This document shows, piece by piece, positions 1-64,000 of a DNA stretch of 64,000 bases. The notes beneath the pieces are model-generated. The model saw only the letters and a program-made list of their open reading frames with translations, ran no database searches and was not told where the DNA came from. This stretch comes from Rhizobium sp. ASV8. GTDB lineage: Bacteria > Pseudomonadota > Alphaproteobacteria > Rhizobiales > Rhizobiaceae. Position 1 is the stretch's first letter. Each line of letters starts with the position of its first letter. Both the position numbers and the translations under genes were made by a program. The stretch is taken from NCBI RefSeq assembly GCF_016429255.1, contig NZ_JAELUG010000019.1, positions 1 to 64,000 of the forward strand, read 5' to 3'.

Positions 1-536
1 GGTGTCTCTTCCGGCGGCTTGGCTATGATCGAGCATCCGGCGGCAAGCGCCGCCGAGATCTTGCGTACAAGCTGATTGATCGGAAAGTTCCACGGCGAGA
101 AGGCGGCGACGGGCCCAACCGGCTCCTTGATTACCATCTGGCGTGCGCCGGGAATACGGGCCGGAATGACACGCCCATAGGCACGACGCCCCTCTTCAGC
201 ATGCCATTCGATGTGTTCGGGAGCGGCATTGGCCTCGCCACGCGCCTCGGCAAGCGGCTTGCCCTGTTCCCGTACCATATGCTGGGCGATCGCTTCGGCA
301 CGTTCGCGTACGAGGCCGGCGGCGCGAAGCATGATGCGGCAGCGCTCGAGCGCCGTCATCTTCCGCCATATCTCGAAGCCCTTCTGTGCTGCGGCAAGCG
401 CGTCGTCGAGATCCGCGCGTTCGCAGATCGAAAGCTCTGCGATGATCTGTCCGGTGGCGGGATTCTTAACGGCGGCGGTGCGGCTTCCAGAGCCGGCACG
501 CCAGGTGCCGTCGATCAATAGCGGTTTACTCAACAT
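1..536 (-). CDS. NAD(P)-dependent aldehyde dehydrogenase, N-terminal part (runs off window)
   Basis: This is the N-terminal 178 residues of an aldehyde dehydrogenase; the catalytic half lies beyond the left edge. The protein starts [10 protein letters not shown], a typical ALDH opening. It carries the FSPWNFP motif (about residues 150-156) that lines the NAD(P) site and ends in the KPPEET motif, whose lysine contacts the cofactor. The family oxidises aldehydes to carboxylates; succinate-semialdehyde or gamma-aminobutyraldehyde-type substrates fit the polyamine genes nearby, but the substrate is not readable. The ATG overlaps the 3' end of the upstream flavin oxidoreductase gene by 11 bases, so it is the last visible gene of the minus-strand CoA operon. 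Confidence 0.9.
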
Positions 537-1524
537 GGCTTATTTTCCTCGGATTGCTTTCGGAAATGGGCGTTGGCAGGGCGCTCAGGACTTGCGCATA
601 TTCGGCTGCGATACGGTGGACGATCTCCGCGGCTGGGAGAACCTCGGAAACAAGGCCTGTACTCTGGCCCGCCTCGACCTTCCCTCCGCTCACATCGCCG
701 TCGAAGGCGGCGGCCTTCAGCGAACTGGCGATGAACAACGCCCTGCGCTGATCGTCGGAAAGCCCGTCCGCTTCGGCTTTGGCCATCTCCTCGGCAAAGC
801 GATTGCGAACGACCCGGATGACGCCGAAACCACGGCCGACGACCATCGTGTCCGCGACGCCCGCCTTGACCAGCAGATCCTGATAGGCGGGGTGCAGCCG
901 TGCTTCCCTGGACATCATGAAGCGAGAGCCGAATTGAGCAGCGCCGGCGCCGAGCGAAAGCGCGGCGGCTAGACCATGGCCGTCGGCAAAGCCACCGCTC
1001 AGTATCAGCGGGATGTCCGGCACGGATTTTGCGATCGCGCGACCGAGGACAAGGGTCGAGACAAGCTCCGGCGGCGGATGGCCGCCTGCCTCGCCACCAA
1101 CGGCGATCAGTCCGTCGACGCCGGCGTCGGCGGCCTTGCGGGCATGCACTTCGCCGGATACGACATGCAGGCAGATGGTTCCGACAGCCTTGAAGCGGTC
1201 GACGTACTTCTTCGGGCCGCCCTGTGAAGCGATCAGCACCGGAATGCGCTTTTCGATCAGCATGTCCATGATCGCCTCGGCGCCTTCGCGATAAAGCGGC
1301 AGGTTGACGGCGAAGGGCCTGTCTGTCCCGGCCTTGATCTCGTCAATCGCCTCTTCGAGATGATGCGGGAACATGGGGCCAGCCGCGAGCACTCCGAGGC
1401 CACCGGCATTGGAGACTGCGAGCGGCAGCGCGGAGTTCGAGGATGCCCAGGACATGCCCGCCTGTATGATCGGCAGGTCGATGCCCAGCAATTTGGTGAC
1501 ACTGGTTTCGATACGCATGGTCAT
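526..1524 (-). CDS. Nitronate monooxygenase / NAD(P)H-dependent flavin oxidoreductase
   Basis: A 332-residue FMN-binding TIM-barrel protein of the nitronate monooxygenase / 2-nitropropane dioxygenase family. Visible marks are the N-terminal IIQAGMSW segment, the [11 protein letters not shown] motif with the putative catalytic His149, and the SGGFADG phosphate-binding loop near residues 176-182. The family oxidises alkyl nitronates, but many members sit in acyl-CoA operons with undefined roles. It overlaps the AMP-ligase gene by 4 bases (ATGA) and the aldehyde dehydrogenase by 11, so it is translationally coupled in the operon. Whether it detoxifies a nitro-compound or acts as an enoyl-reductase-like flavoenzyme cannot be told. 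Confidence 0.85.
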
Positions 1525-3134
1525 ACCTCAAGGCCCGCAAGCTTGCGGGCATGGGCGGCAAGCTGCTTCTTCTGGATTTTCGAACTGGCCGTCATGCCGA
1601 TCGACTCGAAATCGGGCACGATCCAGACGTGCCGAGGGACCTTGAAACCGGCCATTTCCCGCTTCGACCAGTCGATGATTTCGGTGGGCGTAGCCACGCA
1701 ACCTTCATTCAGGATGATGAAGGCAGCGGTTACCTCGACAAGCCGTTTGTCGGGTATGCCGACGACCGCTGCCTGGCGGATGAGCCTGTTCTGGTGCAGC
1801 ACGTTTTCAACGTCGGCGGGCGAGACATTCTCGCCGCCGACGCGGACGATATCCTTGGCGCGGCCGAGGAACTTCAGGCGACCGGCGGCATCGAGTTCGC
1901 CAAGATCGCCCGTCGACAGCCAACCCTCGCCATCGATCGCTGCGGCGGTTTCCTCCGGCTTGTCGAAATAGCCCTTCATCACATTCCAGCCGCGAACCTG
2001 GATTTCTCCGGCCTCGCCGGTGCCTCCAATGCGGCCGTCGTCAAGGCGGATGCGCACGTCGACACCAGTCTGCACACGCATTGCGGCGCTGACGCGAATT
2101 TCCTCCGCTTCCCACCAGCAGGATTGCGAAACGTTGGGGGATGCTTCAGACAGGCCATAGCCGACGACGCACTCGCGGGCACCGAGTTCATCGATGACAC
2201 GACGGACGATGGTCGGCGAGGCGGCGAGCCAGGCGCCGCGAAGGCTGAGGCGACGTTGCTGCAGATCGGGATGCGACAGCAGCATCAACGCCATCGTGTC
2301 GTTGCCTGAGAAATGCGTGCAGCGTTCTTCCTCCATCAGGCGCAGCGCCTCGCCGGGCTCGAAGCGCTCCATACTGACGAGCGTGACGGCGTGCTGAAGG
2401 CAGGAGAGGATTGAGAGCGTGGTGCCGGCAACGTGGAAGAACGGGCGGGCGCTGTGAAACCGGTCGCCGGGCCGCAAACCCATCCGCATGCCGGACAGGT
2501 AGCCGTTTGGCAGCATGTTGCGATGTCTGAGCAATACACCTTTGGGGAAGGACGTGGTGCCGGATGTATATTGGATCAGCAGGATGTCGTCGGGTTCGTC
2601 ACAGGGCGCGATCGGTTCCGCTTTTTTCGCGCAGAGGTCGGGCCAGCTGGTAGCAGCTGCGGGCACGTCCTGGCCGAGCACCAGGATCCTCTTCAGATCG
2701 GGTAAGGCGTCATGAGGCAGGCCGCCATCTATGCTCGGGCAGATCTCCCGGAGCATTCCGATGAAGTCGATCTTCAGGAAGCGATCACACGTGATGAACG
2801 TGCTGACCCGCGACTGCCTCAAGGCATAGGCCATCTCGGCGGCGACGAAGCGGGTATTGATCGGCACTGTGACGGCTCCGAGCGAGCCGAGCGCCAAAAA
2901 TATCACGACCCAGTCGGTTGAATTACCAAGGCACAGGCCGACGTGGTCACCTCTACGAACGCCTGCGGCTGCGAGCGCTGCGCGGGTATCGTCAACCTTG
3001 CCGGCGAGTTCGCGAAAGGTCAGTCTGCCGCCGGCAGCAACGATCGCTTCGACATCGGGCGCAACGGTCGCTGCGCGCCGCAGGGCTGAAGAAACCGTAA
3101 GCGGGCAAATTTCCGCAAGATCAGAAATGCTCAT
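1521..3134 (-). CDS. AMP-dependent acyl-CoA synthetase (class I adenylate-forming ligase)
   Basis: A 537-residue acyl/aryl-CoA ligase that activates a carboxylic acid through an acyl-adenylate. Seen: the P-loop-like motif QYTSGTTSFPKG (residues 189-199), YGLSEASP (near 325), the hinge region GWLSTGDLGELD followed by FLGRAKDIVRVGGEN, and a C-terminal lysine in ASSKIQKK (K519), where the adenylation lysine is expected. Length is normal for the family. It overlaps both neighbours by 4 bases. With two enoyl-CoA hydratases and a CoA-transferase alongside, it probably primes a carboxylic acid for beta-oxidation-like breakdown. The acid itself is not identifiable. Confidence 0.9.
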   Translation of the reverse strand: MSISDLAEICPLTVSSALRRAATVAPDVEAIVAAGGRLTFRELAGKVDDTRAALAAAGVRRGDHVGLCLGNSTDWVVIFLALGSLGAVTVPINTRFVAAEMAYALRQSRVSTFITCDRFLKIDFIGMLREICPSIDGGLPHDALPDLKRILVLGQDVPAAATSWPDLCAKKAEPIAPCDEPDDILLIQYTSGTTSFPKGVLLRHRNMLPNGYLSGMRMGLRPGDRFHSARPFFHVAGTTLSILSCLQHAVTLVSMERFEPGEALRLMEEERCTHFSGNDTMALMLLSHPDLQQRRLSLRGAWLAASPTIVRRVIDELGARECVVGYGLSEASPNVSQSCWWEAEEIRVSAAMRVQTGVDVRIRLDDGRIGGTGEAGEIQVRGWNVMKGYFDKPEETAAAIDGEGWLSTGDLGELDAAGRLKFLGRAKDIVRVGGENVSPADVENVLHQNRLIRQAAVVGIPDKRLVEVTAAFIILNEGCVATPTEIIDWSKREMAGFKVPRHVWIVPDFESIGMTASSKIQKKQLAAHARKLAGLEV

Positions 3135-3904
3135 TTGCCACCCTTGTTGCCAATCGCTTCAGAAAATTTTTCGATGCCGGATCGCCATCCCCCGTCGGCA
3201 AGGCAGCGTTCGATTGCTGCCATTTCGATGCGGATGCCGTTCGCGAGATTCGTCTCGTGGCCGAGGTCCACGGCCTGCTTCGTCAGTGCCATCGCGAGCG
3301 GTGGAGCAGAGGCAATGCTTTCGGCGATTTCCTGTCCCACCTGCGCCAATGTTTCGTCGGGTACGATCCGAGCGACCAATCCCCGCCGATAGGCTTCTTC
3401 GGCAGGCATCGTGCGGCCGGTGAACAGCAGTTCCTTTGCGCCCATGCGGCCGATGACGCGTTGCAGCCGCTGCGTGGCGCCTACCGTTCCCCATTGCGGT
3501 TCGGGGAAGCGAAAGGTGGTTTTTTCCGTGGCGACGACGAAGTCGCAGCTCATCAGGATTTCACCGCCCGAGCCGACGACCGGGCCTTGCGTGAGGGCGA
3601 TGACGGGCTTGCCGCAGCGCCCGATCGCATCATAGGCGGCAAAGGAGGCATGTCTGCGGGCGATCACCCAGGCTTCATCCTTGCCGGCTCGCTCTTTCAG
3701 ATCGGCGCCGGCGCAGAAGACCGGCCCATTCGCTGACAGCAAGACGACGCGGATATCGGGCTGAGTATCCATTCGTTGGAACGCCTCGCGAAGCGCAACG
3801 CACATTTCCAGATTAAGCGCGTTACGGGCCTGTGGCCGATTGAGAACGATCCGGGCGATCGCACCATCCTGCGTCACCGATACGGCATCCTGGGTTGACG
3901 TCAC
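3131..3904 (-). CDS. Enoyl-CoA hydratase/isomerase (crotonase) family protein
   Basis: A 257-residue crotonase-fold enzyme. I chose the GTG at 3904-3902: it overlaps the upstream CoA-transferase stop (TAGTG), and the crotonase homology begins right there. Frame continues upstream without a stop, but only as out-of-family sequence inside the transferase gene. Oxyanion-hole motif GPVFCAGADLK (61-70) and GSGGEILMSCD are present, and both glutamates of classical hydratases are in place (E115 in GGE, E135 in FPEPQWG). It therefore looks like a true hydratase acting on a 2-enoyl-CoA. Its 3' end overlaps the ligase start by 4 bases. Confidence 0.88.
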   Translation of the reverse strand: MTSTQDAVSVTQDGAIARIVLNRPQARNALNLEMCVALREAFQRMDTQPDIRVVLLSANGPVFCAGADLKERAGKDEAWVIARRHASFAAYDAIGRCGKPVIALTQGPVVGSGGEILMSCDFVVATEKTTFRFPEPQWGTVGATQRLQRVIGRMGAKELLFTGRTMPAEEAYRRGLVARIVPDETLAQVGQEIAESIASAPPLAMALTKQAVDLGHETNLANGIRIEMAAIERCLADGGWRSGIEKFSEAIGNKGGK

Positions 3905-5091
3905 TAGATGACCCCCTCGCTGCGGAGCGCGCCGATATCGGCGTCGCTCAAATTCAATTCGTCCTTGAGCAGAAATTCGGTGTCGGCACCGAGCAGCGGC
4001 GGGCAGCCGATCTCCGGCGGTTCGAAGCCATCGAAACCGATCGGCGTGCGCAGGGCTGGGAATTCTCCTTCGGTCGGGTGAACGAATGATCCGACCACTT
4101 CGCGGGCCTGCATATGGGGATCGTTGAGGATCTCCCTGACAGTGTTGACTTCGCCCGCAGGGATGCCAACTGCGCGCAGCGCCTCTGCGAGCTCTGCCCG
4201 CTCGCGTGCGGCAATCGCCGTCCTCATATTGTCCATCACCCGCTTGCGGTTGGCGACCCGCCCGGCATTCGGCGCCAACACAGGGTCGGACGCCAGATCG
4301 TCGAGCCCAAGCACTCGGCACATAGGCAGCCAATGCTGATCGCTGCCGCTGATATGGAGCCAACCCCCATCACGGCACTGGAATGCGGCCGAGGGTACTC
4401 TGCCCGGATGTTCTGTGCCGGATCTCGATATGTCTTCGTTCAGCGCGAAAAGCCGCGCCGCGGCAAGAGCGAGAAGGCTCGCCTGAATATCCATCATGGC
4501 GAGATCGATATGGCAACCTTTCTGGCTGCGTCCACGCCCCACCAGCCCGGTGAGAATAGCGATGGCGATCCACAGGCCAGCCGTCATATCGGCAATCGGT
4601 ACGCCGGTCTTCGCCGGTGGCGAGTCCGGATGGCCGGTCAGGTGCATCACGCCGGACAGCGCCTGGAACACGGTGTCGTAACCTGCACGGTCGCGATAGG
4701 GGCCGGTCTGACCGAAGCCGGTGTTGGACACGTAGATCAGTCCCGGATTGAGCGCCGAGAGGCGGGCATAGCCGAGATTGAAGCGGTCCATATCGCCGGG
4801 CAGGAAATTCTCGAGCACGACATCGTGGCGCGCGGCAAGCCGGGCGGCGATATGCTGAGCCTTCGGCGACTTCAGATTGAGCGTGAGGGATCGCTTGCCG
4901 CGATTGAAAGCGAAGAAATAGGCGCTTTCGCCACCCGGAAGCCGGGGTTCGAAGAGGCGGGATTCATCGCCGCCTTTCGGTCTTTCTACCTTGGTGACCG
5001 TTGCGCCGAGTTCGGCCAGGATCTGTGTTGCCATCGGTCCGGCCAGAACGCGCGAGAAGTCCAGGATGCGAATGCCGTCGAGCGGTTTCAT
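3904..5091 (-). CDS. CaiB/BaiF family (class III) CoA-transferase
   Basis: A 395-residue class III CoA-transferase. The N-terminal MKPLDGIRILDFSRVLAGP is the classical CaiB/BaiF opening, and the catalytic aspartate is seen as D168 in GVPIADMTAGLW. These enzymes move CoA between a CoA thioester and a free acid and work as interlocked dimers. It lies between two crotonase genes, overlapping the upstream one by 4 bases (5088-5091) and the downstream one by 1 base. The operon thus has both a ligase and a transferase for CoA loading, perhaps of the substrate and an intermediate respectively; this division is inference. Confidence 0.92.
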   Translation of the reverse strand: MKPLDGIRILDFSRVLAGPMATQILAELGATVTKVERPKGGDESRLFEPRLPGGESAYFFAFNRGKRSLTLNLKSPKAQHIAARLAARHDVVLENFLPGDMDRFNLGYARLSALNPGLIYVSNTGFGQTGPYRDRAGYDTVFQALSGVMHLTGHPDSPPAKTGVPIADMTAGLWIAIAILTGLVGRGRSQKGCHIDLAMMDIQASLLALAAARLFALNEDISRSGTEHPGRVPSAAFQCRDGGWLHISGSDQHWLPMCRVLGLDDLASDPVLAPNAGRVANRKRVMDNMRTAIAARERAELAEALRAVGIPAGEVNTVREILNDPHMQAREVVGSFVHPTEGEFPALRTPIGFDGFEPPEIGCPPLLGADTEFLLKDELNLSDADIGALRSEGVI

Positions 5092-5834
5092 TTCGCCTCC
5101 CTGCGGAAGCTGCGCATCTTCGCGTTGAGCTCACGGCCTGCGACCATCGCCTCGTCGTAGGGAAGGTCGCCAACCCGGTAGTAGAGGGACTTGGCGGCAG
5201 CCATGGCAAGCGGATTGGCCGCCGCCCAGGCTTCGGCAATCTCGAGCGCCGCATCAAGCAGTGCATCCGGTGCGACGACACGATTGCACAGGCCAAGGGA
5301 AAGCGCTTCGTCGGCACCGATCAACCGTCCGAGGCTGATCATTTCGAACGCTGCCTTGCGACCGAGCGACCGTTGCAGCCCGGTCATGACCAGGGCCGGG
5401 ACAATGGAGTGCTTCAATTCCGGATAGCCGAATTTCAGGTTGGTGGCAGCCACCATCATGTCGCAACCGATGGCAAGGCCGGCGCCTCCGCCGATGGCCG
5501 CCCCTTGCACGGCCGAGACGATCGGTTTGGAAAGGCCCTGCATCATAGCTTGCGTCCGGCACGTCAGATCGGCGCGCCTGTCGACGAGATCCTGGTTGTC
5601 CGGGGTCAGTGTGTCGAATTCGCCGAGGTCGGCGCCGGCGCAGAAGCCGCGGCCACTGCCGGCAAGCACGATTGCACGGATTTCCGGGGCGCGATCCGCT
5701 TCGAGCAGCGCATCATGGATCGCCTGCGTCAGTCCGGTGTTCAATGCGTTGAGCTTGTCGGGTCGGTTCATCGTAATGATGCGAACCGCGCCGCGGCTCT
5801 CGACAAGAAGAATGGATGTGTGTGGTTCAGTCAT
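5088..5834 (-). CDS. Enoyl-CoA hydratase/isomerase family protein lacking one catalytic Glu
   Basis: A 248-residue crotonase-family protein with the oxyanion motif GRGFCAGADLGEF (62-73). The residue matching rat hydratase Glu144 is glycine (G119 in IGGGAGLA), while the Glu164 equivalent is kept (E139 in YPELKHS). Crotonases with only one of the two glutamates are usually isomerases, lyases, hydrolases or ring-cleavers rather than plain hydratases, so this copy probably does a different step from the one at 3131-3904. It ends 4 bases into the CoA-transferase start and is 9 bases from the HMG-CoA-lyase-like gene upstream. Confidence 0.88.
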   Translation of the reverse strand: MTEPHTSILLVESRGAVRIITMNRPDKLNALNTGLTQAIHDALLEADRAPEIRAIVLAGSGRGFCAGADLGEFDTLTPDNQDLVDRRADLTCRTQAMMQGLSKPIVSAVQGAAIGGGAGLAIGCDMMVAATNLKFGYPELKHSIVPALVMTGLQRSLGRKAAFEMISLGRLIGADEALSLGLCNRVVAPDALLDAALEIAEAWAAANPLAMAAAKSLYYRVGDLPYDEAMVAGRELNAKMRSFRREAK

Positions 5835-5843
5835 TTCCCGATC

Positions 5844-6770
5844 CTATGCTGCGAGATGGCCGTAGCCGCTGCGTGCGACCCTGCTTAGCAGTTCGCGCCC
5901 GAGGATTGCCTCACAGAGGCGAGAAGCCTCCTGCAGCTTCTCGAGGTCGAGGCCGGTATCGATCCCTTCCGCCTCAAACAGGTTGACGAGATCTTCCGTT
6001 GCCACGTTTCCCGTATAGCCCTCGCCGTAAGTGATCTGCGTGGGATGACCGCCAACGCCACCGATTGCGCTGTCGAACCAGCGGCATCCAGCTTCATGGG
6101 CGGCAAGGCAATTGGCAAGCGCGGTGCCGCGGCTATCGTGAAAATGCGCGATGGCCGTCACTTCCGGCAGTTCGCGCATGATTCGTTCGAAAAGGCCGTG
6201 CACGCTGCTTGGCGTTCCGTGGCCGGTGGTATCGCAGACCGAGACATGGGTGACGCCGAGTTCCGCAAAATGCGCGAGATCGGCAAGCACGGATTTCGGA
6301 TCCACCTTGCCCTCGAAAGGGCAGCCGAGCGCCATGGAAATCACACCGATCAGACGGAAGCGACCGGCGGCGAGATCAACCATTTCGGCGACGTTTGCCC
6401 ATTGCGCGTCTCGTGTCGTTCGCAGGTTGCGCTGCGTGTGTGATTCAGTCGCAGAAACAAGAAGGCTGATCTCATCTGCGCCATGGCCGGCCTCCAAGTC
6501 AGCGAGCGCGCGCCGGACTGCTTTTGGATTCGGGCAGGTGGCCTTGTAGCTCGATCCCTGCCGCTTGCGGATGCCTGCCAATATCTGGGACGCATCGGCA
6601 AAGGCGGGGACATGTACGGGGCTGCTGTAGCTTGTCGCCTCGATGCGCGGAAAGCCCGCAGCCGAGAAGGCGTCGATCAGCGAAATCTTTTCCTTGGTGG
6701 AAATGGCGGCGGCTTCGTGCTGCAGCCCGTCACGCGCAAAACATTCACAGATTATGACCCTGGCCGACAT
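5844..6770 (-). CDS. Hydroxymethylglutaryl-CoA lyase-like protein with altered active-site loop
   Basis: A 308-residue DRE-TIM metallolyase of the HMG-CoA lyase branch. Seen: ARDGLQHE (R13, D14), IEATSYSSP (E44), the metal histidines HFHD (H209, H211) and GNVATEDLV. In the family's signature loop GGCPY the active-site cysteine is expected; here the stretch reads GGVGGHPTQITYGEG, with His242 in the cysteine position and a loop about four residues longer. It may cleave a different 3-hydroxy-3-methylacyl-CoA or run as a Claisen-type lyase on another acyl-CoA. The first gene of the operon, it has a strong Shine-Dalgarno (GGAGGTGAGG) and a MarR-type palindrome upstream (6812-6826). Confidence 0.85.
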   Translation of the reverse strand: MSARVIICECFARDGLQHEAAAISTKEKISLIDAFSAAGFPRIEATSYSSPVHVPAFADASQILAGIRKRQGSSYKATCPNPKAVRRALADLEAGHGADEISLLVSATESHTQRNLRTTRDAQWANVAEMVDLAAGRFRLIGVISMALGCPFEGKVDPKSVLADLAHFAELGVTHVSVCDTTGHGTPSSVHGLFERIMRELPEVTAIAHFHDSRGTALANCLAAHEAGCRWFDSAIGGVGGHPTQITYGEGYTGNVATEDLVNLFEAEGIDTGLDLEKLQEASRLCEAILGRELLSRVARSGYGHLAA

Positions 6771-6811
6771 GCCTCACCTCCATCCGACTGTTGGTAGAGA
6801 TGGATTTATTT

Positions 6812-6828
6812 GTTCACATTGTCAACTA
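6812..6828 (-). promoter_or_regulatory. MarR-type operator in front of the CoA operon
   Basis: On the minus strand the site reads TAGTTGACAATGTGAAC, an imperfect palindrome of the form GTTGAC-N3-GTGAAC. It lies about 42 bases before the ATG of the HMG-CoA-lyase-like gene. Fifteen or more of its 17 bases recur in the divergent region at 7506-7543, next to the marR gene. It contains a TTGACA hexamer that could double as a -35 box, so binding would block the promoter; that reading is inference. Confidence 0.7.
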
Positions 6829-6856
6829 AATTTCTTCTGGAAAATTTCCGCGCACC

Positions 6857-7417
6857 TCATTCCTCCTCCATGCTGCGGAGATCCGACTGGGAGGCGGAGC
6901 TTCGCAGCTCGTGATAGTATTTGCTGCTTGTCCGGGTGACGCGGCGCAAGAGTTCCACCAGAATTTGCTGTTCTGCATGGCTCAATGTCGAGAGCATTTC
7001 TTCGTTGCGCTGGAAGGAATCGTCCAGAATCTTGCGTGAGAGATCCAGGCCCTCGGGGCTGAGTGTCAGTAATATGCTGCGACCGTCATCCGGATTGGCT
7101 GTTTTGGCGATATATCCCCGTTCGATCATTGTCGAAACGGTGCGGCTCATCTGGCTTTTGAGTAGGCCGCTGTGCTTTGCCAGCTCCTGCAGGGGCACTT
7201 CCCCCAGATATTTGAGGACGGCCAGGACGCGCCATTCCCGCGGTGTGACGCCGTATTTCGGTCGTATCGACAGGGCTGCGATACGCGTCGAAAGCCCCGC
7301 CAACCGCTGTAATTGAAACGAAAAAAGGTCGCGAATATCTGCTTCCTTCGCTGTGTCGCTGGCGTGTCGCTCGAAGTAGTTGCCGGATTTCGCTTCAAGT
7401 TCGTCGCGGTTTCGCAC
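6857..7417 (-). CDS. MarR family transcriptional regulator
   Basis: A 186-residue winged-helix regulator. The central part has the MarR pattern: REWRVLAVL, the recognition region LKSQMSRTVSTMIERG, and the wing NPDDGRSILLTLSPEG. The start is a GTG at 7417-7415, preceded on the minus strand by AAAGGA at good spacing. It sits between the CoA operon and the divergent ABC-importer operon. Copies of one palindrome occur in front of both operons (6812-6828; 7506-7543), so it probably represses both and itself until a ligand, perhaps a CoA ester or phenolic/aliphatic acid, releases it. The ligand is unknown. Confidence 0.9.
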   Translation of the reverse strand: MRNRDELEAKSGNYFERHASDTAKEADIRDLFSFQLQRLAGLSTRIAALSIRPKYGVTPREWRVLAVLKYLGEVPLQELAKHSGLLKSQMSRTVSTMIERGYIAKTANPDDGRSILLTLSPEGLDLSRKILDDSFQRNEEMLSTLSHAEQQILVELLRRVTRTSSKYYHELRSSASQSDLRSMEEE

Positions 7418-7505
7418 TCTGCATTCCTTTCATGGGTCTTGTTGTGTTCCGGCGTAGCGAAACTTTGCGCTCTCTGCCATGTCGTCGCAAAATGTCGCAT
7501 CAATA

Positions 7506-7543
7506 TAGTTGACAAGGTGAACGATATAGTTAAGTCTGTGAAC
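7506..7543 (+). promoter_or_regulatory. Double MarR-type operator between marR and the polyamine-type ABC operon
   Basis: Two tandem copies of the palindrome found at 6812: TAGTTGACAAGGTGAAC (7506-7522) and the more degenerate TAGTTAAGTCTGTGAAC (7527-7543). They are 21 bases apart, about two helical turns, so two dimers could bind the same DNA face. They lie between the MarR gene start (7417, minus) and the solute-binding-protein gene start (7638, plus), and can regulate both directions. Confidence 0.7.
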
Positions 7544-7637
7544 TAGATTGGCATGGTGCTGTCGACTTGTCGACCGTGTCGATCCCGTCAGGGGAACGAC
7601 GGGACGCCATTGGATCTGTCTCTTGGGAGGAGCAAGC

Positions 7638-8684
7638 ATGATTTCGCTTCGGCATAGAGTGGCCGGACTATTGGGTGCGGCGATGATGGCTTCACTTGCG
7701 GTTCCGGCTTCGGCTGCGAATACGACGCTGACCATCGCCGGCTTTGGCGGCAACCTGCAGACCGATCTGCGCAAAACGATCTGGCAGCCGGCGGCCGATG
7801 CTGCCGGCGTTGATCTGCGAGAGGAGACGCATGACGGGCTCGCGGCAGTCCGCGTTCAGGTCCAGTCCGGCTCTCCGACTTGGGATGTCGTCCATCTCGG
7901 TGCCGACGAATGTGCCGTCGGCGGCAAGGAGGGACTGTTCGAGGCGCTCGACTATAAGGTCATCGACACCAATGGCTTCGACAAGCTCGCCTATGGCGAC
8001 AACTGGATCGCGACCAACACCTATTCGGTCGTGCTCGCCTGGCGCACGGATGTCTACAAGGACAAAAAGCCCCAATCCTGGAAGGATCTCTGGGATGTAA
8101 AAAACTTCCCCGGCCGTCGCGCGCTCAGCACCTATCCGCAGGAGATGATGGAAATCGCCCTTCTGGCCGATGGTGTCGACAAGGACAAGCTCTATCCGCT
8201 CGATACCAAGCGTTCTCTCGCATCGCTGGACAAGATCAAGAAGGATGTCGCGGTCTGGTGGTCTTCGGGCGCCCAGTCGGCGCAACTGATCAAGGACAAG
8301 GAAGTGGACATGATGGCGATCTGGGGCAGCCGCGTCGCCAACGTCATCACGGATGGCGCACCGGTTGAATATACCTATCAGGATGCCATTCTCGGCTATG
8401 GCTGCCTGGCCATCCTGAAAGGCTCGCAGCATGTCGCCGCGGCGCAGAAGTTCATTGCAGGTGTCGTGTCACCCGAAGTGCAGGCGCGAATTCCGGAAAT
8501 GATGCCTTACTACGGCCCGACTAATTCGCGGGCCTTCGAGGTCAAGAAGTTCTCGGCGGACGTTCTTGCCAAGTCGAACATGTCCCCCGAAAACGTCAGG
8601 AAGCAGACATTTCTGAATGCCAATTGGTGGCGGGATAACAACGCCCTCGTGCGCGAGGACTACAGCCTGCTGATGTCGAACTGA
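7638..8684 (+). CDS. ABC transporter periplasmic substrate-binding protein, spermidine/putrescine type
   Basis: A 348-residue periplasmic binding protein of the PotD/PotF-like family. The ATG at 7638 follows GGGAGGAG and opens a clear Sec signal peptide (MISLRHRVAGLLGAAMMASL, cleavage after PASA). The frame is open back to 7548, but that extension has no signal sequence and overlaps the operators. After the signal, TLTIAGFGGNLQTDLRK starts the mature domain. It is the first gene of an operon with its ATPase and two permeases. Given the downstream aminotransferase and acetylpolyamine-deacetylase-like enzyme, the ligand is probably a polyamine or acetylated polyamine, which is inferred from context. 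Confidence 0.9.
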   Translation: MISLRHRVAGLLGAAMMASLAVPASAANTTLTIAGFGGNLQTDLRKTIWQPAADAAGVDLREETHDGLAAVRVQVQSGSPTWDVVHLGADECAVGGKEGLFEALDYKVIDTNGFDKLAYGDNWIATNTYSVVLAWRTDVYKDKKPQSWKDLWDVKNFPGRRALSTYPQEMMEIALLADGVDKDKLYPLDTKRSLASLDKIKKDVAVWWSSGAQSAQLIKDKEVDMMAIWGSRVANVITDGAPVEYTYQDAILGYGCLAILKGSQHVAAAQKFIAGVVSPEVQARIPEMMPYYGPTNSRAFEVKKFSADVLAKSNMSPENVRKQTFLNANWWRDNNALVREDYSLLMSN

Positions 8685-8703
8685 CGCATATCGAATACGG
8701 AGA

Positions 8704-9774
8704 ATGGTAATGACATCGGGTTCGGTTTCGATACGCCAGATTTGCAAGGCCTACGGAAGCTACCAGGCTCTGAACGGCATATCGCTCGACATCGCCGCCG
8801 GAGAGTTTCTGACGCTCCTCGGTCCGTCAGGCTCGGGCAAGACGACACTCCTGAATGTCATTGCCGGCTTCGAACGGCCGGATAGCGGAAGTCTTCTCGT
8901 CGATAATGCGGAATTCATCACCAAGCCGCCGCACAAGCGCGATCTGGGCATGGTTTTCCAGAATTACGCACTCTTTCCGCATATGGATGTCTTTGCGAAC
9001 GTGGCCTATCCGCTGAAGTTGCGGAAGGTCGAGGCCGGGACACTCAAGTCGAAGGTGATGAAGGCGCTGGAGACCGTCCATATGGCGCATCTGTCCGGTC
9101 GACGCATCAACGAGCTGTCGGGCGGGCAGAGGCAGCGCGTGGCTCTGGCGCGCGCCATCGTCTTCGAGCCGAAGCTGTTGCTGATGGACGAGCCGCTCTC
9201 GGCGCTCGACAAGAACCTTCGCGAACACATGCAGATCGAGCTCAAGCGTCTGCATCGCAGGCTCGGCATGACGACGGTTTATGTCACCCACGACCAGCAG
9301 GAGGCATTGACGATGTCCGATCGCATCGCTGTCCTGGACGGTGGCCGCATCATGCAGCTGGACTCGCCGAAAAACATCTATGATGCGCCGAACAGCAAGT
9401 TTGTCGCCGGCTTCATGGGCGATACGCGCTTCGTTGCGGTGAGGGGCAATGGTTCGACCTTCCTGCTCGATGGGCGGGTGTTGAGACTTGCAAGAGAGCC
9501 TCAGATTGCAAGCAATGACGCCTGGCTCATGGTTCGTCCCGAGCGGCTGCGCTGGCAGGGCAATGCCGGGCAGGACAACCGCATAGAGGGGACAGTGACC
9601 GATGTGACCTATCTCGGTGACAGTTACATGGTGTCGCTGGAGCTGCGCGAGGATACCGAAATCTCGATCCGGCACACCGGCAGCGAGACGGTTGCCTTGC
9701 CGGCTCCCGGTGACCAGCTGGCACTATGGATGTCGCCCGAGGCAAGCGTCGTCGTCGAAGGAGCCCGCCTGTGA
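8704..9774 (+). CDS. ABC transporter ATP-binding protein, PotA/FbpC-like
   Basis: A 356-residue import ATPase. Walker A is GPSGSGKTT (40-48), the signature is LSGGQRQRVALARA (about 138-151), Walker B ends in LLLMDEPLSALD and the switch histidine is in YVTHDQQEA. About 110 C-terminal residues form the TOBE-type domain usual for polyamine, iron and sulfate importers. ATG codons at 8704 and 8710 are both possible starts. The stop overlaps the GTG of the first permease. It energises the importer formed with the two permeases that follow. Confidence 0.93.
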   Translation: MVMTSGSVSIRQICKAYGSYQALNGISLDIAAGEFLTLLGPSGSGKTTLLNVIAGFERPDSGSLLVDNAEFITKPPHKRDLGMVFQNYALFPHMDVFANVAYPLKLRKVEAGTLKSKVMKALETVHMAHLSGRRINELSGGQRQRVALARAIVFEPKLLLMDEPLSALDKNLREHMQIELKRLHRRLGMTTVYVTHDQQEALTMSDRIAVLDGGRIMQLDSPKNIYDAPNSKFVAGFMGDTRFVAVRGNGSTFLLDGRVLRLAREPQIASNDAWLMVRPERLRWQGNAGQDNRIEGTVTDVTYLGDSYMVSLELREDTEISIRHTGSETVALPAPGDQLALWMSPEASVVVEGARL

Positions 9775-10673
9775 CGATGGTCGATGCGAATGTCATGACA
9801 TCACGGCTTAATATCGGTGTGCTGCAAAGCTCAAGGCGCAAGACCGGGTTGGCCTTTGTCGGGTTGTCGCTGCCGGCCTTCTGCCTCGTGACGGTCATTC
9901 TGATCATCCCTTTCGCCTGGCTGGCCTGGATGTCGCTGTACGACGCCTCCGGCGCGCTTTCGGTGGAGAACTATGCGCGCCTGTTGCGGCCGGCCTATGT
10001 GGAGAGTTTCCTGACGACCTTTAAGGTCGCGGCGATCGTCACCGTCGTCTGTGTCGTGCTCGGCTATCCGGTTGCCTATCTTCTGTCGCAGCTTTCCGAC
10101 CGAGCGGCGCAGATACTGATGATCTTCATCATTCTGCCATTCTGGACGTCGGTTCTGGTGCGCACCTATGCCTGGCTCGTGCTACTTCAGCGCCAGGGGT
10201 TGATCAACACTTGGCTCGTCAATCTCGGCCTCATCTCCGAGCCGCTTCCACTTGTCAATAATATGACGGGCACGATCATCGGCATGGTCCATATCATGCT
10301 GCCGTTTCTGATCCTGCCGCTGTATGCGTCGATGAAAACCATCGATCCCGTTCTGATGCGTGCGGCCGCCAATTGCGGGGCTTCTCCGGTACAGGCCTTT
10401 CGTCAGGTTTTCCTGCCGCTGTCGCTGCCGGGCGTTGCCACCGGCGTCGCACTGATCTTCGTGCTGTGCCTCGGCTACTACCTCACGCCTGCCTTGCTGG
10501 GCGGCGGCCGCGTCGTGATGTGGTCCACCCAGATCGCTGATATGATTGCCAAGTTTGCCAATTGGGGTGCCGCCAGCGCACTCAGCGTCGTGCTCCTCGT
10601 GGTCACGGGCGCAATCCTCTGGATCGTCAATGCGCTGTTCAGGGCCGCAAGCGTCACAAAGGGGGGCGTGTGA
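9771..10673 (+). CDS. ABC transporter permease, PotB-like
   Basis: A 300-residue inner-membrane permease with about six hydrophobic segments. The likely start is GTG 9771, overlapping the ATPase stop as GTGA; an ATG at 9777 is the alternative. Upstream in-frame sequence is arginine-rich and lies inside the ATPase gene, so it is not used. The EAA-like loop is seen as MRAAANCGASPVQAFRQVFLP, cut here to its family-typical core (MRAAANCGASPVQAF). It pairs with the next permease, whose start overlaps its stop by one base (TGATG). Confidence 0.9.
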   Translation: MTMVDANVMTSRLNIGVLQSSRRKTGLAFVGLSLPAFCLVTVILIIPFAWLAWMSLYDASGALSVENYARLLRPAYVESFLTTFKVAAIVTVVCVVLGYPVAYLLSQLSDRAAQILMIFIILPFWTSVLVRTYAWLVLLQRQGLINTWLVNLGLISEPLPLVNNMTGTIIGMVHIMLPFLILPLYASMKTIDPVLMRAAANCGASPVQAFRQVFLPLSLPGVATGVALIFVLCLGYYLTPALLGGGRVVMWSTQIADMIAKFANWGAASALSVVLLVVTGAILWIVNALFRAASVTKGGV

Positions 10674-11497
10674 TGTTGAGAGCTCCGGTTACATCGACCC
10701 AGATTACCCATGCGGACCGGCTCTGGCTCTATGCCATCGTCGGCCTGATCCTGGCGTTTCTGATCATACCTTGCCTGATCGTCATACCGATGTCCTTCTC
10801 GGAGTCGCAATATCTTGAATTTCCGCCGCGGGCCTGGAGCCTGCGCTGGTACGGCGCCTTCTTTTCGTCGCCGGAATGGCGGCAGTCGGCGATCGTCTCC
10901 TTCAAGGTCGCCGGCGCCACGACAGTGCTTGCAACCTTGCTCGGAACGCTTGCCGCCTATGGGCTCTTCAAATCGACCAGCATTTTCAATACCGTGATCA
11001 GAGGCGTTCTTCTCTTACCGATGATGGTACCGCTGATCTTCGTTGCGATCGGCGTGTTCTTCGTCTTCGCAAGAATAGGAATGAACAACACACTGACGGG
11101 GCTGATTCTCGCGCATACGACGCTTGCCATCCCTTTCGTCATGATCGCGGTTTCCAACGGTCTTTCAGGGTTCGACATGAACCAGGAGCGCGCGGCCCGC
11201 AGCCTCGGAGCGTCGCCAGCTTATGCTTTCTTCACCGTCACCCTGCCACAGATCAAGATCTCCATTCTGTCGGGCATGCTTTTCGCCTTCATCACCTCGT
11301 TCGATGAGGTGATCGTCTCGATGTTCGTGTCGAGCGGTGCGAATTCGACCCTGACAAAACGCATGTTCGCCAACATCCGCGATCAGGTCGACCCCACGGT
11401 CGCTGCCATCTCGTCGATGCTGGTGGTGGCATCGATCATCATTCTGATCGGCGCCCAATTCATCCGACGGCCGAAAACCAAGGCGGCCGCTATTTAA
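10673..11497 (+). CDS. ABC transporter permease, PotC-like
   Basis: A 274-residue second permease. The ATG at 10673 overlaps the previous stop by one base, and homology begins there, although the frame is open further upstream. The coupling loop reads ERAARSLGASPAYAFFTVTL, the typical PotC arrangement, and the protein ends in a hydrophobic helix followed by RRPKTK. With the genes at 7638, 8704 and 9771 it completes a binding-protein-dependent importer. 36 bases separate it from the aminotransferase, which has its own ribosome-binding site (CAGGAGG). Confidence 0.9.
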   Translation: MLRAPVTSTQITHADRLWLYAIVGLILAFLIIPCLIVIPMSFSESQYLEFPPRAWSLRWYGAFFSSPEWRQSAIVSFKVAGATTVLATLLGTLAAYGLFKSTSIFNTVIRGVLLLPMMVPLIFVAIGVFFVFARIGMNNTLTGLILAHTTLAIPFVMIAVSNGLSGFDMNQERAARSLGASPAYAFFTVTLPQIKISILSGMLFAFITSFDEVIVSMFVSSGANSTLTKRMFANIRDQVDPTVAAISSMLVVASIIILIGAQFIRRPKTKAAAI

Positions 11498-11533
11498 TAT
11501 GACGGCCTGCTCGGCCGTGTTCAGGAGGAAATC

Positions 11534-12916
11534 ATGCTTCATAATTCACTGCGCATGCGCGACATCGCCGTGCAGATCCATCCGCAGACCAATCTGGCTC
11601 TTCACGAAAAGGTTGGTCCGACGATCATGGCTCGCGGCGAGGGCGCCTATGTCTACGACGATGAAGGCAAGCAATATATCGAAGGCATGTCGGGCCTGTG
11701 GTGTGCTGCGCTCGGGATGAGCGAGAAGCGTCTTGTCGATGCCGCCACACGCCAGCTCAACACCTTGCCCTACTATCAGAATTTTGCCCACCGGGCGACT
11801 GAGCCGGGCATCGAGCTTTCGGATCGGCTGCTGCGCCATGCGCCCGTGCCGATGTCGAAGGTTCTGTTTCAGAGCTCCGGATCGGAAGCGAACGATACGG
11901 CCGTCAAGCTCATCTGGTATTATTTCCATTCGCAGGGCCGCTCGGAAAAGAAAAAGATCATCGCCCGCAAGCGTGGCTATCACGGCACCTCGATCGCGTC
12001 GGCCAGCATCACCGGCCTGCCGCATCTTCATCGCGACTGGAACCTGCCGCTCGACGGCTTCCTGCACGTGACTTGCCCGCATTTTTACCGCGAGGGACTG
12101 CCGGGTGAGACCGAAGAGGATTTTGCGACGCGCCTTGCGGAAGAGCTCGATGCACTGATCGTTGCCGAAGGGCCGGAAACGGTCGCTGCCTTCTTTGCTG
12201 AGCCTGCTATGGGGACTGGTGGGGTTGTGCTGCCTCCGAAGACCTATTTCGAGAAGATCGAGAGGGTCTTGAAGAAGCATGATGTGCTTCTTGTCGCGGA
12301 TGAAGTCATTACCGGTTTCGGCCGCACGGGCAATTGGTGGGGAACCCAAACCTATGAGATACACCCGGACATCATCACCTGCGCGAAGGCGCTGACCTCG
12401 GCCTATATGCCTCTGTCTGCCGTTCTGCTTTCGGAGCGGATCTATGAGGGGATGCGGGCGCAAAGCGAGAAGATCGGCGTGTTCGGCCATGGCTATACCT
12501 ATGGTGCACATCCGGTCGCCTGCGCGGTGGGTGTAGAAACGCTGCGCATCTATGAGGAAGATGGCGTCATAGACGGCGTCAAGGCGCTCGGCGACCATAT
12601 GGGCAAGCTCTTCAGCCCGCTGATTGATCACCCTCTCGTTGGTGAAGTTCGCGGTGTCGGCCTGATGTGGGGTGTGGAACTCGTACGCAGCAAGAAAACC
12701 CGCGAATCCTTTGCTCCGGAGCTCCAGTTCGGTCTCGGAGTGCAAAACCACGCCTTCGAGAATGGTCTCGTTTGCCGTTCGCTCGGCTCGGCCATCGCCT
12801 TCGCGCCACCGCTGATCTCGACGACTGCGCAGATTGAGCAAATCTCCGACCGCTTCAAGCGTGCGCTCGACACGGCGCTCGACGATTATTCTCGCACCGG
12901 CGGCAAGCTCGACTGA
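11534..12916 (+). CDS. Class III PLP-dependent aminotransferase (omega-amine/polyamine type)
   Basis: A 460-residue aminotransferase of the family that includes putrescine-pyruvate and beta-alanine-pyruvate transaminases. The PLP contacts are visible: SSGSEANDTAVK (114-125), GYHG (148-151), the aspartate of ADEVITGFG (D256) and the Schiff-base lysine K285 in CAKALTSAY. It would remove the terminal amino group of an imported polyamine to give an aminoaldehyde, the kind of compound the aldehyde dehydrogenase at 1-536 could oxidise; that link is inference. It lies between the ABC importer and the deacetylase gene in one direction with short gaps. Confidence 0.92.
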   Translation: MLHNSLRMRDIAVQIHPQTNLALHEKVGPTIMARGEGAYVYDDEGKQYIEGMSGLWCAALGMSEKRLVDAATRQLNTLPYYQNFAHRATEPGIELSDRLLRHAPVPMSKVLFQSSGSEANDTAVKLIWYYFHSQGRSEKKKIIARKRGYHGTSIASASITGLPHLHRDWNLPLDGFLHVTCPHFYREGLPGETEEDFATRLAEELDALIVAEGPETVAAFFAEPAMGTGGVVLPPKTYFEKIERVLKKHDVLLVADEVITGFGRTGNWWGTQTYEIHPDIITCAKALTSAYMPLSAVLLSERIYEGMRAQSEKIGVFGHGYTYGAHPVACAVGVETLRIYEEDGVIDGVKALGDHMGKLFSPLIDHPLVGEVRGVGLMWGVELVRSKKTRESFAPELQFGLGVQNHAFENGLVCRSLGSAIAFAPPLISTTAQIEQISDRFKRALDTALDDYSRTGGKLD

Positions 12917-12940
12917 GAGCCGATCAAGGAGGGAAGCCAG

Positions 12941-13960
12941 ATGCTGGCCGTATTCGATGATCGTCAGTCTTTGCACCGGCCGTTGACCCGGCTGGCGGGA
13001 GGTAGGCTCGCGCCGAACCCGGAACAGCCGGATCGCATCATCATGCTCAGGCAGGGCCTTGAGATGTTCGGCGCCAAACTCGTTGCGCCGGCTGAACATG
13101 GAGCCGCCGCCATCGCCGCTGTCCATGATGCCGATTATCTCGACTTCCTGCAAAACGGGTTTGCCGAGTGGCAGAAATCTCCGGCCAACGGGCCGGAGAT
13201 GCGCGCCAGTGTGCATCCGACTGTTCATATGAACCGCAAGCCGATCGATATATTGGGCCGCGCCGGATACTTCCAGGCCGACGCCAGTTGCGTACTCCTC
13301 GAAGGGACGTGGGAGGCCGTCAAGGCCAGCGCAAACACGGCAGCCGATGCGATGATGCGGGTCTTGGACGGGGAGGAACGTGTCTATGCCCTCAGCCGGC
13401 CGCCTGGTCATCACGCCTATGCCGACAAGGCAGGCGGCTTCTGTTACCTCAACAATACGGCAATCGCAGCCGAACTCGCAGCGCAGAAGGGGTTGCGCGT
13501 TGCGATCGTCGATGTAGACGTGCATCACGGCAACGGCACGCAGACTATCTTTTATGACCGATCCGATGTGTTGACGGTTTCGGTGCACGGGGATCCCGCC
13601 CACCTTTATCCCTATTACTCCGGCTATGCGGACGAACGAGGAGTCGGGCGTGGTCACGGGTTCAATCGCAATATCCCGGTGCCGCTTCTAAGTGACAGCG
13701 ACGTCTATCTCAATGCGGTGGGTCTTGCCTGCGATACAGCGGCTTCATTCTCGCCGGATGTGATGATCGTTGCGCTCGGCCTGGATGCCTCGTCGGACGA
13801 TCCGTTCGCTTGCATGAATGTCGATGAAGACGGCTTCAGGCGCATGGGGGAGCGGCTGGGTAAACTATGCCGGAAGACTTTGGTGGTGCAGGAGGGGGGG
13901 TATCCTTCGCCGCGGCTGCCGAACCTGCTGCAGAGCTTTCTGATCGGCTTTAACGCCTGA
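12941..13960 (+). CDS. Histone-deacetylase-fold amidohydrolase, acetylpolyamine amidohydrolase-like
   Basis: A 339-residue zinc amidohydrolase of the HDAC/AcuC/AphA family. The catalytic His pair is in RPPGHHAY (H157, H158), zinc ligands are in VDVDVHHGNGT (D193, H195) and in LGLDASSDDP, and the EGGY motif lies near the end. The opening MLAVFDDRQSLHRP resembles acetylpolyamine amidohydrolases rather than AcuC proteins. In this operon it most likely deacetylates N-acetylputrescine/cadaverine-type compounds brought in by the ABC importer so that the aminotransferase can act. Substrate assignment is by context and overall resemblance. Confidence 0.88.
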   Translation: MLAVFDDRQSLHRPLTRLAGGRLAPNPEQPDRIIMLRQGLEMFGAKLVAPAEHGAAAIAAVHDADYLDFLQNGFAEWQKSPANGPEMRASVHPTVHMNRKPIDILGRAGYFQADASCVLLEGTWEAVKASANTAADAMMRVLDGEERVYALSRPPGHHAYADKAGGFCYLNNTAIAAELAAQKGLRVAIVDVDVHHGNGTQTIFYDRSDVLTVSVHGDPAHLYPYYSGYADERGVGRGHGFNRNIPVPLLSDSDVYLNAVGLACDTAASFSPDVMIVALGLDASSDDPFACMNVDEDGFRRMGERLGKLCRKTLVVQEGGYPSPRLPNLLQSFLIGFNA

Positions 13961-14021
13961 TCCGACGCGTCGGCGGTTGCGCGTCGCGCCCGTCTGACCT
14001 CAATCAAAAGTGGAGGAAACG

Positions 14022-15353
14022 ATGGTGGAGCTTGCACCGCGAGCGACGGCGATCAGCCATGTCCGTGATCTTGCATACAAAAAGGTCGCCTGGCGCATCA
14101 TGCCTCTTATCATGTTGTGCTACATCGCCAACTACATAGATCGGACGAATGTCGGCATTGCGCAGATCCATATGCGAACCGACCTCGATTTCTCGGACGA
14201 GGTCTACGGAATCGGAGTGGGCCTTTTCTTTGTGGGCTTCATTCTCTTCGAGGTGCCAAGCAACCTCCTTCTCGCCCGTATCGGCGCAAGGCGAACCTTA
14301 TTGCGCATCATGGTCGGTTGGGGACTGATGACGTCGCTCACCATGTTCGTCCGGACACCCTACGAGTTTTACGGCGCGCGCATATTGCTCGGCATGGCCG
14401 AGGCGGGGTTCTTTCCGGGCGTGCTTCTCTATCTGACCTATTGGTTTCCATCGACGAGGCGCACGAAGATAACCGCGCTCTTCTTCCTGGGACTTCCCAT
14501 TTCCGGTATCGTGGGATCGCCGCTGTCGGGTTGGATCATGCGCACATTCGATGATGCATTGGGGTTCCAAAGCTGGCAGTGGCTGTTTCTTCTCGAGGGA
14601 ATACCTGCCGTTCTGCTGGGTTTTGCGGCATTTTTCTGGCTTCAGGACAGGCTGGCCGATGCTGCGTGGCTGACAAAGGAAGAACGAGCAATCATCGAAG
14701 CGGACCTTGCCGATGAGCGCCGGCAGAAGCAGCAGGGGGAGCGTGAGCATGCATCGGGACTTCGAAAAGCACTCAGCGATCCGCGCGTCTATATCCTCGG
14801 CTTGATCGGTTGTGGCACCTATACGCTGGCCAATGCCGTATCCTTCTGGTCGCCCCTCTTGATCAACGCGTCCGGTGTGAAGGAGGTGCTGGACATAGGC
14901 CTGCTTGCGGGGCTTCCGCCGATCGTCGGTATCGTCGTCATGATCCTGGTCGGAATCCATTCCGACAAAACCCTTGAAAGACGCTGGCATGCCGCCGTTT
15001 GCGAACTGATCGGCGCCGGAGCGCTTGTCGCCCTGTCGTTTTCCATTGGCCAACCCGTGCTCACCATGGTCTTCATCGCGGTCATGACGGCTGCGCACTA
15101 CAGCGGCCTTACGGTCTTCTGGTCCATTCCGTCGGTCTATCTCTCGGACGAGGCGAAGGCGAGTGGGATCGCCATTTCGACGGCGATGGGTTCAGTCGCC
15201 GCCGCCGCGACACCGATGATGCTTGGTTATATTCGTAGTGCGACCGGGTCGCTCTCGCTCGGCTTGCAGATTTCGGCGGCGATCATAGCGATCGCGAGCC
15301 TGATCCTGCTGATCGGCATTCCAGCCTCGGCGCTGCGCGAGAGGCACCGGTGA
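14022..15353 (+). CDS. MFS transporter, anion:cation symporter (ACS) type
   Basis: A 443-residue major facilitator with about 12 membrane segments. The ATG at 14022 follows GGAGG at proper distance; a GTG at 14010 is in frame but lies before the Shine-Dalgarno. Motifs of the ACS/phthalate-permease branch are present: CYIANYIDRTNVGIA in the first helix region and GMAEAGFFPG in helix 4. Such proteins usually import organic anions (tartrate, phthalate, hydroxybenzoates, sugar acids). It follows the deacetylase gene by 61 bases and precedes a thioesterase, so it may supply the acid that the CoA operon degrades; that is inference. Confidence 0.9.
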   Translation: MVELAPRATAISHVRDLAYKKVAWRIMPLIMLCYIANYIDRTNVGIAQIHMRTDLDFSDEVYGIGVGLFFVGFILFEVPSNLLLARIGARRTLLRIMVGWGLMTSLTMFVRTPYEFYGARILLGMAEAGFFPGVLLYLTYWFPSTRRTKITALFFLGLPISGIVGSPLSGWIMRTFDDALGFQSWQWLFLLEGIPAVLLGFAAFFWLQDRLADAAWLTKEERAIIEADLADERRQKQQGEREHASGLRKALSDPRVYILGLIGCGTYTLANAVSFWSPLLINASGVKEVLDIGLLAGLPPIVGIVVMILVGIHSDKTLERRWHAAVCELIGAGALVALSFSIGQPVLTMVFIAVMTAAHYSGLTVFWSIPSVYLSDEAKASGIAISTAMGSVAAAATPMMLGYIRSATGSLSLGLQISAAIIAIASLILLIGIPASALRERHR

Positions 15354-15396
15354 TCTATCGTCGGCGCTTCATCGATTTTCAACCAGCGAGGGACTG

Positions 15397-15837
15397 ATGG
15401 AATTTCCTGCCTCTTCCGATCACTGGACTCGGCTCGACAGCCAAGGTTTCTCTGCGTTGATCGGCCCGATCTTCGGCCGGATCGAAGGCGATGGTCGCAG
15501 CCTCTATCGCCTTGATCCCCAAGAACATCATCGAAACAGGAGCGGTGTCGTTCATGGCGGTGTCATCATGACGCTGGCCGATATTGCAGCCGCCAACACC
15601 TTGCGAGGAGCGGCGCCGGATTACGGCTTCACGACAGTCCAGACGGATGTTCACTTTATGCGTGCCGCCTCCGTCACTCTGCCGCTGACCTGCGAGTGCG
15701 TTATCGACAAGCTAGGGCTCTCTTTGGCGTTCGTGGAGGTCAGGTTAACATCGGATGAGCAGGCCGTTGCAATAGTTCGAAGCATCTGGCGTATCACTGA
15801 AAAGAAAGGCGTGCGGATTGCGATCGAAGCTTCCTGA
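15397..15837 (+). CDS. PaaI-family hotdog-fold thioesterase
   Basis: A 146-residue single hotdog domain. It contains the signature HHRNRSGVVHGGVIMTLAD (about 46-64) with the active-site aspartate of the PaaI group, and TTVQTDVHFMRAA further on. Members hydrolyse aryl- or acyl-CoA thioesters and rescue CoA from stalled intermediates. A GAGGGA ribosome-binding site precedes the ATG. It is the last plus-strand gene of the first catabolic block and fits a CoA-based pathway encoded on the opposite strand at 526-6770. Confidence 0.85.
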   Translation: MEFPASSDHWTRLDSQGFSALIGPIFGRIEGDGRSLYRLDPQEHHRNRSGVVHGGVIMTLADIAAANTLRGAAPDYGFTTVQTDVHFMRAASVTLPLTCECVIDKLGLSLAFVEVRLTSDEQAVAIVRSIWRITEKKGVRIAIEAS

Positions 15838-15980
15838 CCCGGCTGGCGATTGGCCTTTACGGTTTCGCAAAGGGTTGGGAGCTGCGCTGTGTACGGCAAG
15901 CATTACCCGGAACCGTCGCCAATTCCCGAGTTGCACGCGCGTTATTAGGCTATGGAGACCGACTTCCTGGTGTGTGGTGC

Positions 15981-16013
15981 CGATAGTTGGTTTCTAATAA
16001 AAACCAAATATCG
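15981..16013. terminator. Inverted repeat between convergent genes (possible bidirectional terminator)
   Basis: A 33-base near-perfect inverted repeat: CGATA-g-TTGGTTT, a 7-base loop, then AAACCAA-a-TATCG. It lies in the 219-base gap between the thioesterase (plus) and the hydrolase (minus), which converge here, so a bidirectional terminator is the simplest reading. It also contains GGTT-N9-AACC (15989-16005), the same form as two sites in front of the HxlR gene at 17967-18020. The rest of the gap holds no gene I can support. Confidence 0.5.
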
Positions 16014-16056
16014 GCGAGCCTTCATGTTTCCAGCGCATCAGTTCGGGCGCATTATG

Positions 16057-16977
16057 TTAGGATCGGCGGATGAAATCCACGATGAGGCTTGCCACGTTTT
16101 CCGGCGCATCCTCGAAGCAATAATGTCCGACGCCGGGGAGGCGTTTGATCGGGGCTTTCGGGAAGATCGCGGCAAACAGCGGCAGGAAATGTTCGGCGGC
16201 TAGCGTGCGGTCGGCCTCTCCCCAGATTGCCAATGCCGGCTTGGCGCGGATAGCCTGATAGGCGGCCGCATCGGGCGTTTCGAACTTGTGCGTTCCCGTG
16301 GCAAACCCTTTAGCCCAGCCGATCGCGCCGAGGCAATCTGCCGGCGTCGCAAACGGCGCCGCATAGGCGGACAGCCACTCGTCCGTGATAATCGTGTGGT
16401 TCTCAAAACCGTTCAGCTTCAAGGTGCTCAGAATGTTGAAGGAAAGCTGCGCAAGAACTGCGTCGAGGCTACCATCTTCATTGGCTTTTCTGGTCCACTC
16501 GAACCAGGGGGCAGCACCCGCATTGGCAATGACCCGATCAAATAGATCAGGTTGGCCAAAAGGCGTCGGTGCGTTTGCCGAAATCACGCTTCGGATTCGG
16601 TGCGGCTGCCGGCTCGCCAGACCCATGCCGACAGGGCCACCGAAATCGTGCATGACGAGAGTAACGTTGCGCAGGTCCAGCGCAAGCACAAAACTCTCGA
16701 GGTTGTCGATGTGGTCCTGAAGCCAGTAGGTGCGGTCTGTCGGCGTCTCGCTTTTGCCGAAGCCCATATGGTCGGGAACGATCACACGGTGCGTTTGAGC
16801 CGCGATCGGGATCAGGTGGCGGAACAGGTAGCCCCAGGTGGGCTCGCCATGCAGGCATAACACCACGCCGCTATCTCGCGGTCCTTCATCGATGTAATGC
16901 ATGCGAAAGCCGGGCGCCTCGGTGTAGTGCGGCGAAAATGGAAACGTACCGCCGAATGTTGCATCGGATATGCTCAT
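16057..16977 (-). CDS. Alpha/beta hydrolase, haloalkane dehalogenase-like
   Basis: A 306-residue alpha/beta hydrolase. The oxyanion region reads LCLHGEPTWGYLFRHL, strongly like haloalkane dehalogenases of the DhlA type. The nucleophile is an aspartate in VMHDFGGPVG and the catalytic histidine is in GVGHYCFEDAP. In proven dehalogenases a halide-binding Trp follows the nucleophile; here it is Phe, so dehalogenase activity is uncertain and an epoxide or ester substrate is possible. It lies 90 bases downstream of a second hydrolase of the same fold and is probably co-transcribed with it. Confidence 0.8.
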   Translation of the reverse strand: MSISDATFGGTFPFSPHYTEAPGFRMHYIDEGPRDSGVVLCLHGEPTWGYLFRHLIPIAAQTHRVIVPDHMGFGKSETPTDRTYWLQDHIDNLESFVLALDLRNVTLVMHDFGGPVGMGLASRQPHRIRSVISANAPTPFGQPDLFDRVIANAGAAPWFEWTRKANEDGSLDAVLAQLSFNILSTLKLNGFENHTIITDEWLSAYAAPFATPADCLGAIGWAKGFATGTHKFETPDAAAYQAIRAKPALAIWGEADRTLAAEHFLPLFAAIFPKAPIKRLPGVGHYCFEDAPENVASLIVDFIRRS

Positions 16978-17067
16978 GGAATGGCTCTCTCTTTGGAGCG
17001 GCTGCGTGCCGTGATCGTCACGCAGCTCGCGTTCGGGCGGGCAGTGCTATCGTTGCGCGAAGTGCTG

Positions 17068-17925
17068 CTAGAGCGCAGCCGCGAAACGCCTGATATGGGC
17101 GGCGATCGCCTCTGATTGCTCCTCGAGCGCGAAATGACCTGTGTCGAGCAGATTGAAGTCGATCTTGGTCAGATCCCGTCGATAAGGATGAGAGCCCGAG
17201 GCCGGAAAGATGTCGTCGTTCTGACCCCAGGTGATCAGCGTCGGTGGTTGATGCTTGCGGAAGTACTCATGCCATTCGGGATAGAGAGCCGGATTGGTTC
17301 GATAGTCGTAGAGGAGGTCGACCATGATATCCCTGTTGCCGGGTCGATCCAGAAGCGTCTTTTGAAGTACCCAGCTGTCCGGGCTTATCGTCGAGATATC
17401 TTTGACGCCATGCGTGTAGTTCCACTCCAGCGCCTCGTCCGACATGGCCGCCTCGCGTATTCTTTGGAAATTTTCCGGCGACGGGTCGCGCCATAATGCT
17501 TTTGGCAGTTCCCAGAAGCTTTCGGGCAGGCCTTCCTCATAGGCATTGGCATTTTGCACGATCAGAAACGAGACCTTTTCAGGGTGCCGCGTCGCGAGAC
17601 GAAAACCGACCGGGCCGCCGAAATCCTGCATGTAGAGCGCGTATTTCGCGAGGCCGATCTTGTCGGTAAATCCTTCCATCACGTCTGCCAGGCGGTCGAA
17701 CGTGTAGGGGAAGACCTCCCGCGATGGTGCTTCGCTGTGGCCGAAGCCCGGGTAGTCGGGCGCGACGAGATGAAACTGATCGGCCAACCGATCGATCAAC
17801 TCGCGGAACATGAAAGAGGATGCGGGGAAGCCGTGCAAAAGCAGGATTGTTGGGTGGTCGGGGTTTCCGGCCTCTCGATAGAAGATCTCAACCCCGTCAA
17901 CATCAGTTCGGCGATAGTGCGTCAT
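17068..17925 (-). CDS. Alpha/beta hydrolase with Asp nucleophile (epoxide hydrolase/haloalkane dehalogenase-like)
   Basis: A 285-residue alpha/beta hydrolase. Seen: LLLHGFPASSFMFREL (oxyanion loop), PDYPGFGHSEAP, the nucleophile elbow YMQDFGGPVGF with Asp, the acid region ITWGQNDDIFP and the catalytic His in LDTGHFALEEQ. The Asp nucleophile places it with epoxide hydrolases and dehalogenases rather than esterases. It starts at 17925 and is transcribed away from the HxlR gene at 18095; two GGTT-N9-AACC palindromes sit in the shared intergenic region. It and its downstream neighbour form a two-hydrolase unit of unknown substrate. Confidence 0.85.
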   Translation of the reverse strand: MTHYRRTDVDGVEIFYREAGNPDHPTILLLHGFPASSFMFRELIDRLADQFHLVAPDYPGFGHSEAPSREVFPYTFDRLADVMEGFTDKIGLAKYALYMQDFGGPVGFRLATRHPEKVSFLIVQNANAYEEGLPESFWELPKALWRDPSPENFQRIREAAMSDEALEWNYTHGVKDISTISPDSWVLQKTLLDRPGNRDIMVDLLYDYRTNPALYPEWHEYFRKHQPPTLITWGQNDDIFPASGSHPYRRDLTKIDFNLLDTGHFALEEQSEAIAAHIRRFAAAL

Positions 17926-17964
17926 GTGAACTCCCGTTCTGCAGTCGCCTCATCGGCCACTGCT

Positions 17965-18022
17965 GTGGTTGCATATTGAAACCACGAAATGGCTATCACT
18001 TGCGGTTTTAGTTTGCAACCTC
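17965..18022. promoter_or_regulatory. Paired palindromes GGTT-N9-AACC in the hydrolase/HxlR divergent region
   Basis: Two sites of the same shape: GTGGTTGCATATTGAAACCAC (17965-17985, core GGTT 17967-17970 and AACC 17980-17983) and GCGGTTTTAGTTTGCAACCTC, with core GGTT 18004-18007 and AACC 18017-18020. Both match GnGGTT-N9-AACCnC and are 37 bases apart. They lie between divergent start codons at 17925 and 18095 and are good candidates for the binding sites of the adjacent HxlR regulator. Confidence 0.6.
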
Positions 18023-18094
18023 TATGTTCGAAATTAGTGTCGGCCGTGAGAAGCGGTCCAGGCGGCGATGCATGGAACGCGGGTCGAGCGAGAA

Positions 18095-18562
18095 ATGGCA
18101 AAGAGAATTAGTCACAGGGATTCAATGTGCGGCGTCGCCCGACCTTTGGACGCGATTGGCGATTGGTGGTCGCTGCTGATCATCCGTGACGCCTTCAATG
18201 GCCTACGGCGTTTCGGCGAGTTTCAGAAGAACCTGGGGCTCGCGAAGAACATTCTCTCGGCTCGGCTGCGCAATCTGGTGGCGCACGGCATCATGGACAT
18301 AGAGCCGGCGTCGGATGGCAGCCCCTATCAGGAATATGTACTCACGGAGAAGGGCCGGGGCCTTTTCCCGCTTCTGGTCGCTCTGCGGCAATGGGGCGAG
18401 GACTTCTTCTTCGAGCCGGACGAGAAGCATGTTCTTCTGGTCGATCGCAAGGTCGGTATGCCTGTGCGAAAACTTGAGTTGCGCTCGCAGGATGGCCGTG
18501 TGCTTGGCCCTGAGGACACGGTGGTGACGTGGCCGCCGGAAACTGGCGACCTCGAAGCCTGA
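18095..18562 (+). CDS. HxlR family winged-helix transcriptional regulator
   Basis: A 155-residue HxlR-type regulator. The ATG at 18095 begins MAKRISHRDSMCGVARPLDA, the usual opening for this group; an ATG at 18068 is in frame but adds residues outside the family. The core IGDWWSLLIIRDAFNGLRRF and the helix-turn-helix segment GLAKNILSARLRNLVAHG are diagnostic. HxlR proteins bind as dimers to palindromes near their own genes and often respond to electrophiles or aldehydes through cysteines. Here it most likely controls the two divergent hydrolases. The C-terminal 50 residues are a less conserved extension. Confidence 0.88.
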   Translation: MAKRISHRDSMCGVARPLDAIGDWWSLLIIRDAFNGLRRFGEFQKNLGLAKNILSARLRNLVAHGIMDIEPASDGSPYQEYVLTEKGRGLFPLLVALRQWGEDFFFEPDEKHVLLVDRKVGMPVRKLELRSQDGRVLGPEDTVVTWPPETGDLEA

Positions 18563-18566
18563 ACGC

Positions 18567-19508
18567 CTAAGCCAGGGCGCGAGGATAGGTTTCGCCATGC
18601 CCATCCATTCTCCGGGCCGGGAACAGATTCTGGGCCATGAAGTCGATGAAGGCGCGAACCTTAGGCAATATCTGTTGGTTCGATGGCCATAATATTCGAA
18701 ACGGAATGGCGTTGTCCCAATCCGACCAGTCGTCCAGCACGGTCGTCAGTTCGCCACGCGCCAAGGCCGCGTCCACGGCAAAGTCGGAAAGGCAGGCAAT
18801 GCCCAAGCCTTGCAAGGTCATATGCAACAGTACTTCGATATTGCCGCAGCTCATGCGCGCGGGCAGGCGTGTGTCCACATCCGCATCGGCCCGTCGCAAT
18901 GGCCATCTCTGAACCTGCCCCGTGGTGGGGAAACGGTAGAGCAGACAAGCGTGTTGCGCGAGCTCTTCCGGCTGCTTGGGCGTGCCGTGGGCTGCGAGAT
19001 ATCCGGGCGTGGCGACGTAGAGAAAGCGACTCTCGCCCAGAAGTCGGCTCATCAGGCGTGAGTCACTCATCCCCGTCCCGCCTCGTATCACCGCGTCGAA
19101 ACCCTCGCCGATCACGTCGACCAGGCGGTCGCTGAAATCCAGGTCCAGCTCGATCTTGGGATAACGCTCGGCGAATGCGGCCAATACGGGCTGCATCAGG
19201 CCGCTCACCATCGGCAGGCTGACGCGAAGCCGGCCGCTGGGCTCTGAAGAGGCATCCATCAGCTCGCGTTCGGCTGCGGCAAGCTCGTCGACGATCCGGC
19301 GGCAGCGCTCCAGAAACAGACCGCCTTCCGTCGTCAATGCCACCTGCCGTGTGCTGCGTTGGAACAGGCGGACGCCCAGTTTTCGCTCCAGCCTGGCCAC
19401 GCCGCGGCTAACGGCGGGCGGCGAGATCCCCAATCGTGCCGCCGCGGCGGCAAAGCTGCGGGTTTCAGCGACGCGCATGAAAATCGTCAGACCGCTGAGG
19501 CTATCCAT
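18567..19508 (-). CDS. LysR family transcriptional regulator
   Basis: A 313-residue LysR regulator. The N-terminal helix-turn-helix is clear: MDSLSGLTIFMRVAETRSF and AAAAARLGISPPAVSRGVAR (19-38), followed by ERKLGVRLFQRSTRQV. The remaining 220 residues are the ligand-binding domain (SGRLRVSLPMVSG onward). It stops 4 bases beyond the HxlR stop, converging with it, and is divergent from the MFS gene at 19646. The usual arrangement is that such a regulator controls the adjacent exporter. The AT-rich gap between them (19509-19645) holds an AATCA/TGATT arm pair at 19516-19548 but no clear T-N11-A box. Confidence 0.92.
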   Translation of the reverse strand: MDSLSGLTIFMRVAETRSFAAAAARLGISPPAVSRGVARLERKLGVRLFQRSTRQVALTTEGGLFLERCRRIVDELAAAERELMDASSEPSGRLRVSLPMVSGLMQPVLAAFAERYPKIELDLDFSDRLVDVIGEGFDAVIRGGTGMSDSRLMSRLLGESRFLYVATPGYLAAHGTPKQPEELAQHACLLYRFPTTGQVQRWPLRRADADVDTRLPARMSCGNIEVLLHMTLQGLGIACLSDFAVDAALARGELTTVLDDWSDWDNAIPFRILWPSNQQILPKVRAFIDFMAQNLFPARRMDGHGETYPRALA

Positions 19509-19645
19509 GTGTTTTAATCATATCATTTAGGTTATCAATCAAGTGATTATTGGGCCATTTATCTCCAATTACAACGAAAATAACATGAATATCCTGTTGT
19601 TTTGCCTTGCGGCTAGCGTCCGCATTGGCCCATCCAGAGGTCTTC

Positions 19646-20890
19646 ATGCTCAATAATCTTCAATCCACCCGGGATGAACCGACTGCGGCAAGTGCTGAGG
19701 CTGCGCCACCGGCGCGCGGTGCGCTTTCAGCACTCGTTGCCCTTGCGTTGATGGCCTTCGGCATGGGGACGACCGAGACCATCGTCACCGGATTGCTGAC
19801 CGACATCAGCCGTGACCTGATTTCCAGGGATGTAACGGCCGAGGCCCTGCAGTCGGCGGGCTGGCTCGTTTCCGCCTACGCCTGGAGCGTCACCATTGCA
19901 GCACCCTTGCTGACGATGCTGACATTGCGCCTTCCGAGGCGCAGCATATTGATCGCCGCCGGCGTTGTTTTTACCATTGTCCATATCGTCTCCGCCCTAG
20001 CCGATAGCTATGGTCTGCTTCTGACGACGCGCATCATCGCTGCGAGCGTTCACGGCGTTACCGCCGGCATCGCGCTTATCACGGCGGCCGAGCTGGTGGC
20101 GGAAGAGCGCAAGGGTTGGGCGATCGGGATCATGCTTTCCGGCTTCACGATCGCCAGTATTCTCGGTGTTCCGCTGGGAACGTTTCTTGGCAGCACGTTT
20201 GGCGATTGGCGCTCCGCCTTTTGGGCGATTGCGGTATGGGGAGCTGTCGCAACATCGGCATTGGTAGCTCTGCTGCCGCCGGTCCGCGGCAACAGCGATT
20301 CATCGCTTCTGCAGGAAATGGCAGCGTTCAAGAAGCCCTTGCTGCTGCTGGCCCTGCTGGTCTTGGCGCTCGCCTTCGGCAGCAGCTTCGTCGTCTTCAC
20401 CTATATCAAGGCCATTCTGGAGGATGTCACCCGGGTTCCGCCTATGGCGGTGACGTTTGCGCTGCTGCTGTTTGGATTGGGTATGACTGTCGGCAACGTC
20501 ATCGCTTCCCGCAGCGCCGATCGCTGGCCGTTGCGCACGATCTACGCCAGCCTGGCGCTGCTAGTCGTTGTCATGCTGGCGTTTACGCAGACCGCCCATG
20601 ATAGATTGCTGGTGTTTCCGACTATTTTCCTTTGGGGGGTCGGCAGCTATGCCTTCATGCCTGCGGTGCTTCTGCGCGTGTTCCAGAAGGCGCGGACGGC
20701 GCCACGGCTGGCTTCGGCCATGAACGTTGCGATCTGCAATGCCGGGATTGGCGGCGGTGCGTTGCTGGGTGGCTATGTTGTCGCCAGTCCGCTGGGTCTT
20801 ATGGCGACGCCGGTCGTTGCGGCAATGGTTGCCGTCGCCTGCATGGGGGTGATCCTGTTTTCGACGTGGCTCGAATGCCGCGTCGGCTGA
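19646..20890 (+). CDS. MFS transporter, drug/arabinose-efflux type (DHA1, AraJ-like)
   Basis: A 414-residue major facilitator with 12 predicted helices. The ATG at 19646 is used; a TTG start at 19607 would add 13 unconvincing residues. The first helix reads VALALMAFGMGTTETIVTGL, typical of the AraJ/YdhP efflux group (the TET/V motif), and TTRIIAASVHGVTAGIAL is helix 4. It probably exports a small toxic molecule or sugar-like compound. It is divergent from the LysR gene, a common regulator-exporter pair, and converges on the AraC gene. Confidence 0.88.
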   Translation: MLNNLQSTRDEPTAASAEAAPPARGALSALVALALMAFGMGTTETIVTGLLTDISRDLISRDVTAEALQSAGWLVSAYAWSVTIAAPLLTMLTLRLPRRSILIAAGVVFTIVHIVSALADSYGLLLTTRIIAASVHGVTAGIALITAAELVAEERKGWAIGIMLSGFTIASILGVPLGTFLGSTFGDWRSAFWAIAVWGAVATSALVALLPPVRGNSDSSLLQEMAAFKKPLLLLALLVLALAFGSSFVVFTYIKAILEDVTRVPPMAVTFALLLFGLGMTVGNVIASRSADRWPLRTIYASLALLVVVMLAFTQTAHDRLLVFPTIFLWGVGSYAFMPAVLLRVFQKARTAPRLASAMNVAICNAGIGGGALLGGYVVASPLGLMATPVVAAMVAVACMGVILFSTWLECRVG

Positions 20891-20932
20891 ACCCCATGCG
20901 GCGGCGTGGAAGCCGTCTGCCATCAGACTTGA

Positions 20933-21925
20933 TCAGTTTCTTGTCCGACGCAAGGTTTCCGAAGGGCTTTCGCCGAAGCGTTCGCGATAGGCGAAGGCCG
21001 TGCGGCCCAGATGGCCAAGGCCGCAGGCAAAGACTGCGTCTGCGACGGTAAGGTCAGCTTGCCCCGCCAGCAGCGTCTTGCGCAGTATTTCCAGGCGCGC
21101 GCTCTGCACCGCCTCGATAAGGGTGTGTCCACGAGCCCGGCGGTAGCTGTCCTGCAATGTGCGCAAGGGAATGCCGGCAGCCTCGGCGATATCGGTGGTC
21201 GTGATCGCGCGCGTCGCGTTTGAACGGATGTATTCGTCTGCCCTGCGCACGGCTGTAGGCCCGCTGTCCGGCGCGGGCCGCGCGAGCGCCGGCTGATGAT
21301 TGTGTCGCAACCCCGACAGAAGCAGGCTGGTCAATCCATCGCGGAGCATGGTCTTGTAAGCGAGCGGCATATTGGCTTCGAGCGATGAGCAGAGCATAAG
21401 ATCCGCATGGCGCAAAATGCCTTGTCCGATCGGTGAGGTGAGATCAACCGCAGGATCGAACTCGATCCTGCCGGGTTCGCCATCGATGAGTTTCCCCAGA
21501 TAGTCCTCGACCGGGCCGCGCTCCATCAGGACGATCAGCTTCTCGCAACCTTCCTTCCAGAGCATCCGCGTCGAGAGCGTCGGGGACAGAAACGTGGCGC
21601 TTTTACCGGCGACGGCAAGCGTCTGGCTATTGCCGCATTTCACCAGGGATTCGCCCTTGATCGGGATCTGCAGCAGAAAGAAGCGGGAAAGTTCTCCGGG
21701 ATCGATCTCCACTTCGGCGCCATAGGAGACGAGATTGATGGAGTAGCCGGTCTCTTTCACCAGGCGATGGCGCGCATGAAAGCCTTGCTCCGCCTTACCA
21801 GTTACCATGAGGAAATGTGGGCAGAAGATCTGTCCGATTGCCATGCGCGCGTCATCGACATCGCAGGTATCCACCCGCTGGTCGCCGCTCGATCGTAGTG
21901 CCTCTATTCCGATCATTCCGCCCAT
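20933..21925 (-). CDS. AraC family transcriptional regulator
   Basis: A regulator with an N-terminal AraC-binding-like domain and a C-terminal double helix-turn-helix (ITTTDIAEAAGIPLRTLQDS and ACGLGHLGRTAFAYRERFGE). The frame is open to an ATG at 22075 (380 residues), but that start would leave only 20 bases to the divergent flavin-reductase gene. An ATG at 21925 (330 residues, family-typical length) or 21916 leaves room for promoters, so I use 21925; the start is uncertain. Its place beside the flavin reductase, SDR and StyA-like genes suggests it activates them in response to an aromatic compound. Confidence 0.85.
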   Translation of the reverse strand: MGGMIGIEALRSSGDQRVDTCDVDDARMAIGQIFCPHFLMVTGKAEQGFHARHRLVKETGYSINLVSYGAEVEIDPGELSRFFLLQIPIKGESLVKCGNSQTLAVAGKSATFLSPTLSTRMLWKEGCEKLIVLMERGPVEDYLGKLIDGEPGRIEFDPAVDLTSPIGQGILRHADLMLCSSLEANMPLAYKTMLRDGLTSLLLSGLRHNHQPALARPAPDSGPTAVRRADEYIRSNATRAITTTDIAEAAGIPLRTLQDSYRRARGHTLIEAVQSARLEILRKTLLAGQADLTVADAVFACGLGHLGRTAFAYRERFGESPSETLRRTRN

Positions 21926-22057
21926 GACTGCTTTCGCTGCGATTGCTTTCGAAAGTGAGGTTCTGACCGCCTGTTGCCGGATCTGGACATCACCTCGCGC
22001 AATCTGGATTGCCGTGCGCTCGACTTCGCCGGAACATCGGGGAAATTTTAAGCATGA

Positions 22058-22076
22058 AATGGATCTAAAATCCATT
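22058..22076. promoter_or_regulatory. Inverted repeat before the flavin reductase gene
   Basis: A perfect 7-base inverted repeat, AATGGAT-ctaaa-ATCCATT, lies 20 bases before the flavin-reductase ATG. It could be a regulator site or an mRNA leader hairpin. It also covers the ATG (22075) of the longest AraC reading, one more reason to doubt that start. Confidence 0.4.
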
Positions 22077-22095
22077 CGCCAAGGGAACGAAAAAG

Positions 22096-22590
22096 ATGGG
22101 TAACGAGGAATTCCGCGCCGGCATGCGCAAGCTGGCTGGCGGCGTCACGATTATTACCTCCATCGACAGCACGGGTCAGCGCTGCGGACTGACCGCGACC
22201 GCGGTCTGTTCGCTCTCGACCGAGCCGCCCTCTCTGGTCGCCTGCGTCAACCGCAACAGCTCCGTTGCGGCGGTGGTGGAAAGTACCCGCGTTTTTGCCG
22301 TCAATGTGCTGTCGTTCGATCAGCAGGATGTTGCAGAGGTCTTTGCCGGCCGTGCCGGCCTCGTGCGGGAAGAACGTTTCGCCTCTGGCAAATGGCGCGC
22401 GATCGAGACAGGCGCACCGGTGCTGCACGACACGGCGGTGACGTTCGAATGCGAGCTCGCCGAGATCAAGGAGTTCGGCACCCATCTCATCCTGATCGGT
22501 CAGGTCGCGGCCACGCATCTGTCCGAAGGGCGGGATAACCCGCTGCTCTACGGCAACGGCGCATTTCTGACGGCCGCAGCCGTCGCCTGA
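22096..22590 (+). CDS. Flavin reductase (HpaC/StyB-like), partner of the StyA-like monooxygenase
   Basis: A 164-residue FMN-binding split-barrel flavin reductase. It opens FRAGMRKLAGGVTIITSIDS and continues with GLTATAVCSLSTEPPSLVACVNRNSS, the family's flavin-binding part, and has the late motif LIGQVAATH. It reduces free FAD or FMN with NAD(P)H and passes it to a separate oxygenase. The likely partner is the StyA-like flavoprotein two genes downstream (23457-24695). The two are separated by an SDR gene in the same direction with short gaps, so all three are probably co-transcribed. Confidence 0.9.
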   Translation: MGNEEFRAGMRKLAGGVTIITSIDSTGQRCGLTATAVCSLSTEPPSLVACVNRNSSVAAVVESTRVFAVNVLSFDQQDVAEVFAGRAGLVREERFASGKWRAIETGAPVLHDTAVTFECELAEIKEFGTHLILIGQVAATHLSEGRDNPLLYGNGAFLTAAAVA

Positions 22591-22624
22591 TCGCATCTTT
22601 TGAAAATCGAAAGCAAGAAGGGGA

Positions 22625-23416
22625 ATGTCCATGCGTGGACTGAAAGGTAAAACTGCGATTGTTTCCGGCGGCGCGACGCTGATCGGCGAAGGCGTAGCCA
22701 AGGTGTTGGCTGACTATGGTGTGTCGGTCGTCATTGCCGATATCAACGACGAAGCCGGGAGGGCGGCGGCAGCGCGCTGCGGCTCCAATGTCCGTTTCAT
22801 CAAAGCCGATATTACCAGCGACGATGAGATCAAGTCGCTGATCGATGAGACCGTGAAGGCGACGGGACGGTTGGACTTTCTTGTCAACGTCGCCTGCACC
22901 TATCTCGACAATGGCGCCGACACCACCCGCGCCGACTGGCTCAGGGCCTTCGATGTCAATATTCTGGGATCGATCGCACTGATGCAGGCCGCTCGTCCGC
23001 AGCTCGCGAAAAACAAGGGCGCGATCGTCAACTTCGGCTCTATTTCGTCGCGCGTCGCCCAGACCGGGCGTTGGGTCTATCCCGTTTCCAAGGCGGCGAT
23101 CCTGCAGCTCACTCGCAATCAGGCCATGGATCTTGCACCGGAAGGCATTCGCGTCAACGCCGTGTCGCCGGGCTGGACCTGGAGCAACGTCATGGTGGAA
23201 CTGACGAAGAACACCCGTGAGAAGGCGGACAGCGTCGCCAAGGATTTTCATCTTCTGGGGCGCACCGGTGGACCTGAAGAGGTGGCGGAAACCGTCGCCT
23301 TCCTGCTTTCGGACAATGCAAGCTTCATCACCGGCACGGATATCCGCGTCGACGGCGGTTACACAGCAATGGGACCGGAGCGGAATGAACCGGCGATCCC
23401 CCGGCTGATGGATTGA
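22625..23416 (+). CDS. Short-chain dehydrogenase/reductase (SDR) family oxidoreductase
   Basis: A 263-residue SDR. The start is ATG 22625 or, six bases on, ATG 22631. The cofactor motif appears as VSGGATLIGEGVAKVL, slightly off the usual TGxxxGxG; the catalytic tetrad is seen as the serine of GSISSRVAQTGRWVYPVSKAA with Tyr and Lys in YPVSK, and the C-terminal part has the usual SPGW and FITGTDIRVDGGYTAMG. It would oxidise or reduce an alcohol/ketone produced by the monooxygenase. SDR genes accompany StyA-like oxygenases in indole-oxidation clusters, which supports an aromatic substrate. Confidence 0.88.
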   Translation: MSMRGLKGKTAIVSGGATLIGEGVAKVLADYGVSVVIADINDEAGRAAAARCGSNVRFIKADITSDDEIKSLIDETVKATGRLDFLVNVACTYLDNGADTTRADWLRAFDVNILGSIALMQAARPQLAKNKGAIVNFGSISSRVAQTGRWVYPVSKAAILQLTRNQAMDLAPEGIRVNAVSPGWTWSNVMVELTKNTREKADSVAKDFHLLGRTGGPEEVAETVAFLLSDNASFITGTDIRVDGGYTAMGPERNEPAIPRLMD

Positions 23417-23456
23417 ATGCCGATCGTCACGATTTCAAAGAGATAAGGGGAGCGAG

Positions 23457-24695
23457 ATGACAAAAAAGCGGAATTTTACCATTGTTGGCGGCGGTCAAGC
23501 GGGACTGCAGCTTGCCTGCGGCCTTCTGGATGCGGGCCATGCGGTTCATGTCGTGCAAAACAGGACGGCGGAAGAAATTGCATCAGGGCGCGTGCTTTCA
23601 AGCCAATGCATGTTCGATGCCGCCCTGCAGAACGAGCGCGATCTCGGCTTGAACTTCTGGGACGAGAGCTGCCCGACGGTCGACTCCATCAATTTCGTCG
23701 TACCGGCCCCGGATGGTTCCGGCAGCAAAGCGATTGAATGGAACGGCAAGCTGGACGGGATGGCCCAGAGCGTCGATCAACGCGTAAAGGTGCCGCGCTG
23801 GATGGCGGAGTTCGAGCGTCGCGGCGGTCAATTGACCATCCATGATGCCGGTATCGAAGACCTCGAAACCTATGCCCGGCAAAGCGATCTCGTGATCGTC
23901 GCGGCCGGGAAGGGGGACATCGCCAAGATGTTCGAGCGCGATGCGGAGCGTTCACCCTTCGACAAACCGCAGCGGGCGCTGGCGCTGACCTATGTCACCG
24001 GCATGACACCCCGCCCTGAGTATTCCGCCGTGAACTTCAATCTGATCCCCGGCGTCGGCGAATACTTCAATTTCCCGGCAATCACGACCACCGGCCCCTG
24101 CGATATCATGGTGTTCGAGGGTATTCCGGGCGGCCCGATGGACTGTTGGAAAGAAGTTGCGTCTCCTGAACAGCACCTTGAAAAGTCGAAATGGATTCTC
24201 GATACCTTCCTGCCGTGGGAAGGTGAGCGTAACCGGCATGTCGCGCTGACCGACGACAATGGCCGTCTGGCGGGCGCTTTCACGCCGACGGTCCGCAAAC
24301 CGATTGGCCATCTGCCGTCCGGCGCGCTGGTGCTCGGCCTTGCCGACGCGGTCTGCCTCAACGATCCGATCACCGGTCAGGGTTCCAACAACGCCTCGAA
24401 GGCGGCGAAATGCTATCTCGACGCCATCCTGGCGCATGGAGAGAAGGCATTCGATGCGGCTTTCATGCACGCGACCTTCGAGGCCTATTGGAGCTATGCA
24501 CAATATGTTGTCGGTTGGACGAATGCGCTGCTTTCACCGCCACCGCCGCATGTCCTCAACATCATGGGGTCGGCTCAGGCCTATCCGGCGCTTGCCCATC
24601 GCATCGCCAACGGCTTCAACGATCCGCGGGATTTCTTCCCATGGTTTGCCGTACCCGAGGAAGCGGACGCCTATCTGCAGCGGCTCGCCGCCTGA
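23457..24695 (+). CDS. Styrene/indole monooxygenase StyA-like FAD protein
   Basis: A 412-residue single-component oxygenase subunit of the StyA family (group E flavoprotein monooxygenases). The FAD-binding fingerprint is IVGGGQAGLQLACGLL near the N-terminus; LSSQCMFDAALQNERDLGLN, PRPEYSAVNFNLIPGVGE and LADAVCLNDPITGQGSNNAS follow the StyA order. StyA uses reduced FAD from a StyB reductase to epoxidise styrene or indole; the reductase here is encoded at 22096. The combination with AraC and SDR genes recalls iif-type indole-oxidation loci (from memory). A hairpin after the gene suggests that transcription partly ends there. Confidence 0.88.
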   Translation: MTKKRNFTIVGGGQAGLQLACGLLDAGHAVHVVQNRTAEEIASGRVLSSQCMFDAALQNERDLGLNFWDESCPTVDSINFVVPAPDGSGSKAIEWNGKLDGMAQSVDQRVKVPRWMAEFERRGGQLTIHDAGIEDLETYARQSDLVIVAAGKGDIAKMFERDAERSPFDKPQRALALTYVTGMTPRPEYSAVNFNLIPGVGEYFNFPAITTTGPCDIMVFEGIPGGPMDCWKEVASPEQHLEKSKWILDTFLPWEGERNRHVALTDDNGRLAGAFTPTVRKPIGHLPSGALVLGLADAVCLNDPITGQGSNNASKAAKCYLDAILAHGEKAFDAAFMHATFEAYWSYAQYVVGWTNALLSPPPPHVLNIMGSAQAYPALAHRIANGFNDPRDFFPWFAVPEEADAYLQRLAA

Positions 24696-24746
24696 GCCGC
24701 GAAGGGGGACGCGCTGCGCCTTGGCGTCATCGTAAAAAGAAAACAT

Positions 24747-24768
24747 GCCCCGCCATATCAGGCGGGGC
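24747..24768 (+). terminator. Hairpin after the StyA-like gene
   Basis: GCCCCGCC-atatca-GGCGGGGC, a perfect 8-base GC-rich stem, followed by CTTTCCCGTTTG. It lies between the StyA-like gene and the CrtI-like gene. The weak T-tract suggests partial termination or mRNA 3'-end protection. Confidence 0.6.
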
Positions 24769-24789
24769 CTTTCCCGTTTGAGGTAGATT

Positions 24790-26379
24790 ATGGCTGAACC
24801 GGATTACATCATCATTGGAAGTGGCATCAATGCGCTCGTTGCGGCCGCCATGCTCGGAAAAAAGGGCAAAAAGGTCCTGCTTGTGGAGCGCAACGACCGC
24901 ATCGGCGGTTGCCTGCGCACGGAGGAAATCACCGCCTCCGGCTACCGCCATGATGTCATGGCGACGACGATGGTGCTTTTCCTGACGTCTCCGGCCTACG
25001 GCGCCATCGGCAAGGACCTAGAAGCCCGCGGACTGGAATTCTGCCATTCGCCCCTGCCGACCGGAGTGCTGCGACCCGATGGCAGTCATGCCATTCTTGC
25101 GATGGATCGCAAAAGCAACATCGATCGTTTTGAGACGATTTGCCCGGGAGATGGAAAGGCATTCGACGCGGACATGAGCCGGTTTGCGGGCAATGCCGGC
25201 TTCGTCTTTGGGCTTCTCGGCGGCAATCTCTGGTCGAGCAAAACGGCCAAGCTCGTGCTGAAAGGGGCATGGAAGCAAGGCCTGCGCGGCTTGGCAGCCT
25301 GGTTCGGAGAGGCGCTTGCGCCGGCACGCGGCTATCTTGAAACGACTTATAGGTCCGAGGAGCTTCGTGCACTCTGGGCGCCATGGGTGCTGCATTGCGG
25401 CCTCGGCCCGGAAAGCAACTACTCGGCGGAAATGGCGCGGGTCATCGGCTTTGCGATCGAGGCTGCCGGATGCCCGATCGTCAAGGGCGGCGCAGAAAAC
25501 CTGTTGCGCGCCTTCGAGCGGCTGATCCGTGACCACGGCGGTGAGATCATGACGGGCGCCGATGTCTCCGGCATCGAGACGGAGGGCTCGGGGCGGGCAG
25601 GGGGTGTCATCCTTGCGGATGGGCGGCGCCTGAAGGCGCGCCATGGCGTTATCGCCTCCGTTACGCCCAACCAGCTCTACGACAGCCTCTTGAAGGGCCT
25701 GTCCGCGCCACTGCCGCAGGAAGTCAGCAAGGGGTTGTCGGCCTATCGCTACGGTAAGGGCAACATGCAAATGCACTATGCGCTGAAGACGCCGCCACGC
25801 TGGCGACAGGGGGATGAATTGGGCAAGGTCGCTCTATTGCACCTGACATCGGGCCTCGACGGCGTCTCGCGCTCCGCGAATGAGGCGGAACGCGGACTTC
25901 TGCCGGCGGAGCCGACCGTTTGCGTGGGGCAGCCGACGGCGCTTGATCCGAGCCGCGCGCCGGAAGGCGGTGCGATCCTGTGGCTGCAGTTGCCCGATAC
26001 ACCACGCTTCATCAAGGGCGACGCTGCGGGAGAAATCGAATGCCCCGCCGATGGCCGCTGGACGGAGCCCCTGCGAGAAGCCTTTGCCGACCGGGTCGAA
26101 GCCATGCTGCGCCTCCACATCGAAAATTTCGACGAGGCCGTGCTCGCGAGGCGATGTTACTCCCCCACCGATCTGGAGGCCATGAATATCAATCTTGTGG
26201 GCGGCGATCCCTATGGCGGTTTCTGCGGGCTCGACCAATTCTTTCTCTGGCGTCCGTTCAAGACATCCGTCAATCACAAGACCCATGTGCCCGGTCTCTT
26301 CCATATCGGGGCATCGACTCATCCCGGGCCTGGTTTGGCGGGAGGATCCGGATTCTTGCTGGCGTCTACGCTGAAGTAG
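24790..26379 (+). CDS. CrtI/phytoene-desaturase-like FAD oxidoreductase
   Basis: A 529-residue NAD(P)/FAD-dependent oxidoreductase of the phytoene-dehydrogenase-related family. The N-terminal dinucleotide fingerprint is DYIIIGSGINALVAAAML with VERNDRIGGCLRTEE following, and the C-terminal FAD motif reads GLFHIGASTHPGPGLAGGSG. No carotenoid genes are nearby, so carotenoid desaturation is unlikely; relatives outside carotenoid clusters oxidise diverse alicyclic or aromatic intermediates. It follows the StyA-like gene in the same direction after a hairpin. Substrate not known. Confidence 0.85.
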   Translation: MAEPDYIIIGSGINALVAAAMLGKKGKKVLLVERNDRIGGCLRTEEITASGYRHDVMATTMVLFLTSPAYGAIGKDLEARGLEFCHSPLPTGVLRPDGSHAILAMDRKSNIDRFETICPGDGKAFDADMSRFAGNAGFVFGLLGGNLWSSKTAKLVLKGAWKQGLRGLAAWFGEALAPARGYLETTYRSEELRALWAPWVLHCGLGPESNYSAEMARVIGFAIEAAGCPIVKGGAENLLRAFERLIRDHGGEIMTGADVSGIETEGSGRAGGVILADGRRLKARHGVIASVTPNQLYDSLLKGLSAPLPQEVSKGLSAYRYGKGNMQMHYALKTPPRWRQGDELGKVALLHLTSGLDGVSRSANEAERGLLPAEPTVCVGQPTALDPSRAPEGGAILWLQLPDTPRFIKGDAAGEIECPADGRWTEPLREAFADRVEAMLRLHIENFDEAVLARRCYSPTDLEAMNINLVGGDPYGGFCGLDQFFLWRPFKTSVNHKTHVPGLFHIGASTHPGPGLAGGSGFLLASTLK

Positions 26380-26587
26380 GCGAGGCTCGATGACGGCTAA
26401 AACTCCTGCGGACTGCCAGCCGTGTAATACCTCAGTATCATAGTCATGCCCCTGCAAGTCTCCTAGCCTTGGACTGTACCTGAACAGGGACTGGGATCTC
26501 GGTGGTTTAGCCGTCCGATAGCGTCGTTACGCGACAAGCTACGGCATGCCATATCCGCGGGTTTCCCAATTGCAGGAGGAGCAATGC

Positions 26588-27778
26588 ATGGACAAGCGGC
26601 CCGACTACGTCGCGCCCTATATGGCGATCGGACTTTCAACGATCGTCACGGGAACAGCGGAAAGGCGGCATATCCGCCATAACCTCGAAACCATCGAGGA
26701 GGCGATCCACGCGTCGATTTCCATCTGCTCGATCAACGCGCCGGTACGGGTCGTCGCGCTGGCCGAGGGCGCGTTGACTGGTTTCACCGACGAGATTTTC
26801 GACGTGCCGCATGTCACGGCCGCAAGGGAAATGTTCATCGATCTTCCCGGCGAGGAAACGGAAGCGCTCGGCAAGCTCGCACGCCACTACGACACCTACA
26901 TTATAGGACAGTGCAAAGCGCGCTGGCCCGACGTCATGGAGGATCGCTTCTTCAACACGCTCTTCGTGATCGATCGCAAGGGCGACGTCGTCCATCGAGC
27001 CGCGAAGAACCATATCTGGTGCCGTGAGCGCAGCTGCACGCCGCACGACATCTATGACCGCTGGGTCGAGCGCTTTGGAGACGGGATAGAAGCCTTCTAT
27101 CCCGTGCTGCGAACCAACGATATCGGCAATATCGGCACAATATGCTGCTCTGACGGCGAATATCCGGAGGCGGTGCGCGCTTTGGCGTTTGGAGGCGCCG
27201 AAGTAATCTATCGGCCGTCCGAGGCGATGCCGATGACTGGTTCCGGCTATCAGGGCGGAGGAAGCTGGATGATCCAGAATCGCGCCCATGCCGATTTCAA
27301 CAGCGCCTACATGCTCTGCCCGAACATTGGTCCGGTCTATCTCTCGCCGAGTTCGCGGCACCCGATCGATATTGCCGGCGGCAACGGGCACATCGTCGAC
27401 TATCGCGGCAACATCATGTCTCATTCCGCAAGCGGTGCCAACACGATGGTGGCAGCCGTCATCGATATCGAGGCGCTTCGTCAGTTCCGGGCGATGAATC
27501 TCAATTCGAACTGGCTGAAGGACCTTCGCACCGAGCTTTTCGCCCGTATGTACGACAAGCCCATTCATCCCAGCAATTTGTGGATGGAAACTGACCCCGC
27601 GCGGCACGCGACGGTCGACGAGATCTATCGGCAAAACATTGCGCGCCTGGTGGAGCGCGGCACCTGGACTCCACCGCACCACGCGGTTCCCGGCGCGCGC
27701 TACACCCCGTCGTCGCCGGAAGGTGAGGACAACTGGAACGAGGCCAAGGCTTTGTGGAGGCCCTGGCACAACGGATAG
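26588..27778 (+). CDS. Nitrilase-superfamily (carbon-nitrogen) hydrolase
   Basis: A 396-residue amidase/nitrilase-fold protein. The ATG at 26588 follows GGAGGAG closely; an earlier in-frame ATG at 26546 lies before this ribosome-binding site. The Glu-Lys-Cys triad is visible: E60 in ALAEGALTGF, K140 in HRAAKNHIW and C187 in GTICCSDGEYPE, with a second cysteine next to the nucleophile. It is about 80-100 residues longer than a compact family member because of a C-terminal extension. It would hydrolyse an amide or nitrile; in this cluster an N-containing aromatic or amide product is plausible but unproven. The 208 bases before it hold no gene. Confidence 0.85.
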   Translation: MDKRPDYVAPYMAIGLSTIVTGTAERRHIRHNLETIEEAIHASISICSINAPVRVVALAEGALTGFTDEIFDVPHVTAAREMFIDLPGEETEALGKLARHYDTYIIGQCKARWPDVMEDRFFNTLFVIDRKGDVVHRAAKNHIWCRERSCTPHDIYDRWVERFGDGIEAFYPVLRTNDIGNIGTICCSDGEYPEAVRALAFGGAEVIYRPSEAMPMTGSGYQGGGSWMIQNRAHADFNSAYMLCPNIGPVYLSPSSRHPIDIAGGNGHIVDYRGNIMSHSASGANTMVAAVIDIEALRQFRAMNLNSNWLKDLRTELFARMYDKPIHPSNLWMETDPARHATVDEIYRQNIARLVERGTWTPPHHAVPGARYTPSSPEGEDNWNEAKALWRPWHNG

Positions 27779-27880
27779 CAGCAATTGACGGCCCGCTTCA
27801 CAGCCGCTTCCGCACATAAAAACAGGGGCGCGGAACGGCTGGCGAGCCGTCGAACAATCAAACCAACTGGGAGATTATCG

Positions 27881-28369
27881 ATGAATATGCAACGTTTCTT
27901 GCCGCCGCGAGTGCTCAGGGCGCTAGCTGTACCGGCATTGGTGAGCGTTATTGCTGCCACCGGGTCGATCGCACCGGCCTCAGCCACCGAGCCAAAGCGG
28001 GATGACATCGTCGGAACCTGGGTCGTTGTCGCGCCCGATGCGCCGTTTACCCATCACATGTTCGTCTTCAACGCGGACGGCACCATGCAACAGGCCAATC
28101 CCGATGCGGGCAATCCGGACAATAGCGATAGCGATGGGAAAGGCATCTGGATCCGCAAGCATGACAAGATTTTCGGCAAATTCGTGGAAGTCACCGCGGA
28201 TCGAAAGACGGCGAAGTTCGTCAGCCGTGGTGAGGTTTCCTATGAAGTCGTGGTCTCCGGCAACACGTTGAAGGGCACTGCCTCGGCAAGATTCTTCGGT
28301 CCTGATGAGCAACTGCTGCGCGGTCCTCTGCCGACACCGCTGGAAGGCAAGCGTGTCATCCTGCCGTGA
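27881..28369 (+). CDS. Secreted small protein of unknown function (lipocalin-like length)
   Basis: A 162-residue protein with a Sec signal peptide: the ATG at 27881 (after GGGAG) begins MNMQRFLPPRVLRALAVPAL and a cleavage site follows PASA near residue 36. The mature part starts TEPKRDDIVGTWVVVAPDAP, then has HHMFVFNADGTMQQANPDAG and a repeated beta-strand pattern, much like small one-domain beta-barrel proteins of about 130 residues. I cannot name a function. The frame is open back to 27785, but that extension would bury the signal peptide. It lies between the nitrilase and the amino-acid permease in one direction. Confidence 0.75.
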   Translation: MNMQRFLPPRVLRALAVPALVSVIAATGSIAPASATEPKRDDIVGTWVVVAPDAPFTHHMFVFNADGTMQQANPDAGNPDNSDSDGKGIWIRKHDKIFGKFVEVTADRKTAKFVSRGEVSYEVVVSGNTLKGTASARFFGPDEQLLRGPLPTPLEGKRVILP

Positions 28370-28426
28370 GCGGATAGGCCTTCCGTTCGGCTCCATCTCA
28401 TCTCTCGACCTCTAGGATCCTTGGTC

Positions 28427-29833
28427 ATGACGACTTCCAATTCCGCGCCCCGCCGGGCGCTTAGGGCTATCGATATCTTCTTCCTTGTGGTTGCTGCCGC
28501 AGCGCCGCTTGCGGCCATTGCCGGCAACGGCGCGCTTGGGGTGCTGCTCGGCAATGGCGTGGGCATGCCGGCCTCCTACTTGATTTCAGGCGTGGTGCTC
28601 ATTCTCTTTGCGATAGGCTTCGTGCGGATGAGCCCGCATGTCACCCATTCCGGTGCCTTCTATGCCTATGTCCGACACGGGCTGGGCGCTCGCGCCGGCG
28701 GTGCGGCGGCATTCGTTGCGATCATCGTCTATCTCATGATGGTGGTGGGCAGCACGGCCGGTTTCGGCTTCTTCGCGAATGTGTTTTTCGCGGAGAATCT
28801 CGGCTTCGATGTTTCTTGGAAGATTTGGGCCGCGTTGTCCCTGTTGGTCGTTGGGCTGGTCGGCTATCGCGAGATTACCCTCGGTGCGCGGCTACTGTCG
28901 GTGTTGCTGACACTCGAGATCCTGATCCTGGTGGCGCTGGTGGTTTCGGTCTTCTGGCCCTCCAGTCCGGCTGCCGTGACCTTCGGTTCCTTCACCTTGT
29001 CGGGCATATTCAGCGGCTCCTTCGGCCTCGGCCTGATGTTCGCCTTCTGCTCGTTCTTGGGTTTCGAATCCGCAGCCATTTATACGGACGAAGCGCAGGA
29101 GGGGCATCGGACGGTCAGCCGCGCACTCATCGCCGCCGTCCTTTTCATCGCGGTGTTCTACGCCATCGCCATGTGGGCCGTGATCATTGGCTTTGGCGAA
29201 GACAAGGTTATCGCGGCGGCCGGCGAAAATCCCGGAACGCTCATCTTCCGCGCGTTCGGCCTCTATCTGCATCCGGCCTTTATCGTTGCGGTCGAGTTCC
29301 TGATGATGACCAGCGCGCTTGCGGCGACGATCGCCCTGCACAACGCCGCCTCGCGCTATCTATTCGCGCTGGGACGCGAAGCCATGATGCCGCAGATGCT
29401 CGGACGGTTGCACGCAAGACTGCAATCGCCTCACATAGCCAGCCTGGTCGTCTCTGCGATCACCTCCGTTATGGTTGCGGCGTTCGCCCTTGGCGATGCG
29501 GATCCGTTGATGACCGTGCTTTCCAGTACCTTTGGCCTTGCCGCGCTGGGGATCATTCTGCTGCAGGCAGCGACATCGCTGTCGGTGGTGGTCTTCACAC
29601 TGCGCTCACGAGGGGAGGCGGGGTTCCTGTTCGATTTGGTGATCGGGTTGCTGGCAACGGCGGGGCTCGCGATCGTCGCCGTTCTGGTGGTGATGAATTA
29701 CGCCACGCTGACGGGCAATCTCGGTCTGTTGGACTATGCGCCCTGGCTCATACCGCTGGCAGCCGCGATCGGTATCGGCGTCGCATCCGTTTCCCGTCCG
29801 CAGCCGGATGTTTCACGCAAGAGGGCAGCGTAA
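28427..29833 (+). CDS. APC-superfamily amino acid/amine permease
   Basis: A 468-residue membrane transporter with about 12 hydrophobic segments. The N-terminus ALRAIDIFFLVVAAAAPLAA and the helix GFVRMSPHVTHSGAFYAYVR are typical of the APC family; FAFCSFLGFESAAIYTDEAQ is the conserved helix-6 region. ATG 28427 is used; a TTG at 28421 is the alternative. It would import an amino acid or related amine, presumably feeding the nitrilase/oxidoreductase block upstream. A perfect 13-base inverted repeat follows the stop and likely terminates the unit. Confidence 0.88.
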   Translation: MTTSNSAPRRALRAIDIFFLVVAAAAPLAAIAGNGALGVLLGNGVGMPASYLISGVVLILFAIGFVRMSPHVTHSGAFYAYVRHGLGARAGGAAAFVAIIVYLMMVVGSTAGFGFFANVFFAENLGFDVSWKIWAALSLLVVGLVGYREITLGARLLSVLLTLEILILVALVVSVFWPSSPAAVTFGSFTLSGIFSGSFGLGLMFAFCSFLGFESAAIYTDEAQEGHRTVSRALIAAVLFIAVFYAIAMWAVIIGFGEDKVIAAAGENPGTLIFRAFGLYLHPAFIVAVEFLMMTSALAATIALHNAASRYLFALGREAMMPQMLGRLHARLQSPHIASLVVSAITSVMVAAFALGDADPLMTVLSSTFGLAALGIILLQAATSLSVVVFTLRSRGEAGFLFDLVIGLLATAGLAIVAVLVVMNYATLTGNLGLLDYAPWLIPLAAAIGIGVASVSRPQPDVSRKRAA

Positions 29834-29845
29834 AGAGCGCATTGA

Positions 29846-29878
29846 ACAAGCGGTCAAGTCAAATGCTTGACCGCTTGT
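29846..29878. terminator. Perfect 13-base inverted repeat after the APC permease gene
   Basis: ACAAGCGGTCAAG, a 7-base loop (tcaaatg), then CTTGACCGCTTGT. It begins 13 bases after the permease stop and lies before the 3' end of the convergent LuxR gene. The position supports a bidirectional terminator, although no long T-run follows. Confidence 0.65.
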
Positions 29879-29985
29879 GATCGCCTCGGCCGTGGCTTGA
29901 AGCGCTGAGGTCATAGCGATCAACCGTTGCTGGTCGGGCAGGCCAAGCCGATTGGCATGACGGCGCCGCGATATGCAAACGAGCC

Positions 29986-30729
29986 CTAGCGCGATCTCAG
30001 CTTCTTGATGAATTCCGCCCGGCTGCGTGCACCTGCCTTGGCGAGAACCCTGCTCACATGGGTCTTGACGGTCGGCAGCTCTATATTGAGGCGCCGACCG
30101 ATTTCCTTGTTGCACATGGCTTCGCCGATAAACGATGCGATTTCGCGCTCGCGTGGGGTCATTTCGGCAAAGCCATCATACTTCGGCTCGTCGTCTTCGT
30201 TGAGACTGAACAGATTGCCTTCCGTGAATGCGACGAATTTATCGAGAAAGTCGATATTCTGCGCTGTAAAGGCGCCTTCGGAGGCGCTGCGCAGTAAGGA
30301 CGCACCCGCTACCATTCGGGTTCCTAGCCAGAAATATAATTCGGCCTGATAGGCGGTGTTCTGCGGCTTCAGGAACCGCTCGAAATATTCGAGCGTCCCC
30401 AAATCCTCTTCTGCGGTCTCCCGAGCAAACACTTGCAGCCGACATGAGGAGCCCGAGACGCGCTTTGGATGAAGAGGATCGACGCGCCAGAAATGATGAT
30501 AGTAGCGCTGCTTCCAATAGGACGACAGATTGAGAAGCTGATGATCGAGGACGTGGCGTCCTTCGTCGACCCTATAAAAACAGCAGCCGCTTAGCGGTAT
30601 GGCCGACGTCACGACGGCCAGGAACTGCTCTGCGAAACCTTTGGGCGGGAAAGCACTGTCTGTCTGGATCATAAAATCACGATATGCAGCGCGGAGATCA
30701 CAAGAAACCATTGAAACAGGAGCTGACAA
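29986..30729 (-). CDS. LuxR family transcriptional regulator
   Basis: A 247-residue regulator with a C-terminal LuxR/GerE DNA-binding domain: FAEMTPREREIASFIGEAM, NKEIGRRLNIELPTVKTHVS and RVLAKAGARSRAEF. The first 180 residues have no receiver-phosphorylation pattern and do not resemble a classical autoinducer domain, so the signal is unknown. It is convergent with the permease. The gene to its left in the same block may be under its control, but no binding site is recognisable. The 293 bases upstream (30730-31022) contain only a short CTGCCC-atcc-GGGCAG hairpin and no gene. Confidence 0.88.
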   Translation of the reverse strand: MSAPVSMVSCDLRAAYRDFMIQTDSAFPPKGFAEQFLAVVTSAIPLSGCCFYRVDEGRHVLDHQLLNLSSYWKQRYYHHFWRVDPLHPKRVSGSSCRLQVFARETAEEDLGTLEYFERFLKPQNTAYQAELYFWLGTRMVAGASLLRSASEGAFTAQNIDFLDKFVAFTEGNLFSLNEDDEPKYDGFAEMTPREREIASFIGEAMCNKEIGRRLNIELPTVKTHVSRVLAKAGARSRAEFIKKLRSR

Positions 30730-31022
30730 GGCTTGTCAACGACGCGGCAGCCCGTGGTCATCTTTCTGACAGATGAACTTTCGAGGTAGGCCAGATGGTG
30801 GGCCGATCCTGCCCATCCGGGCAGCTACGCTAAACCTGTGGTAGATGCTAATATTCTAAATGCCGGCTCGGACACCACCCGCGGGCCGGATAGTGCAGCG
30901 TCCGACGACGATATCATGCCCCAAACCATTGTCGTCGGACACGCGCACTTCCTCAGCGGTTCTGATCCCTGTTTGCCGCACAATCCCGAAAATTGAGGCT
31001 TCCCACATTCCTGCGCTTGTGT

Positions 31023-31700
31023 TCAGGCGGCTTTTGCTGCCGTCACAAAGGCGGCGATTTTGTCGATATCCTTGCGGAAGCCGCCCTCAGGCAAGGGCTT
31101 GTTGGTGTGCGTCAGCGAATCCACGGCCCACGGCTGGACCGCGGCGATGGCCGCCCGAACATTATCTGGCCCAAGGCCGCCGGCAAGGATGACAGGTAAC
31201 TTGCTGCGCTTGACGATTTCGCGGCTCAGCGACCAGTCGTGAGTGACGCCGGCAGCACCGATCCCGTCGATGTGCGCTGCAACGGAATCGAGAATGAAGG
31301 AGTCCGAATAGGGTTCGAACGCCGCGGCGTGATCGAGCGCTTCAGGCCCGGTCATCGGGATGGCCTGCAGGATCTTCAGCTGGGGATAGCGGGCCAGCAA
31401 GGTCTCGCGCAACTGCCGCACATGCTGTGGCGTCACCAGCTTGATGTCTCCACACAGGTGCAGCACGTCCGGACGCACGGCGCCAACCATGTCTGCAATC
31501 AGGCTGAGGTCGCTTTCGACGGATAATGCCACGCGCTCTGCCTTGCCGGTCAAGGCGTCGACAATCTCGCGCGCCGTCTCGAAGCTGATTTCGCCCGGCA
31601 AGCCGCGATTGGACGGCGTTACGCCAAGATAGTCGACGCCTGCCGCGGCAGCCGCCAGTGCTTCGGAAACGGTCTGCATCGTATAGATTTGAACTTTCAC
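31023..31700 (-). CDS. Phosphoribosylanthranilate isomerase (TrpF)-like protein without catalytic Cys
   Basis: A 225-residue TIM barrel resembling TrpF. The order of elements fits: MKVQIYTMQTVSEALAA, GVDYLGV, the segment SFILDSV with Asp138 (the general-acid position) and the phosphate loop LAGGLGPDNVRAAI. The general-base cysteine of TrpF (in KICGI) is Tyr6 here (QIYTM), so normal PRAI activity is unlikely. It is downstream of the RpiR gene by 20 bases and divergent from a sugar importer, PLP enzyme and PfkB kinase. A role on an Amadori-type or phospho-sugar intermediate is a reasonable guess; the reaction is not known. Confidence 0.8.
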   Translation of the reverse strand: MKVQIYTMQTVSEALAAAAAGVDYLGVTPSNRGLPGEISFETAREIVDALTGKAERVALSVESDLSLIADMVGAVRPDVLHLCGDIKLVTPQHVRQLRETLLARYPQLKILQAIPMTGPEALDHAAAFEPYSDSFILDSVAAHIDGIGAAGVTHDWSLSREIVKRSKLPVILAGGLGPDNVRAAIAAVQPWAVDSLTHTNKPLPEGGFRKDIDKIAAFVTAAKAA

Positions 31701-31720
31701 GGAACTACCTGTTTTAATGA

Positions 31721-32575
31721 TTAGATTGATTTCGGAAGTATGGCGTTGACCATGCGCTCTTCGGTGAGTTGCGCACGTTCGGTATTGCGAGCAACCAGCG
31801 CGGAATAAAGGGCATCGATGAGGGTCATCTGGGCGATCTGGGCCGCCATTGGTTCGCTGCCCTGTTCGTGAGACACGCTCACGAGAACGACATCGGCCAG
31901 CCGCGCGAGCGGCGAGGCGCTATTGCCGGTAATACAGAGTGTCGCCGCGCCCCTGGCCCGGGCTTCCTGAAGGATCAGCACGGGATCGCTGGTAATGCCG
32001 GAATAGGAGATGACCACCACCAGATCTTCCGGCCCCGCAAGTGCCGAATGCATGATCTGCAATTGCGAGTCGACCGGCGCGTCGCAACGAAGGCCCAGGC
32101 GGATGCAACGTTGATAGAATGCCTGTGCGACAATCCCCGAGCCGCCGACGCCGCCGACGAGGATGTGTCTTGCACCGGCGATCAGGTCGAGTGCTTTGGT
32201 GAAGGTCGCTTCGTTCAGCACACCCTGTGTGTCGCTGATGGCCTGCCCCACCGCTCGAAACAGTCGAACTGCTGCATGGAGGTCGCTGGCCTCGGGCTCG
32301 TGTCCGGTCGCATCGCCTCGATCGCGCGGCTCTTGCGCCAGCGCCAGTTTGAGATCCGTAAAGCCTTCGAAACCTGCCGTGCGGCACATGCGCAGCACGG
32401 TCGTATCGCTGACATCGGTCGCCTGGGCGATGGCCGACATTGAATTTCGGATGGTGGCGTCAACGTTCTCAAGGACCCAAAGCGCAACGCGCCGCTCCGA
32501 CTCTGACAATTTCGGCAGAACGCTTCGCAGCCGGCTGCTGGCTGGATTCACTGGACCACGCAGGTCAACGGTCAT
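31721..32575 (-). CDS. RpiR/MurR family transcriptional regulator with SIS domain
   Basis: A 284-residue regulator. The N-terminal helix-turn-helix is RpiR-type (LPKLSESERRVALWVLENVD, then AIAQATDVSDTTVLRMCRTA). The C-terminal half is a SIS phosphosugar-binding domain: ARHILVGGVGGSGIVAQAFY and VISYSGITSDPVL, where the serines contact the ligand. It should sense a phosphorylated sugar made inside the cell, probably by the PfkB kinase of the divergent operon. Repeats at 32627-32672, between its start and the importer start, are the likely operators. Confidence 0.92.
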   Translation of the reverse strand: MTVDLRGPVNPASSRLRSVLPKLSESERRVALWVLENVDATIRNSMSAIAQATDVSDTTVLRMCRTAGFEGFTDLKLALAQEPRDRGDATGHEPEASDLHAAVRLFRAVGQAISDTQGVLNEATFTKALDLIAGARHILVGGVGGSGIVAQAFYQRCIRLGLRCDAPVDSQLQIMHSALAGPEDLVVVISYSGITSDPVLILQEARARGAATLCITGNSASPLARLADVVLVSVSHEQGSEPMAAQIAQMTLIDALYSALVARNTERAQLTEERMVNAILPKSI

Positions 32576-32626
32576 GACGGTTCTCTTGCTGGCGGACGCT
32601 GTTGAGTGAAAAAGCTAACATGCTGA

Positions 32627-32672
32627 TGTTGTGGTGTCACTATAGACAACATAATTTTGTTGTGGCATCACT
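32627..32672. promoter_or_regulatory. RpiR operator candidates: direct and inverted TGTTGT repeats
   Basis: Two direct repeats, TGTTGTGGTGTCACT (32627-32641) and TGTTGTGGCATCACT (32658-32672), share 13 of 15 bases and start 31 bases apart. Between them ACAACA (32646-32651) forms an 18-base palindrome with the second copy's TGTTGT (ACAACA-taattt-TGTTGT). They lie in the 148-base divergent region of the RpiR gene and sugar importer. Confidence 0.6.
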
Positions 32673-32723
32673 GCATAACGTAGCGGAGGGGCTGCGCAAA
32701 CTTCTCAAGGAGGATGGGAGGAT

Positions 32724-33977
32724 ATGGTGAAGCTGAAACGTCTTCTCATGGGCGCGGCCTTCGCGCTTGCCGCATTTCCGGCGATGGCCGGCGAACTGAC
32801 ATTCTGGCATGCCTATGCTGGCCAGCAGGACAAGGTTGATTTCATCAATTTCGCGCTGGGCGAATTCGCCAAGAAGCATCCTGATATCAAGCTGGACGTC
32901 GTGGCTGCGGAGCAGTCAGCCTATAAAACCAAGCTGAATACGGCCATGGCGTCAGGCAATCCTCCCGACGTGTTCTATACCTTGCCCGGCGGCTTTCTGA
33001 ACGCCTTCGTCAAGGGCGGGCAGATGTATGCGCTTGACCAGGATCTCGCCAAGGACGGCTGGCGTCAAAGCTTCCTTGAAAGCGCCATCGCGCAGACAAG
33101 CAAGGACGGTCATACGTATGCGGTGCCCGTCGACGTGGACTCCGTCGTCTTCTGGTACAACAAGGCGCTGTTTGCTGAAAAAGGCTGGACCGTTCCGAAG
33201 ACCTATGACGAGCTCATGGCGCTGGCCGAGAAGATCAAGGCCGATGGTGTCGTGCCATTTGCGCTCGGCAACAAGGATTCCTGGCCCGCCACCTTCTGGT
33301 TCCAATATTTGGAAATGCGCCTGAAGGGTTCGGGCGTCGTTGCATCCCTCGTCAATGGCGATGCGAATGCGACATTCGGCCCCGAGGGTCAGAAGGCCTT
33401 CGAAAAAGTCGCCGATATCGCCAAGAAGCAATATTTCCCAACCGGCTTCAACGGCATGAGCGACCAGGAAGCCAACATGCTGTTCCTGAACGATCAGGCG
33501 GCGATGATGTTGAACGGTACGTGGCAGATCGGTGCTTCGTCAGACGCTCCGCAGGGCTTCGAACTCGGTTCTTTCGCGTTCCCGACAGTCCAAGGCGGCG
33601 CCGGCGATCAATCTGATGTTCTGGCCGGCGTTGCCGCCTCTTTCGGGATCTCGCAGAAAGCCGAAGATAAGGCTGATGCAGTCACGCTCTTGAAATTCCT
33701 CACCTCGCCGGAAGTGATGACCAAATATGTCGAGCTGCGCAAGACGATGGTGACCGTCAAGGGTGCTACGACGGAGGCCGCGGCCGGTCCTGTGCTTTAT
33801 GCCATCAGCAACGGCCTTGTGAGTGCTGCCGGTCATCTCGACTCCTTTTACGACACGGCCATGCCGCCAGCTGCGACCAACACCTATTACACATCGCTGC
33901 AGGGTGTTCTGGATGGCTCCGTCGCGCCGGCCGACGCCGCCAAGCATCTGGAGGACGCGCTGAAGACGAGCAAGTGA
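32724..33977 (+). CDS. ABC sugar transporter periplasmic substrate-binding protein (family 1)
   Basis: A 417-residue extracellular solute-binding protein. Signal peptide: MVKLKRLLMGAAFALAAFPA with cleavage after AMA. The mature start GELTFWHAYAGQQDKVDFIN and the later TYAVPVDVDSVVFWYNKALF are typical of the UgpB/MalE-like family for carbohydrates. It heads an operon with two permeases, a PLP enzyme and a PfkB kinase, but no ATPase gene. Sugar or glycosylated amino acid binding is inferred from the kinase and regulator; the ligand is unknown. Confidence 0.92.
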   Translation: MVKLKRLLMGAAFALAAFPAMAGELTFWHAYAGQQDKVDFINFALGEFAKKHPDIKLDVVAAEQSAYKTKLNTAMASGNPPDVFYTLPGGFLNAFVKGGQMYALDQDLAKDGWRQSFLESAIAQTSKDGHTYAVPVDVDSVVFWYNKALFAEKGWTVPKTYDELMALAEKIKADGVVPFALGNKDSWPATFWFQYLEMRLKGSGVVASLVNGDANATFGPEGQKAFEKVADIAKKQYFPTGFNGMSDQEANMLFLNDQAAMMLNGTWQIGASSDAPQGFELGSFAFPTVQGGAGDQSDVLAGVAASFGISQKAEDKADAVTLLKFLTSPEVMTKYVELRKTMVTVKGATTEAAAGPVLYAISNGLVSAAGHLDSFYDTAMPPAATNTYYTSLQGVLDGSVAPADAAKHLEDALKTSK

Positions 33978-34054
33978 CGCTTGCTGTCATCAGACCGTGA
34001 GGCCGCCGACGCGTGCGGCGGCCTAGACGAAATTGGAAAGAAGCCGGCGAGATC

Positions 34055-34945
34055 ATGAGTGCAGACGGCCTAGCAAAAAGACACAATCAGGCGGCGCTTT
34101 TATTTCTGTCGCCGGCGCTGTTGTTCATTTGCGCCTTCGTCGCCTATCCGGTGGCCTATGCCGGCTGGTTGTCGATGTTCCAGTGGGATGGGGCTTCTGC
34201 TCCCATATACGTCGGTGCCGGAAACCTGTTGCGCCTCATGGCAGATCCCGTCTTCTGGGCATCCTTGGGACGCAACCTGTTCGTGGCGCTCTCGGCTATC
34301 GTCTTCCAGGTGTTCCTGGCACTGGCGATCGCCTATTGCCTGGTACGGGTTGTCCCGGCTTTCAGTCGCATCTTTCTTTTCTTCTATCTCGTGCCGGTCA
34401 TGGTGAGCGAGATCTGCATCGGCCTCCTGTGGAGGTTCATGTACAATCCTTATTTCGGGCTCGTGAACGCCGCCTTGAAGTTCGCCGGTCTGGATAGTTT
34501 GAAGCGCGGCTGGCTGGGTGAATCCGACACGGCCTTCCTTGCAGTCGTGGTCGTCATGAGCTTCACCTATCTCGGGCTCTACGTTCTTCTGTTCACATCA
34601 GCAGTACGCAGCGTACCGGAAAGCGTCTACGAAGCCGCCGAGATCGACGGTGCCGGAGAGTTCCGCAAATTTTTCTCCATCACAATCCCGATGGTTTGGG
34701 ATGCCGTCCGCGCCAATTCGCTGCTTGCCATCATCGGCTCGCTGAAGACCTTTTCCCTGGTGTTCGTGCTGACCAACGGCGGCCCGAGCCATGCCAGCGA
34801 GGTGGTTTCCACCTACCTCTACAAAGTGGGCTTCAGCAGTTTCCAGATGGGCTACGCTGCCACCATCGGCTTCGTCCAGATGGTGTTGACGGCGCTGGCT
34901 GCCTGGATCGTCTTCCGGTTCCTCAAGCGTAAGGGGGACGCATGA
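34055..34945 (+). CDS. ABC sugar transporter permease, MalF/UgpA-like
   Basis: A 296-residue permease with six hydrophobic segments. The ATG at 34055 is used; the frame is open to 34013, but those 14 residues have no match in the family. The opening FLSPALLFICAFVAYPVAYA and the coupling loop EAAEIDGAGEFRKFFSITIP are standard for carbohydrate importers. It overlaps the next permease by 4 bases (34942-34945). Together they form the membrane channel for the binding protein at 32724. Confidence 0.92.
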   Translation: MSADGLAKRHNQAALLFLSPALLFICAFVAYPVAYAGWLSMFQWDGASAPIYVGAGNLLRLMADPVFWASLGRNLFVALSAIVFQVFLALAIAYCLVRVVPAFSRIFLFFYLVPVMVSEICIGLLWRFMYNPYFGLVNAALKFAGLDSLKRGWLGESDTAFLAVVVVMSFTYLGLYVLLFTSAVRSVPESVYEAAEIDGAGEFRKFFSITIPMVWDAVRANSLLAIIGSLKTFSLVFVLTNGGPSHASEVVSTYLYKVGFSSFQMGYAATIGFVQMVLTALAAWIVFRFLKRKGDA

Positions 34946-35781
34946 GTACCGCCGTTCGCCGCTGGAGCCTGACGAACACGATCGTGCTTGTCGTCCTGAC
35001 GCTGCATGTCCTGCTCGTGATCTTTCCCTTCATCTGGATGATCTACAGCACCTTCAAGACCAACAGGGAGTTCATGCGCTCCGTCTGGTCATTTCCGACA
35101 AGCCTGAATTTCGATGCCTATGTTGGTGCCTGGAGCGGCGGCGCGCTGGGTGGCTATGCGATCAATTCGCTGATCATCATGGTGGGGGCGACATTGATCA
35201 CGGTGTTTGTCTCGACGCTGGCCGGCTATGCGCTGGCCATCTACCGGCCACGCTGGATGCCGGTCGTGGAGCTATCGTTGACAGCGGCGATGGCGATCCC
35301 CGCCTATGTGGCGCTGGTTCCGTTGGTCGTCATGCTGCGCAGCGTCGGGCTGCTGGACACGCATCTCGGTGTCATCCTGCCGACTGCCGCGTTCAACATA
35401 CCCGTTTCAATCTTCATCATGCAGGCGTTCTTCAACACGCTGCCGCGAGAGCTTTTCGATGCAAGTCGCGTCGACGGCGCATCCGAATGGCGCATCTTCT
35501 ACAAGATTGCACTGCCGATCGCCCGCCCGGCCATGTTCACGGCCGGTATCGTCAACATGATCTGGGTCTGGAACGATTTCCTGTTCCCGATGGTCTTCAT
35601 CAACAACCCCTCTCGCAAGACGCTGCCCGTCGGCCTGACGGATTTCGTCGGCGAGCACATTACCAACTACCCGGTGATGCTGGCTGCGATCCTGATCGCC
35701 GCGGTGGCGCCGCTCATCCTCTTCATCTTCTTTGAACGCCAGATCACGGCCGCGCTCATCGGAGGCGCCGTGAAAGAATGA
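34942..35781 (+). CDS. ABC sugar transporter permease, MalG/UgpE-like
   Basis: A 279-residue second permease. It has LLVIFPFIWMIYSTFKTNRE near the N-terminus and the coupling loop DASRVDGASEWRIFYKIALP. The stop at 35779-35781 is followed 32 bases later by the PLP-enzyme start. No ATP-binding gene follows in the operon, so the importer must borrow an ATPase from elsewhere, as happens with MsmX/UgpC-type shared ATPases in other bacteria. Confidence 0.92.
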   Translation: MSTAVRRWSLTNTIVLVVLTLHVLLVIFPFIWMIYSTFKTNREFMRSVWSFPTSLNFDAYVGAWSGGALGGYAINSLIIMVGATLITVFVSTLAGYALAIYRPRWMPVVELSLTAAMAIPAYVALVPLVVMLRSVGLLDTHLGVILPTAAFNIPVSIFIMQAFFNTLPRELFDASRVDGASEWRIFYKIALPIARPAMFTAGIVNMIWVWNDFLFPMVFINNPSRKTLPVGLTDFVGEHITNYPVMLAAILIAAVAPLILFIFFERQITAALIGGAVKE

Positions 35782-35813
35782 CCCACAGGTCCGATTTTCC
35801 CAGGAGAAATGCC

Positions 35814-37016
35814 ATGTCGTCCAAAAATCTCGATTTCGCCAGCCAAGCCGTCTTCTACGAGCCGGAAGAGCATTCGCAGTCGATCAGCTATCCGATCTAC
35901 ATGTCGGCGAATTTCCAATATGGCGGCGATATCTACGACCAGATCGTGGCCGGTGCGCGCAAGGAAGTGAATATCTATTCCCGCTGCGGCAACCCGACGG
36001 AATACAAGCTCGAGGAACATATTGCGACCTTGACCGGCGGCACGGGCTGCCTTGCAACGGCTTCCGGCATGGCGGCGATTTCGCACGCGCTGTTCGGGAT
36101 TTTGAAGGCCGGCGATCATATCGTGGCGGATCTGACGACCTATTCCAGCACGCATGAGTTCTTCGATCATCGTGCCCAGGATTTCGGTCTCAAGGTCACG
36201 CTTGTCGATTGCTCGGATGTACGCGCTGTCGAGAACGCCTTCACCGACGAGACGAAGGTGCTCTATGTCGAAGCAATCGCCAATCCGACGATGAAGGTGC
36301 CGCCGCTGCGCAAGCTGGTGGAACTCGCCCACAGCCGCGGCATCGTCGTCATCTGCGACAACACCTTTGCGTCGCCCGCGGTTTGCCGTCCGCATGATTT
36401 CGGCGTTGATGTCGTTGTCGAAAGCGCCACCAAGTTCATTGGCGGCCACAACGACGCTGTTGGTGGCGTCATTACGCTGAAATCCGATATCCTGCCGGCG
36501 GACTGGCTGGAGGATGTACGCTGGAATACGCTGAACAAGCTTGGCGCTCCGCTTTCGCCCTTCAACGCCTGGCTGCTTCTGCGTGGGGCGCAGACGCTGG
36601 CGCTTCGCCTTGAAAAGCAGTGCGCCAATGCGCTGGCGCTTGCCAAGCATCTGGAGGCGCATCCCCGCGTCAAGCGCGTCTTCTACCCCGGCCTACCATC
36701 GCATCCGAACTACGCATCGGCGAGCGAGCAACTGCGCGGCGGTGGCGCGATGCTGTCTTTCCAGGTCGACAACGAAGATTTCGGCGTGCATCTGCTCAAG
36801 CGCCTGAAACTGTGCTCGTTCGCCGCCAGCCTCGGCGGCTTGCGTACGACGACGCAAGTTCCAGCCACAATGGCCTTCCTGGACATTCCAAGCCAGGAGC
36901 GCGAAGCTATGGGTGTGGTTGACGGCCTGGTGCGCTTCTCTGTCGGCATCGAGCATATCGACGACATCATCGCCGATGTCGATCAGGCCATCGAGCAGAT
37001 GCATATCGATCTCTGA
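35814..37016 (+). CDS. Cys/Met metabolism PLP-dependent enzyme (trans-sulfuration family)
   Basis: A 400-residue fold-type I PLP enzyme of the cystathionine gamma-synthase/gamma-lyase family. ATG 35814 follows AGGAG; an in-frame ATG at 35778 overlaps the permease end. Seen: YSRCGNPTEYKLEEHIATLT, TASGMAAISHALFG, the aspartate in VICDNTFASP and the Schiff-base lysine in ESATKFIGGHND. The family makes or breaks C-S bonds of homocysteine, cysteine and methionine derivatives. Lying between a sugar importer and a sugar kinase, it may release the amino-acid part of an S- or O-linked sugar-amino acid; this is a hypothesis. Confidence 0.9.
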   Translation: MSSKNLDFASQAVFYEPEEHSQSISYPIYMSANFQYGGDIYDQIVAGARKEVNIYSRCGNPTEYKLEEHIATLTGGTGCLATASGMAAISHALFGILKAGDHIVADLTTYSSTHEFFDHRAQDFGLKVTLVDCSDVRAVENAFTDETKVLYVEAIANPTMKVPPLRKLVELAHSRGIVVICDNTFASPAVCRPHDFGVDVVVESATKFIGGHNDAVGGVITLKSDILPADWLEDVRWNTLNKLGAPLSPFNAWLLLRGAQTLALRLEKQCANALALAKHLEAHPRVKRVFYPGLPSHPNYASASEQLRGGGAMLSFQVDNEDFGVHLLKRLKLCSFAASLGGLRTTTQVPATMAFLDIPSQEREAMGVVDGLVRFSVGIEHIDDIIADVDQAIEQMHIDL

Positions 37017-37027
37017 GGCGAACTGGA

Positions 37028-37966
37028 ATGGCAGTCATAGCCCTACTCGGCGATATCAATATCGATCTGGTACTCGATATCCCCATCTATCCGGGCGAAG
37101 GCGGAGAGGCGATCGCCACCCATCAGACGGTGGCGATCGGCGGCTCCGCGACCAACACGGCGATTGCCCTGGCGCGCGCAGGGCATGAATGCCGCCTGAT
37201 CGGGCAGGTCGGTCAGGATGCATGGGGAAGACACGCACTCATGGAGTTGCAGGCTACCGGCGTGGCGACGCGCTGGATCGGCCAGGATCCGAGCGAGCCG
37301 ACCCAGTTGAACATTGTTGCAGTCAGTGCGACAGGCGAGAGGACGATGTTCGCCTATCGCGGCGCCAACGCGCAATTGTCCGCAGATATGGTCGACGAGG
37401 CGGCGTTGGCAGGCGCTGCACTGCTCCATCTCTCCGGTTATGCATTCTTGCAGCCACGGCAGGCGGGTGCGGCGATGCGTGCGATCGATATTGCGGTGCG
37501 CAAGGGCATTCCCGTCACACTCGATATTCCGGGCGGTGTGGTCGATGCCCTGGGGGACAAGGTCCGGCCGGTGCTGGCGAGCCTGGACACGATCATGCTC
37601 GCCGACAGCGATCTGCCGCGACTTCTTGGTGAGCCGGTTGACGCGACGCTGGACGACTTGGTTGCTGTTCTTCTGGAGCGGGGCGTCGACCGGGTGGCAA
37701 TCAAAGGAAATAGCACAGCGTCCCTGTTATATCAGCGGAATATCCGGGACAGTGCGCCCTGGTTTTGCGTCGACGTTGTGGATACCGTTGGCGCGGGTGA
37801 TGCCTTTGCCGCCGGCCATATTCATGGGCGCATCACGGAGTTAAGCGGTGGCTATTGCTGCCGGCTTGCCAACGCCTTCGGCGCAGTTGCCGTTACACGC
37901 AAGGGCGCAGGGCTCGCCATGCCTGCCCTCGATGAAGTCCTCGACCTCATGACCTGCGATCGATAG
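37028..37966 (+). CDS. PfkB-family carbohydrate kinase
   Basis: A 312-residue ribokinase-fold kinase. The N-terminal GDINIDLVLDIPIYPGEGGE and GGSATNTAIALARAGHECRL give the sugar site; the C-terminal DVVDTVGAGDAFAAG motif holds the catalytic aspartate (GAGD). It would phosphorylate the imported sugar or sugar conjugate, and the product could be the signal sensed by the SIS domain of the RpiR regulator at 31721. The gene starts 11 bases after the PLP-enzyme stop and is the last of the operon; a hairpin with T-tract follows at 38051. Confidence 0.92.
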   Translation: MAVIALLGDINIDLVLDIPIYPGEGGEAIATHQTVAIGGSATNTAIALARAGHECRLIGQVGQDAWGRHALMELQATGVATRWIGQDPSEPTQLNIVAVSATGERTMFAYRGANAQLSADMVDEAALAGAALLHLSGYAFLQPRQAGAAMRAIDIAVRKGIPVTLDIPGGVVDALGDKVRPVLASLDTIMLADSDLPRLLGEPVDATLDDLVAVLLERGVDRVAIKGNSTASLLYQRNIRDSAPWFCVDVVDTVGAGDAFAAGHIHGRITELSGGYCCRLANAFGAVAVTRKGAGLAMPALDEVLDLMTCDR

Positions 37967-38050
37967 CTTGTACCGGCAGTTATAAGTGCCGCAGGGTTTT
38001 TGCCTCCCCCTGGTTGGTTTCCAAATCGTTTAGCGAGCCGTGCAAAAGCG

Positions 38051-38073
38051 ACATGCCTCTCTTGCAGGCATGT
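38051..38073 (+). terminator. Rho-independent terminator after the PfkB gene
   Basis: ACATGCCT-ctcttgc-AGGCATGT, an 8-base perfect stem followed by GCGTTTTATTT. It lies 85 bases after the kinase stop and closes the sugar operon before the DUF1127 gene. Confidence 0.8.
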
Positions 38074-38130
38074 GCGTTTTATTTAGGCGGGTAAATGCTT
38101 ATTTAGCGCTCAGAAACAAAGGAGACTGAG

Positions 38131-38274
38131 ATGAGAGTTATTGAGAAGATTAAACGTTTTACTGAGGCTCGCAGAGCAATCCGCGAACTTTCCGCACTGG
38201 ACGATCATGCACTTGCCGACCTTGGCATTTCCCGTTCGCACATCGCTTATGCAGTCAACGGCCGCGGCAACTAA
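38131..38274 (+). CDS. DUF1127 (YjiS-like) small protein
   Basis: A 47-residue protein that I translated from ATG 38131. It opens MRVIEKIKRFTEARRAIREL and ends with LDDHALADLGISRSHIAYAV and NGRGN. The pattern of an arginine-rich helix followed by L-ADLGISR is the DUF1127 signature. AAGGAG lies 6 bases upstream of the start. In rhizobia and Agrobacterium such micro-proteins are abundant, often stress- or phosphate-regulated and linked to small-RNA control; that is family knowledge. A 10-base stem lies downstream at 38393-38417. Confidence 0.85.
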   Translation: MRVIEKIKRFTEARRAIRELSALDDHALADLGISRSHIAYAVNGRGN

Positions 38275-38291
38275 GCCAAGGCGCGCGTTTT

Positions 38292-38323
38292 CCAGTCAAA
38301 CGATCGGCCAGTCAAACGATCGG
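38292..38323 (+). repeat. Perfect tandem duplication of a 16-base unit
   Basis: CCAGTCAAACGATCGG occurs twice head to tail (38292-38307 and 38308-38323) right after the DUF1127 gene. The remaining bases of the 299-base gap (38275-38573) hold only the hairpin at 38393-38417. Confidence 0.85.
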
Positions 38324-38392
38324 ATTGTGCGGACTTTGAAGCGGAAGGGGAGAAACCTCCTCCACGACCGCAAGCCCGCCAATAGTAACTTT

Positions 38393-38417
38393 CCAGAAGC
38401 CTCATGAAGGTTTCTGG
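38393..38417. terminator. Hairpin between the DUF1127 gene and the ROK gene
   Basis: CCAGAAGCCT-catga-AGGTTTCTGG, a 10-base stem with one G-T pair and a 5-base loop. It is between convergent genes (DUF1127 plus, ROK minus). No T-run follows, so terminator function is uncertain. Confidence 0.45.
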
Positions 38418-38573
38418 AGCGGTCATGCGGCCTAGGTGCCGCATTTGACCTTGCCCCAGGCAGTGCAGCCTAAGGCTGGAAAAGAACCAGCCGCCTGGAT
38501 TCAAGCGATGTCCATCGCGTTCAATGATAGCCAGGCGAGCATTCATCCTCCCCCGAAATATCTCCGCAAGAGT

Positions 38574-39647
38574 TCATTCCACCATGAATCTGGAGCTGAA
38601 TGGCAGGCTGGCAGCGCCGACGGCCTTGGGTACGCTTGAGGCTCTGCCGACAAGCGCCTGAACGAAGGGCAGCTTCCTTTCGACCGCCAATGCAAGCTCC
38701 GAACAGACCTCGGCGGGGATGAAGGACGACAGGATCACCGTCCTGATTTCGATGAACTGCGATAGAGATTCAATCGAGCCAACGAGCGTTTCCGCACAGG
38801 ATTGAAGCCACTGTTGGCCGGCGGCGCCGAGGTCGGGCCAATTCTCTTGACGATTCCAGATTGACTTCGCAAGTTCCGGCTCCGTCACCAGAGACCGTTC
38901 AAGTGCCGATACGCCAACATCGTGGCTGACGGGAGAATTGCCGTTATAAATCTGGTGGTTAAGTATGAGACGGCTATGCAGCCGCGCACCGAGGTAAAAG
39001 AACAGGAAGTCCTGCAAAGGTTTGGCGACGCCGAAAAGGCTCTCGCCGGCCGCTGCGGCGGCGATGTCGTTCTGGACGTAAACCGGCAGACCCAAGTCTG
39101 CCTCCAACCGTCGATGAAGCTCCTCATTGGTGGAAATGCGGCTTTCTTTCGGTGCGGGAATGGCAACGCCAATACCGGCAATTCTTTCCTGTATTCGCGG
39201 CGGCAGGCTATTGATCGCCTTCATCACCTCGTGGGTTGCACCCTCCAGATCGTCGAACTCGCCGATTTTCCTGTGGGGCAGGGAGGAGCTGAACCTGATG
39301 TTACCGACGAAATCGACCAGCACCACATGCGTATTCTGGTGCCCTACACTGACACCGACTGAGTAGGCGCCATCAGGATTGAGCATCAAGGGTGTCGTCG
39401 GCGGTCCTACGCGGCCCTTCTGCGCTTCTCCCTTCATGACCAAGCCTTCTTGTTCGAGAGACCGCACGATTACCGAAATCGTCTGTGCGGATAGCCCGGT
39501 CTTCTCGCCGATCTCGAGGCGGGTCGTCGTCTCGTTCTGCAAGAGGAGGGAGAGGACAAGCCGTTCGTTGTAGCTCCGCACGCTGAGAGCGTTGAGGCCG
39601 CTTGCGCGATCGGCGATGCGCAAGGGATTAGGAGGGGCAAAACGCAT
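38574..39647 (-). CDS. ROK family transcriptional regulator
   Basis: A 357-residue ROK repressor. The ATG at 39647 begins MRFAPPNPLRIADRASGLNA and is followed by the winged helix TTRLEIGEKTGLSAQTISVI and VRSLEQEGLV. The frame is open further upstream, but only through the coding region of the esterase. The C-terminal two thirds are the ROK fold (GIGVAIPAP, VYVQNDIAAAAAGESLFG) without an ATP-binding DxGxT motif, as expected for a regulator. It lies 11 bases after the SGNH esterase gene on the same strand and likely controls the divergent Rbs-type importer at 40572-45851. Confidence 0.9.
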   Translation of the reverse strand: MRFAPPNPLRIADRASGLNALSVRSYNERLVLSLLLQNETTTRLEIGEKTGLSAQTISVIVRSLEQEGLVMKGEAQKGRVGPPTTPLMLNPDGAYSVGVSVGHQNTHVVLVDFVGNIRFSSSLPHRKIGEFDDLEGATHEVMKAINSLPPRIQERIAGIGVAIPAPKESRISTNEELHRRLEADLGLPVYVQNDIAAAAAGESLFGVAKPLQDFLFFYLGARLHSRLILNHQIYNGNSPVSHDVGVSALERSLVTEPELAKSIWNRQENWPDLGAAGQQWLQSCAETLVGSIESLSQFIEIRTVILSSFIPAEVCSELALAVERKLPFVQALVGRASSVPKAVGAASLPFSSRFMVE

Positions 39648-39658
39648 GTCGGGCAAAG

Positions 39659-40336
39659 TTATCTTCCTTTGGAGGACTTGGGCGCGGAATGCAGCTCGGC
39701 CCAGCCGATGGACAGCACTTCCTGGGCGAGGGCCTCGCCCAGCAGGCGATGCGCTTCGCCGTCGATATGGAAGCCGTCCTGCGGCGCGCATTTGCAGACC
39801 GCTCCGGCATCGAAAAAGTGAACTTCGAGAGAATCGGCCATGACTTCGAATTCCAAAGCCAGTTTCCTCGATTTTTCCTGTGCACCTGAAAAGATCGATT
39901 CCCATTCCTTGATGTCATCCAGCATCGGAGGAGGGGAGACGATCATGATTTCCGGATCGTGACCGTTCGGTCCCGGCGCTAATTCCCGGATGTCATGCAC
40001 GAGGCAGCCCATGCCCATCGCGACTTCGGACGGCGGCATGTGAAAGCGCGCCTTCAGATCGTTGGTGCCCAGCATGAGGATCACAAGATCGATGGGCGCA
40101 TGGCTCTGGAGGCAGGGCTTCAGGTAGGTTCTGCCATTCTTGTGTGCGCCTTCGATCGGATCGCTATGAACGGTGGTCCTGCCGCTCAGTCCTTCCTCGA
40201 TGACATGCCATCCGTCGCCGAGCGCGGTTTTAAGAATACCCGGCCAGCGCTCATCAACCGGATAGCGATCCAGCGGCGTTCCGCCAGGTATCTGCCCGTG
40301 TGTATTCGAATCCCCGAAGCAGAGAACAGTACGCAC
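39659..40336 (-). CDS. SGNH/GDSL-family hydrolase (esterase), copy 1
   Basis: A 225-residue SGNH hydrolase without a signal peptide, so it is cytoplasmic. The blocks are MRTVLCFGDSNTHG (catalytic Ser), LMLGTNDLK (Asn) and DGFHIDGEAH (Asp-x-x-His). It resembles TesA-like/arylesterase proteins that cleave acyl esters. A clear paralogue is encoded at 45168-45851, at the far end of the same importer locus; both share VIEEGLSxRTT and YPxxxRW blocks. Its neighbour downstream is the ROK regulator, and it is divergent from the importer genes. Confidence 0.9.
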   Translation of the reverse strand: MRTVLCFGDSNTHGQIPGGTPLDRYPVDERWPGILKTALGDGWHVIEEGLSGRTTVHSDPIEGAHKNGRTYLKPCLQSHAPIDLVILMLGTNDLKARFHMPPSEVAMGMGCLVHDIRELAPGPNGHDPEIMIVSPPPMLDDIKEWESIFSGAQEKSRKLALEFEVMADSLEVHFFDAGAVCKCAPQDGFHIDGEAHRLLGEALAQEVLSIGWAELHSAPKSSKGR

Positions 40337-40408
40337 CTATCGCTCCTCCATGCCTGCCGACATGGCTTCTTTTGCACCTAGATGGTCGCGTTGGCAACAT
40401 CAGATCGA

Positions 40409-40429
40409 TTATTCATTCAACTTGAATAA
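40409..40429. promoter_or_regulatory. Inverted repeat in the ROK/importer divergent region
   Basis: TTATTCA-N7-TGAATAA, a perfect 7-base inverted repeat, lies in the divergent region. A further half-site reads TGAATAA at 40491-40497, and a TTGACA hexamer (40433-40438) follows the palindrome. These AT-rich sites are candidates for ROK repressor binding. Confidence 0.5.
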
Positions 40430-40571
40430 CTATTGACAGGATCAGAATCTCGGTGTTTGTTGCCGCCACGGAGGAATTGATCAGACAACATGAATAATTA
40501 GCGCGGGGCGGTCTTTCCCCGCGATGGAGGGTTTTGTCTGTCGATCGCCGATATCTGCCATGGAGGAGCTA

Positions 40572-41648
40572 ATGAGCAGTTTGTTGAAGAGACTTACCCT
40601 TTCCCTGATGATCGCATCGTCCCTCAGCGCCATGCCGCTGCGGGCACAGGAGGTGAACCTGCTCGACGGCGTCACGACGCCTGCCGAAAACAATCCCTCA
40701 ATCGAGCCAGGCAAGTACAAGAAAGACGCCCCCTGGGTCATTGGCATGAGCAGCTTCGGCGTCAATGCCAACACCTGGACCGTTCAGGTCGCGCACGAGG
40801 CTGAGGCCGCCGCCGCGCGGGACAAGCGCATCAGTAAGTTTATCCTTCTCGACGCCGGCTTCGACCAGAAGAAACAGGTCGCCGATATCGAAGATCTCAT
40901 CGCACAGAAAGTCGACGCCATTATCGTGCAGCCGGTCACGTCGACTTCGGCAGACGCCAGCATCGAGAAGGCGGTCAAGGCGGGGATTCCCGTCATTCTC
41001 CACACCGGCCGCATCGAGAGCGATGCCTACACGACCGAGATCCAGGGTGGAGCCGAACACTTCGGCAAGGTCATGGGGGACTTCCTGGTCAAGGAACTGA
41101 AAGGCAAGGGCAATATCTGGGTTCTTCGCGGCTTGGCCGGTCACCCGGAAGACACCAATCGCTATAACGGCCTTCTTCAGTCCTTGAAGGGGACGGAAAT
41201 CAAGATCGCTGCCGAGGAAAACGGCGACTGGCAGTATGATAAAGCGAAGAAGGTCTGCGAGACCCTCTATCTCAGCAATCCCAATGTCGACGGCATCTGG
41301 TCCTCGGGTGCCGACATGACGCGCGCATGCGTCGACGTCTTCAAGCAGTTCGGAGCGCCGATCCCGCCGATCTCGGGCGAGGGCAATAACGGTTTCTTCG
41401 GTCAATGGATCAAGGACGGGTTCAAGTCGGTTTCCTCCGAATACAGTCCCGCTCAAGGTGCTGCTGGCGTCAGGGCGGCCGTAGCTCTTCTGGAGGGCAA
41501 GGAGCTCAAGAAGCACTATGCCTATAACCCACCCGGCTGGGACGTCGACAAGGCGAAGAAATACTACCGCGACGATCTTTCCGCCAACGTCTGGTGGCCG
41601 TCCGAACTTTCCGAAGATCAGCTGAAGCAGTTCTACGGAAAGAAGTGA
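40572..41648 (+). CDS. ABC sugar transporter substrate-binding protein (RbsB/periplasmic-binding-protein-4 like)
   Basis: A 358-residue periplasmic protein. ATG 40572 follows GGAGG and opens the signal peptide MSSLLKRLTLSLMIASSLSA, cleaved after LRAQ or thereabouts. The mature part shows the type-1 periplasmic-binding fold: VIGMSSFGVNANTWTVQVAH, DIEDLIAQKVDAIIVQPVTS and GLAGHPEDTNRYNGLLQSL. It supplies ligand to the ATPase and two permeases that follow. The frame is open to 40524, but the signal-peptide start is preferred. Its ligand may be an acylated sugar, given the flanking esterases (inference). Confidence 0.92.
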   Translation: MSSLLKRLTLSLMIASSLSAMPLRAQEVNLLDGVTTPAENNPSIEPGKYKKDAPWVIGMSSFGVNANTWTVQVAHEAEAAAARDKRISKFILLDAGFDQKKQVADIEDLIAQKVDAIIVQPVTSTSADASIEKAVKAGIPVILHTGRIESDAYTTEIQGGAEHFGKVMGDFLVKELKGKGNIWVLRGLAGHPEDTNRYNGLLQSLKGTEIKIAAEENGDWQYDKAKKVCETLYLSNPNVDGIWSSGADMTRACVDVFKQFGAPIPPISGEGNNGFFGQWIKDGFKSVSSEYSPAQGAAGVRAAVALLEGKELKKHYAYNPPGWDVDKAKKYYRDDLSANVWWPSELSEDQLKQFYGKK

Positions 41649-41696
41649 GCCCGTCCGCCGGGAGTTCTGCCCAGGCTCCCGGCGACTTCACATCGG

Positions 41697-43199
41697 ATGC
41701 GAATGATGCAAAATCTCATTGAAATGTCGCGGATCTCGAAGACGTTTGGCGGAAGCCATGCTCTTCGCGAAGTCTCGCTTACACTGATGCCGGGAACTGT
41801 CCATGCGCTGATGGGCGAGAACGGAGCCGGTAAATCCACCTTGATGAAGATCCTTGCCGGCGTTCATCAGCCGGATAGCGGTGACATCTTCAAGAATGGT
41901 CATAGAATCTCGTTCTCGAACCCGCGCGCGGCGCTCGAATTCGGGATATCGACCGTCTTTCAAGAGCTTTCACTGCTGCCGAATATGTCGATCGCCGAAA
42001 ACATGTTTCTGGGTCGGGAACCAAGAACGCGTTTCGGCGGAATCGATCGGCGGGGGATGAGAGGCGAGACACGTGACGCACTTGCACGGCTTGGTCTTGA
42101 CCTCGATCCGAATATGCTGGTTTCCGAGCTCTCCATTGCGCAGCGGCAATTCGTCGAGATCGCGCACGGTATCGACGCCGAAGCCGACATCTTCATTCTT
42201 GATGAACCGACTGCAGCGCTGAACGCGGCGGATGTCGAGATCCTCAACAGGCACCTTCGGGCGCTTCGAGACCAGGGAAAGGCGATTGTCTACATCTCGC
42301 ATCGCATGGATGAGATCTTCAACATCTGCGACACCGTCACGATCCTGAAGGATGGCCGATTTGTCGGCACACGACCTCTGTCGGAGATGACGCCGTCCTC
42401 GCTGATCTCAATGATGGTCGGTCGAGAACTGAGCGATCTGTTTCCGCGCCGCACGCAAGTGACGGGCGAAGTCGCCATCGAGCTTGCCAACGTCAAGATC
42501 GATACGTGCTCGAAACCTTTCTCGCTGTCGGTTTGCAAGGGAGAGATCGTTGCGCTTGCCGGCCTCGAGGGCCAAGGGCAGCAGAAGATCCTGCGATCAT
42601 TGGTGGGGGAGTACCAGCCTTCGGGGGGCAATGCCGTCATAGGGGGGCATCAGATCCGTCTGCCGATGCGTGCGAAGCGAAGCATAAGGACAATGCAGAG
42701 GATCGGAGTAGGGTTCGTTCCTGAAGACAGAAAGGACGAGGGGCTCTTCCTCGGACTTCCCATCGAACACAATCTCTCGATGTCGCTTCATGCCGCCCGC
42801 AACGAGTTCTTGATCGTGCGGTCCTACAAGGACGTCGTCGCGGCAATGATGCGTGGCATGAATATCAAGTCGGCAGGTCCCGGTGCCAACGTTGGATCTT
42901 TGTCGGGCGGCAATCAACAGAAGGTGCTTCTAGGGCGATATCTCGCCGCCAAAATGGATGTCCTGCTGATCGAAGAGCCGACACGCGGCGTCGATATCGG
43001 CGCGAAGTCCGAAATCTATAAATTGCTTCGCGAATTTGCCAACCGGGGCGGAGCGGTACTCGTTCTTTCGCGCGAGACACTTGAACTCATCGGCCTTTGC
43101 GACCGCATCTGCGTCGTGCACGGCAATACCGTCGTTGCCGAGATGTCGGCCGCGGACGCCACAGAACACGGCATTCTCGACGCTGCGCTCGGCGCATGA
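41697..43199 (+). CDS. ABC transporter ATP-binding protein, RbsA-like (two ATPase domains)
   Basis: A 500-residue double ATPase. Domain 1: GENGAGKSTLMKIL (Walker A) and LSIAQRQFVEIAHGI (signature) with FILDEPTAALN. Domain 2: a degenerate Walker A GLEGQGQQKILRS and the signature LSGGNQQKVLLGRYL with LIEEPTRGVD. This order, with a degenerate second Walker A, is the rule in ribose-type importers. The start may be ATG 41697, 41703 or 41706. It is 48 bases from the binding-protein gene and 16 bases from the permease start. Confidence 0.94.
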   Translation: MRMMQNLIEMSRISKTFGGSHALREVSLTLMPGTVHALMGENGAGKSTLMKILAGVHQPDSGDIFKNGHRISFSNPRAALEFGISTVFQELSLLPNMSIAENMFLGREPRTRFGGIDRRGMRGETRDALARLGLDLDPNMLVSELSIAQRQFVEIAHGIDAEADIFILDEPTAALNAADVEILNRHLRALRDQGKAIVYISHRMDEIFNICDTVTILKDGRFVGTRPLSEMTPSSLISMMVGRELSDLFPRRTQVTGEVAIELANVKIDTCSKPFSLSVCKGEIVALAGLEGQGQQKILRSLVGEYQPSGGNAVIGGHQIRLPMRAKRSIRTMQRIGVGFVPEDRKDEGLFLGLPIEHNLSMSLHAARNEFLIVRSYKDVVAAMMRGMNIKSAGPGANVGSLSGGNQQKVLLGRYLAAKMDVLLIEEPTRGVDIGAKSEIYKLLREFANRGGAVLVLSRETLELIGLCDRICVVHGNTVVAEMSAADATEHGILDAALGA

Positions 43200-43215
43200 A
43201 CGGGAGGAGATAGAA

Positions 43216-44190
43216 ATGAACCTTACAGTCAACTCGCGCCTGATCAGACTTTTCGGCAGCCGTGGCCATCGCCAGGGGCTCTGGCTCTTGCCCGCTGTGC
43301 TCGCATCGGCAATCGCATGCTGGCTGGCCTTCTCAACCGACCAGTTTGCCACAAGTGGCAACGCGCTCAATCTCGTGGCGCAGGCGATGCCGCTGCTGAT
43401 CACCGCGATTGGCCAGATGCTGGTCGTGTTGATCGGCGGTCTCGATCTGTCGGTCGGTTCCGTGATCAGTTTTACAACCGCGATTCTGGCGTTCGGAGGG
43501 CCATCCTATGTGGTTATTCCTGCCGCATTGCTGCTTGCAGCGCTGATCGGCCTTCTGAATGGAATGTGTGTCACCCGCCTCAACGTGCATCCGATCATTG
43601 CGACGCTGTCGATGCAGTACATCGTGCTTGGCGTTACACGCGTTCTGCGGCCCGTTTCCGGCGGAACGGTGCCCGATGTCGTCCGATGGTCAGTCGAGGG
43701 AAGTCTATTCGGCATCCAGATGCCGCTCATTTGGGGCGCTATCACGCTCATTATCGCGTGGAAGCTTCTTTACGGCACCCGGTATGGCGTCCATCTCTTC
43801 GCCATCGGTGGCGGTGCCGCAGCGGGGATGGATGACGCTGCCCGCAACTTTGGCATTCCGGCCAGGCGAAACATCATGCTCGCCTATGTTGCCAGTTCCT
43901 TGTTTGCCTGCGCAGCCGGTATTTTCCTCGCAGGACGCATCGTGTCCGGCGATCCCAATGTCGGGCTATTGTTCGAGCTTGATGCGATCACGGCCGTGGC
44001 CATCGGCGGTACCCAGCTTTCTGGTGGGGTTGGTAGCCTGCAGGGAACGGTCGTCGGCGTTGCCATCCTTGCGCTTCTGTCCAACGGCATGAATCTTCTC
44101 AATGTCACCCCATTTGTCCAGACCGCGATCAAGGGATGCCTGCTCATGCTGGTGGTCGCGCTGCAGTCTCGCAGAAGGATTGGCCTCTGA
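43216..44190 (+). CDS. ABC transporter permease, RbsC-like (copy 1 of this importer)
   Basis: A 324-residue permease with about nine hydrophobic segments. The ATG at 43216 follows GGGAGGAGATAG; the open frame upstream lies within the ATPase gene. Signature stretches are LVVLIGGLDLSVGSVISFTT and AITAVAIGGTQLSGGVGSLQ, both standard in the ribose/xylose branch. Its stop overlaps the next permease start by one base (TGATG), so the two are coupled and probably form a heterodimeric channel. Confidence 0.93.
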   Translation: MNLTVNSRLIRLFGSRGHRQGLWLLPAVLASAIACWLAFSTDQFATSGNALNLVAQAMPLLITAIGQMLVVLIGGLDLSVGSVISFTTAILAFGGPSYVVIPAALLLAALIGLLNGMCVTRLNVHPIIATLSMQYIVLGVTRVLRPVSGGTVPDVVRWSVEGSLFGIQMPLIWGAITLIIAWKLLYGTRYGVHLFAIGGGAAAGMDDAARNFGIPARRNIMLAYVASSLFACAAGIFLAGRIVSGDPNVGLLFELDAITAVAIGGTQLSGGVGSLQGTVVGVAILALLSNGMNLLNVTPFVQTAIKGCLLMLVVALQSRRRIGL

Positions 44191-45149
44191 TGTCGGCTCT
44201 CGTTTCGTCGCCCCTGGCGCAGCGGTTCGCAAGGATCCCGCCGGCCTATTATCTGTTCGTGATCCTCATTGCGGTCCTCTGGTTCGCCAGACCGCAGATG
44301 TTGAACGTCAATGTCATAGGCGTGTTCCTCCGCCAGGTGGTTCCGCTCGGAATATTGGTGCTCGGCCAACTCCTGGTGATGCGCGTCAAGTCGATCGACC
44401 TCTCCGGCGGTGGTGTCATCCTGCTCGTCAACTACTGCATCTCGTCGGGCATGTTCCCAGGAGCCTCGCTATCCTTCTTCGTCGTATTGGCGCTTGCGAT
44501 CGGGCTGGGGATTGGGCTTTTCAACGGCTTCATGATCGCGATCCGGCGCGTCTCGGCGGTGATCGTGACCCTCGCGCTCAACATTGTGCTGATCGGCCTG
44601 GTCCAATATCTTTCGAGTGGCAAACCGCCCGGAGACGTGCCGACCCTCTTCGGTGAAATTTTCAATACCCGCTTTCTGTCCATTCCGACGCCGGTCCTCT
44701 TCTGGATCGGCATCACGGGAGTGATGTCTCTGGCTCTGGCGTGGACGGTTTTCGGGCGGTTCGTGGCATCCGTAGGCGAGAGCGTCGAGGCCGCCCACTT
44801 CTCCGGCGTACCAGTGGAGAGAACGGTCATTGCGGCCCATGCGATCGCAGGCTTGATCGCCGGGATCGCAGCCCTCGTTCAAACAGCTTCGATTGCCGTC
44901 GGCAGCGTGCGCGTTGGATTGGACCTGCCGATCCTGTCCGTGGCGGCCACCATCCTCGGCGGTGTGGTTTTCGGCAGAGGCGAAGGCGGCGTTTGGGGAC
45001 CCTTTTTCGGCGTCCTGTGCTTCGCATTTCTGTTCGTCGTCATGACGATGTTCGGAGTTGGCGAACCAGGCAAGCTGGTCGCCCAAGGTCTTATCATCCT
45101 GCTCGCGGCCATCTTCTACGGCCTCAAGACGCGCGGACCCAAATCCTAA
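44190..45149 (+). CDS. ABC transporter permease, RbsC-like (copy 2 of this importer)
   Basis: A 319-residue second permease of the same family, starting at ATG 44190. Typical parts are LGQLLVMRVKSIDLSGGGVI and LSVAATILGGVVFGRGEGGV. Two different permeases in one importer are common for this branch in rhizobia. It precedes the second esterase gene by 18 bases. Confidence 0.92.
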   Translation: MSALVSSPLAQRFARIPPAYYLFVILIAVLWFARPQMLNVNVIGVFLRQVVPLGILVLGQLLVMRVKSIDLSGGGVILLVNYCISSGMFPGASLSFFVVLALAIGLGIGLFNGFMIAIRRVSAVIVTLALNIVLIGLVQYLSSGKPPGDVPTLFGEIFNTRFLSIPTPVLFWIGITGVMSLALAWTVFGRFVASVGESVEAAHFSGVPVERTVIAAHAIAGLIAGIAALVQTASIAVGSVRVGLDLPILSVAATILGGVVFGRGEGGVWGPFFGVLCFAFLFVVMTMFGVGEPGKLVAQGLIILLAAIFYGLKTRGPKS

Positions 45150-45167
45150 TGATCAAAAGAGGAAGCA

Positions 45168-45851
45168 ATGGCAGACAAACGATCCATTTTATGTTTCGGA
45201 GACTCGCTGACCTGGGGCTGGATCCCCGTCGAACAATCGTCGCCGACGCTGAGATATCCTTTCGAGCAGCGTTGGACCGGCGCGATGGCGGGCGAACTCG
45301 GTGAGGGTTACAGCATCATCGAAGAGGGGTTGAGTGCGCGCACGACCAATGTCGACGATCCAAACGACCCTCGGCTGAACGGAAGCGCTTATCTTCCTTC
45401 CGCTCTTGCGAGCCACCTTCCGCTCGACCTTGTCATTCTGTTTCTCGGAACGAACGACACCAAGTCCTATTTCCGAAGAACGCCCTATGAAATCGCCAAC
45501 GGGATGGGCAAGCTCGCCGGGCAGGTTTTGACATCGGCGGGTGGTGTCGGCACCCCCTATCCTGCTCCCAAGCTGCTTATTGTCGCTCCGCCGCCATTGG
45601 CACCCATGCCAGATCTGTGGTTCGACGGCATGTTCGAGGGCGGATACGAGAAATCGCAAGAACTCGCCAAACACTATAGCGCCTTGGCGTCCTTCCTGAA
45701 GGTCGATTTCCTCGATGCCGGTGCGTTCGTCTCGACTGACGGAGTGGACGGGATCCATTTCTCGGCGGACACAAACGTGACGCTCGGCAAGGCAATTGCC
45801 CGGAAAGTGACTGAAATCTTCGATCGGCAATCACACCAGACCGCGGCGTAA
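45168..45851 (+). CDS. SGNH/GDSL-family hydrolase (esterase), copy 2
   Basis: A 227-residue cytoplasmic SGNH hydrolase paralogous to the protein at 39659-40336. Motifs: RSILCFGDSLTWGW (Ser), FLGTNDTK (Asn) and VDGIHFSAD (Asp-x-x-His). It is the last gene of the importer operon and starts 18 bases after the permease stop with a clear AAGAGGAAG ribosome-binding site. It probably deacylates what the importer brings in; both esterases flanking one importer suggest two acyl positions or two related substrates. This interpretation is inference. Confidence 0.9.
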   Translation: MADKRSILCFGDSLTWGWIPVEQSSPTLRYPFEQRWTGAMAGELGEGYSIIEEGLSARTTNVDDPNDPRLNGSAYLPSALASHLPLDLVILFLGTNDTKSYFRRTPYEIANGMGKLAGQVLTSAGGVGTPYPAPKLLIVAPPPLAPMPDLWFDGMFEGGYEKSQELAKHYSALASFLKVDFLDAGAFVSTDGVDGIHFSADTNVTLGKAIARKVTEIFDRQSHQTAA

Positions 45852-45868
45852 TGGCTTAACTCTCTGCT

Positions 45869-45890
45869 CGACGAGCGGCATCGCTCGTCG
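45869..45890 (+). terminator. Hairpin after the importer operon
   Basis: CGACGAGCG-gcat-CGCTCGTCG, a perfect 9-base stem 18 bases after the esterase stop. A T-run is missing. The remaining 280 bases to 46168 hold no gene I can support. Confidence 0.55.
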
Positions 45891-46168
45891 GCAACCACAA
45901 TGAGGTAGGAACGACACCCCGCGGAGACCCAACTTCCGAACTGGGTGCTGCGAAATCGACGACGACAGGGTCCGTTTTTCCAGAACCTGAACGTCATTGG
46001 CTTAGTCCATACAACGAAGAATGGAAAATCGCACAATGGTTGTATGCGGTTCAGAGAAGGGGCCGCAGGTGCGGCACGGTTCTTGTTCCGACTCGTGGTT
46101 GAGTGTAGGGCTGGTGAAGCTTAGGATTGTCTTGGCCATCGGGTTCACAAAACGATTTGGACATCGCT

Positions 46169-47227
46169 ATGTCGCAGCAGCAACATGTCGCTCACGGCGC
46201 TCGCGTCGGGGTGCTTGATGAACTGAGGTTGCTGGCGGCACTTGCTGTCGTGCTCTTTCACTTCGGATTTCGAGGGCGCACGCTCGGGGTGACGGAGATG
46301 TCGCTTACGGCCTGGGAATGGCTTCTGAAATATGGATATCTGGGCGTGCAGATGTTCTTCGTGATAAGCGGCTTTGTCATCGCTTATTCAGCGGAGGGAC
46401 GAACGCCTCTACAATTCGGGATCGCCCGTTTCGCACGCATCTATCCGATGTTCGTATTGTGCATGACGGTAACTTTCCTGATCGTCGTAGGTTACGGGGC
46501 GCCGCATCTCAATGCGACGACCTTTCAATGGGCAGCCAATTTGATCGTCAAGCCGGAGCTGTTGGGGCAGCAGCTCATGGATAGCTCGTATTGGTCGATT
46601 TCCTACGAAATCGTCTTCTACGGCTGGGTTTTCGCGTTGATGATGCTCGGCCGTTTCAAGCGTGAGGCGTATCCGGTCATTATTCTAGGCTGGCTTCTGA
46701 TTTCCGTCGTCGACCGGGTGTTTTTCGGCATTGTCTTGATGCGCCATCTCTTTCTGACCGATGAAAGCGGGTTCTTTTGCGCCGGCCTGGTTCTCTATAT
46801 GATATTCCGAGAGGGGTATCGCACCCGCAATGTCGTCCTGCTTGTTCTATCGGTCATGGTTGCGATCTATCAATCGATGGAGCTGACGCAATGGAATCGC
46901 GTCAATTATGGAACCAGCTATAGTGATCTTGTGGTCAGTCTCTCCTGCCTCGCCATCGTCGCAATCATTGCACTGGCGATAAGGCGGCAGCGATCGCTTT
47001 TGCCCGCAGGGGTGATGCTTGCGCTCGGTGGTGTTAGCTACCCCCTCTATCTCCTGCATCAGCATATTGGCTATGTGATCTTCAATAAAGTCGGATCGGC
47101 AGCTTCGCCGGAAGCGGTCGTCACCGCAACTGTTCTGCTCCTGATATGCATTTCATATCTGCTTTGGCGCTTCGCCGACGAGCCATCCCGGCGCCTGACC
47201 AAATCTGCCTTGATGCGGCTGTTCTAG
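46169..47227 (+). CDS. Acyltransferase 3 family membrane protein
   Basis: A 352-residue integral membrane acyltransferase (OafA/ExoZ-like). The catalytic histidine region near the N-terminus reads LDELRLLAALAVVLFHFGFR, followed by GYLGVQMFFVISGFVIAYSA and FAIARIYP-like sequence (GIARFARIYPMFVLCM). About ten hydrophobic segments follow. These proteins transfer acetyl or other acyl groups to sugars of exopolysaccharide, LPS or Nod factors. ATG 46169 is chosen because it precedes the conserved part directly; the frame is open to 46127. It stands alone between the importer operon and the TetR gene. Confidence 0.88.
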   Translation: MSQQQHVAHGARVGVLDELRLLAALAVVLFHFGFRGRTLGVTEMSLTAWEWLLKYGYLGVQMFFVISGFVIAYSAEGRTPLQFGIARFARIYPMFVLCMTVTFLIVVGYGAPHLNATTFQWAANLIVKPELLGQQLMDSSYWSISYEIVFYGWVFALMMLGRFKREAYPVIILGWLLISVVDRVFFGIVLMRHLFLTDESGFFCAGLVLYMIFREGYRTRNVVLLVLSVMVAIYQSMELTQWNRVNYGTSYSDLVVSLSCLAIVAIIALAIRRQRSLLPAGVMLALGGVSYPLYLLHQHIGYVIFNKVGSAASPEAVVTATVLLLICISYLLWRFADEPSRRLTKSALMRLF

Positions 47228-47236
47228 AATGGCCGT

Positions 47237-47869
47237 TCACGCATGTGGCAAGACGCCCCGCAACACGGTTTCAGCGATAGTCTTCGCCGCCATCTCGTAA
47301 TCCTCAACCTTCAATCGGGATTTTTTCAGCCCGTCGGCAGCGATCGGCTCGAAGTCGGCATAGAATTGCGTCGAGGCCCATAGCATGATGAACAGGTGCC
47401 GGGGATCGACGGGCAAGATCTTGCCTTCGGCGATCCAGCCCTCCACCACGGCGACATGTTTGTCGGTGACATCGCGGATGTGCTGGCGATCCTTCTTCTT
47501 CAGGAAGCGAGCACCCTGAATGATTTCGCTGGCGAAGAGACGGCTCTCTGCAATGTTTTTTCGAGTGTAATCGAGCTTGGCGCGGATATAGAGACGAAAA
47601 GCATCCGCCGGTTCCCGGTCCGCCGTTATGTATTTCAGCGCATTGTCCCATCCTTCAAGCAAGTGCTCGATGATGGCTGTGTAGATCTGCTCTTTCGACG
47701 AAAAATAATAGTAGACATTCGCCTTGGGCAAGCCGGATGCCTCGGCAATTTCGGCGATCCGAGTGCCATCATAGCCTTTTCGCGAGAAAATCTCGATCCC
47801 AGCCTTGATGATCAGCCTAATGTTGCGTTCGCGGATTTTTTCTTCCGGATCCTTATGTTCCCGTGGCAT
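47237..47869 (-). CDS. TetR family regulator, RutR-like
   Basis: A 210-residue TetR repressor. I use ATG 47869 (MPREHKDPEEKIRERNIRLI), preceded by a GGACGGAG ribosome-binding site. The open frame to 47983 encodes a perfect hairpin and is not protein-like. The helix-turn-helix is RIAEIAEASGLPKANVYYYF. The C-terminal part (YIRAKLDYTRKNIAESRLFA and SEIIQGARFL) matches the RutR pattern; RutR senses uracil/thymine and controls pyrimidine use. The divergent operon has nucleobase-type genes and its promoter holds three TGAC-N6-(G/A)TCA sites close to the RutR consensus, so this protein is its probable regulator. Confidence 0.88.
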   Translation of the reverse strand: MPREHKDPEEKIRERNIRLIIKAGIEIFSRKGYDGTRIAEIAEASGLPKANVYYYFSSKEQIYTAIIEHLLEGWDNALKYITADREPADAFRLYIRAKLDYTRKNIAESRLFASEIIQGARFLKKKDRQHIRDVTDKHVAVVEGWIAEGKILPVDPRHLFIMLWASTQFYADFEPIAADGLKKSRLKVEDYEMAAKTIAETVLRGVLPHA

Positions 47870-47934
47870 GCCCGCTCCGTCCTCTAATGTTTTATGCTTT
47901 GAACCGACGCTTGAAAATGGCAACAGCGCTCGGT

Positions 47935-47974
47935 CGCCAAAGCCCGCTTTTCCACTGAAAAGCGGGCTTTGGCG
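47935..47974. repeat. Perfect 18-base inverted repeat upstream of the TetR gene
   Basis: CGCCAAAGCCCGCTTTTC, loop cact, then GAAAAGCGGGCTTTGGCG: an 18-base perfect stem with a 4-base loop. It lies between the divergent TetR and UDG-like genes. A very stable hairpin, terminator-like in form, it would be transcribed in the leader of one of the two units. Confidence 0.75.
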
Positions 47975-47988
47975 TTCGTCCAAAAAAG

Positions 47989-48060
47989 TTGACGGTATGA
48001 TCAGGAAAAGCTGACCAAGTCGTCATTTTTCTATGTATAGTAAGTTGACACTTTGGTCAG
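47989..48060. promoter_or_regulatory. Three RutR-like operators TGAC-N6-(G/A)TCA
   Basis: Sites: TTGACGGTATGATCAG (47989-48004), CTGACCAAGTCGTCAT (48011-48026) and TTGACACTTTGGTCAG (48045-48060). All share TGAC-N6-(G/A)TCA; the last matches 11 of the 14 fixed bases of the RutR consensus TTGACCA-N2-TGGTCAA (consensus from memory). They lie in the TetR/UDG-like divergent region, the last about 50 bases before the UDG-like start. Confidence 0.65.
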
Positions 48061-48109
48061 GTTTTGTCTAGTCTCCACTCAACAAGCGAAAACGCGGGGA
48101 GACGATTTC

Positions 48110-48961
48110 GTGCCAATGACTTTACGAGATGCGATGGCGGAAACACTTGCCGGTTGGGAGGCGGATCTGCCGTCCGACTGGCGTGCAGCCCTCGGCGATA
48201 TCGGCGACGACTTTGACCGCGTCGACGCGGATCTGGAATTCGAGGCCTGGGAGCCGATCTTTCCGGTGCGCCGCGGACGCCATTTTCCTGGGCAGCCGAA
48301 AGGCGCGCATGCGCTCGCAGCCTTCGATTGCATCGCGCCACAGGATGTGCGTTGCGTGATCCTCGGGCAGGATCCGTATCCCGAGCCGGGCTTTGCTACG
48401 GGCCGCGCATTCGAGGCGGGTAACCTTGCGTCATGGAACGAACTCGACAAGATGTTCTCGAAGAGCATCCGAGCCTATATGCAGCTCATCGCCGCGGCGC
48501 GGACCGGCAACCGGGGCCTTTCGGAAAGCTTCGAGCACTGGCCGTACGTTCGGCAGATACTCTGCGATCCGGCTCTCGGTTTCGAGGGGCCAAGCGCGAT
48601 CGGCGACCGTTGGGTTCGCCAGGGTGTGCTCCTGCTCAATGCATCGCTGACGCTCTCGCGTTTCAAGGTCGATATAGATCCGCATCAGGCGAGGGGACAT
48701 CTGCCTTTCTGGCGGCCGTTGATGCTCAAGGTGATTGCCACCTTGCGTGAGCGCGATCAGTCGATGGTCTTTATCGGATTTGGCGATGCGGCAGCCGACC
48801 TCTTCGCGGCAGCCGGCCTCAGCGAAGGCGAGCACGGTAGCTATGCTTTGGTTCTGCGTGATCATCCTGCCTTCGCAGAGCGCGTGCTTGGCCGCGAAAA
48901 TCCATTTCTTCTTTGCAATTCCTATCTTGAGGCGAGGGGCGCGAGCCCTGTCGCATGGTAA
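48110..48961 (+). CDS. Uracil-DNA glycosylase-like protein heading the nucleobase operon
   Basis: A 283-residue protein with UDG family 1 hallmarks: CVILGQDPYPEPGFATGRAF (D88 in GQDPYP; family 1 has GQDPYH), LLLNASLTLSR (N177) and LRDHPAFAERV (H252), so the catalytic residues of Ung are all present. GTG 48110, 8 bases after GGGGAG, fits better than ATG 48116. It has about 50 additional residues against a compact Ung. The gene leads an operon with a GMC oxidoreductase, NIPSNAP protein, nucleoside-type importer and amidohydrolase, with RutR-like sites in front. It may act on a free nucleobase/nucleoside conjugate instead of, or as well as, DNA; that is a hypothesis. Confidence 0.82.
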   Translation: MPMTLRDAMAETLAGWEADLPSDWRAALGDIGDDFDRVDADLEFEAWEPIFPVRRGRHFPGQPKGAHALAAFDCIAPQDVRCVILGQDPYPEPGFATGRAFEAGNLASWNELDKMFSKSIRAYMQLIAAARTGNRGLSESFEHWPYVRQILCDPALGFEGPSAIGDRWVRQGVLLLNASLTLSRFKVDIDPHQARGHLPFWRPLMLKVIATLRERDQSMVFIGFGDAAADLFAAAGLSEGEHGSYALVLRDHPAFAERVLGRENPFLLCNSYLEARGASPVAW

Positions 48962-48964
48962 ATT

Positions 48965-50590
48965 ATGAGCATTTCATCCGAATATGATTACATCATTGTA
49001 GGCGCCGGCTCCGCCGGCTGCGTACTCGCCAATCGCCTGTCGAAAAATCCCCAGAATCGCGTCCTTCTGCTGGAGGCTGGCGGCAAGGATCGAAATCCGC
49101 TGTTTCGTCTGCCGATGCTGATGGGCAAACTGTTTCATTCCGGCATCTACAACTGGCATTATCACACCGAGCCGGAGCCCTTTCTCAATAACCGCTCGCT
49201 TTACTGGCCGCGCGGCAAGGTTCTCGGCGGCACGTCGACGATCAACGGCATGATCTACGTGCGCGGCAATCGCCACGATTATGACCGCTGGTCGCAGTTC
49301 GGCTTGCCCGGCTGGTCTTACGATGAGGTTCTGCCCGCCTTTCGCCGTTCGGAATTCCATGTGCAACGCCATGGGGCGTTTCACGGCGACGACGGAGAAC
49401 TGACGGTCTGCCGTGCGCGCGGACACAATCCGCTAATGGATGTGTTTTGTGAAGCCGGCCAGCAGGCAGGCTACCCTTTGAATGACGATTTCAACGGCGA
49501 GACGCAGGAAGGTTTCGGCCGATACGATTTCACCATCCGAAAGGGCAAGCGCTGGTCAACATCCTGGGCCTTCCTTCGTCCGGCTATGCACCGTCCCAAC
49601 CTCACGGTGATCACGGAGGCGGAAACGACTCGACTGCTGATCGAGAATGGCCGTGCGACCGGCGTCGAATATCTGAAGGCTGGAAACGTATCGGTGGCGC
49701 GTTCCGCTGGCGAGATCGTATTATCGGCGGGGGTCGTCAACACGCCCAAGGCACTCCTCCTGTCGGGGATCGGCCCGGCGGATGAATTGAAGGCGATCGG
49801 GATCAAGCCGGTTCTTGATCTTCCCGGTGTCGGCAAGAACCTTCAGGACCATGTCGACTGCGTGATGAGCTGGGAGTGCCGCGAACCCATAACACTCTTC
49901 GGCGATCTTCGTGCCGACAAGCTGATCCCCGCAGTTGCGCAGGGCATGCTGTTCGGCGAAGGCATCACCACCACCTTTCCCTACGAGGCGGGCGCATTCG
50001 TCCGTTCCAATGATGGGCTGGTGGCGCCCGATATCCAGCTTCATTTCATGCCGGCGCTCGAAAAGACGGCCAACCTGCATTTCCCCAATCCGTTTCGCAA
50101 GAAGCAGCGCGTCGAGGCCAATCATGGCTTCACCATTCGCGTCGGCCCGGTCAATCCGGTCAGCCGTGGCGAGATCACGTTGCGGTCGACCAATCCGACG
50201 GACAAGCCCAAGATTCTCGCCAACTATCTGCGCGACGAATTCGATATCCGCACCATGATCGACGCCATCAGGCTGACGCGCGATATCGTCAACCAGAAGG
50301 CATTCGATGGTTATCGCGGGCTTGAGCTGGCGCCCGGCCCAACCGCGAAAGACGATGCCGAGCTGACGGCATGGCTTCGCGCCACCGCTATGACCACCTT
50401 CCATCCCGTTGGTACCGCCAAGATGGGCAACGATCCGATGGCTGTCGTCGATGCCAAGCTCAAGGTGCACGGCATCGATGGCTTGCGAGTGGCCGACGCC
50501 TCGATCATGCCGATCATTTCGAGCGGCAACACCAACGCGCCCGCCATCATGATCGGCGAAAAGTGCGCCGAGTTCATCCTGAATGCTTGA
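48965..50590 (+). CDS. GMC-family FAD oxidoreductase (choline dehydrogenase-like)
   Basis: A 541-residue glucose-methanol-choline oxidoreductase. The FAD fingerprint is YDYIIVGAGSAGCVLANRLS, GMC signature 1 is in WPRGKVLGGTSTINGMIYVR and the C-terminal active-site region reads TTFHPVGTAKMG (His) and ISSGNTNAPAIMIGEK (Asn). It oxidises primary or secondary alcohols. ATG 48965 lies 3 bases after the UDG-like stop, indicating one operon. The substrate is probably an alcohol derived from the compound taken up by the BMP-type importer, which is inference. Confidence 0.92.
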   Translation: MSISSEYDYIIVGAGSAGCVLANRLSKNPQNRVLLLEAGGKDRNPLFRLPMLMGKLFHSGIYNWHYHTEPEPFLNNRSLYWPRGKVLGGTSTINGMIYVRGNRHDYDRWSQFGLPGWSYDEVLPAFRRSEFHVQRHGAFHGDDGELTVCRARGHNPLMDVFCEAGQQAGYPLNDDFNGETQEGFGRYDFTIRKGKRWSTSWAFLRPAMHRPNLTVITEAETTRLLIENGRATGVEYLKAGNVSVARSAGEIVLSAGVVNTPKALLLSGIGPADELKAIGIKPVLDLPGVGKNLQDHVDCVMSWECREPITLFGDLRADKLIPAVAQGMLFGEGITTTFPYEAGAFVRSNDGLVAPDIQLHFMPALEKTANLHFPNPFRKKQRVEANHGFTIRVGPVNPVSRGEITLRSTNPTDKPKILANYLRDEFDIRTMIDAIRLTRDIVNQKAFDGYRGLELAPGPTAKDDAELTAWLRATAMTTFHPVGTAKMGNDPMAVVDAKLKVHGIDGLRVADASIMPIISSGNTNAPAIMIGEKCAEFILNA

Positions 50591-50602
50591 AGGGAATAAA
50601 CA

Positions 50603-50923
50603 ATGATCCTCGAACACCGCACCTATACGTTCAAGCCGGGCACGGTCGACAAATGGATGAAGAAGTATGAAGCCGAGGGTCTGCCGATCCAGAAGCGCCA
50701 TCTCAACCGTTTCGTCGGGCTTTACGTCTCCGAGATCGGGACGCTGCACACCACCGTGCTGATGTGGGCCTATGACAGCCTTGCCGACCGCGAAGCGCGT
50801 CGCCAGGCCATGTATGCCGATCCGGAGTGGCAATCCTTCATCTCCGGCGTCTGGGCGCTCGATGCGATCCAGAAGCAGGATGTGATGATCATGAACCCGG
50901 CACCTTATTCGCCGGCCATCTAG
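50603..50923 (+). CDS. NIPSNAP family protein
   Basis: A 106-residue single-domain NIPSNAP protein (dimeric alpha+beta barrel): MILEHRTYTFKPGTVDKWMK at the start and LHTTVLMWAYDSLADREARR in the middle. Bacterial members accompany catabolic enzymes and their biochemical role is mostly unknown; some act in aromatic or nucleobase pathways as accessory proteins. It starts 12 bases after the GMC stop. Confidence 0.85.
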   Translation: MILEHRTYTFKPGTVDKWMKKYEAEGLPIQKRHLNRFVGLYVSEIGTLHTTVLMWAYDSLADREARRQAMYADPEWQSFISGVWALDAIQKQDVMIMNPAPYSPAI

Positions 50924-50974
50924 GCGAATTGGCAGACTAGACTGCACATAAATACAAAAGAGGGAACTGAAGAC

Positions 50975-52039
50975 ATGAAAAACTCAAGAAGCGACAACGA
51001 TTTTTCGCGCGGCGTCGATCGGCGCACCTTCCTGCAGTTAGGCGTCGGCGCTGCCGCGTTCGGCCTTGCTGCCGGCTTGATGCCGCAAGCTGCGCGTGCT
51101 GCAGGCGGGCTCGTCGCGCTTGTTCATACGCAGGCGGCCGGCGACAACGGTCCGGTCGACGCCATGATCGCCAAGCTGAAGCAGCTGTCGACGGAGCAGG
51201 GGTTCACCTATCGCGCCGTCTATGCACAGGATCCCGCGACTTACGAGACGGTCTTCCGCACGCTCGGCGATGCCGGCGCCTCCATTATCGTCTCGACCTT
51301 CAATGAAGTCGCAGAGCCGTTCAAGGCGCTCGCGCCATCCTATCCCAACACCAAATGGATCCAGCTTTTTGCCGACCCCTTCGAGCCTGCAATCCCGAAC
51401 GTCGTCACGGTCTCTTATGACTATTATCTCGGCTGCTATCTCTCCGGTGTCTTTGCCGCGAAGATGTCGAAAACCGGCAAGATCGGCTTTATCGGCGGCG
51501 TCTCGATCCCACCGCTCAATGCCGATTTCAACGCGCTGAAGGCCGGCGTCCATTCGGTTAACCCCAATGCCACGGTGACGGCTGCCTTCGCCGGCTCGTT
51601 CCAGGACCCGGCCAAGGGCCAGGAAATTGCAACGCAGATGTTCAACGATGGCATCGACTACATCCAGACCGATGCAGCTGCCACCGACGGCGGCATCATC
51701 GCTGCAGCCAACGAGAAAGAGGGCCGCATGGTCAGCTGCCTCTCGTCGGCGCAGTTTGTGCTCGGGCCGAAGTCGGTGATCTCGATCGTCGGATTGGACT
51801 ATGGTGTCTCGCTCTACAACGAGGTGAGCAAGGCGCTTGGAGCTGACTGGAAGGGCGGCACCCACGAGCACACCGGTCTTGGAACCGATGTCATCAACTT
51901 CATTCCCTCGCCGCTATTTGCCGAGCAGGGCCCGGCGGAACTGACGGCGAAGGCAAAGGAGGCCCTGAAAGATGTCGACAAGGTGCGCGCCGGCATTCTG
52001 GACGGCTCCATCAAGGTCGAGTTCAAGACCACTCTTTAA
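50975..52039 (+). CDS. BMP family ABC transporter substrate-binding protein (Tat signal)
   Basis: A 354-residue binding protein of the basic membrane protein (BMP/PnrA) family, the group that carries nucleosides and similar molecules. The signal is twin-arginine-like: GVDRRTFLQLGVGAAAFGLA, cleaved after AARA. Mature-domain marks are VALVHTQAAGDNGPVDAMIA, AKMSKTGKIGFIGGVSIPPL and YIQTDAAATDGGIIAAANEK. Tat export suggests folding before export, unusual for solute-binding proteins but seen in rhizobia. A hairpin (52086-52108) separates it from the ATPase gene. Confidence 0.9.
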   Translation: MKNSRSDNDFSRGVDRRTFLQLGVGAAAFGLAAGLMPQAARAAGGLVALVHTQAAGDNGPVDAMIAKLKQLSTEQGFTYRAVYAQDPATYETVFRTLGDAGASIIVSTFNEVAEPFKALAPSYPNTKWIQLFADPFEPAIPNVVTVSYDYYLGCYLSGVFAAKMSKTGKIGFIGGVSIPPLNADFNALKAGVHSVNPNATVTAAFAGSFQDPAKGQEIATQMFNDGIDYIQTDAAATDGGIIAAANEKEGRMVSCLSSAQFVLGPKSVISIVGLDYGVSLYNEVSKALGADWKGGTHEHTGLGTDVINFIPSPLFAEQGPAELTAKAKEALKDVDKVRAGILDGSIKVEFKTTL

Positions 52040-52085
52040 TGCCGGTTTGGCCGGTTGCCTGAAGGCAATCGGCTCGAGCATGTTG

Positions 52086-52108
52086 GGCTCCGGCGATACG
52101 CCGGAGCC
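52086..52108 (+). terminator. Intercistronic hairpin after the BMP gene
   Basis: GGCTCCGGCG-ata-CGCCGGAGCC, a perfect 10-base GC-rich stem in the 94-base gap to the ATPase gene. Such hairpins commonly raise binding-protein mRNA stability relative to the membrane parts; no T-run follows. Confidence 0.6.
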
Positions 52109-52133
52109 GCTTAGTCATGTCGGGAAGCTTCTC

Positions 52134-53717
52134 ATGTCCAATCACTCACCGCCGGCGCTCGCATGCCGCGACGTAACCGTCCGCTATGGCGATGTGACCG
52201 CGCTTTCGGACGTTTCGATCGAATTCGAGGCAGGCCTCATCCATGCTGTTCTCGGCCAGAATGGCGCTGGCAAAACAACCTTCGCCCGTGTTGCATCGGG
52301 CCTCGTGCAGCCGACCGCCGGGCAGGTCGAAATCTCCGGGCGGGTCATCCGCACGGGCCATGTGCGCGACAGCCGCGAAGCGGGCGTCGAACTTGTCCAT
52401 CAGAGCTTTGCTCTGCCGCCATCCTTTACGGTTGCCGAAGTGATGGAGTTCGGTGCGCCGGGTCATGGAGGCATTTATTCGCGCAAGGCACTGGCTCAGA
52501 AATGGCGGGCGCATTTGCAGAGCCTCGATATCCAGGTCGATCTTTCGCGACGTATTCGCGATCTGCCGGTCGAGACCCAGCAGAGCATCGAGATCGCCCG
52601 CGCTCTTGTCACCGATGCGAAAGTATTGATCCTCGACGAACCGACGGCCGTTCTCTCTCCCGCTGGGATCGAAACGCTCTTCGCCCGCGTGCAGAGGCTG
52701 AAGGAGCGCGGCGTTACCGTCATTCTCATTCTTCACAAGATCCGGGAGGTCCTCGCCATAGCCGACACGATCAGCGTGCTGCGCGGTGGTCGGCGCGTCG
52801 AAGGCCCATTGCCAAAAGCCGGTCTCACGGCCGAACAACTGACGGCGCTGATTGTTGGCGATGCGGCGCGTCCGCAGAGCACAAAGGACAGGGACGCGTT
52901 GCTTGGCGTCGGCGAACCGGGAGACATCCAGCTCCGTGGAAATTCCGCCAGCGCTGCCCAGCGGCCGGTATTGACGATGAAGTCGGTATCCACCGTTCCG
53001 GATGACGAAGGGGCACCGCTCGACCATGTGAGCCTGTCCATCCAACCCGGTGAAATCGTCGGCATCGCCGGTGTCGAGGGCAATGGTCAGAAAACGCTGG
53101 TGCGTGCGATTGCCAGCCTCGCGGCTCTGTCGGGCGGCACGATCGCGCTCGCTGGGCAGGACGTCACGACGAAGGCGCTGGCAGCGAGACGAAGCGCAGG
53201 GCTGCGGATCATTCCGTTCGAACGCAATGTGGAAGGCCTCAGTCTGACGAGTTCCCTTTGGGAAAACTGGAGCGCCCGCGAGTTGCTGCAGGGATCCCTG
53301 TTGAAATTCGTCAACCCCGCTCGCATCCGCGCGCTCTGTGACGGTTCGCTGAAAAATTGGGGCGTTCACTACCACACCTCCGCACAGCATGCTGGCTCGC
53401 TCTCGGGCGGGAATGCTCAGAAGGTCATTCTGGCCCGTGAAATCGATGTGGACGCCAAGCTCATCATTGCCGCCCAGCCGACGCGGGGGCTCGATATCGG
53501 CGCCACGGCTTTCGTCTGGAAAGCGTTGCGCGAAGCGCGAGACAAAGGAGCGGCGATCCTGTTGATCTCTTCGGACCTGGACGAATTGTTCGATATTTCC
53601 GACCGTGTGGTGGTCATGCTTTCCGGCCGCATCGCCGGTGAGTTCACCGGCCCATACGACATTCAGTCTGTCGGCGCGGCCATGGTCGGCGCGACATCCG
53701 TCGCTGCTGGAGCCTAA
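52134..53717 (+). CDS. ABC transporter ATP-binding protein, nucleoside importer type (two domains)
   Basis: A 527-residue double ATPase of the YufO/NupO kind. ATG 52134 is used because the conserved N-terminus MSNHSPPALACRDVTVRYGD begins there. Domain 1: GQNGAGKTTFARVASG, DLPVETQQSIEIARAL and LILDEPTAVLS. Domain 2: degenerate Walker A GVEGNGQKTLVRA, signature SLSGGNAQKVILAREI and AAQPTRGLDIGA, where the usual D-E of Walker B is replaced by A-A-Q in front of the P. It serves the two permeases that follow. Confidence 0.92.
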   Translation: MSNHSPPALACRDVTVRYGDVTALSDVSIEFEAGLIHAVLGQNGAGKTTFARVASGLVQPTAGQVEISGRVIRTGHVRDSREAGVELVHQSFALPPSFTVAEVMEFGAPGHGGIYSRKALAQKWRAHLQSLDIQVDLSRRIRDLPVETQQSIEIARALVTDAKVLILDEPTAVLSPAGIETLFARVQRLKERGVTVILILHKIREVLAIADTISVLRGGRRVEGPLPKAGLTAEQLTALIVGDAARPQSTKDRDALLGVGEPGDIQLRGNSASAAQRPVLTMKSVSTVPDDEGAPLDHVSLSIQPGEIVGIAGVEGNGQKTLVRAIASLAALSGGTIALAGQDVTTKALAARRSAGLRIIPFERNVEGLSLTSSLWENWSARELLQGSLLKFVNPARIRALCDGSLKNWGVHYHTSAQHAGSLSGGNAQKVILAREIDVDAKLIIAAQPTRGLDIGATAFVWKALREARDKGAAILLISSDLDELFDISDRVVVMLSGRIAGEFTGPYDIQSVGAAMVGATSVAAGA

Positions 53718-53719
53718 CG

Positions 53720-54757
53720 ATGAAGAACAAGCTTGTCGTCATTTTCCGCAGCCTGGTCTTTGTGGCCCTCTCGCTGATCCTTTGCGCCGTGCTCTTCCAG
53801 TTTGCCGGTTATAACGCACCGCAAATGCTGATCGCCGTTGCCGACGGCGCATTTTTGCGGCCCGGCGCTGTCGAGCAAAGTTTGAGATGGGCGCTGCCAT
53901 TGTTCATTACGGCCGTCGGCGTCAGCATCTCCTTCCGCGCCGGCTTCTTCAACATCGGTGCACAGGGGCAGTTCTATGTCGGAGCGATCTCCGCGGCCTT
54001 CGCGGCGGAGGCCTTGCGTGGCGGTCCTGCCATCATTGTCGTGCCGCTGATCTTTCTGGCCGGCATGGCGGGTGGCGCGCTTTGGGCGCTCTGGCCGGGT
54101 CTCCTGAAGCTGCGTTCCGGCACAGACGAGGTGATCACCACGCTGATGGGCAACTTCATGGCAGGGCTGCTTCTGGTTTACGTCACATCGGGTCCGCTCA
54201 AGGATCCGTCGGGCACCGGTCAGCAGGCGTCGAGCCGTCCGATCGATGCGGCATATCGCATTTCCAACTCGCTCGGTCTCTCTCCGGCGATCATCGGCAT
54301 CGCGCTCGTTGTCGGGGTTGCAATGTGGCTTCTCGTCAACCGCACCAGCTTCGGCGTGCTGGCAAGCCTTGCCGGTCGAAACGGTACGATGGTGCGCTGG
54401 CAGGGTGCGAAGCTCTGGCAGCTTGGCTTGTCGAGCTTTATCATTTCCGGTGCGCTGGCGGGCCTTGCCGGAACGATCGAGCTGATGGGTCCCAATGGCC
54501 GTATCGCGTCAGGATTCTTGCCGACGCACGGCTTCACCGCGATCCTGATCGCGCTTGTCGCCAATCTCTCGGTGGTCGGCACGGCCGTCGTCTCGATCTT
54601 TTTCGGAGGCCTGGCATCCGCCGCGCTCTACCTGCCGATCATGGCAGGTCTGCCGGCTGCGGCGATCGACATCATCAATGCCGCCATCGCGCTCTTCATC
54701 ACGGCTAGATCCAACGTCGTCGAGAAGCTTCTGCGTCTGGGAGGACGTCCGCAATGA
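53720..54757 (+). CDS. ABC transporter permease, nucleoside importer type (NupP-like)
   Basis: A 345-residue permease with about eight hydrophobic segments. GVSISFRAGFFNIGAQGQFY and LKLRSGTDEVITTLMGNFMA are hallmarks of the YufP/NupP group. It starts 2 bases after the ATPase stop and overlaps the next permease by 4 bases (54754-54757). Confidence 0.92.
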   Translation: MKNKLVVIFRSLVFVALSLILCAVLFQFAGYNAPQMLIAVADGAFLRPGAVEQSLRWALPLFITAVGVSISFRAGFFNIGAQGQFYVGAISAAFAAEALRGGPAIIVVPLIFLAGMAGGALWALWPGLLKLRSGTDEVITTLMGNFMAGLLLVYVTSGPLKDPSGTGQQASSRPIDAAYRISNSLGLSPAIIGIALVVGVAMWLLVNRTSFGVLASLAGRNGTMVRWQGAKLWQLGLSSFIISGALAGLAGTIELMGPNGRIASGFLPTHGFTAILIALVANLSVVGTAVVSIFFGGLASAALYLPIMAGLPAAAIDIINAAIALFITARSNVVEKLLRLGGRPQ

Positions 54758-55644
54758 ATGACATCATCATCGCCATTCTGCGTTCCGGTACGCCACTGGT
54801 TTACGTGACGCTTGCCGGGGTCATCGCACAACGCGCAGGCGTGTGGAACCTCGGCCTTGAGGGACTGATGATCATCGGTGCCTGCGCCACCATTCTCGGC
54901 ATCATGTTGACGCACTCCTTTGTGCTGGCGATCCTCATTGCCATTGTGTTTTGTGTGGCTGCCTCGATGCTCCTGTGGTTCGTCATCGAGAAGCTGAAGG
55001 CCAATCCGATCATTGCCGGGCTTGGGTTGACCGGCCTCGGTATCGGCGGCACGGCGCTGGCGGTGGAATCGATCTTCGGCAGCCAGGGGACAGTGACGGC
55101 GCCCTTTGGCGTACCGAAGCTCGGACCGGCGTTCGGTTCCTACGGTGTGCTGTCGATCTTCGTTGCCGCAATGCCATTTGTCGTTTTCGCCATGTGGCTT
55201 CTGCTGCGGCGCAGCCGTTTCGGTCTGCAACTTGCGGCCAGTGGCGAGCATCCCTTTGCCGCACGAAGTGTTGGCATTCAACCGCAGCGCATGCGTCTCC
55301 TGGCCTTGTCGATCGGCGGAGTGCTGTGTGCCATTGGCGGAGCGGAGCTTGCGGCAGGAAGCCTGCAGTTCTTCGCACAAGGCATGACGGCGGGGCGTGG
55401 TTTCATGGCGTTTGCCGCCGTCATCTTCGGAGCGGCCCATCCCGTCGGCGCGACGTTGGCTGCACTCTTCTTTGCCATTGCTGGCGCGCTTGGCATCCGC
55501 GCCCAGCTAATGTTCGGAGATAAGGTTCCGCACGACCTGCTGCAAGCGCTGCCCTATCTCGCCACCGTATTCGGCGTCTGGCTTTCCGGTCGGCTCAGCG
55601 GTTCCAAGACAGCGGGAAGCTTTGGCGAATTGAAGGACCAATAG
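54754..55644 (+). CDS. ABC transporter permease, nucleoside importer type (NupQ-like)
   Basis: A 296-residue permease. GVIAQRAGVWNLGLEGLMII near the N-terminus and ASGEHPFAARSVGIQPQRMR in the middle are diagnostic of the NupQ/YufQ group. It completes the BMP-type importer (50975-55644) and is followed 15 bases later by the amidohydrolase gene. Confidence 0.92.
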   Translation: MNDIIIAILRSGTPLVYVTLAGVIAQRAGVWNLGLEGLMIIGACATILGIMLTHSFVLAILIAIVFCVAASMLLWFVIEKLKANPIIAGLGLTGLGIGGTALAVESIFGSQGTVTAPFGVPKLGPAFGSYGVLSIFVAAMPFVVFAMWLLLRRSRFGLQLAASGEHPFAARSVGIQPQRMRLLALSIGGVLCAIGGAELAAGSLQFFAQGMTAGRGFMAFAAVIFGAAHPVGATLAALFFAIAGALGIRAQLMFGDKVPHDLLQALPYLATVFGVWLSGRLSGSKTAGSFGELKDQ

Positions 55645-55659
55645 GAGAGGGGAACCGCC

Positions 55660-57177
55660 ATGACCAAGATTTTGATCAGCAACACCAAGATCCTTGCGGT
55701 CGATGCTGCCCATGGGACGCAGCCGTTCGCCGGAGACATCCTGGTGAGCGACGGTTTGATCGCCGCAATCGGTCCCAACCTCATTCCGCCCGATGGCGCT
55801 CGCATCATCGATGGTCGCGACCGGCTCGTCATGCCGGGTCTCGTCAATGCCCATACCCACTCCAGCGAAACCTTCTTCCGTGGCCGTTATGAGGGCATGC
55901 CGCTGGAAATCTGGCTTCTCTATGCCTATCCGCTTCTGGCGAACGACCCAATCGGCAAGCGGCTGCTCTATTTGCGAAGCCTGTTACTGGCGATGGAGTC
56001 GCTACGCAACGGTGTCACGACTCTCTGCGACGATTTCTTCGATCCGCCGGCCCATGATCTCGACCGGCTCGGTACGGTATTTCGAGCCTATGAAGACGCA
56101 GGCATCCGCGCGAATGTTTCCAGCGCGGCCATGAACATTCACACGCTCGATGCCTTGCCGTTCGCGCGCGAGGTGATGCCGGCAGACTTGCAGGATCTGC
56201 TCGACTTCGGACCTGCGATGACGGCTGACGCCTATGTCGATTTCTGCAAATCCGCATTCGATGGTCTGCATGGCCGTGCGGGGCGCGTGAACTTCATGAT
56301 CGCGCCGTCTGCGCCGCAGCGTTGCACACCGGAACTTATGATGGCCTGCATGGAGCTGGCGGTGGCAAAACATGTCCCGTTTCATACTCATATACTGGAA
56401 ACCCGCACGCAGGCGGTCACCGGCCACGAACTGCACGGCAAGAGCCTCATCGCATATATGAAGGATCTGGAACTTCTGCGGCGCAACACGACGATCGCGC
56501 ATTCGGTCTGGGTCAGCGACGAAGACATGTCACTGATGGGTGATGCCGGCGTCTCGGTAGCTCATAACGCCATTTCCAACCAGAAGCTTGGCGCCGGTAT
56601 CGCGCCGGTGAGACGCCTGCTGGATGCGGGCGTCACGTTGGGTCTCGGGACAGACGGCGTGTCGTCCAATGACACCGCGCGCATTTTCGATGTCATGCGC
56701 GTGGCCGGTCTCATTCATTCCGTTTCCGGTCCAGACTACGAAAAATGGGTCACAGCCGACGAGGTCCTGCGCATGGCAACGATCGGTGGCGCGAAGACGG
56801 CGATGCTCGAGCATGTCACCGGCTCGTTGGAGGTCGGTAAATCCGCCGATCTGATGATGCTGAACCTGCGGTCCTATCCCTTCCTGCCGTTCAACGATGC
56901 CGCAAAGCATCTCGTCTACTCGGAAAACGGCTCGTCCATAGAGAGGGTCATGGTCGCCGGTCGCATCGTCATGGAGGAGGGCCGTCTGACCACTCTGGAC
57001 GAGGCCGCCGTCTTTGCCGAATTGGCCGAACTCGTGCCGGCGTGGCTGCAGGAACATGGCGAACTTGAGCGCCGCAACAGTGTGTTCGCCCCAGTTATGG
57101 CCGAAATTCATCGCCGCGCATCGACGACCAAGTTGCCGCTTCACCGCTATCAGGGCGATCTTCGTTTCCCTGGTTGA
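55660..57177 (+). CDS. Amidohydrolase, AtzA/TrzN/8-oxoguanine deaminase-like
   Basis: A 505-residue metal-dependent amidohydrolase of the cytosine/guanine-deaminase-like subfamily. Metal ligands: H65 and H67 in VNAHTHSSETF, the His of PFHTHILETR, the His of TTIAHSVWVSD and the Asp of LGLGTDGVSSND. It is longer by about 40 residues than typical guanine deaminases. It would remove an amino or other group from a purine-, pyrimidine- or triazine-like ring imported by the preceding BMP-type importer. It is the last gene of the operon. Confidence 0.9.
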   Translation: MTKILISNTKILAVDAAHGTQPFAGDILVSDGLIAAIGPNLIPPDGARIIDGRDRLVMPGLVNAHTHSSETFFRGRYEGMPLEIWLLYAYPLLANDPIGKRLLYLRSLLLAMESLRNGVTTLCDDFFDPPAHDLDRLGTVFRAYEDAGIRANVSSAAMNIHTLDALPFAREVMPADLQDLLDFGPAMTADAYVDFCKSAFDGLHGRAGRVNFMIAPSAPQRCTPELMMACMELAVAKHVPFHTHILETRTQAVTGHELHGKSLIAYMKDLELLRRNTTIAHSVWVSDEDMSLMGDAGVSVAHNAISNQKLGAGIAPVRRLLDAGVTLGLGTDGVSSNDTARIFDVMRVAGLIHSVSGPDYEKWVTADEVLRMATIGGAKTAMLEHVTGSLEVGKSADLMMLNLRSYPFLPFNDAAKHLVYSENGSSIERVMVAGRIVMEEGRLTTLDEAAVFAELAELVPAWLQEHGELERRNSVFAPVMAEIHRRASTTKLPLHRYQGDLRFPG

Positions 57178-57262
57178 GCTGATAGATCAATCCGCCGGTC
57201 AGGGGAAAGAGGCGAGATCACCAGATGGCTTGGCCGGGCAGGATTTCGATAATGCGGCACTC

Positions 57263-57832
57263 CTATCGAAATGGTAGGCTTGGTGCTTTGCCATTTGTGA
57301 CGGCACGGGAGCTGCTGAGCGAAAGTGCGAGACTAAGCGCGGTGCAAAAGCCATTGAGAGAAATTGGAAAAATCTCCTCCGATCCCGTCTCCGCGCTGAC
57401 CGCCTTGACGTAGAGACCATGCGCGTATTGCAAGCTCGCGATCATGCCGGCGCCAAAATTCAGCTCCACGATGCAGCCTAGTCGCGTTGCGGTGCCGAAC
57501 GGCAGCACCGGTCCGGGCGCTGCCTCGTCGCATTGCAATATCACCCCATCCTGCCGCAAAAGACCGACTGGCAGGACGAGCACGCCTCTCAGGCCCTCGT
57601 TCTCGGGAGAGAGCTCGATCGATAAGACGCGTCTGCATGTGTCCATATCGAATTGGGTCTGAGAAATCGCGCAGTGCCTCCCGGGAGCCTCGGCGACCGC
57701 GCCGCTTTCGCTGAAGACGGTCCAATCGCCGCAATGTTGTTGTTGTGCGATCGGGATGTTGTGGTTAACCTGCTCGATCATTGCGATTTCCAATGCGGCG
57801 AATTGCCAATCCAGGCGAGCGTCGCTGAGCAT
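57263..57832 (-). pseudogene. IalB-family protein fragment (N-terminus lost)
   Basis: The 189-residue frame resembles the invasion-associated locus B family: CGDWTVFSESG, RHCAISQTQFD, SIELSPENEGLRGVLVLPVG, ATRLGCIVELNFGAGMIASL and the late ISLNGFCTALSLAL. IalB proteins are periplasmic and begin with a signal peptide; here an in-frame TGA (57860-57862) sits just upstream of ATG 57832 and no signal is encoded, so the gene looks 5'-truncated. A start in another frame was not found. The 480 bases from 57833 to 58312 hold no further gene I can support. Confidence 0.5.
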
Positions 57833-58312
57833 CTTGTTTCTTGCGGGCGAGTGCTGACCTCAGAGGAACATCAAAATCTATAGATCTTGTAGCGTCATCT
57901 CCGCCATTGTGCGTCCCCCAAATGGGGTAGAATTGGCAGTCCTCGCACAGATTGCGGCTTTGGCGGAGAGGCGATCTGGAGCTGCTGCGCAGCATCGGTC
58001 AAAGCCAGCGATGGCAGAGCGGCTCTATCATCGATGAAACATGTGGGTGTGAGCACCAATCTGCCGCAAAACGGCGGGTACTTTGAGTGTCGGGGGCGCG
58101 ACATTTACGGAAGATAACTTGCGCCCGCATCGGTGATCGGACTGACTGCAAAGTCGGTGGATCTTTGCAACCTGCTATTGAACTTCGAGGCAAGCCGTCT
58201 ATTTACGGCGCTGCAGATATGGGTAGGAAGTCGAACCCCAGGATCACGCGAGGCTCCGGCTTCGATCGGCTTTACTGATGCCCATGCCACCACTCGGAGC
58301 TTCAGGCGCACA

Positions 58313-59407
58313 ATGACATTTCCGACTATCCAGCTTCCCCCGAGGGCCCTCAAGCTTGCTCAGGGTACACTTACTACGGCGCGAGGCAGCTACTTTTCAT
58401 TGCCGATCGTAATTGCACTCACTGTCTTCGTGGTGCTGTGGGAAGCCCCTGGCATATTGAGGGATTGGACCATCAACCAGAACCCGGTCATGCTCGATAG
58501 CGGCGACATTCGCGACGGCAAATGCGAGACTCGAAAAGGCTTCTTCACGACATGTTCGGCCCATCTAAACTATGCCTATAATGGCCAGAACTATGACAAG
58601 GACGTGGAAATCATGTTCGTGGACGCTCACACCGGCGACTACGAAACCGGTCTCGTCATTTCTGGCGAGCATCCGGAATTGGCAACACTCAGCCTCGGCA
58701 TAGACAAGCTCTGGAACCGGATCATCACGCTCGCAGTGTTCGTTGCCCTGTTGGGGGGTGTCTCCATCGGCCTGATATACCAGATCTTGCGTGTCTGGCG
58801 CGTCCGCAGCGGGTTGAGCAGACCGGCTGAACTTGTCCCGGTCCCCGTGGAAATTACAGGCGTCGACCGGGCGGGCAAGCGATTGACGGTAACCTATGCC
58901 GACAAGATTGCTGGAAGGAAGACGGGCCGGGCCGCACACACGCGTTTCGAGCCGGGGCAGGCGCCCCTACTGGTCGGGACAAAGGGCGACCATGCCGTAG
59001 CGCTTGCCGTCTGGCATGGAAAGTCCGCTCTCCCCATTCTTCTGGATGAGCGGCTGGAGCGGGTCGACATGACCGCAGAAGAGCGCGCAACGGCTCTCGC
59101 GCCGTTGACCGCGGAGTTGGCCGGGCAGCAACTGGAGCTCGTCACACAGCGCAAGAAAGGTCCTTCGATCAAAGCTCGGCTTGCCAGAGTGTTGCTCGTG
59201 ATATTGCTGATCATCGGTGCCGTTTTCGGCTATTGGATGTGGTACGTGACCAGTGCGGACTCGCAATTCAATTCCCCCGGAATGGACATCAACAACATGA
59301 TGCCGGCTCCCCTCAACAGCTGGGGCTGCGAGCAGTTGAAGAAGCGTTTCGGTGATCAGCGAGCGCCATTCGGATGTGTTGCGTCGGACTTCACCAGCTG
59401 GCGGTAA
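58313..59407 (+). CDS. Membrane protein of unknown function
   Basis: A 364-residue protein counted from ATG 58313 (the frame is open to 58133, but the upstream part is not protein-like). Three hydrophobic segments are visible: YFSLPIVIALTVFVVLWEAP near residue 35, ITLAVFVALLGGVSIGLIYQ near 150, and ARVLLVILLIIGAVFGYWMW near 310. Between the first two is a 90-residue part with cysteines (GKCETRKGFFTTCSAHL); between the last two is a cytoplasmic-looking part. I do not recognise the family. A 12-base hairpin follows the stop. Confidence 0.65.
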   Translation: MTFPTIQLPPRALKLAQGTLTTARGSYFSLPIVIALTVFVVLWEAPGILRDWTINQNPVMLDSGDIRDGKCETRKGFFTTCSAHLNYAYNGQNYDKDVEIMFVDAHTGDYETGLVISGEHPELATLSLGIDKLWNRIITLAVFVALLGGVSIGLIYQILRVWRVRSGLSRPAELVPVPVEITGVDRAGKRLTVTYADKIAGRKTGRAAHTRFEPGQAPLLVGTKGDHAVALAVWHGKSALPILLDERLERVDMTAEERATALAPLTAELAGQQLELVTQRKKGPSIKARLARVLLVILLIIGAVFGYWMWYVTSADSQFNSPGMDINNMMPAPLNSWGCEQLKKRFGDQRAPFGCVASDFTSWR

Positions 59408-59432
59408 GCCAAATCTCGGAAACATCATTCCG

Positions 59433-59464
59433 TTTGACGCGAGCTCGCTTGGGCTCGCGTCAAA
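59433..59464 (+). terminator. Terminator-like hairpin after the membrane protein gene
   Basis: TTTGACGCGAGC-N8-GCTCGCGTCAAA, a perfect 12-base stem that begins 26 bases after the stop. T-richness follows only weakly. Confidence 0.65.
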
Positions 59465-59615
59465 TTGCCGATGCTCCCTGAGGCATTGGTAGCCTTAAAG
59501 ATTTCGCCAGCATTGCTGGTAAAATAGCGATCTCCTCAACCTGTATTCTGCTTCACACAAGGTTGTGTCTTTACTGTGGATACGTCTTTAGATTTCAACC
59601 TTCGGCGGATTGAAA

Positions 59616-60182
59616 ATGGCAATTTCCATCGGTGCAGACAGGAAATACGGCGCTTTACTGGGCAAGAGCGGCGGTAATTCGAAGGCGAGTAAGCTGCCCA
59701 GCGTCTATGATGTTTTTCCGCGCTCTCCCGGTTCGGGTGGAACACCAAAAGTCTCGAATCCACCCGGTACGCACCAGCAGCCGGCCGTTTCTCAGCCTGA
59801 AATAGCGACGAATGGCTTCATGGCTTCATTGAAGGCCAAGCTGTCGGAGACGACGGACGATCCCGAAAGTTATCTGCGCTCCCAATCCATGCTCAGCGCC
59901 CTGAAGGCAGGAAAGTTGACCGTGACAGACGCCGCGCAGGGCAAGGAAATCACCGCCTGGGACAAGGACACAAAAGCCAAGCCGACCAAGGCGGACAATA
60001 TCACCAAGAGTGACTGGACCACTTTCCTGAATGTCCATCTCAAGCGCGATGATCACGGAGCGTTCCAAAAGACCATTGACGGCTCTTATGTGGATAAACA
60101 CCCCGGTGAAAAAGCCTATTTCGGTCGGGTCGCCGGGAAGTACTACTATGTAACGTGGCCGTCCGATAAGACATCGACCTAG
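59616..60182 (+). CDS. Hypothetical protein, no recognisable domain
   Basis: A 188-residue protein from ATG 59616 (MAISIGADRKYGALLGKSGG). The first 60 residues are rich in Gly, Ser and Pro and probably disordered; the rest has a regular charged helix pattern (DPESYLRSQSMLSALKAG) and ends KYYYVTWPSDKTST. No signal or membrane segment is seen. The gene converges on, and overlaps by 4 bases, the minus-strand small gene at 60179. Function unknown; the composition is a little less GC-rich than the neighbouring operons. Confidence 0.6.
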   Translation: MAISIGADRKYGALLGKSGGNSKASKLPSVYDVFPRSPGSGGTPKVSNPPGTHQQPAVSQPEIATNGFMASLKAKLSETTDDPESYLRSQSMLSALKAGKLTVTDAAQGKEITAWDKDTKAKPTKADNITKSDWTTFLNVHLKRDDHGAFQKTIDGSYVDKHPGEKAYFGRVAGKYYYVTWPSDKTST

Positions 60183-60445
60183 AGGGCAATCCCCACGGAG
60201 GCCGGCATAGGCTGCGACTTCGACGAGGGTCGGTCGGCGGCATCCTGCGACAAGGTCTTTCCATCGCAAGCGTCGAGCAGCTTAAGCACGCTTCGGGCCT
60301 GGCTGATGTGTCGCTCAAACACATCGGACTTGCCGACAGTGCCATCTCGCTGCCGCTGGTCGAAAACGTCTTCGCCAAGAAAGGCGACGAGTTCCCGAAA
60401 GATCTCCGCATCTTGAGGCGCAATCAAATAGCCGGTCGTTCGCAT
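60179..60445 (-). CDS. Small hypothetical protein
   Basis: An 88-residue frame: MRTTGYLIAPQDAEIFRELV, then a charged middle and SKSQPMPASVGIAL at the end. No family is recognised. It is 62 bases downstream of the SOS-type small gene at 60508 in the same direction; a GC-rich hairpin (60462-60480) lies between them. It may be co-transcribed with that gene. The ribosome-binding site is weak (GAGACG), so coding status is uncertain. Confidence 0.45.
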   Translation of the reverse strand: MRTTGYLIAPQDAEIFRELVAFLGEDVFDQRQRDGTVGKSDVFERHISQARSVLKLLDACDGKTLSQDAADRPSSKSQPMPASVGIAL

Positions 60446-60461
60446 GGCGCACGTCTCAGTT

Positions 60462-60480
60462 CCCGCCGGTCGCCGGCGGG
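60462..60480. terminator. GC-rich hairpin between two small genes
   Basis: CCCGCCGG-tcg-CCGGCGGG, an 8-base perfect stem with a 3-base loop. It may attenuate transcription between the genes at 60508 and 60179 (minus strand). Confidence 0.5.
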
Positions 60481-60507
60481 GCTCCTTAATTCCGATTTCG
60501 GTTACAG

Positions 60508-60747
60508 TTAAGCCGCGTTCAGATCCGATATCTCGCCATGCTTCACCAGCAGGCGAGGCGACGTCATGTCACCGGTCTCCTCGTCCACCATGACCGCATA
60601 GGCCGCAACGCCGACGAATCGATCAGACATCGCCGAAGCTATCTTCTCGGCACTGACCGCGTTGGATGCTTGACGCATCTCGCCCGGCACAAGGTTGCCG
60701 CGATTTTTTCGATACGGCAGGATAATGAACTTTTCGGCACTACTCAT
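60508..60747 (-). CDS. Small protein of unknown function under a LexA-type box
   Basis: A 79-residue protein: MSSAEKFIILPYRKNRGNLV, EMRQASNAVSAEKIASAMSD and ETGDMTSPRLLVKHGEISDL. No family is recognised, but the pattern looks coding and similar short proteins occur in rhizobia (from memory). A GTTC-N7-GTTC motif lies 18 bases before the ATG (60765-60779), so it is a candidate SOS gene. Confidence 0.6.
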   Translation of the reverse strand: MSSAEKFIILPYRKNRGNLVPGEMRQASNAVSAEKIASAMSDRFVGVAAYAVMVDEETGDMTSPRLLVKHGEISDLNAA

Positions 60748-60764
60748 GGCTTCTTCCCTGATTT

Positions 60765-60779
60765 GTTCTCAAAATGTTC
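60765..60779 (-). promoter_or_regulatory. Alphaproteobacterial LexA box (GTTC-N7-GTTC)
   Basis: GTTC-TCAAAAT-GTTC as read on the plus strand, GAAC-ATTTTGA-GAAC on the minus strand. This direct repeat is the known LexA consensus of alphaproteobacteria. It is 18 bases upstream of the small gene at 60508-60747 and in an AT-rich stretch as expected for a promoter. Confidence 0.75.
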
Positions 60780-60960
60780 TCATTTTCAGAAAGAGTCAAG
60801 TATGAGAACCGCTGATCAATCCTGGCGCATGATCGTCCTCTCGAATCCGTCGTCAGACGAAGCCACCAAAGACCGATGTCGCGCTTGCGGCTTATATCCG
60901 GGCTCTCGTGAGCGTACAGACCACCATTGGAGCCGAAACGTCGGCAGGCCGGCCAAGCGT

Positions 60961-61788
60961 TCAGGCGCGACTATCAATTGCGTGCCGATAATCGGCGACC
61001 AGCTGAGCAGCCGTCGATTTGAACGCCTCACCGGTGCAATCTTGAAGCATCGTCTCGAACCGTTCGATCAAGGCGGTCGCAACGATTACGCCGTCTGCGA
61101 CCTTGGCGACGGCGGCCGCCATTTCGGGTGTCTTGATGCCGAAGCCGACCATGATGGGCATGTCGCTAACGCTACGGCAGCGTTCGACCGCACCCGCGAT
61201 CACGTCGATCGATGCGGACGGACCGCCGGTTGGCCCGACCACCGGGATGCAATAGAGGAAGCCGCCTACACCACCATGATCCGAAACGAAATCGTCCGCC
61301 GGCAGCGACGGCGCTGCGAGCGGGATCATGACGAGCCCATGCTTGCTGAGGTGTTTGAGAAGCGCGTCGGCTTCCCGCAAGGGCAGGTCGGCGACAATCA
61401 GACCATCCACGCCTGCGGCGGCCGCGCGCGCGGCAAAGACGTCATAGCCCATGGTCCTGATAGGATTGGCGTAGCCCATCAGGATGATCGGTGTCTCGTC
61501 GTTATCCAGGCGGAAGGCGGCGCACAGGTCCAATGTCCGCGGCAAGCTGCCTCCCGCTGCCAGCGCACGTCGATTTGCCCGCTGGATCGTCGCACCATCC
61601 AGGATTGGATCGGAGAAGGGATGGCCGATCTCCAGCAGATCGATGCCATTCTCGGCCAGGAGCCGCATTCGCTCCAGGCTTTCGTCAAAGGAGGGATCGC
61701 AGGCGACGGTAAAGGTAACGAATGCGCTGCGGCGTTCCGCCTTCAGCCGTGCGAACATGAGGTCGATACGATTTTGCGTCATTCGCAA
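60961..61788 (-). CDS. Tryptophan synthase alpha chain (TrpA) homologue in a sugar-uptake locus
   Basis: A 275-residue TIM barrel with TrpA features: LLEIGHPFSDPILDGATIQR (E53 and D64 match the catalytic Glu49 and Asp60), YCIPVVGPTGG (phosphate loop; TrpA has GVTG) and IMVGFGIKTPE. The catalytic acids are intact, so retro-aldol cleavage of indole-glycerol-phosphate or a similar phosphosugar is chemically possible. It overlaps the TrpB-like gene by 10 bases. Both follow an Rbs-type permease and ATPase, with no trpF, trpC or other trp gene next to them, so it is probably a paralogue in a carbohydrate pathway. Confidence 0.88.
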   Translation of the reverse strand: MRMTQNRIDLMFARLKAERRSAFVTFTVACDPSFDESLERMRLLAENGIDLLEIGHPFSDPILDGATIQRANRRALAAGGSLPRTLDLCAAFRLDNDETPIILMGYANPIRTMGYDVFAARAAAAGVDGLIVADLPLREADALLKHLSKHGLVMIPLAAPSLPADDFVSDHGGVGGFLYCIPVVGPTGGPSASIDVIAGAVERCRSVSDMPIMVGFGIKTPEMAAAVAKVADGVIVATALIERFETMLQDCTGEAFKSTAAQLVADYRHAIDSRA

Positions 61789-62969
61789 TTTTCCGCCCAG
61801 ATGATGTCGAGATCCTTGTCGCCCGAGGAGGGGACCATGACGACCACGGCGTCATTTCGATCATAATGGCGCGCTATGCGCTCCGCGGCGGCCAATGCGT
61901 GGCCCGCTTCGAGCGAGACCAGGACGCCTTCGCGGATCGCAAGCCGCAGGACCGCTTGACGGGCGTCTTCGTCGGTAAAAGCAAGCGTCTCGACGCGGCC
62001 GCGCTCAACGAGATCTGCAAGTTCGGGTGCGGAGCCGGGATAGGCAAGTCCGGGTGCGATGGATGCCGTTGGCTGGATCTGGCCGTTTTCGTCCGCAAGC
62101 ACCAGCGTTTCGGCACCATGGAAAATGCCCGGCCGCCCTTTCGCAAGGCGCGACGAATGCGGCTTGCCTTCGCCGCCTTCACCACCCGCTTCAACGGCTA
62201 CCAGCCGGATCTGACGGTCGTCGACGAACGCGGAAAAAATGCCGAGGGTTGAGGAGCCCCCGCCAACGGCCGAAACAATCGCCTTGGGCAATACTCCCGC
62301 TTCCAATAGCTGGAGGCGGGTTTCGCGGCCGATCACCGACTGAAACGCACCGACCATGGTTGGAAAGGGGTGAGCGCCGATCGGCGCACCGGCGAGATAG
62401 GCGGTCGTAGCGCTATTGCCCATCCAGTGGCGGATCGCGGCGGAGGTTGCCGCACTCAATGTCCGGTCCGCATCCCCCACGACCTGGAGATCGGCGCCAA
62501 AAGCGCGCATTTTCTTGATTGTCGAGGGGTGCCGTTGCGCGTCGCTGCTTCCCATGTAGATCGTGCATGCGAGCCCAAGGCGTGCAGCGGCGGCGGCGGC
62601 TGCCACTCCGTTTTGGCCCGACCCCGTATCGGTGACGACGGAACTCAGCCCCATCCGCACGGCAAGCAGGCTTTGCCCGAGGGCTGAATTGGCGTAATTG
62701 CCGCCGTTGAAGGTCAGGTCGTCGCGTTTGAGGATGATGCGAGCACCGCCATTGACGGACGCCAGCGCAATGGTTTCGAAGATTGGCGTCGGCCGGCCGA
62801 CAAATCGACCTAGAAGGTCTTCGAACGTCCGGCGAAAGCCAGGATCCTCCCAAGCCGCGTTGAATGAAGCTTCCAGGCGGTCCAGCACGGGCAAGAGCAC
62901 GGGCGCAACGAATTGCCCGCCAAACCGTCCGTACCGGCCAGGGCGTTCCTTCAGTGAAGCGGTTGCCAT
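61779..62969 (-). CDS. Tryptophan synthase beta chain (TrpB)-like protein without PLP lysine
   Basis: A 396-residue TrpB relative. ATG 62969 (MATASLKERPGRYGRFGGQF) is used; it lies 1 base after the permease stop. Overall TrpB order is kept (GRPTPIF, HPFPTMVGAFQSVIG, AVGGGSSTLGIF, SSGDKD). The PLP loop, HKTNQ in standard TrpB, reads NYANS here: Lys87 is replaced by Tyr92 (codon TAC, 62694-62696), and the catalytic Glu109 by Asp114 in TDTGSGQNGVA. It therefore cannot form the usual internal aldimine and is a pseudo-enzyme or a TrpB scaffold with new chemistry. It partners the TrpA-like protein next to it. Confidence 0.85.
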   Translation of the reverse strand: MATASLKERPGRYGRFGGQFVAPVLLPVLDRLEASFNAAWEDPGFRRTFEDLLGRFVGRPTPIFETIALASVNGGARIILKRDDLTFNGGNYANSALGQSLLAVRMGLSSVVTDTGSGQNGVAAAAAAARLGLACTIYMGSSDAQRHPSTIKKMRAFGADLQVVGDADRTLSAATSAAIRHWMGNSATTAYLAGAPIGAHPFPTMVGAFQSVIGRETRLQLLEAGVLPKAIVSAVGGGSSTLGIFSAFVDDRQIRLVAVEAGGEGGEGKPHSSRLAKGRPGIFHGAETLVLADENGQIQPTASIAPGLAYPGSAPELADLVERGRVETLAFTDEDARQAVLRLAIREGVLVSLEAGHALAAAERIARHYDRNDAVVVMVPSSGDKDLDIIWAENCE

Positions 62970-62970
62970 A

Positions 62971-63903
62971 TCAGGCCGTCCCTTGGCCGATGCGGCGCAC
63001 GAGCACCGCGGCGAGGATAATGGTGCCGGTGATGATGTCCTGGAGGAATGTCGATACGCCAAGGATGGTCAGGCCATTGCCGACAACTGCGATAATGGCG
63101 GCTCCAACTACGGTCCCCGGCAGGTTCGCTTCACCCTCGCGAAATGCGGTCATTCCGAGAAATACGGCAGCATAGGCGCTTAGGAGATAACCTCCTCCGC
63201 CCGTGGGGTTGGCGCTGCCGATGCGGGCGGTCAGCAGAATTCCGACCAGAGCCGCCAGCACGGCCGAGACGATGAAAGCCGCAACGGTATTGGAGACGAT
63301 CCTGACGCCGGCCAGTCGCGCCGCCTCACGGTTTCCCCCGATGGCATAGAGCTTGCGGCCAATTTCCAGCTTATCGAGCAGGATCCAGACAACGAAGGCG
63401 ATGGCGATCAGCCACCATGTCAATGTCGGCAGGCCCAGCGTATGACCCCGTCCGATATCGCGGAACCCGCTTGGAATGTCTCCGAGCAAGGTGGCGCCAT
63501 CACAGATCCAGAAAGTGATGCCGCCGATGATCGTGCCGACCGCGAGCGTGGCGATGAACGAAAGCACCTGGAAGCGCGAGACGACATAGCCGGAAATTGC
63601 GCCGAAAAGCGCCGCGACCACCAAGACCAGCAGGCAGGCGAGGGGAGCTGGCACTCCAAGCTTGAAGAGATAGACCGTGAAAATGCCTCCGAAGGACACG
63701 ATCGAGGCCGTCGAAAGATCAAATTCGCCGACCGCCATCACAACCGTCGCACCAATGGCGACAATCGCCAACAAGGTCATTTGCTGCGTGATGTTGATCA
63801 GGTTCGACATTGAGCCGAACGCGCTCGGGGAGACGATGGAGAAGGCGGCTATGATCGCGACGAGCGCGAACAGGGTTCCGTATTGTCTGGCAAAGCCGGT
63901 CAT
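62971..63903 (-). CDS. ABC transporter permease, RbsC-like
   Basis: A 310-residue permease with about nine hydrophobic segments. Characteristic parts are AIGATVVMAVGEFDLSTASI and LSAYAAVFLGMTAFREGEAN, the ribose-type pattern. ATG 63903 overlaps the stop of the ATPase gene upstream (ATGA) and its stop is 1 base from the TrpB-like start, so ATPase, permease, TrpB-like and TrpA-like genes are one operon. The binding protein of this importer must lie beyond the right edge. Confidence 0.92.
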   Translation of the reverse strand: MTGFARQYGTLFALVAIIAAFSIVSPSAFGSMSNLINITQQMTLLAIVAIGATVVMAVGEFDLSTASIVSFGGIFTVYLFKLGVPAPLACLLVLVVAALFGAISGYVVSRFQVLSFIATLAVGTIIGGITFWICDGATLLGDIPSGFRDIGRGHTLGLPTLTWWLIAIAFVVWILLDKLEIGRKLYAIGGNREAARLAGVRIVSNTVAAFIVSAVLAALVGILLTARIGSANPTGGGGYLLSAYAAVFLGMTAFREGEANLPGTVVGAAIIAVVGNGLTILGVSTFLQDIITGTIILAAVLVRRIGQGTA

Positions 63904-64000
63904 GCGGATGGATCTTTCCTGCTGTCTTGATGGAATGCGGCGTCGACAATCCGGGATGGAGTGAGTTCCTCGCCTTCCAGCCGTGCCGTGATATCGCCGT
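63900..64000 (-). CDS. ABC transporter ATP-binding protein, RbsA-like, C-terminal end (runs off window)
   Basis: The last 32 residues of a protein whose reading frame enters from the right edge: GDITARLEGEELTPSRIVDA, then AFHQDSRKDPSA. The G-x-I-x-x-x-x-x-G-E-E-L-T pattern is the usual C-terminal end of the second ATPase domain in RbsA-like proteins. The stop overlaps the permease ATG as ATGA. It energises the importer at 62971. Confidence 0.75.
   Translation of the reverse strand, partial: GDITARLEGEELTPSRIVDAAFHQDSRKDPSA

Follow-up and report, generated by a model that had tools for sequence, protein, structure and literature searches.

What does a protein do that folds like the beta subunit of tryptophan synthase, carries a tyrosine where the cofactor-binding lysine should be, and is encoded next to an alpha subunit whose catalytic residues are intact? 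The question is raised by a gene pair near the end of a 64,000-nucleotide stretch of the genome of Rhizobium sp. ASV8 (hereafter the window). Tryptophan synthase is a textbook example of substrate channelling and allosteric control.

The TrpB-like gene (61779-62969, minus strand), assigned by profile, alignment and predicted fold, is open throughout and encodes 396 residues with no inner stop, in agreement with a preliminary description of a full-length, clean frame. Its product scores 410 bits against the NCBI TrpB equivalog TIGR00263, above the cut-off of 392, and a pipeline using this model would consequently name it tryptophan synthase beta. An AlphaFold model (mean pLDDT 88.4) gave TM-scores of 0.90-0.93, by query length, with 50 TrpB chains among the matches listed. 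Alignments produced by phmmer with two solved TrpBs were gapless across the cofactor loop, where HGGAHKTNN becomes FNGGNYANS; they lack the single-residue deletion that a hand alignment had suggested there. For TrpB positions we use the numbering of Salmonella TrpB, which, like the list of pocket positions, was assigned by motif. Lys87, the PLP lysine, aligns with Tyr92 of the TrpB-like protein (TAC codon at 62694-62696, minus strand), Glu109 with Asp114, and Ser377 with proline. The preliminary description had proposed the first two replacements and a change of the serine that holds the PLP ring nitrogen, and the alignments bear out all three. The protein is without the Schiff-base lysine, Glu109 and Asp305 though the TrpB fold is kept, and it would be expected to have lost PLP.

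A clade of lysine-less TrpB-like proteins

Scanning genome contigs with the window protein yielded 27 loci, 18 at 66-95% identity and nine ordinary TrpBs at 40-44%, with no locus between 44% and 66%. The 18 loci and the window protein make up the clade of 19 analyzed here. Its members are soil and marine bacteria, placed by record titles in Rhizobium, Shinella, Martelella, Mesorhizobium, Devosia, Roseobacteraceae and others, and some rows repeat a species, as with L044 and L046. In a tree built from 57 rows, a branch with 100/100 support sets the clade apart from the rest. This branch is very long (1.9 and 1.49 changes per column either side of the midpoint root) and drew the program's warning of long-branch joining, so the tree fixes no sister group. 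Members are rare, with the Tyr motif found in 3/148 genomes of the genus and, among 385 genomes of the class, in the window's own genome only. Tyr-type TrpB was found at E 1e-130 or better in 8 of 394 family genomes, own genome included. The 130 matching records of a plasmid collection all fall below 60% identity, and hence no clade member resides on plasmids in that collection.

LKRDDLTFNGGNYANSA is present in 19/19 members. The Lys87 column holds tyrosine throughout the clade (19/19) and lysine in all 16 aligned true TrpBs, a comparison set chosen out of 38. At Glu109 the clade has aspartate in 18 members and glutamate in one (L043); Asp305 is replaced by alanine (15) or serine (4), and the Ser377 column holds proline in 13, glutamine in three, alanine in two and serine in one. 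Four further changes, His86 to Asn, Ala112 to Ser, His115 to Asn and Asn236 to Ser, occur in all 19. Thr237 is likewise fixed, Gly232-234 are retained, and Glu283 is invariant where 14/16 true TrpBs have arginine or lysine. Four close pairs of the TrpB-like gene gave dN/dS ratios of 0.094, 0.066, 0.055 and 0.027, and these low values, together with tyrosine in every member, exclude a sequencing error. The clade is distinct, real, conserved and non-standard among TrpBs. That the window copy is a decaying paralogue or sequence artefact found no support, and with the same tyrosine in 18 further records and low dN/dS, this explanation can be set aside for practical purposes.

Standard tryptophan synthase genes are found in most of the same genomes. 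The preliminary description had suggested looking for a standard trpBA elsewhere in the window's genome, and one lies on contig C651. A standard TrpB scoring above 600 bits is present in 15 of the 18 other clade genomes; the remainder have a fragment (G062), none (G069) or a 109-bit copy with two stops (G070). The last two are roseobacter genomes with a Tyr-type TrpB in which an intact standard TrpB was not seen (the G070 copy is at C26:259140-260279), and the absence in G069 possibly reflects masked or missing sequence. These two or three genomes, along with the TrpB fold and the equivalog score, are what could be cited for a protein that still holds PLP, non-covalently, and forms tryptophan or a different beta-substitution product. 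Such an activity is very improbable given that Lys87, Glu109, His86, Asn236, Asp305 and, mostly, Ser377 are altered together, and that standard trpB is kept in the window's genome and in the 15 others. The TrpB-like protein is very probably not a tryptophan synthase, and by known chemistry it should be unable to form tryptophan.

The altered pocket is held constant in its new state. Invariant columns make up 21/28 of pocket positions and 149/358 of the rest (Fisher p 0.0007), as compared with 22/28 and 101/358 in true TrpB. A pocket as invariant as a true active site suggests a ligand or reaction and argues against a mere scaffold; it can mean either that the pocket is locked in an activating shape or that it serves a new ligand or reaction. 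Such strict conservation of the altered pocket leaves a TrpB fold with new chemistry, the second option of the preliminary description, as an alternative. In such a PLP-independent enzyme the former PLP phosphate loop (GGGSS) would bind the phosphate of the kinase product, and the conserved Tyr92, Asp114, Asn91 and Asn120, with the newly acquired glutamate of HGAET, would act as acids and bases, for example to ready an indolyl-sugar phosphate for cleavage by TrpA. Consistent with this are the fixed Asn86, Tyr87, Ser112, Asn115, Ser236, Thr237 and Glu283, the kept glycines at 232-234, the location of 8 of the 16 columns of fixed difference from true TrpB in or beside pocket motifs (by count), and a neighboring FGGY kinase that could provide a phosphorylated substrate. 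On the other hand, position 109 goes merely to aspartate, with glutamate in one of 19, the TrpB-like gene occurs without a TrpA-like gene in 0/19 loci, and we know of no fold-type II protein that uses tyrosine in such a way. We consider an active enzyme of this kind possible but rather unlikely, and a little less likely still its fuller version, in which the cofactor-free protein acts on an indolyl-sugar phosphate at the old PLP site and passes the product through the subunit tunnel to TrpA. If the cofactor-free reading were true, tryptophan synthase would have become a two-step channel for breaking down an indolic nutrient.

The TrpA-like partner and the operon

Directly downstream of the TrpB-like gene in 19/19 loci is a TrpA-like gene (type 'c0'; 60961-61782, minus strand, in the window). 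The preliminary description gave the two frames a 10-base overlap, which requires a TTG start at 61788; more probably translation begins at the ATG of an ATGA junction, where four bases overlap. Across 18 loci a candidate TrpA-like start lies -8 to +5 bases from the trpB-like stop, and none was found near that stop in L054. The protein keeps Glu49, Asp60, Asp56, Asp130, Tyr102, Tyr175, Thr183, Gly184, Phe212 and Gly213 in all 19 loci, which upholds the earlier statement that the catalytic glutamate and aspartate are present (Glu49 and Asp60). Indole-pocket positions 22, 100, 127 and 232 are as in true TrpA or nearly so. Gly234 of the phosphate loop is alanine in 19/19, and two more indole-pocket positions, 129 and 153, are unlike those of the 12 true TrpAs used for comparison. 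With its catalytic residues kept, the adjacent TrpA-like protein is expected to have remained an aldolase acting on compounds like indole-3-glycerol phosphate. A TrpA matching the window's at E 1e-75 or better was found in 2/397 genomes of the order. One is the window's own; the other, judged by its contig number and abutting coordinates, is that of L045, and there too the gene adjoins the TrpB-like gene. The TrpA tree carries the same long-branch warning as the TrpB tree and fixes the origins of neither TrpA group.

We regard it as highly probable that the TrpB-like protein works as a partner of the adjacent TrpA. The manner of coupling would differ from the textbook. In the clade Lys167 is replaced by Ser, His or Asn, Asn171 by Ser and Glu172 by Ala, and Arg141 is variable; with these residues and Asp305 gone or variable, activation through the textbook salt bridges is impossible.

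The pair belongs to an operon of sugar-transport type. A permease of the ribose type (BPD_transp_2 by profile match; 62971-63903, minus strand) precedes the TrpB-like gene, and the 3' end of an ABC ATPase gene occupies 63900-64000 (minus strand). From there the operon runs upstream past the window, and on contig C733, in window-equivalent coordinates, the ATPase extends to 65414, followed by a sugar-binding protein (65439-66518), an FGGY kinase (66391-67872) and an AraC-type regulator (67997-68965). In the direction of the operon the order is AraC-type regulator, FGGY kinase, sugar-binding protein, ABC ATPase, permease, TrpB-like and TrpA-like. By tblastn the permease and the adjacent TrpA-like gene were found in all 19 loci, the kinase and the binding protein in 18 each, and a comparable regulator in 17; these counts retain L036, whose contig begins 1.2 kb upstream of the gene, and the likewise incomplete row of L054, and some loci had less than 10 kb on one side of the TrpB-like gene. 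The kinase of L054 (5034-6485) appeared in three tblastn pieces, which with the missing TrpA start indicates frameshifts or poor assembly. The nearest model to the kinase was xylulokinase (264 bits, below the cut-off of 380). The regulator has an AraC_binding_2 plus HTH_18 architecture and AndR as its nearest NCBIfam model (113 bits, below cut-off). An Rfam search of the TrpBA-like operon returned no match at the gathering score.

A second, strongly diverged TrpA-like gene lies between regulator and kinase in 12/19 loci (L037:4311-5084, L047:4258-5049 and ten others). We rejected an initial identification of this gene as a short-chain dehydrogenase (SDR). Two members matched Trp_syntA at 1.5e-19 and 5.4e-25, and the best PDB match of the L047 protein was maize BX1. 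Glu49 and Asp60 are kept in 12/12, Asp130 and Tyr175 are lost in 12/12, and Asp56 is lost in five. The gene was not found in the window's lineage (L034, L048, L049, L035, L051) or in L038, and the contig end prevents a judgment for L036; the window's genome contains two Trp_syntA matches in all, neither of this second kind. Separately, the window has a TrpF-family gene (31023-31700, minus strand; PF00697, 1e-11) next to what seem to be genes for sugar transport and a sugar kinase, a further case of a tryptophan-pathway fold among sugar-type genes.

Indole/styrene-type monooxygenases and a proposed indolic route

On the same contig, 37 kb from the operon, the window encodes an indole/styrene-type monooxygenase (23457-24695, plus strand; PF17885, 5.9e-46, below the StyA cut-off), the sole PF17885 match in the genome. 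It is preceded by genes for a flavin reductase (22096-22590) and a short-chain dehydrogenase (22625-23416), both on the plus strand, and by a divergent AraC-type regulator (20933-22075, minus strand) whose nearest NCBIfam model is AndR (150 bits, short of the cut-off of 350). Downstream on the plus strand are a CrtO/CrtI-like FAD oxidoreductase gene (24790-26379) and a carbon-nitrogen hydrolase gene (26546-27778), which may be part of the indole cluster. The monooxygenase of L046 matched 7z4x, presumably the indole monooxygenase VpIndA1, at E 1.8e-178 and styrene monooxygenase 3ihm at 1.1e-37. The VpIndA1 paper is cited in the available part of PMC13101512.

PF17885 occurs in 15/19 clade genomes (14 of the 18 others and the window's own), as opposed to 12/296 genomes of the order besides the window's own and 7/145 genomes of the genus without the Tyr motif; weak matches, including four of these seven, were kept in the genus and order counts. 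Fisher tests, with genomes taken as independent of kinship, gave p ~4e-15 with the order background and ~2e-4 with the genus background. Leaving out three Rhizobium lusitanum-like genomes, the counts were 12/16 for the clade and 12/296 for the order. The monooxygenase lies within 10 kb of the operon in 4/19 loci: L041, L060, and L044 and L046, the pair from one species (in L044 it runs off the end of the stretch examined). In a further genome, G1298, it is directly beyond the operon regulator; the TrpB-like proteins of this genome and of L040 are equally similar to the query, which makes G1298 a probable near relative of the Martelella of L040. In 5 of the 14 other clade genomes with both, and in the window's own, operon and monooxygenase are on one contig; in 9/14 they are on separate contigs. 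Five stretches from further genomes (L081-L085), taken to look for such linkage, lacked the TrpB-like gene, and a sixth (L086) confirmed L046.

This genome association points to an indolic compound. It bears on the role in sugar breakdown put forward in the preliminary description, which fits the sugar-type transporter and kinase and does not account for the association. A purely carbohydrate pathway, with a ketose phosphate cleaved by the TrpA-like protein, no indole, and an incidental link to the monooxygenase as one accessory catabolic gene among others, would agree with the transporter and kinase, with the absence of a PF17885 match in 4/18 other clade genomes and with the differences at TrpA-like positions 129 and 153. 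We think it improbable, since the other indole-pocket positions of the TrpA-like protein compared (22, 100, 127 and 232) are retained or nearly so and the monooxygenase association, with adjacency in four loci, is far over background. In addition, TrpA needs the indole ring as an electron sink. The pathway is probably indolic.

From these elements a catabolic route can be proposed. The ribose-type ABC transporter would import an indolyl-polyol, most simply indole-3-glycerol, and the FGGY kinase would phosphorylate its terminal hydroxyl to give an indole-3-glycerol-phosphate-like compound. The TrpA-like protein would then split this compound by a retro-aldol reaction, releasing glyceraldehyde-3-phosphate together with free indole or a closely related product. 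Its TrpB-like partner would form a complex with TrpA in the usual way and make no tryptophan; as a pseudoenzyme it would maintain TrpA activity and allow indole to escape. Loss of the ability to consume indole, with TrpA held active, is what an indole-releasing route needs. The indole would subsequently be oxidized by the Iif-type monooxygenase often present along with the operon. We lean slightly toward a non-catalytic activator as the role of the TrpB-like protein and give about even chances to the complete scheme, cleavage of an imported and phosphorylated indolyl-polyol by TrpA with a pseudoenzyme partner. Indole-3-glycerol as the exact substrate is a more tentative assignment. Several observations weigh against the scheme: the constant pocket, the loss of the textbook coupling residues, the lack of the plant-type lock, the alanine at Gly234 of the TrpA-like protein and its altered positions 129 and 153, and the clade genomes in which a monooxygenase was not found or is on another contig. 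The TrpBA-like operon is readily cloned. Should the indole link be true, it would constitute an unrecognized bacterial route for uptake and degradation of indolyl-polyols, and an example of genes that bear a tryptophan synthase annotation but have another role.

Comparison with known systems

Among the best matches in the open-licence PMC literature, we found no description of a bacterial lysine-less TrpB or of such an operon, and none of bacterial use of indole-3-glycerol as a nutrient. With TrpB1 (TIGR00263) the clade shares fold, length, a TrpA neighbor and the glycine phosphate loop; unlike TrpB1, it has replaced the PLP lysine and several contacts to PLP and substrate, and it forms a separate, long-branched group.

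The monooxygenase region of the window (20933-24695) resembles the iif indole cluster of Acinetobacter baumannii, which includes iifR, D, B and C genes in the available text of PMC4577076. AraC-type regulator, flavin reductase, SDR and monooxygenase correspond in kind to iifR, iifD, iifB and iifC, whereas neither an iifA-type (DLH) gene nor iifE is among the genes recognized in the window cluster, and the TrpBA-like operon is 37 kb off. IifR has an AraC_binding_2 plus HTH_18 make-up according to the same text (PMC4577076), and the operon regulator shares it.

The plant lyases BX1 and IGL are TrpA homologues that free indole, as proposed here for the adjacent TrpA-like protein. In the accessible portion of PMC12727527 they are described as acting alone; the window TrpA-like protein, in contrast, keeps Asp56 and Asp130, and its gene overlaps that of its TrpB-like neighbor.

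The closest parallel is the plant TSB-like pseudoenzyme, which makes no tryptophan and binds and activates TSA, so that free indole is released (Florean et al. 2025, PMC12727527, in the part available). With this precedent, a TrpA aldolase paired with a lysine-less TrpB, the first option of the preliminary description, becomes the best-supported reading of the bacterial pair; that the partner is PLP-free and that TrpA is activated by it, as that description also had it, are predictions from the altered residues. Both systems are TrpB homologues that keep the fold and carry substitutions at the Glu109 and Asp305 equivalents, and the partnership with TrpA for free indole, shown for the plant protein, is proposed for the bacterial clade. 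The replacements are not the same. According to the excerpted text (PMC12727527), the plant equivalent of Glu109 is mostly alanine (serine or proline in Solanaceae) and that of Asp305 is glutamate, and lysine loss is not reported there. The bacterial clade has Lys to Tyr, Glu to Asp and Asp to Ala or Ser, and with Ala or Ser in 19/19 it is without the Asp305-to-Glu lock. Given these other substitutions and the loss of the lysine, the bacterial clade looks like an independent case. The settings differ as well: plant TSB-like serves biosynthesis, as far as the consulted part of PMC12727527 extends, whereas the bacterial protein is encoded with a TrpA of its own, a transporter and a kinase in one operon of catabolic character, where it is proposed to activate TrpA. 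A bacterial clade with a lysine-less beta subunit tied to an intact TrpA would thus stand as a second, independent case beside the plant TSB-like protein of 2025.
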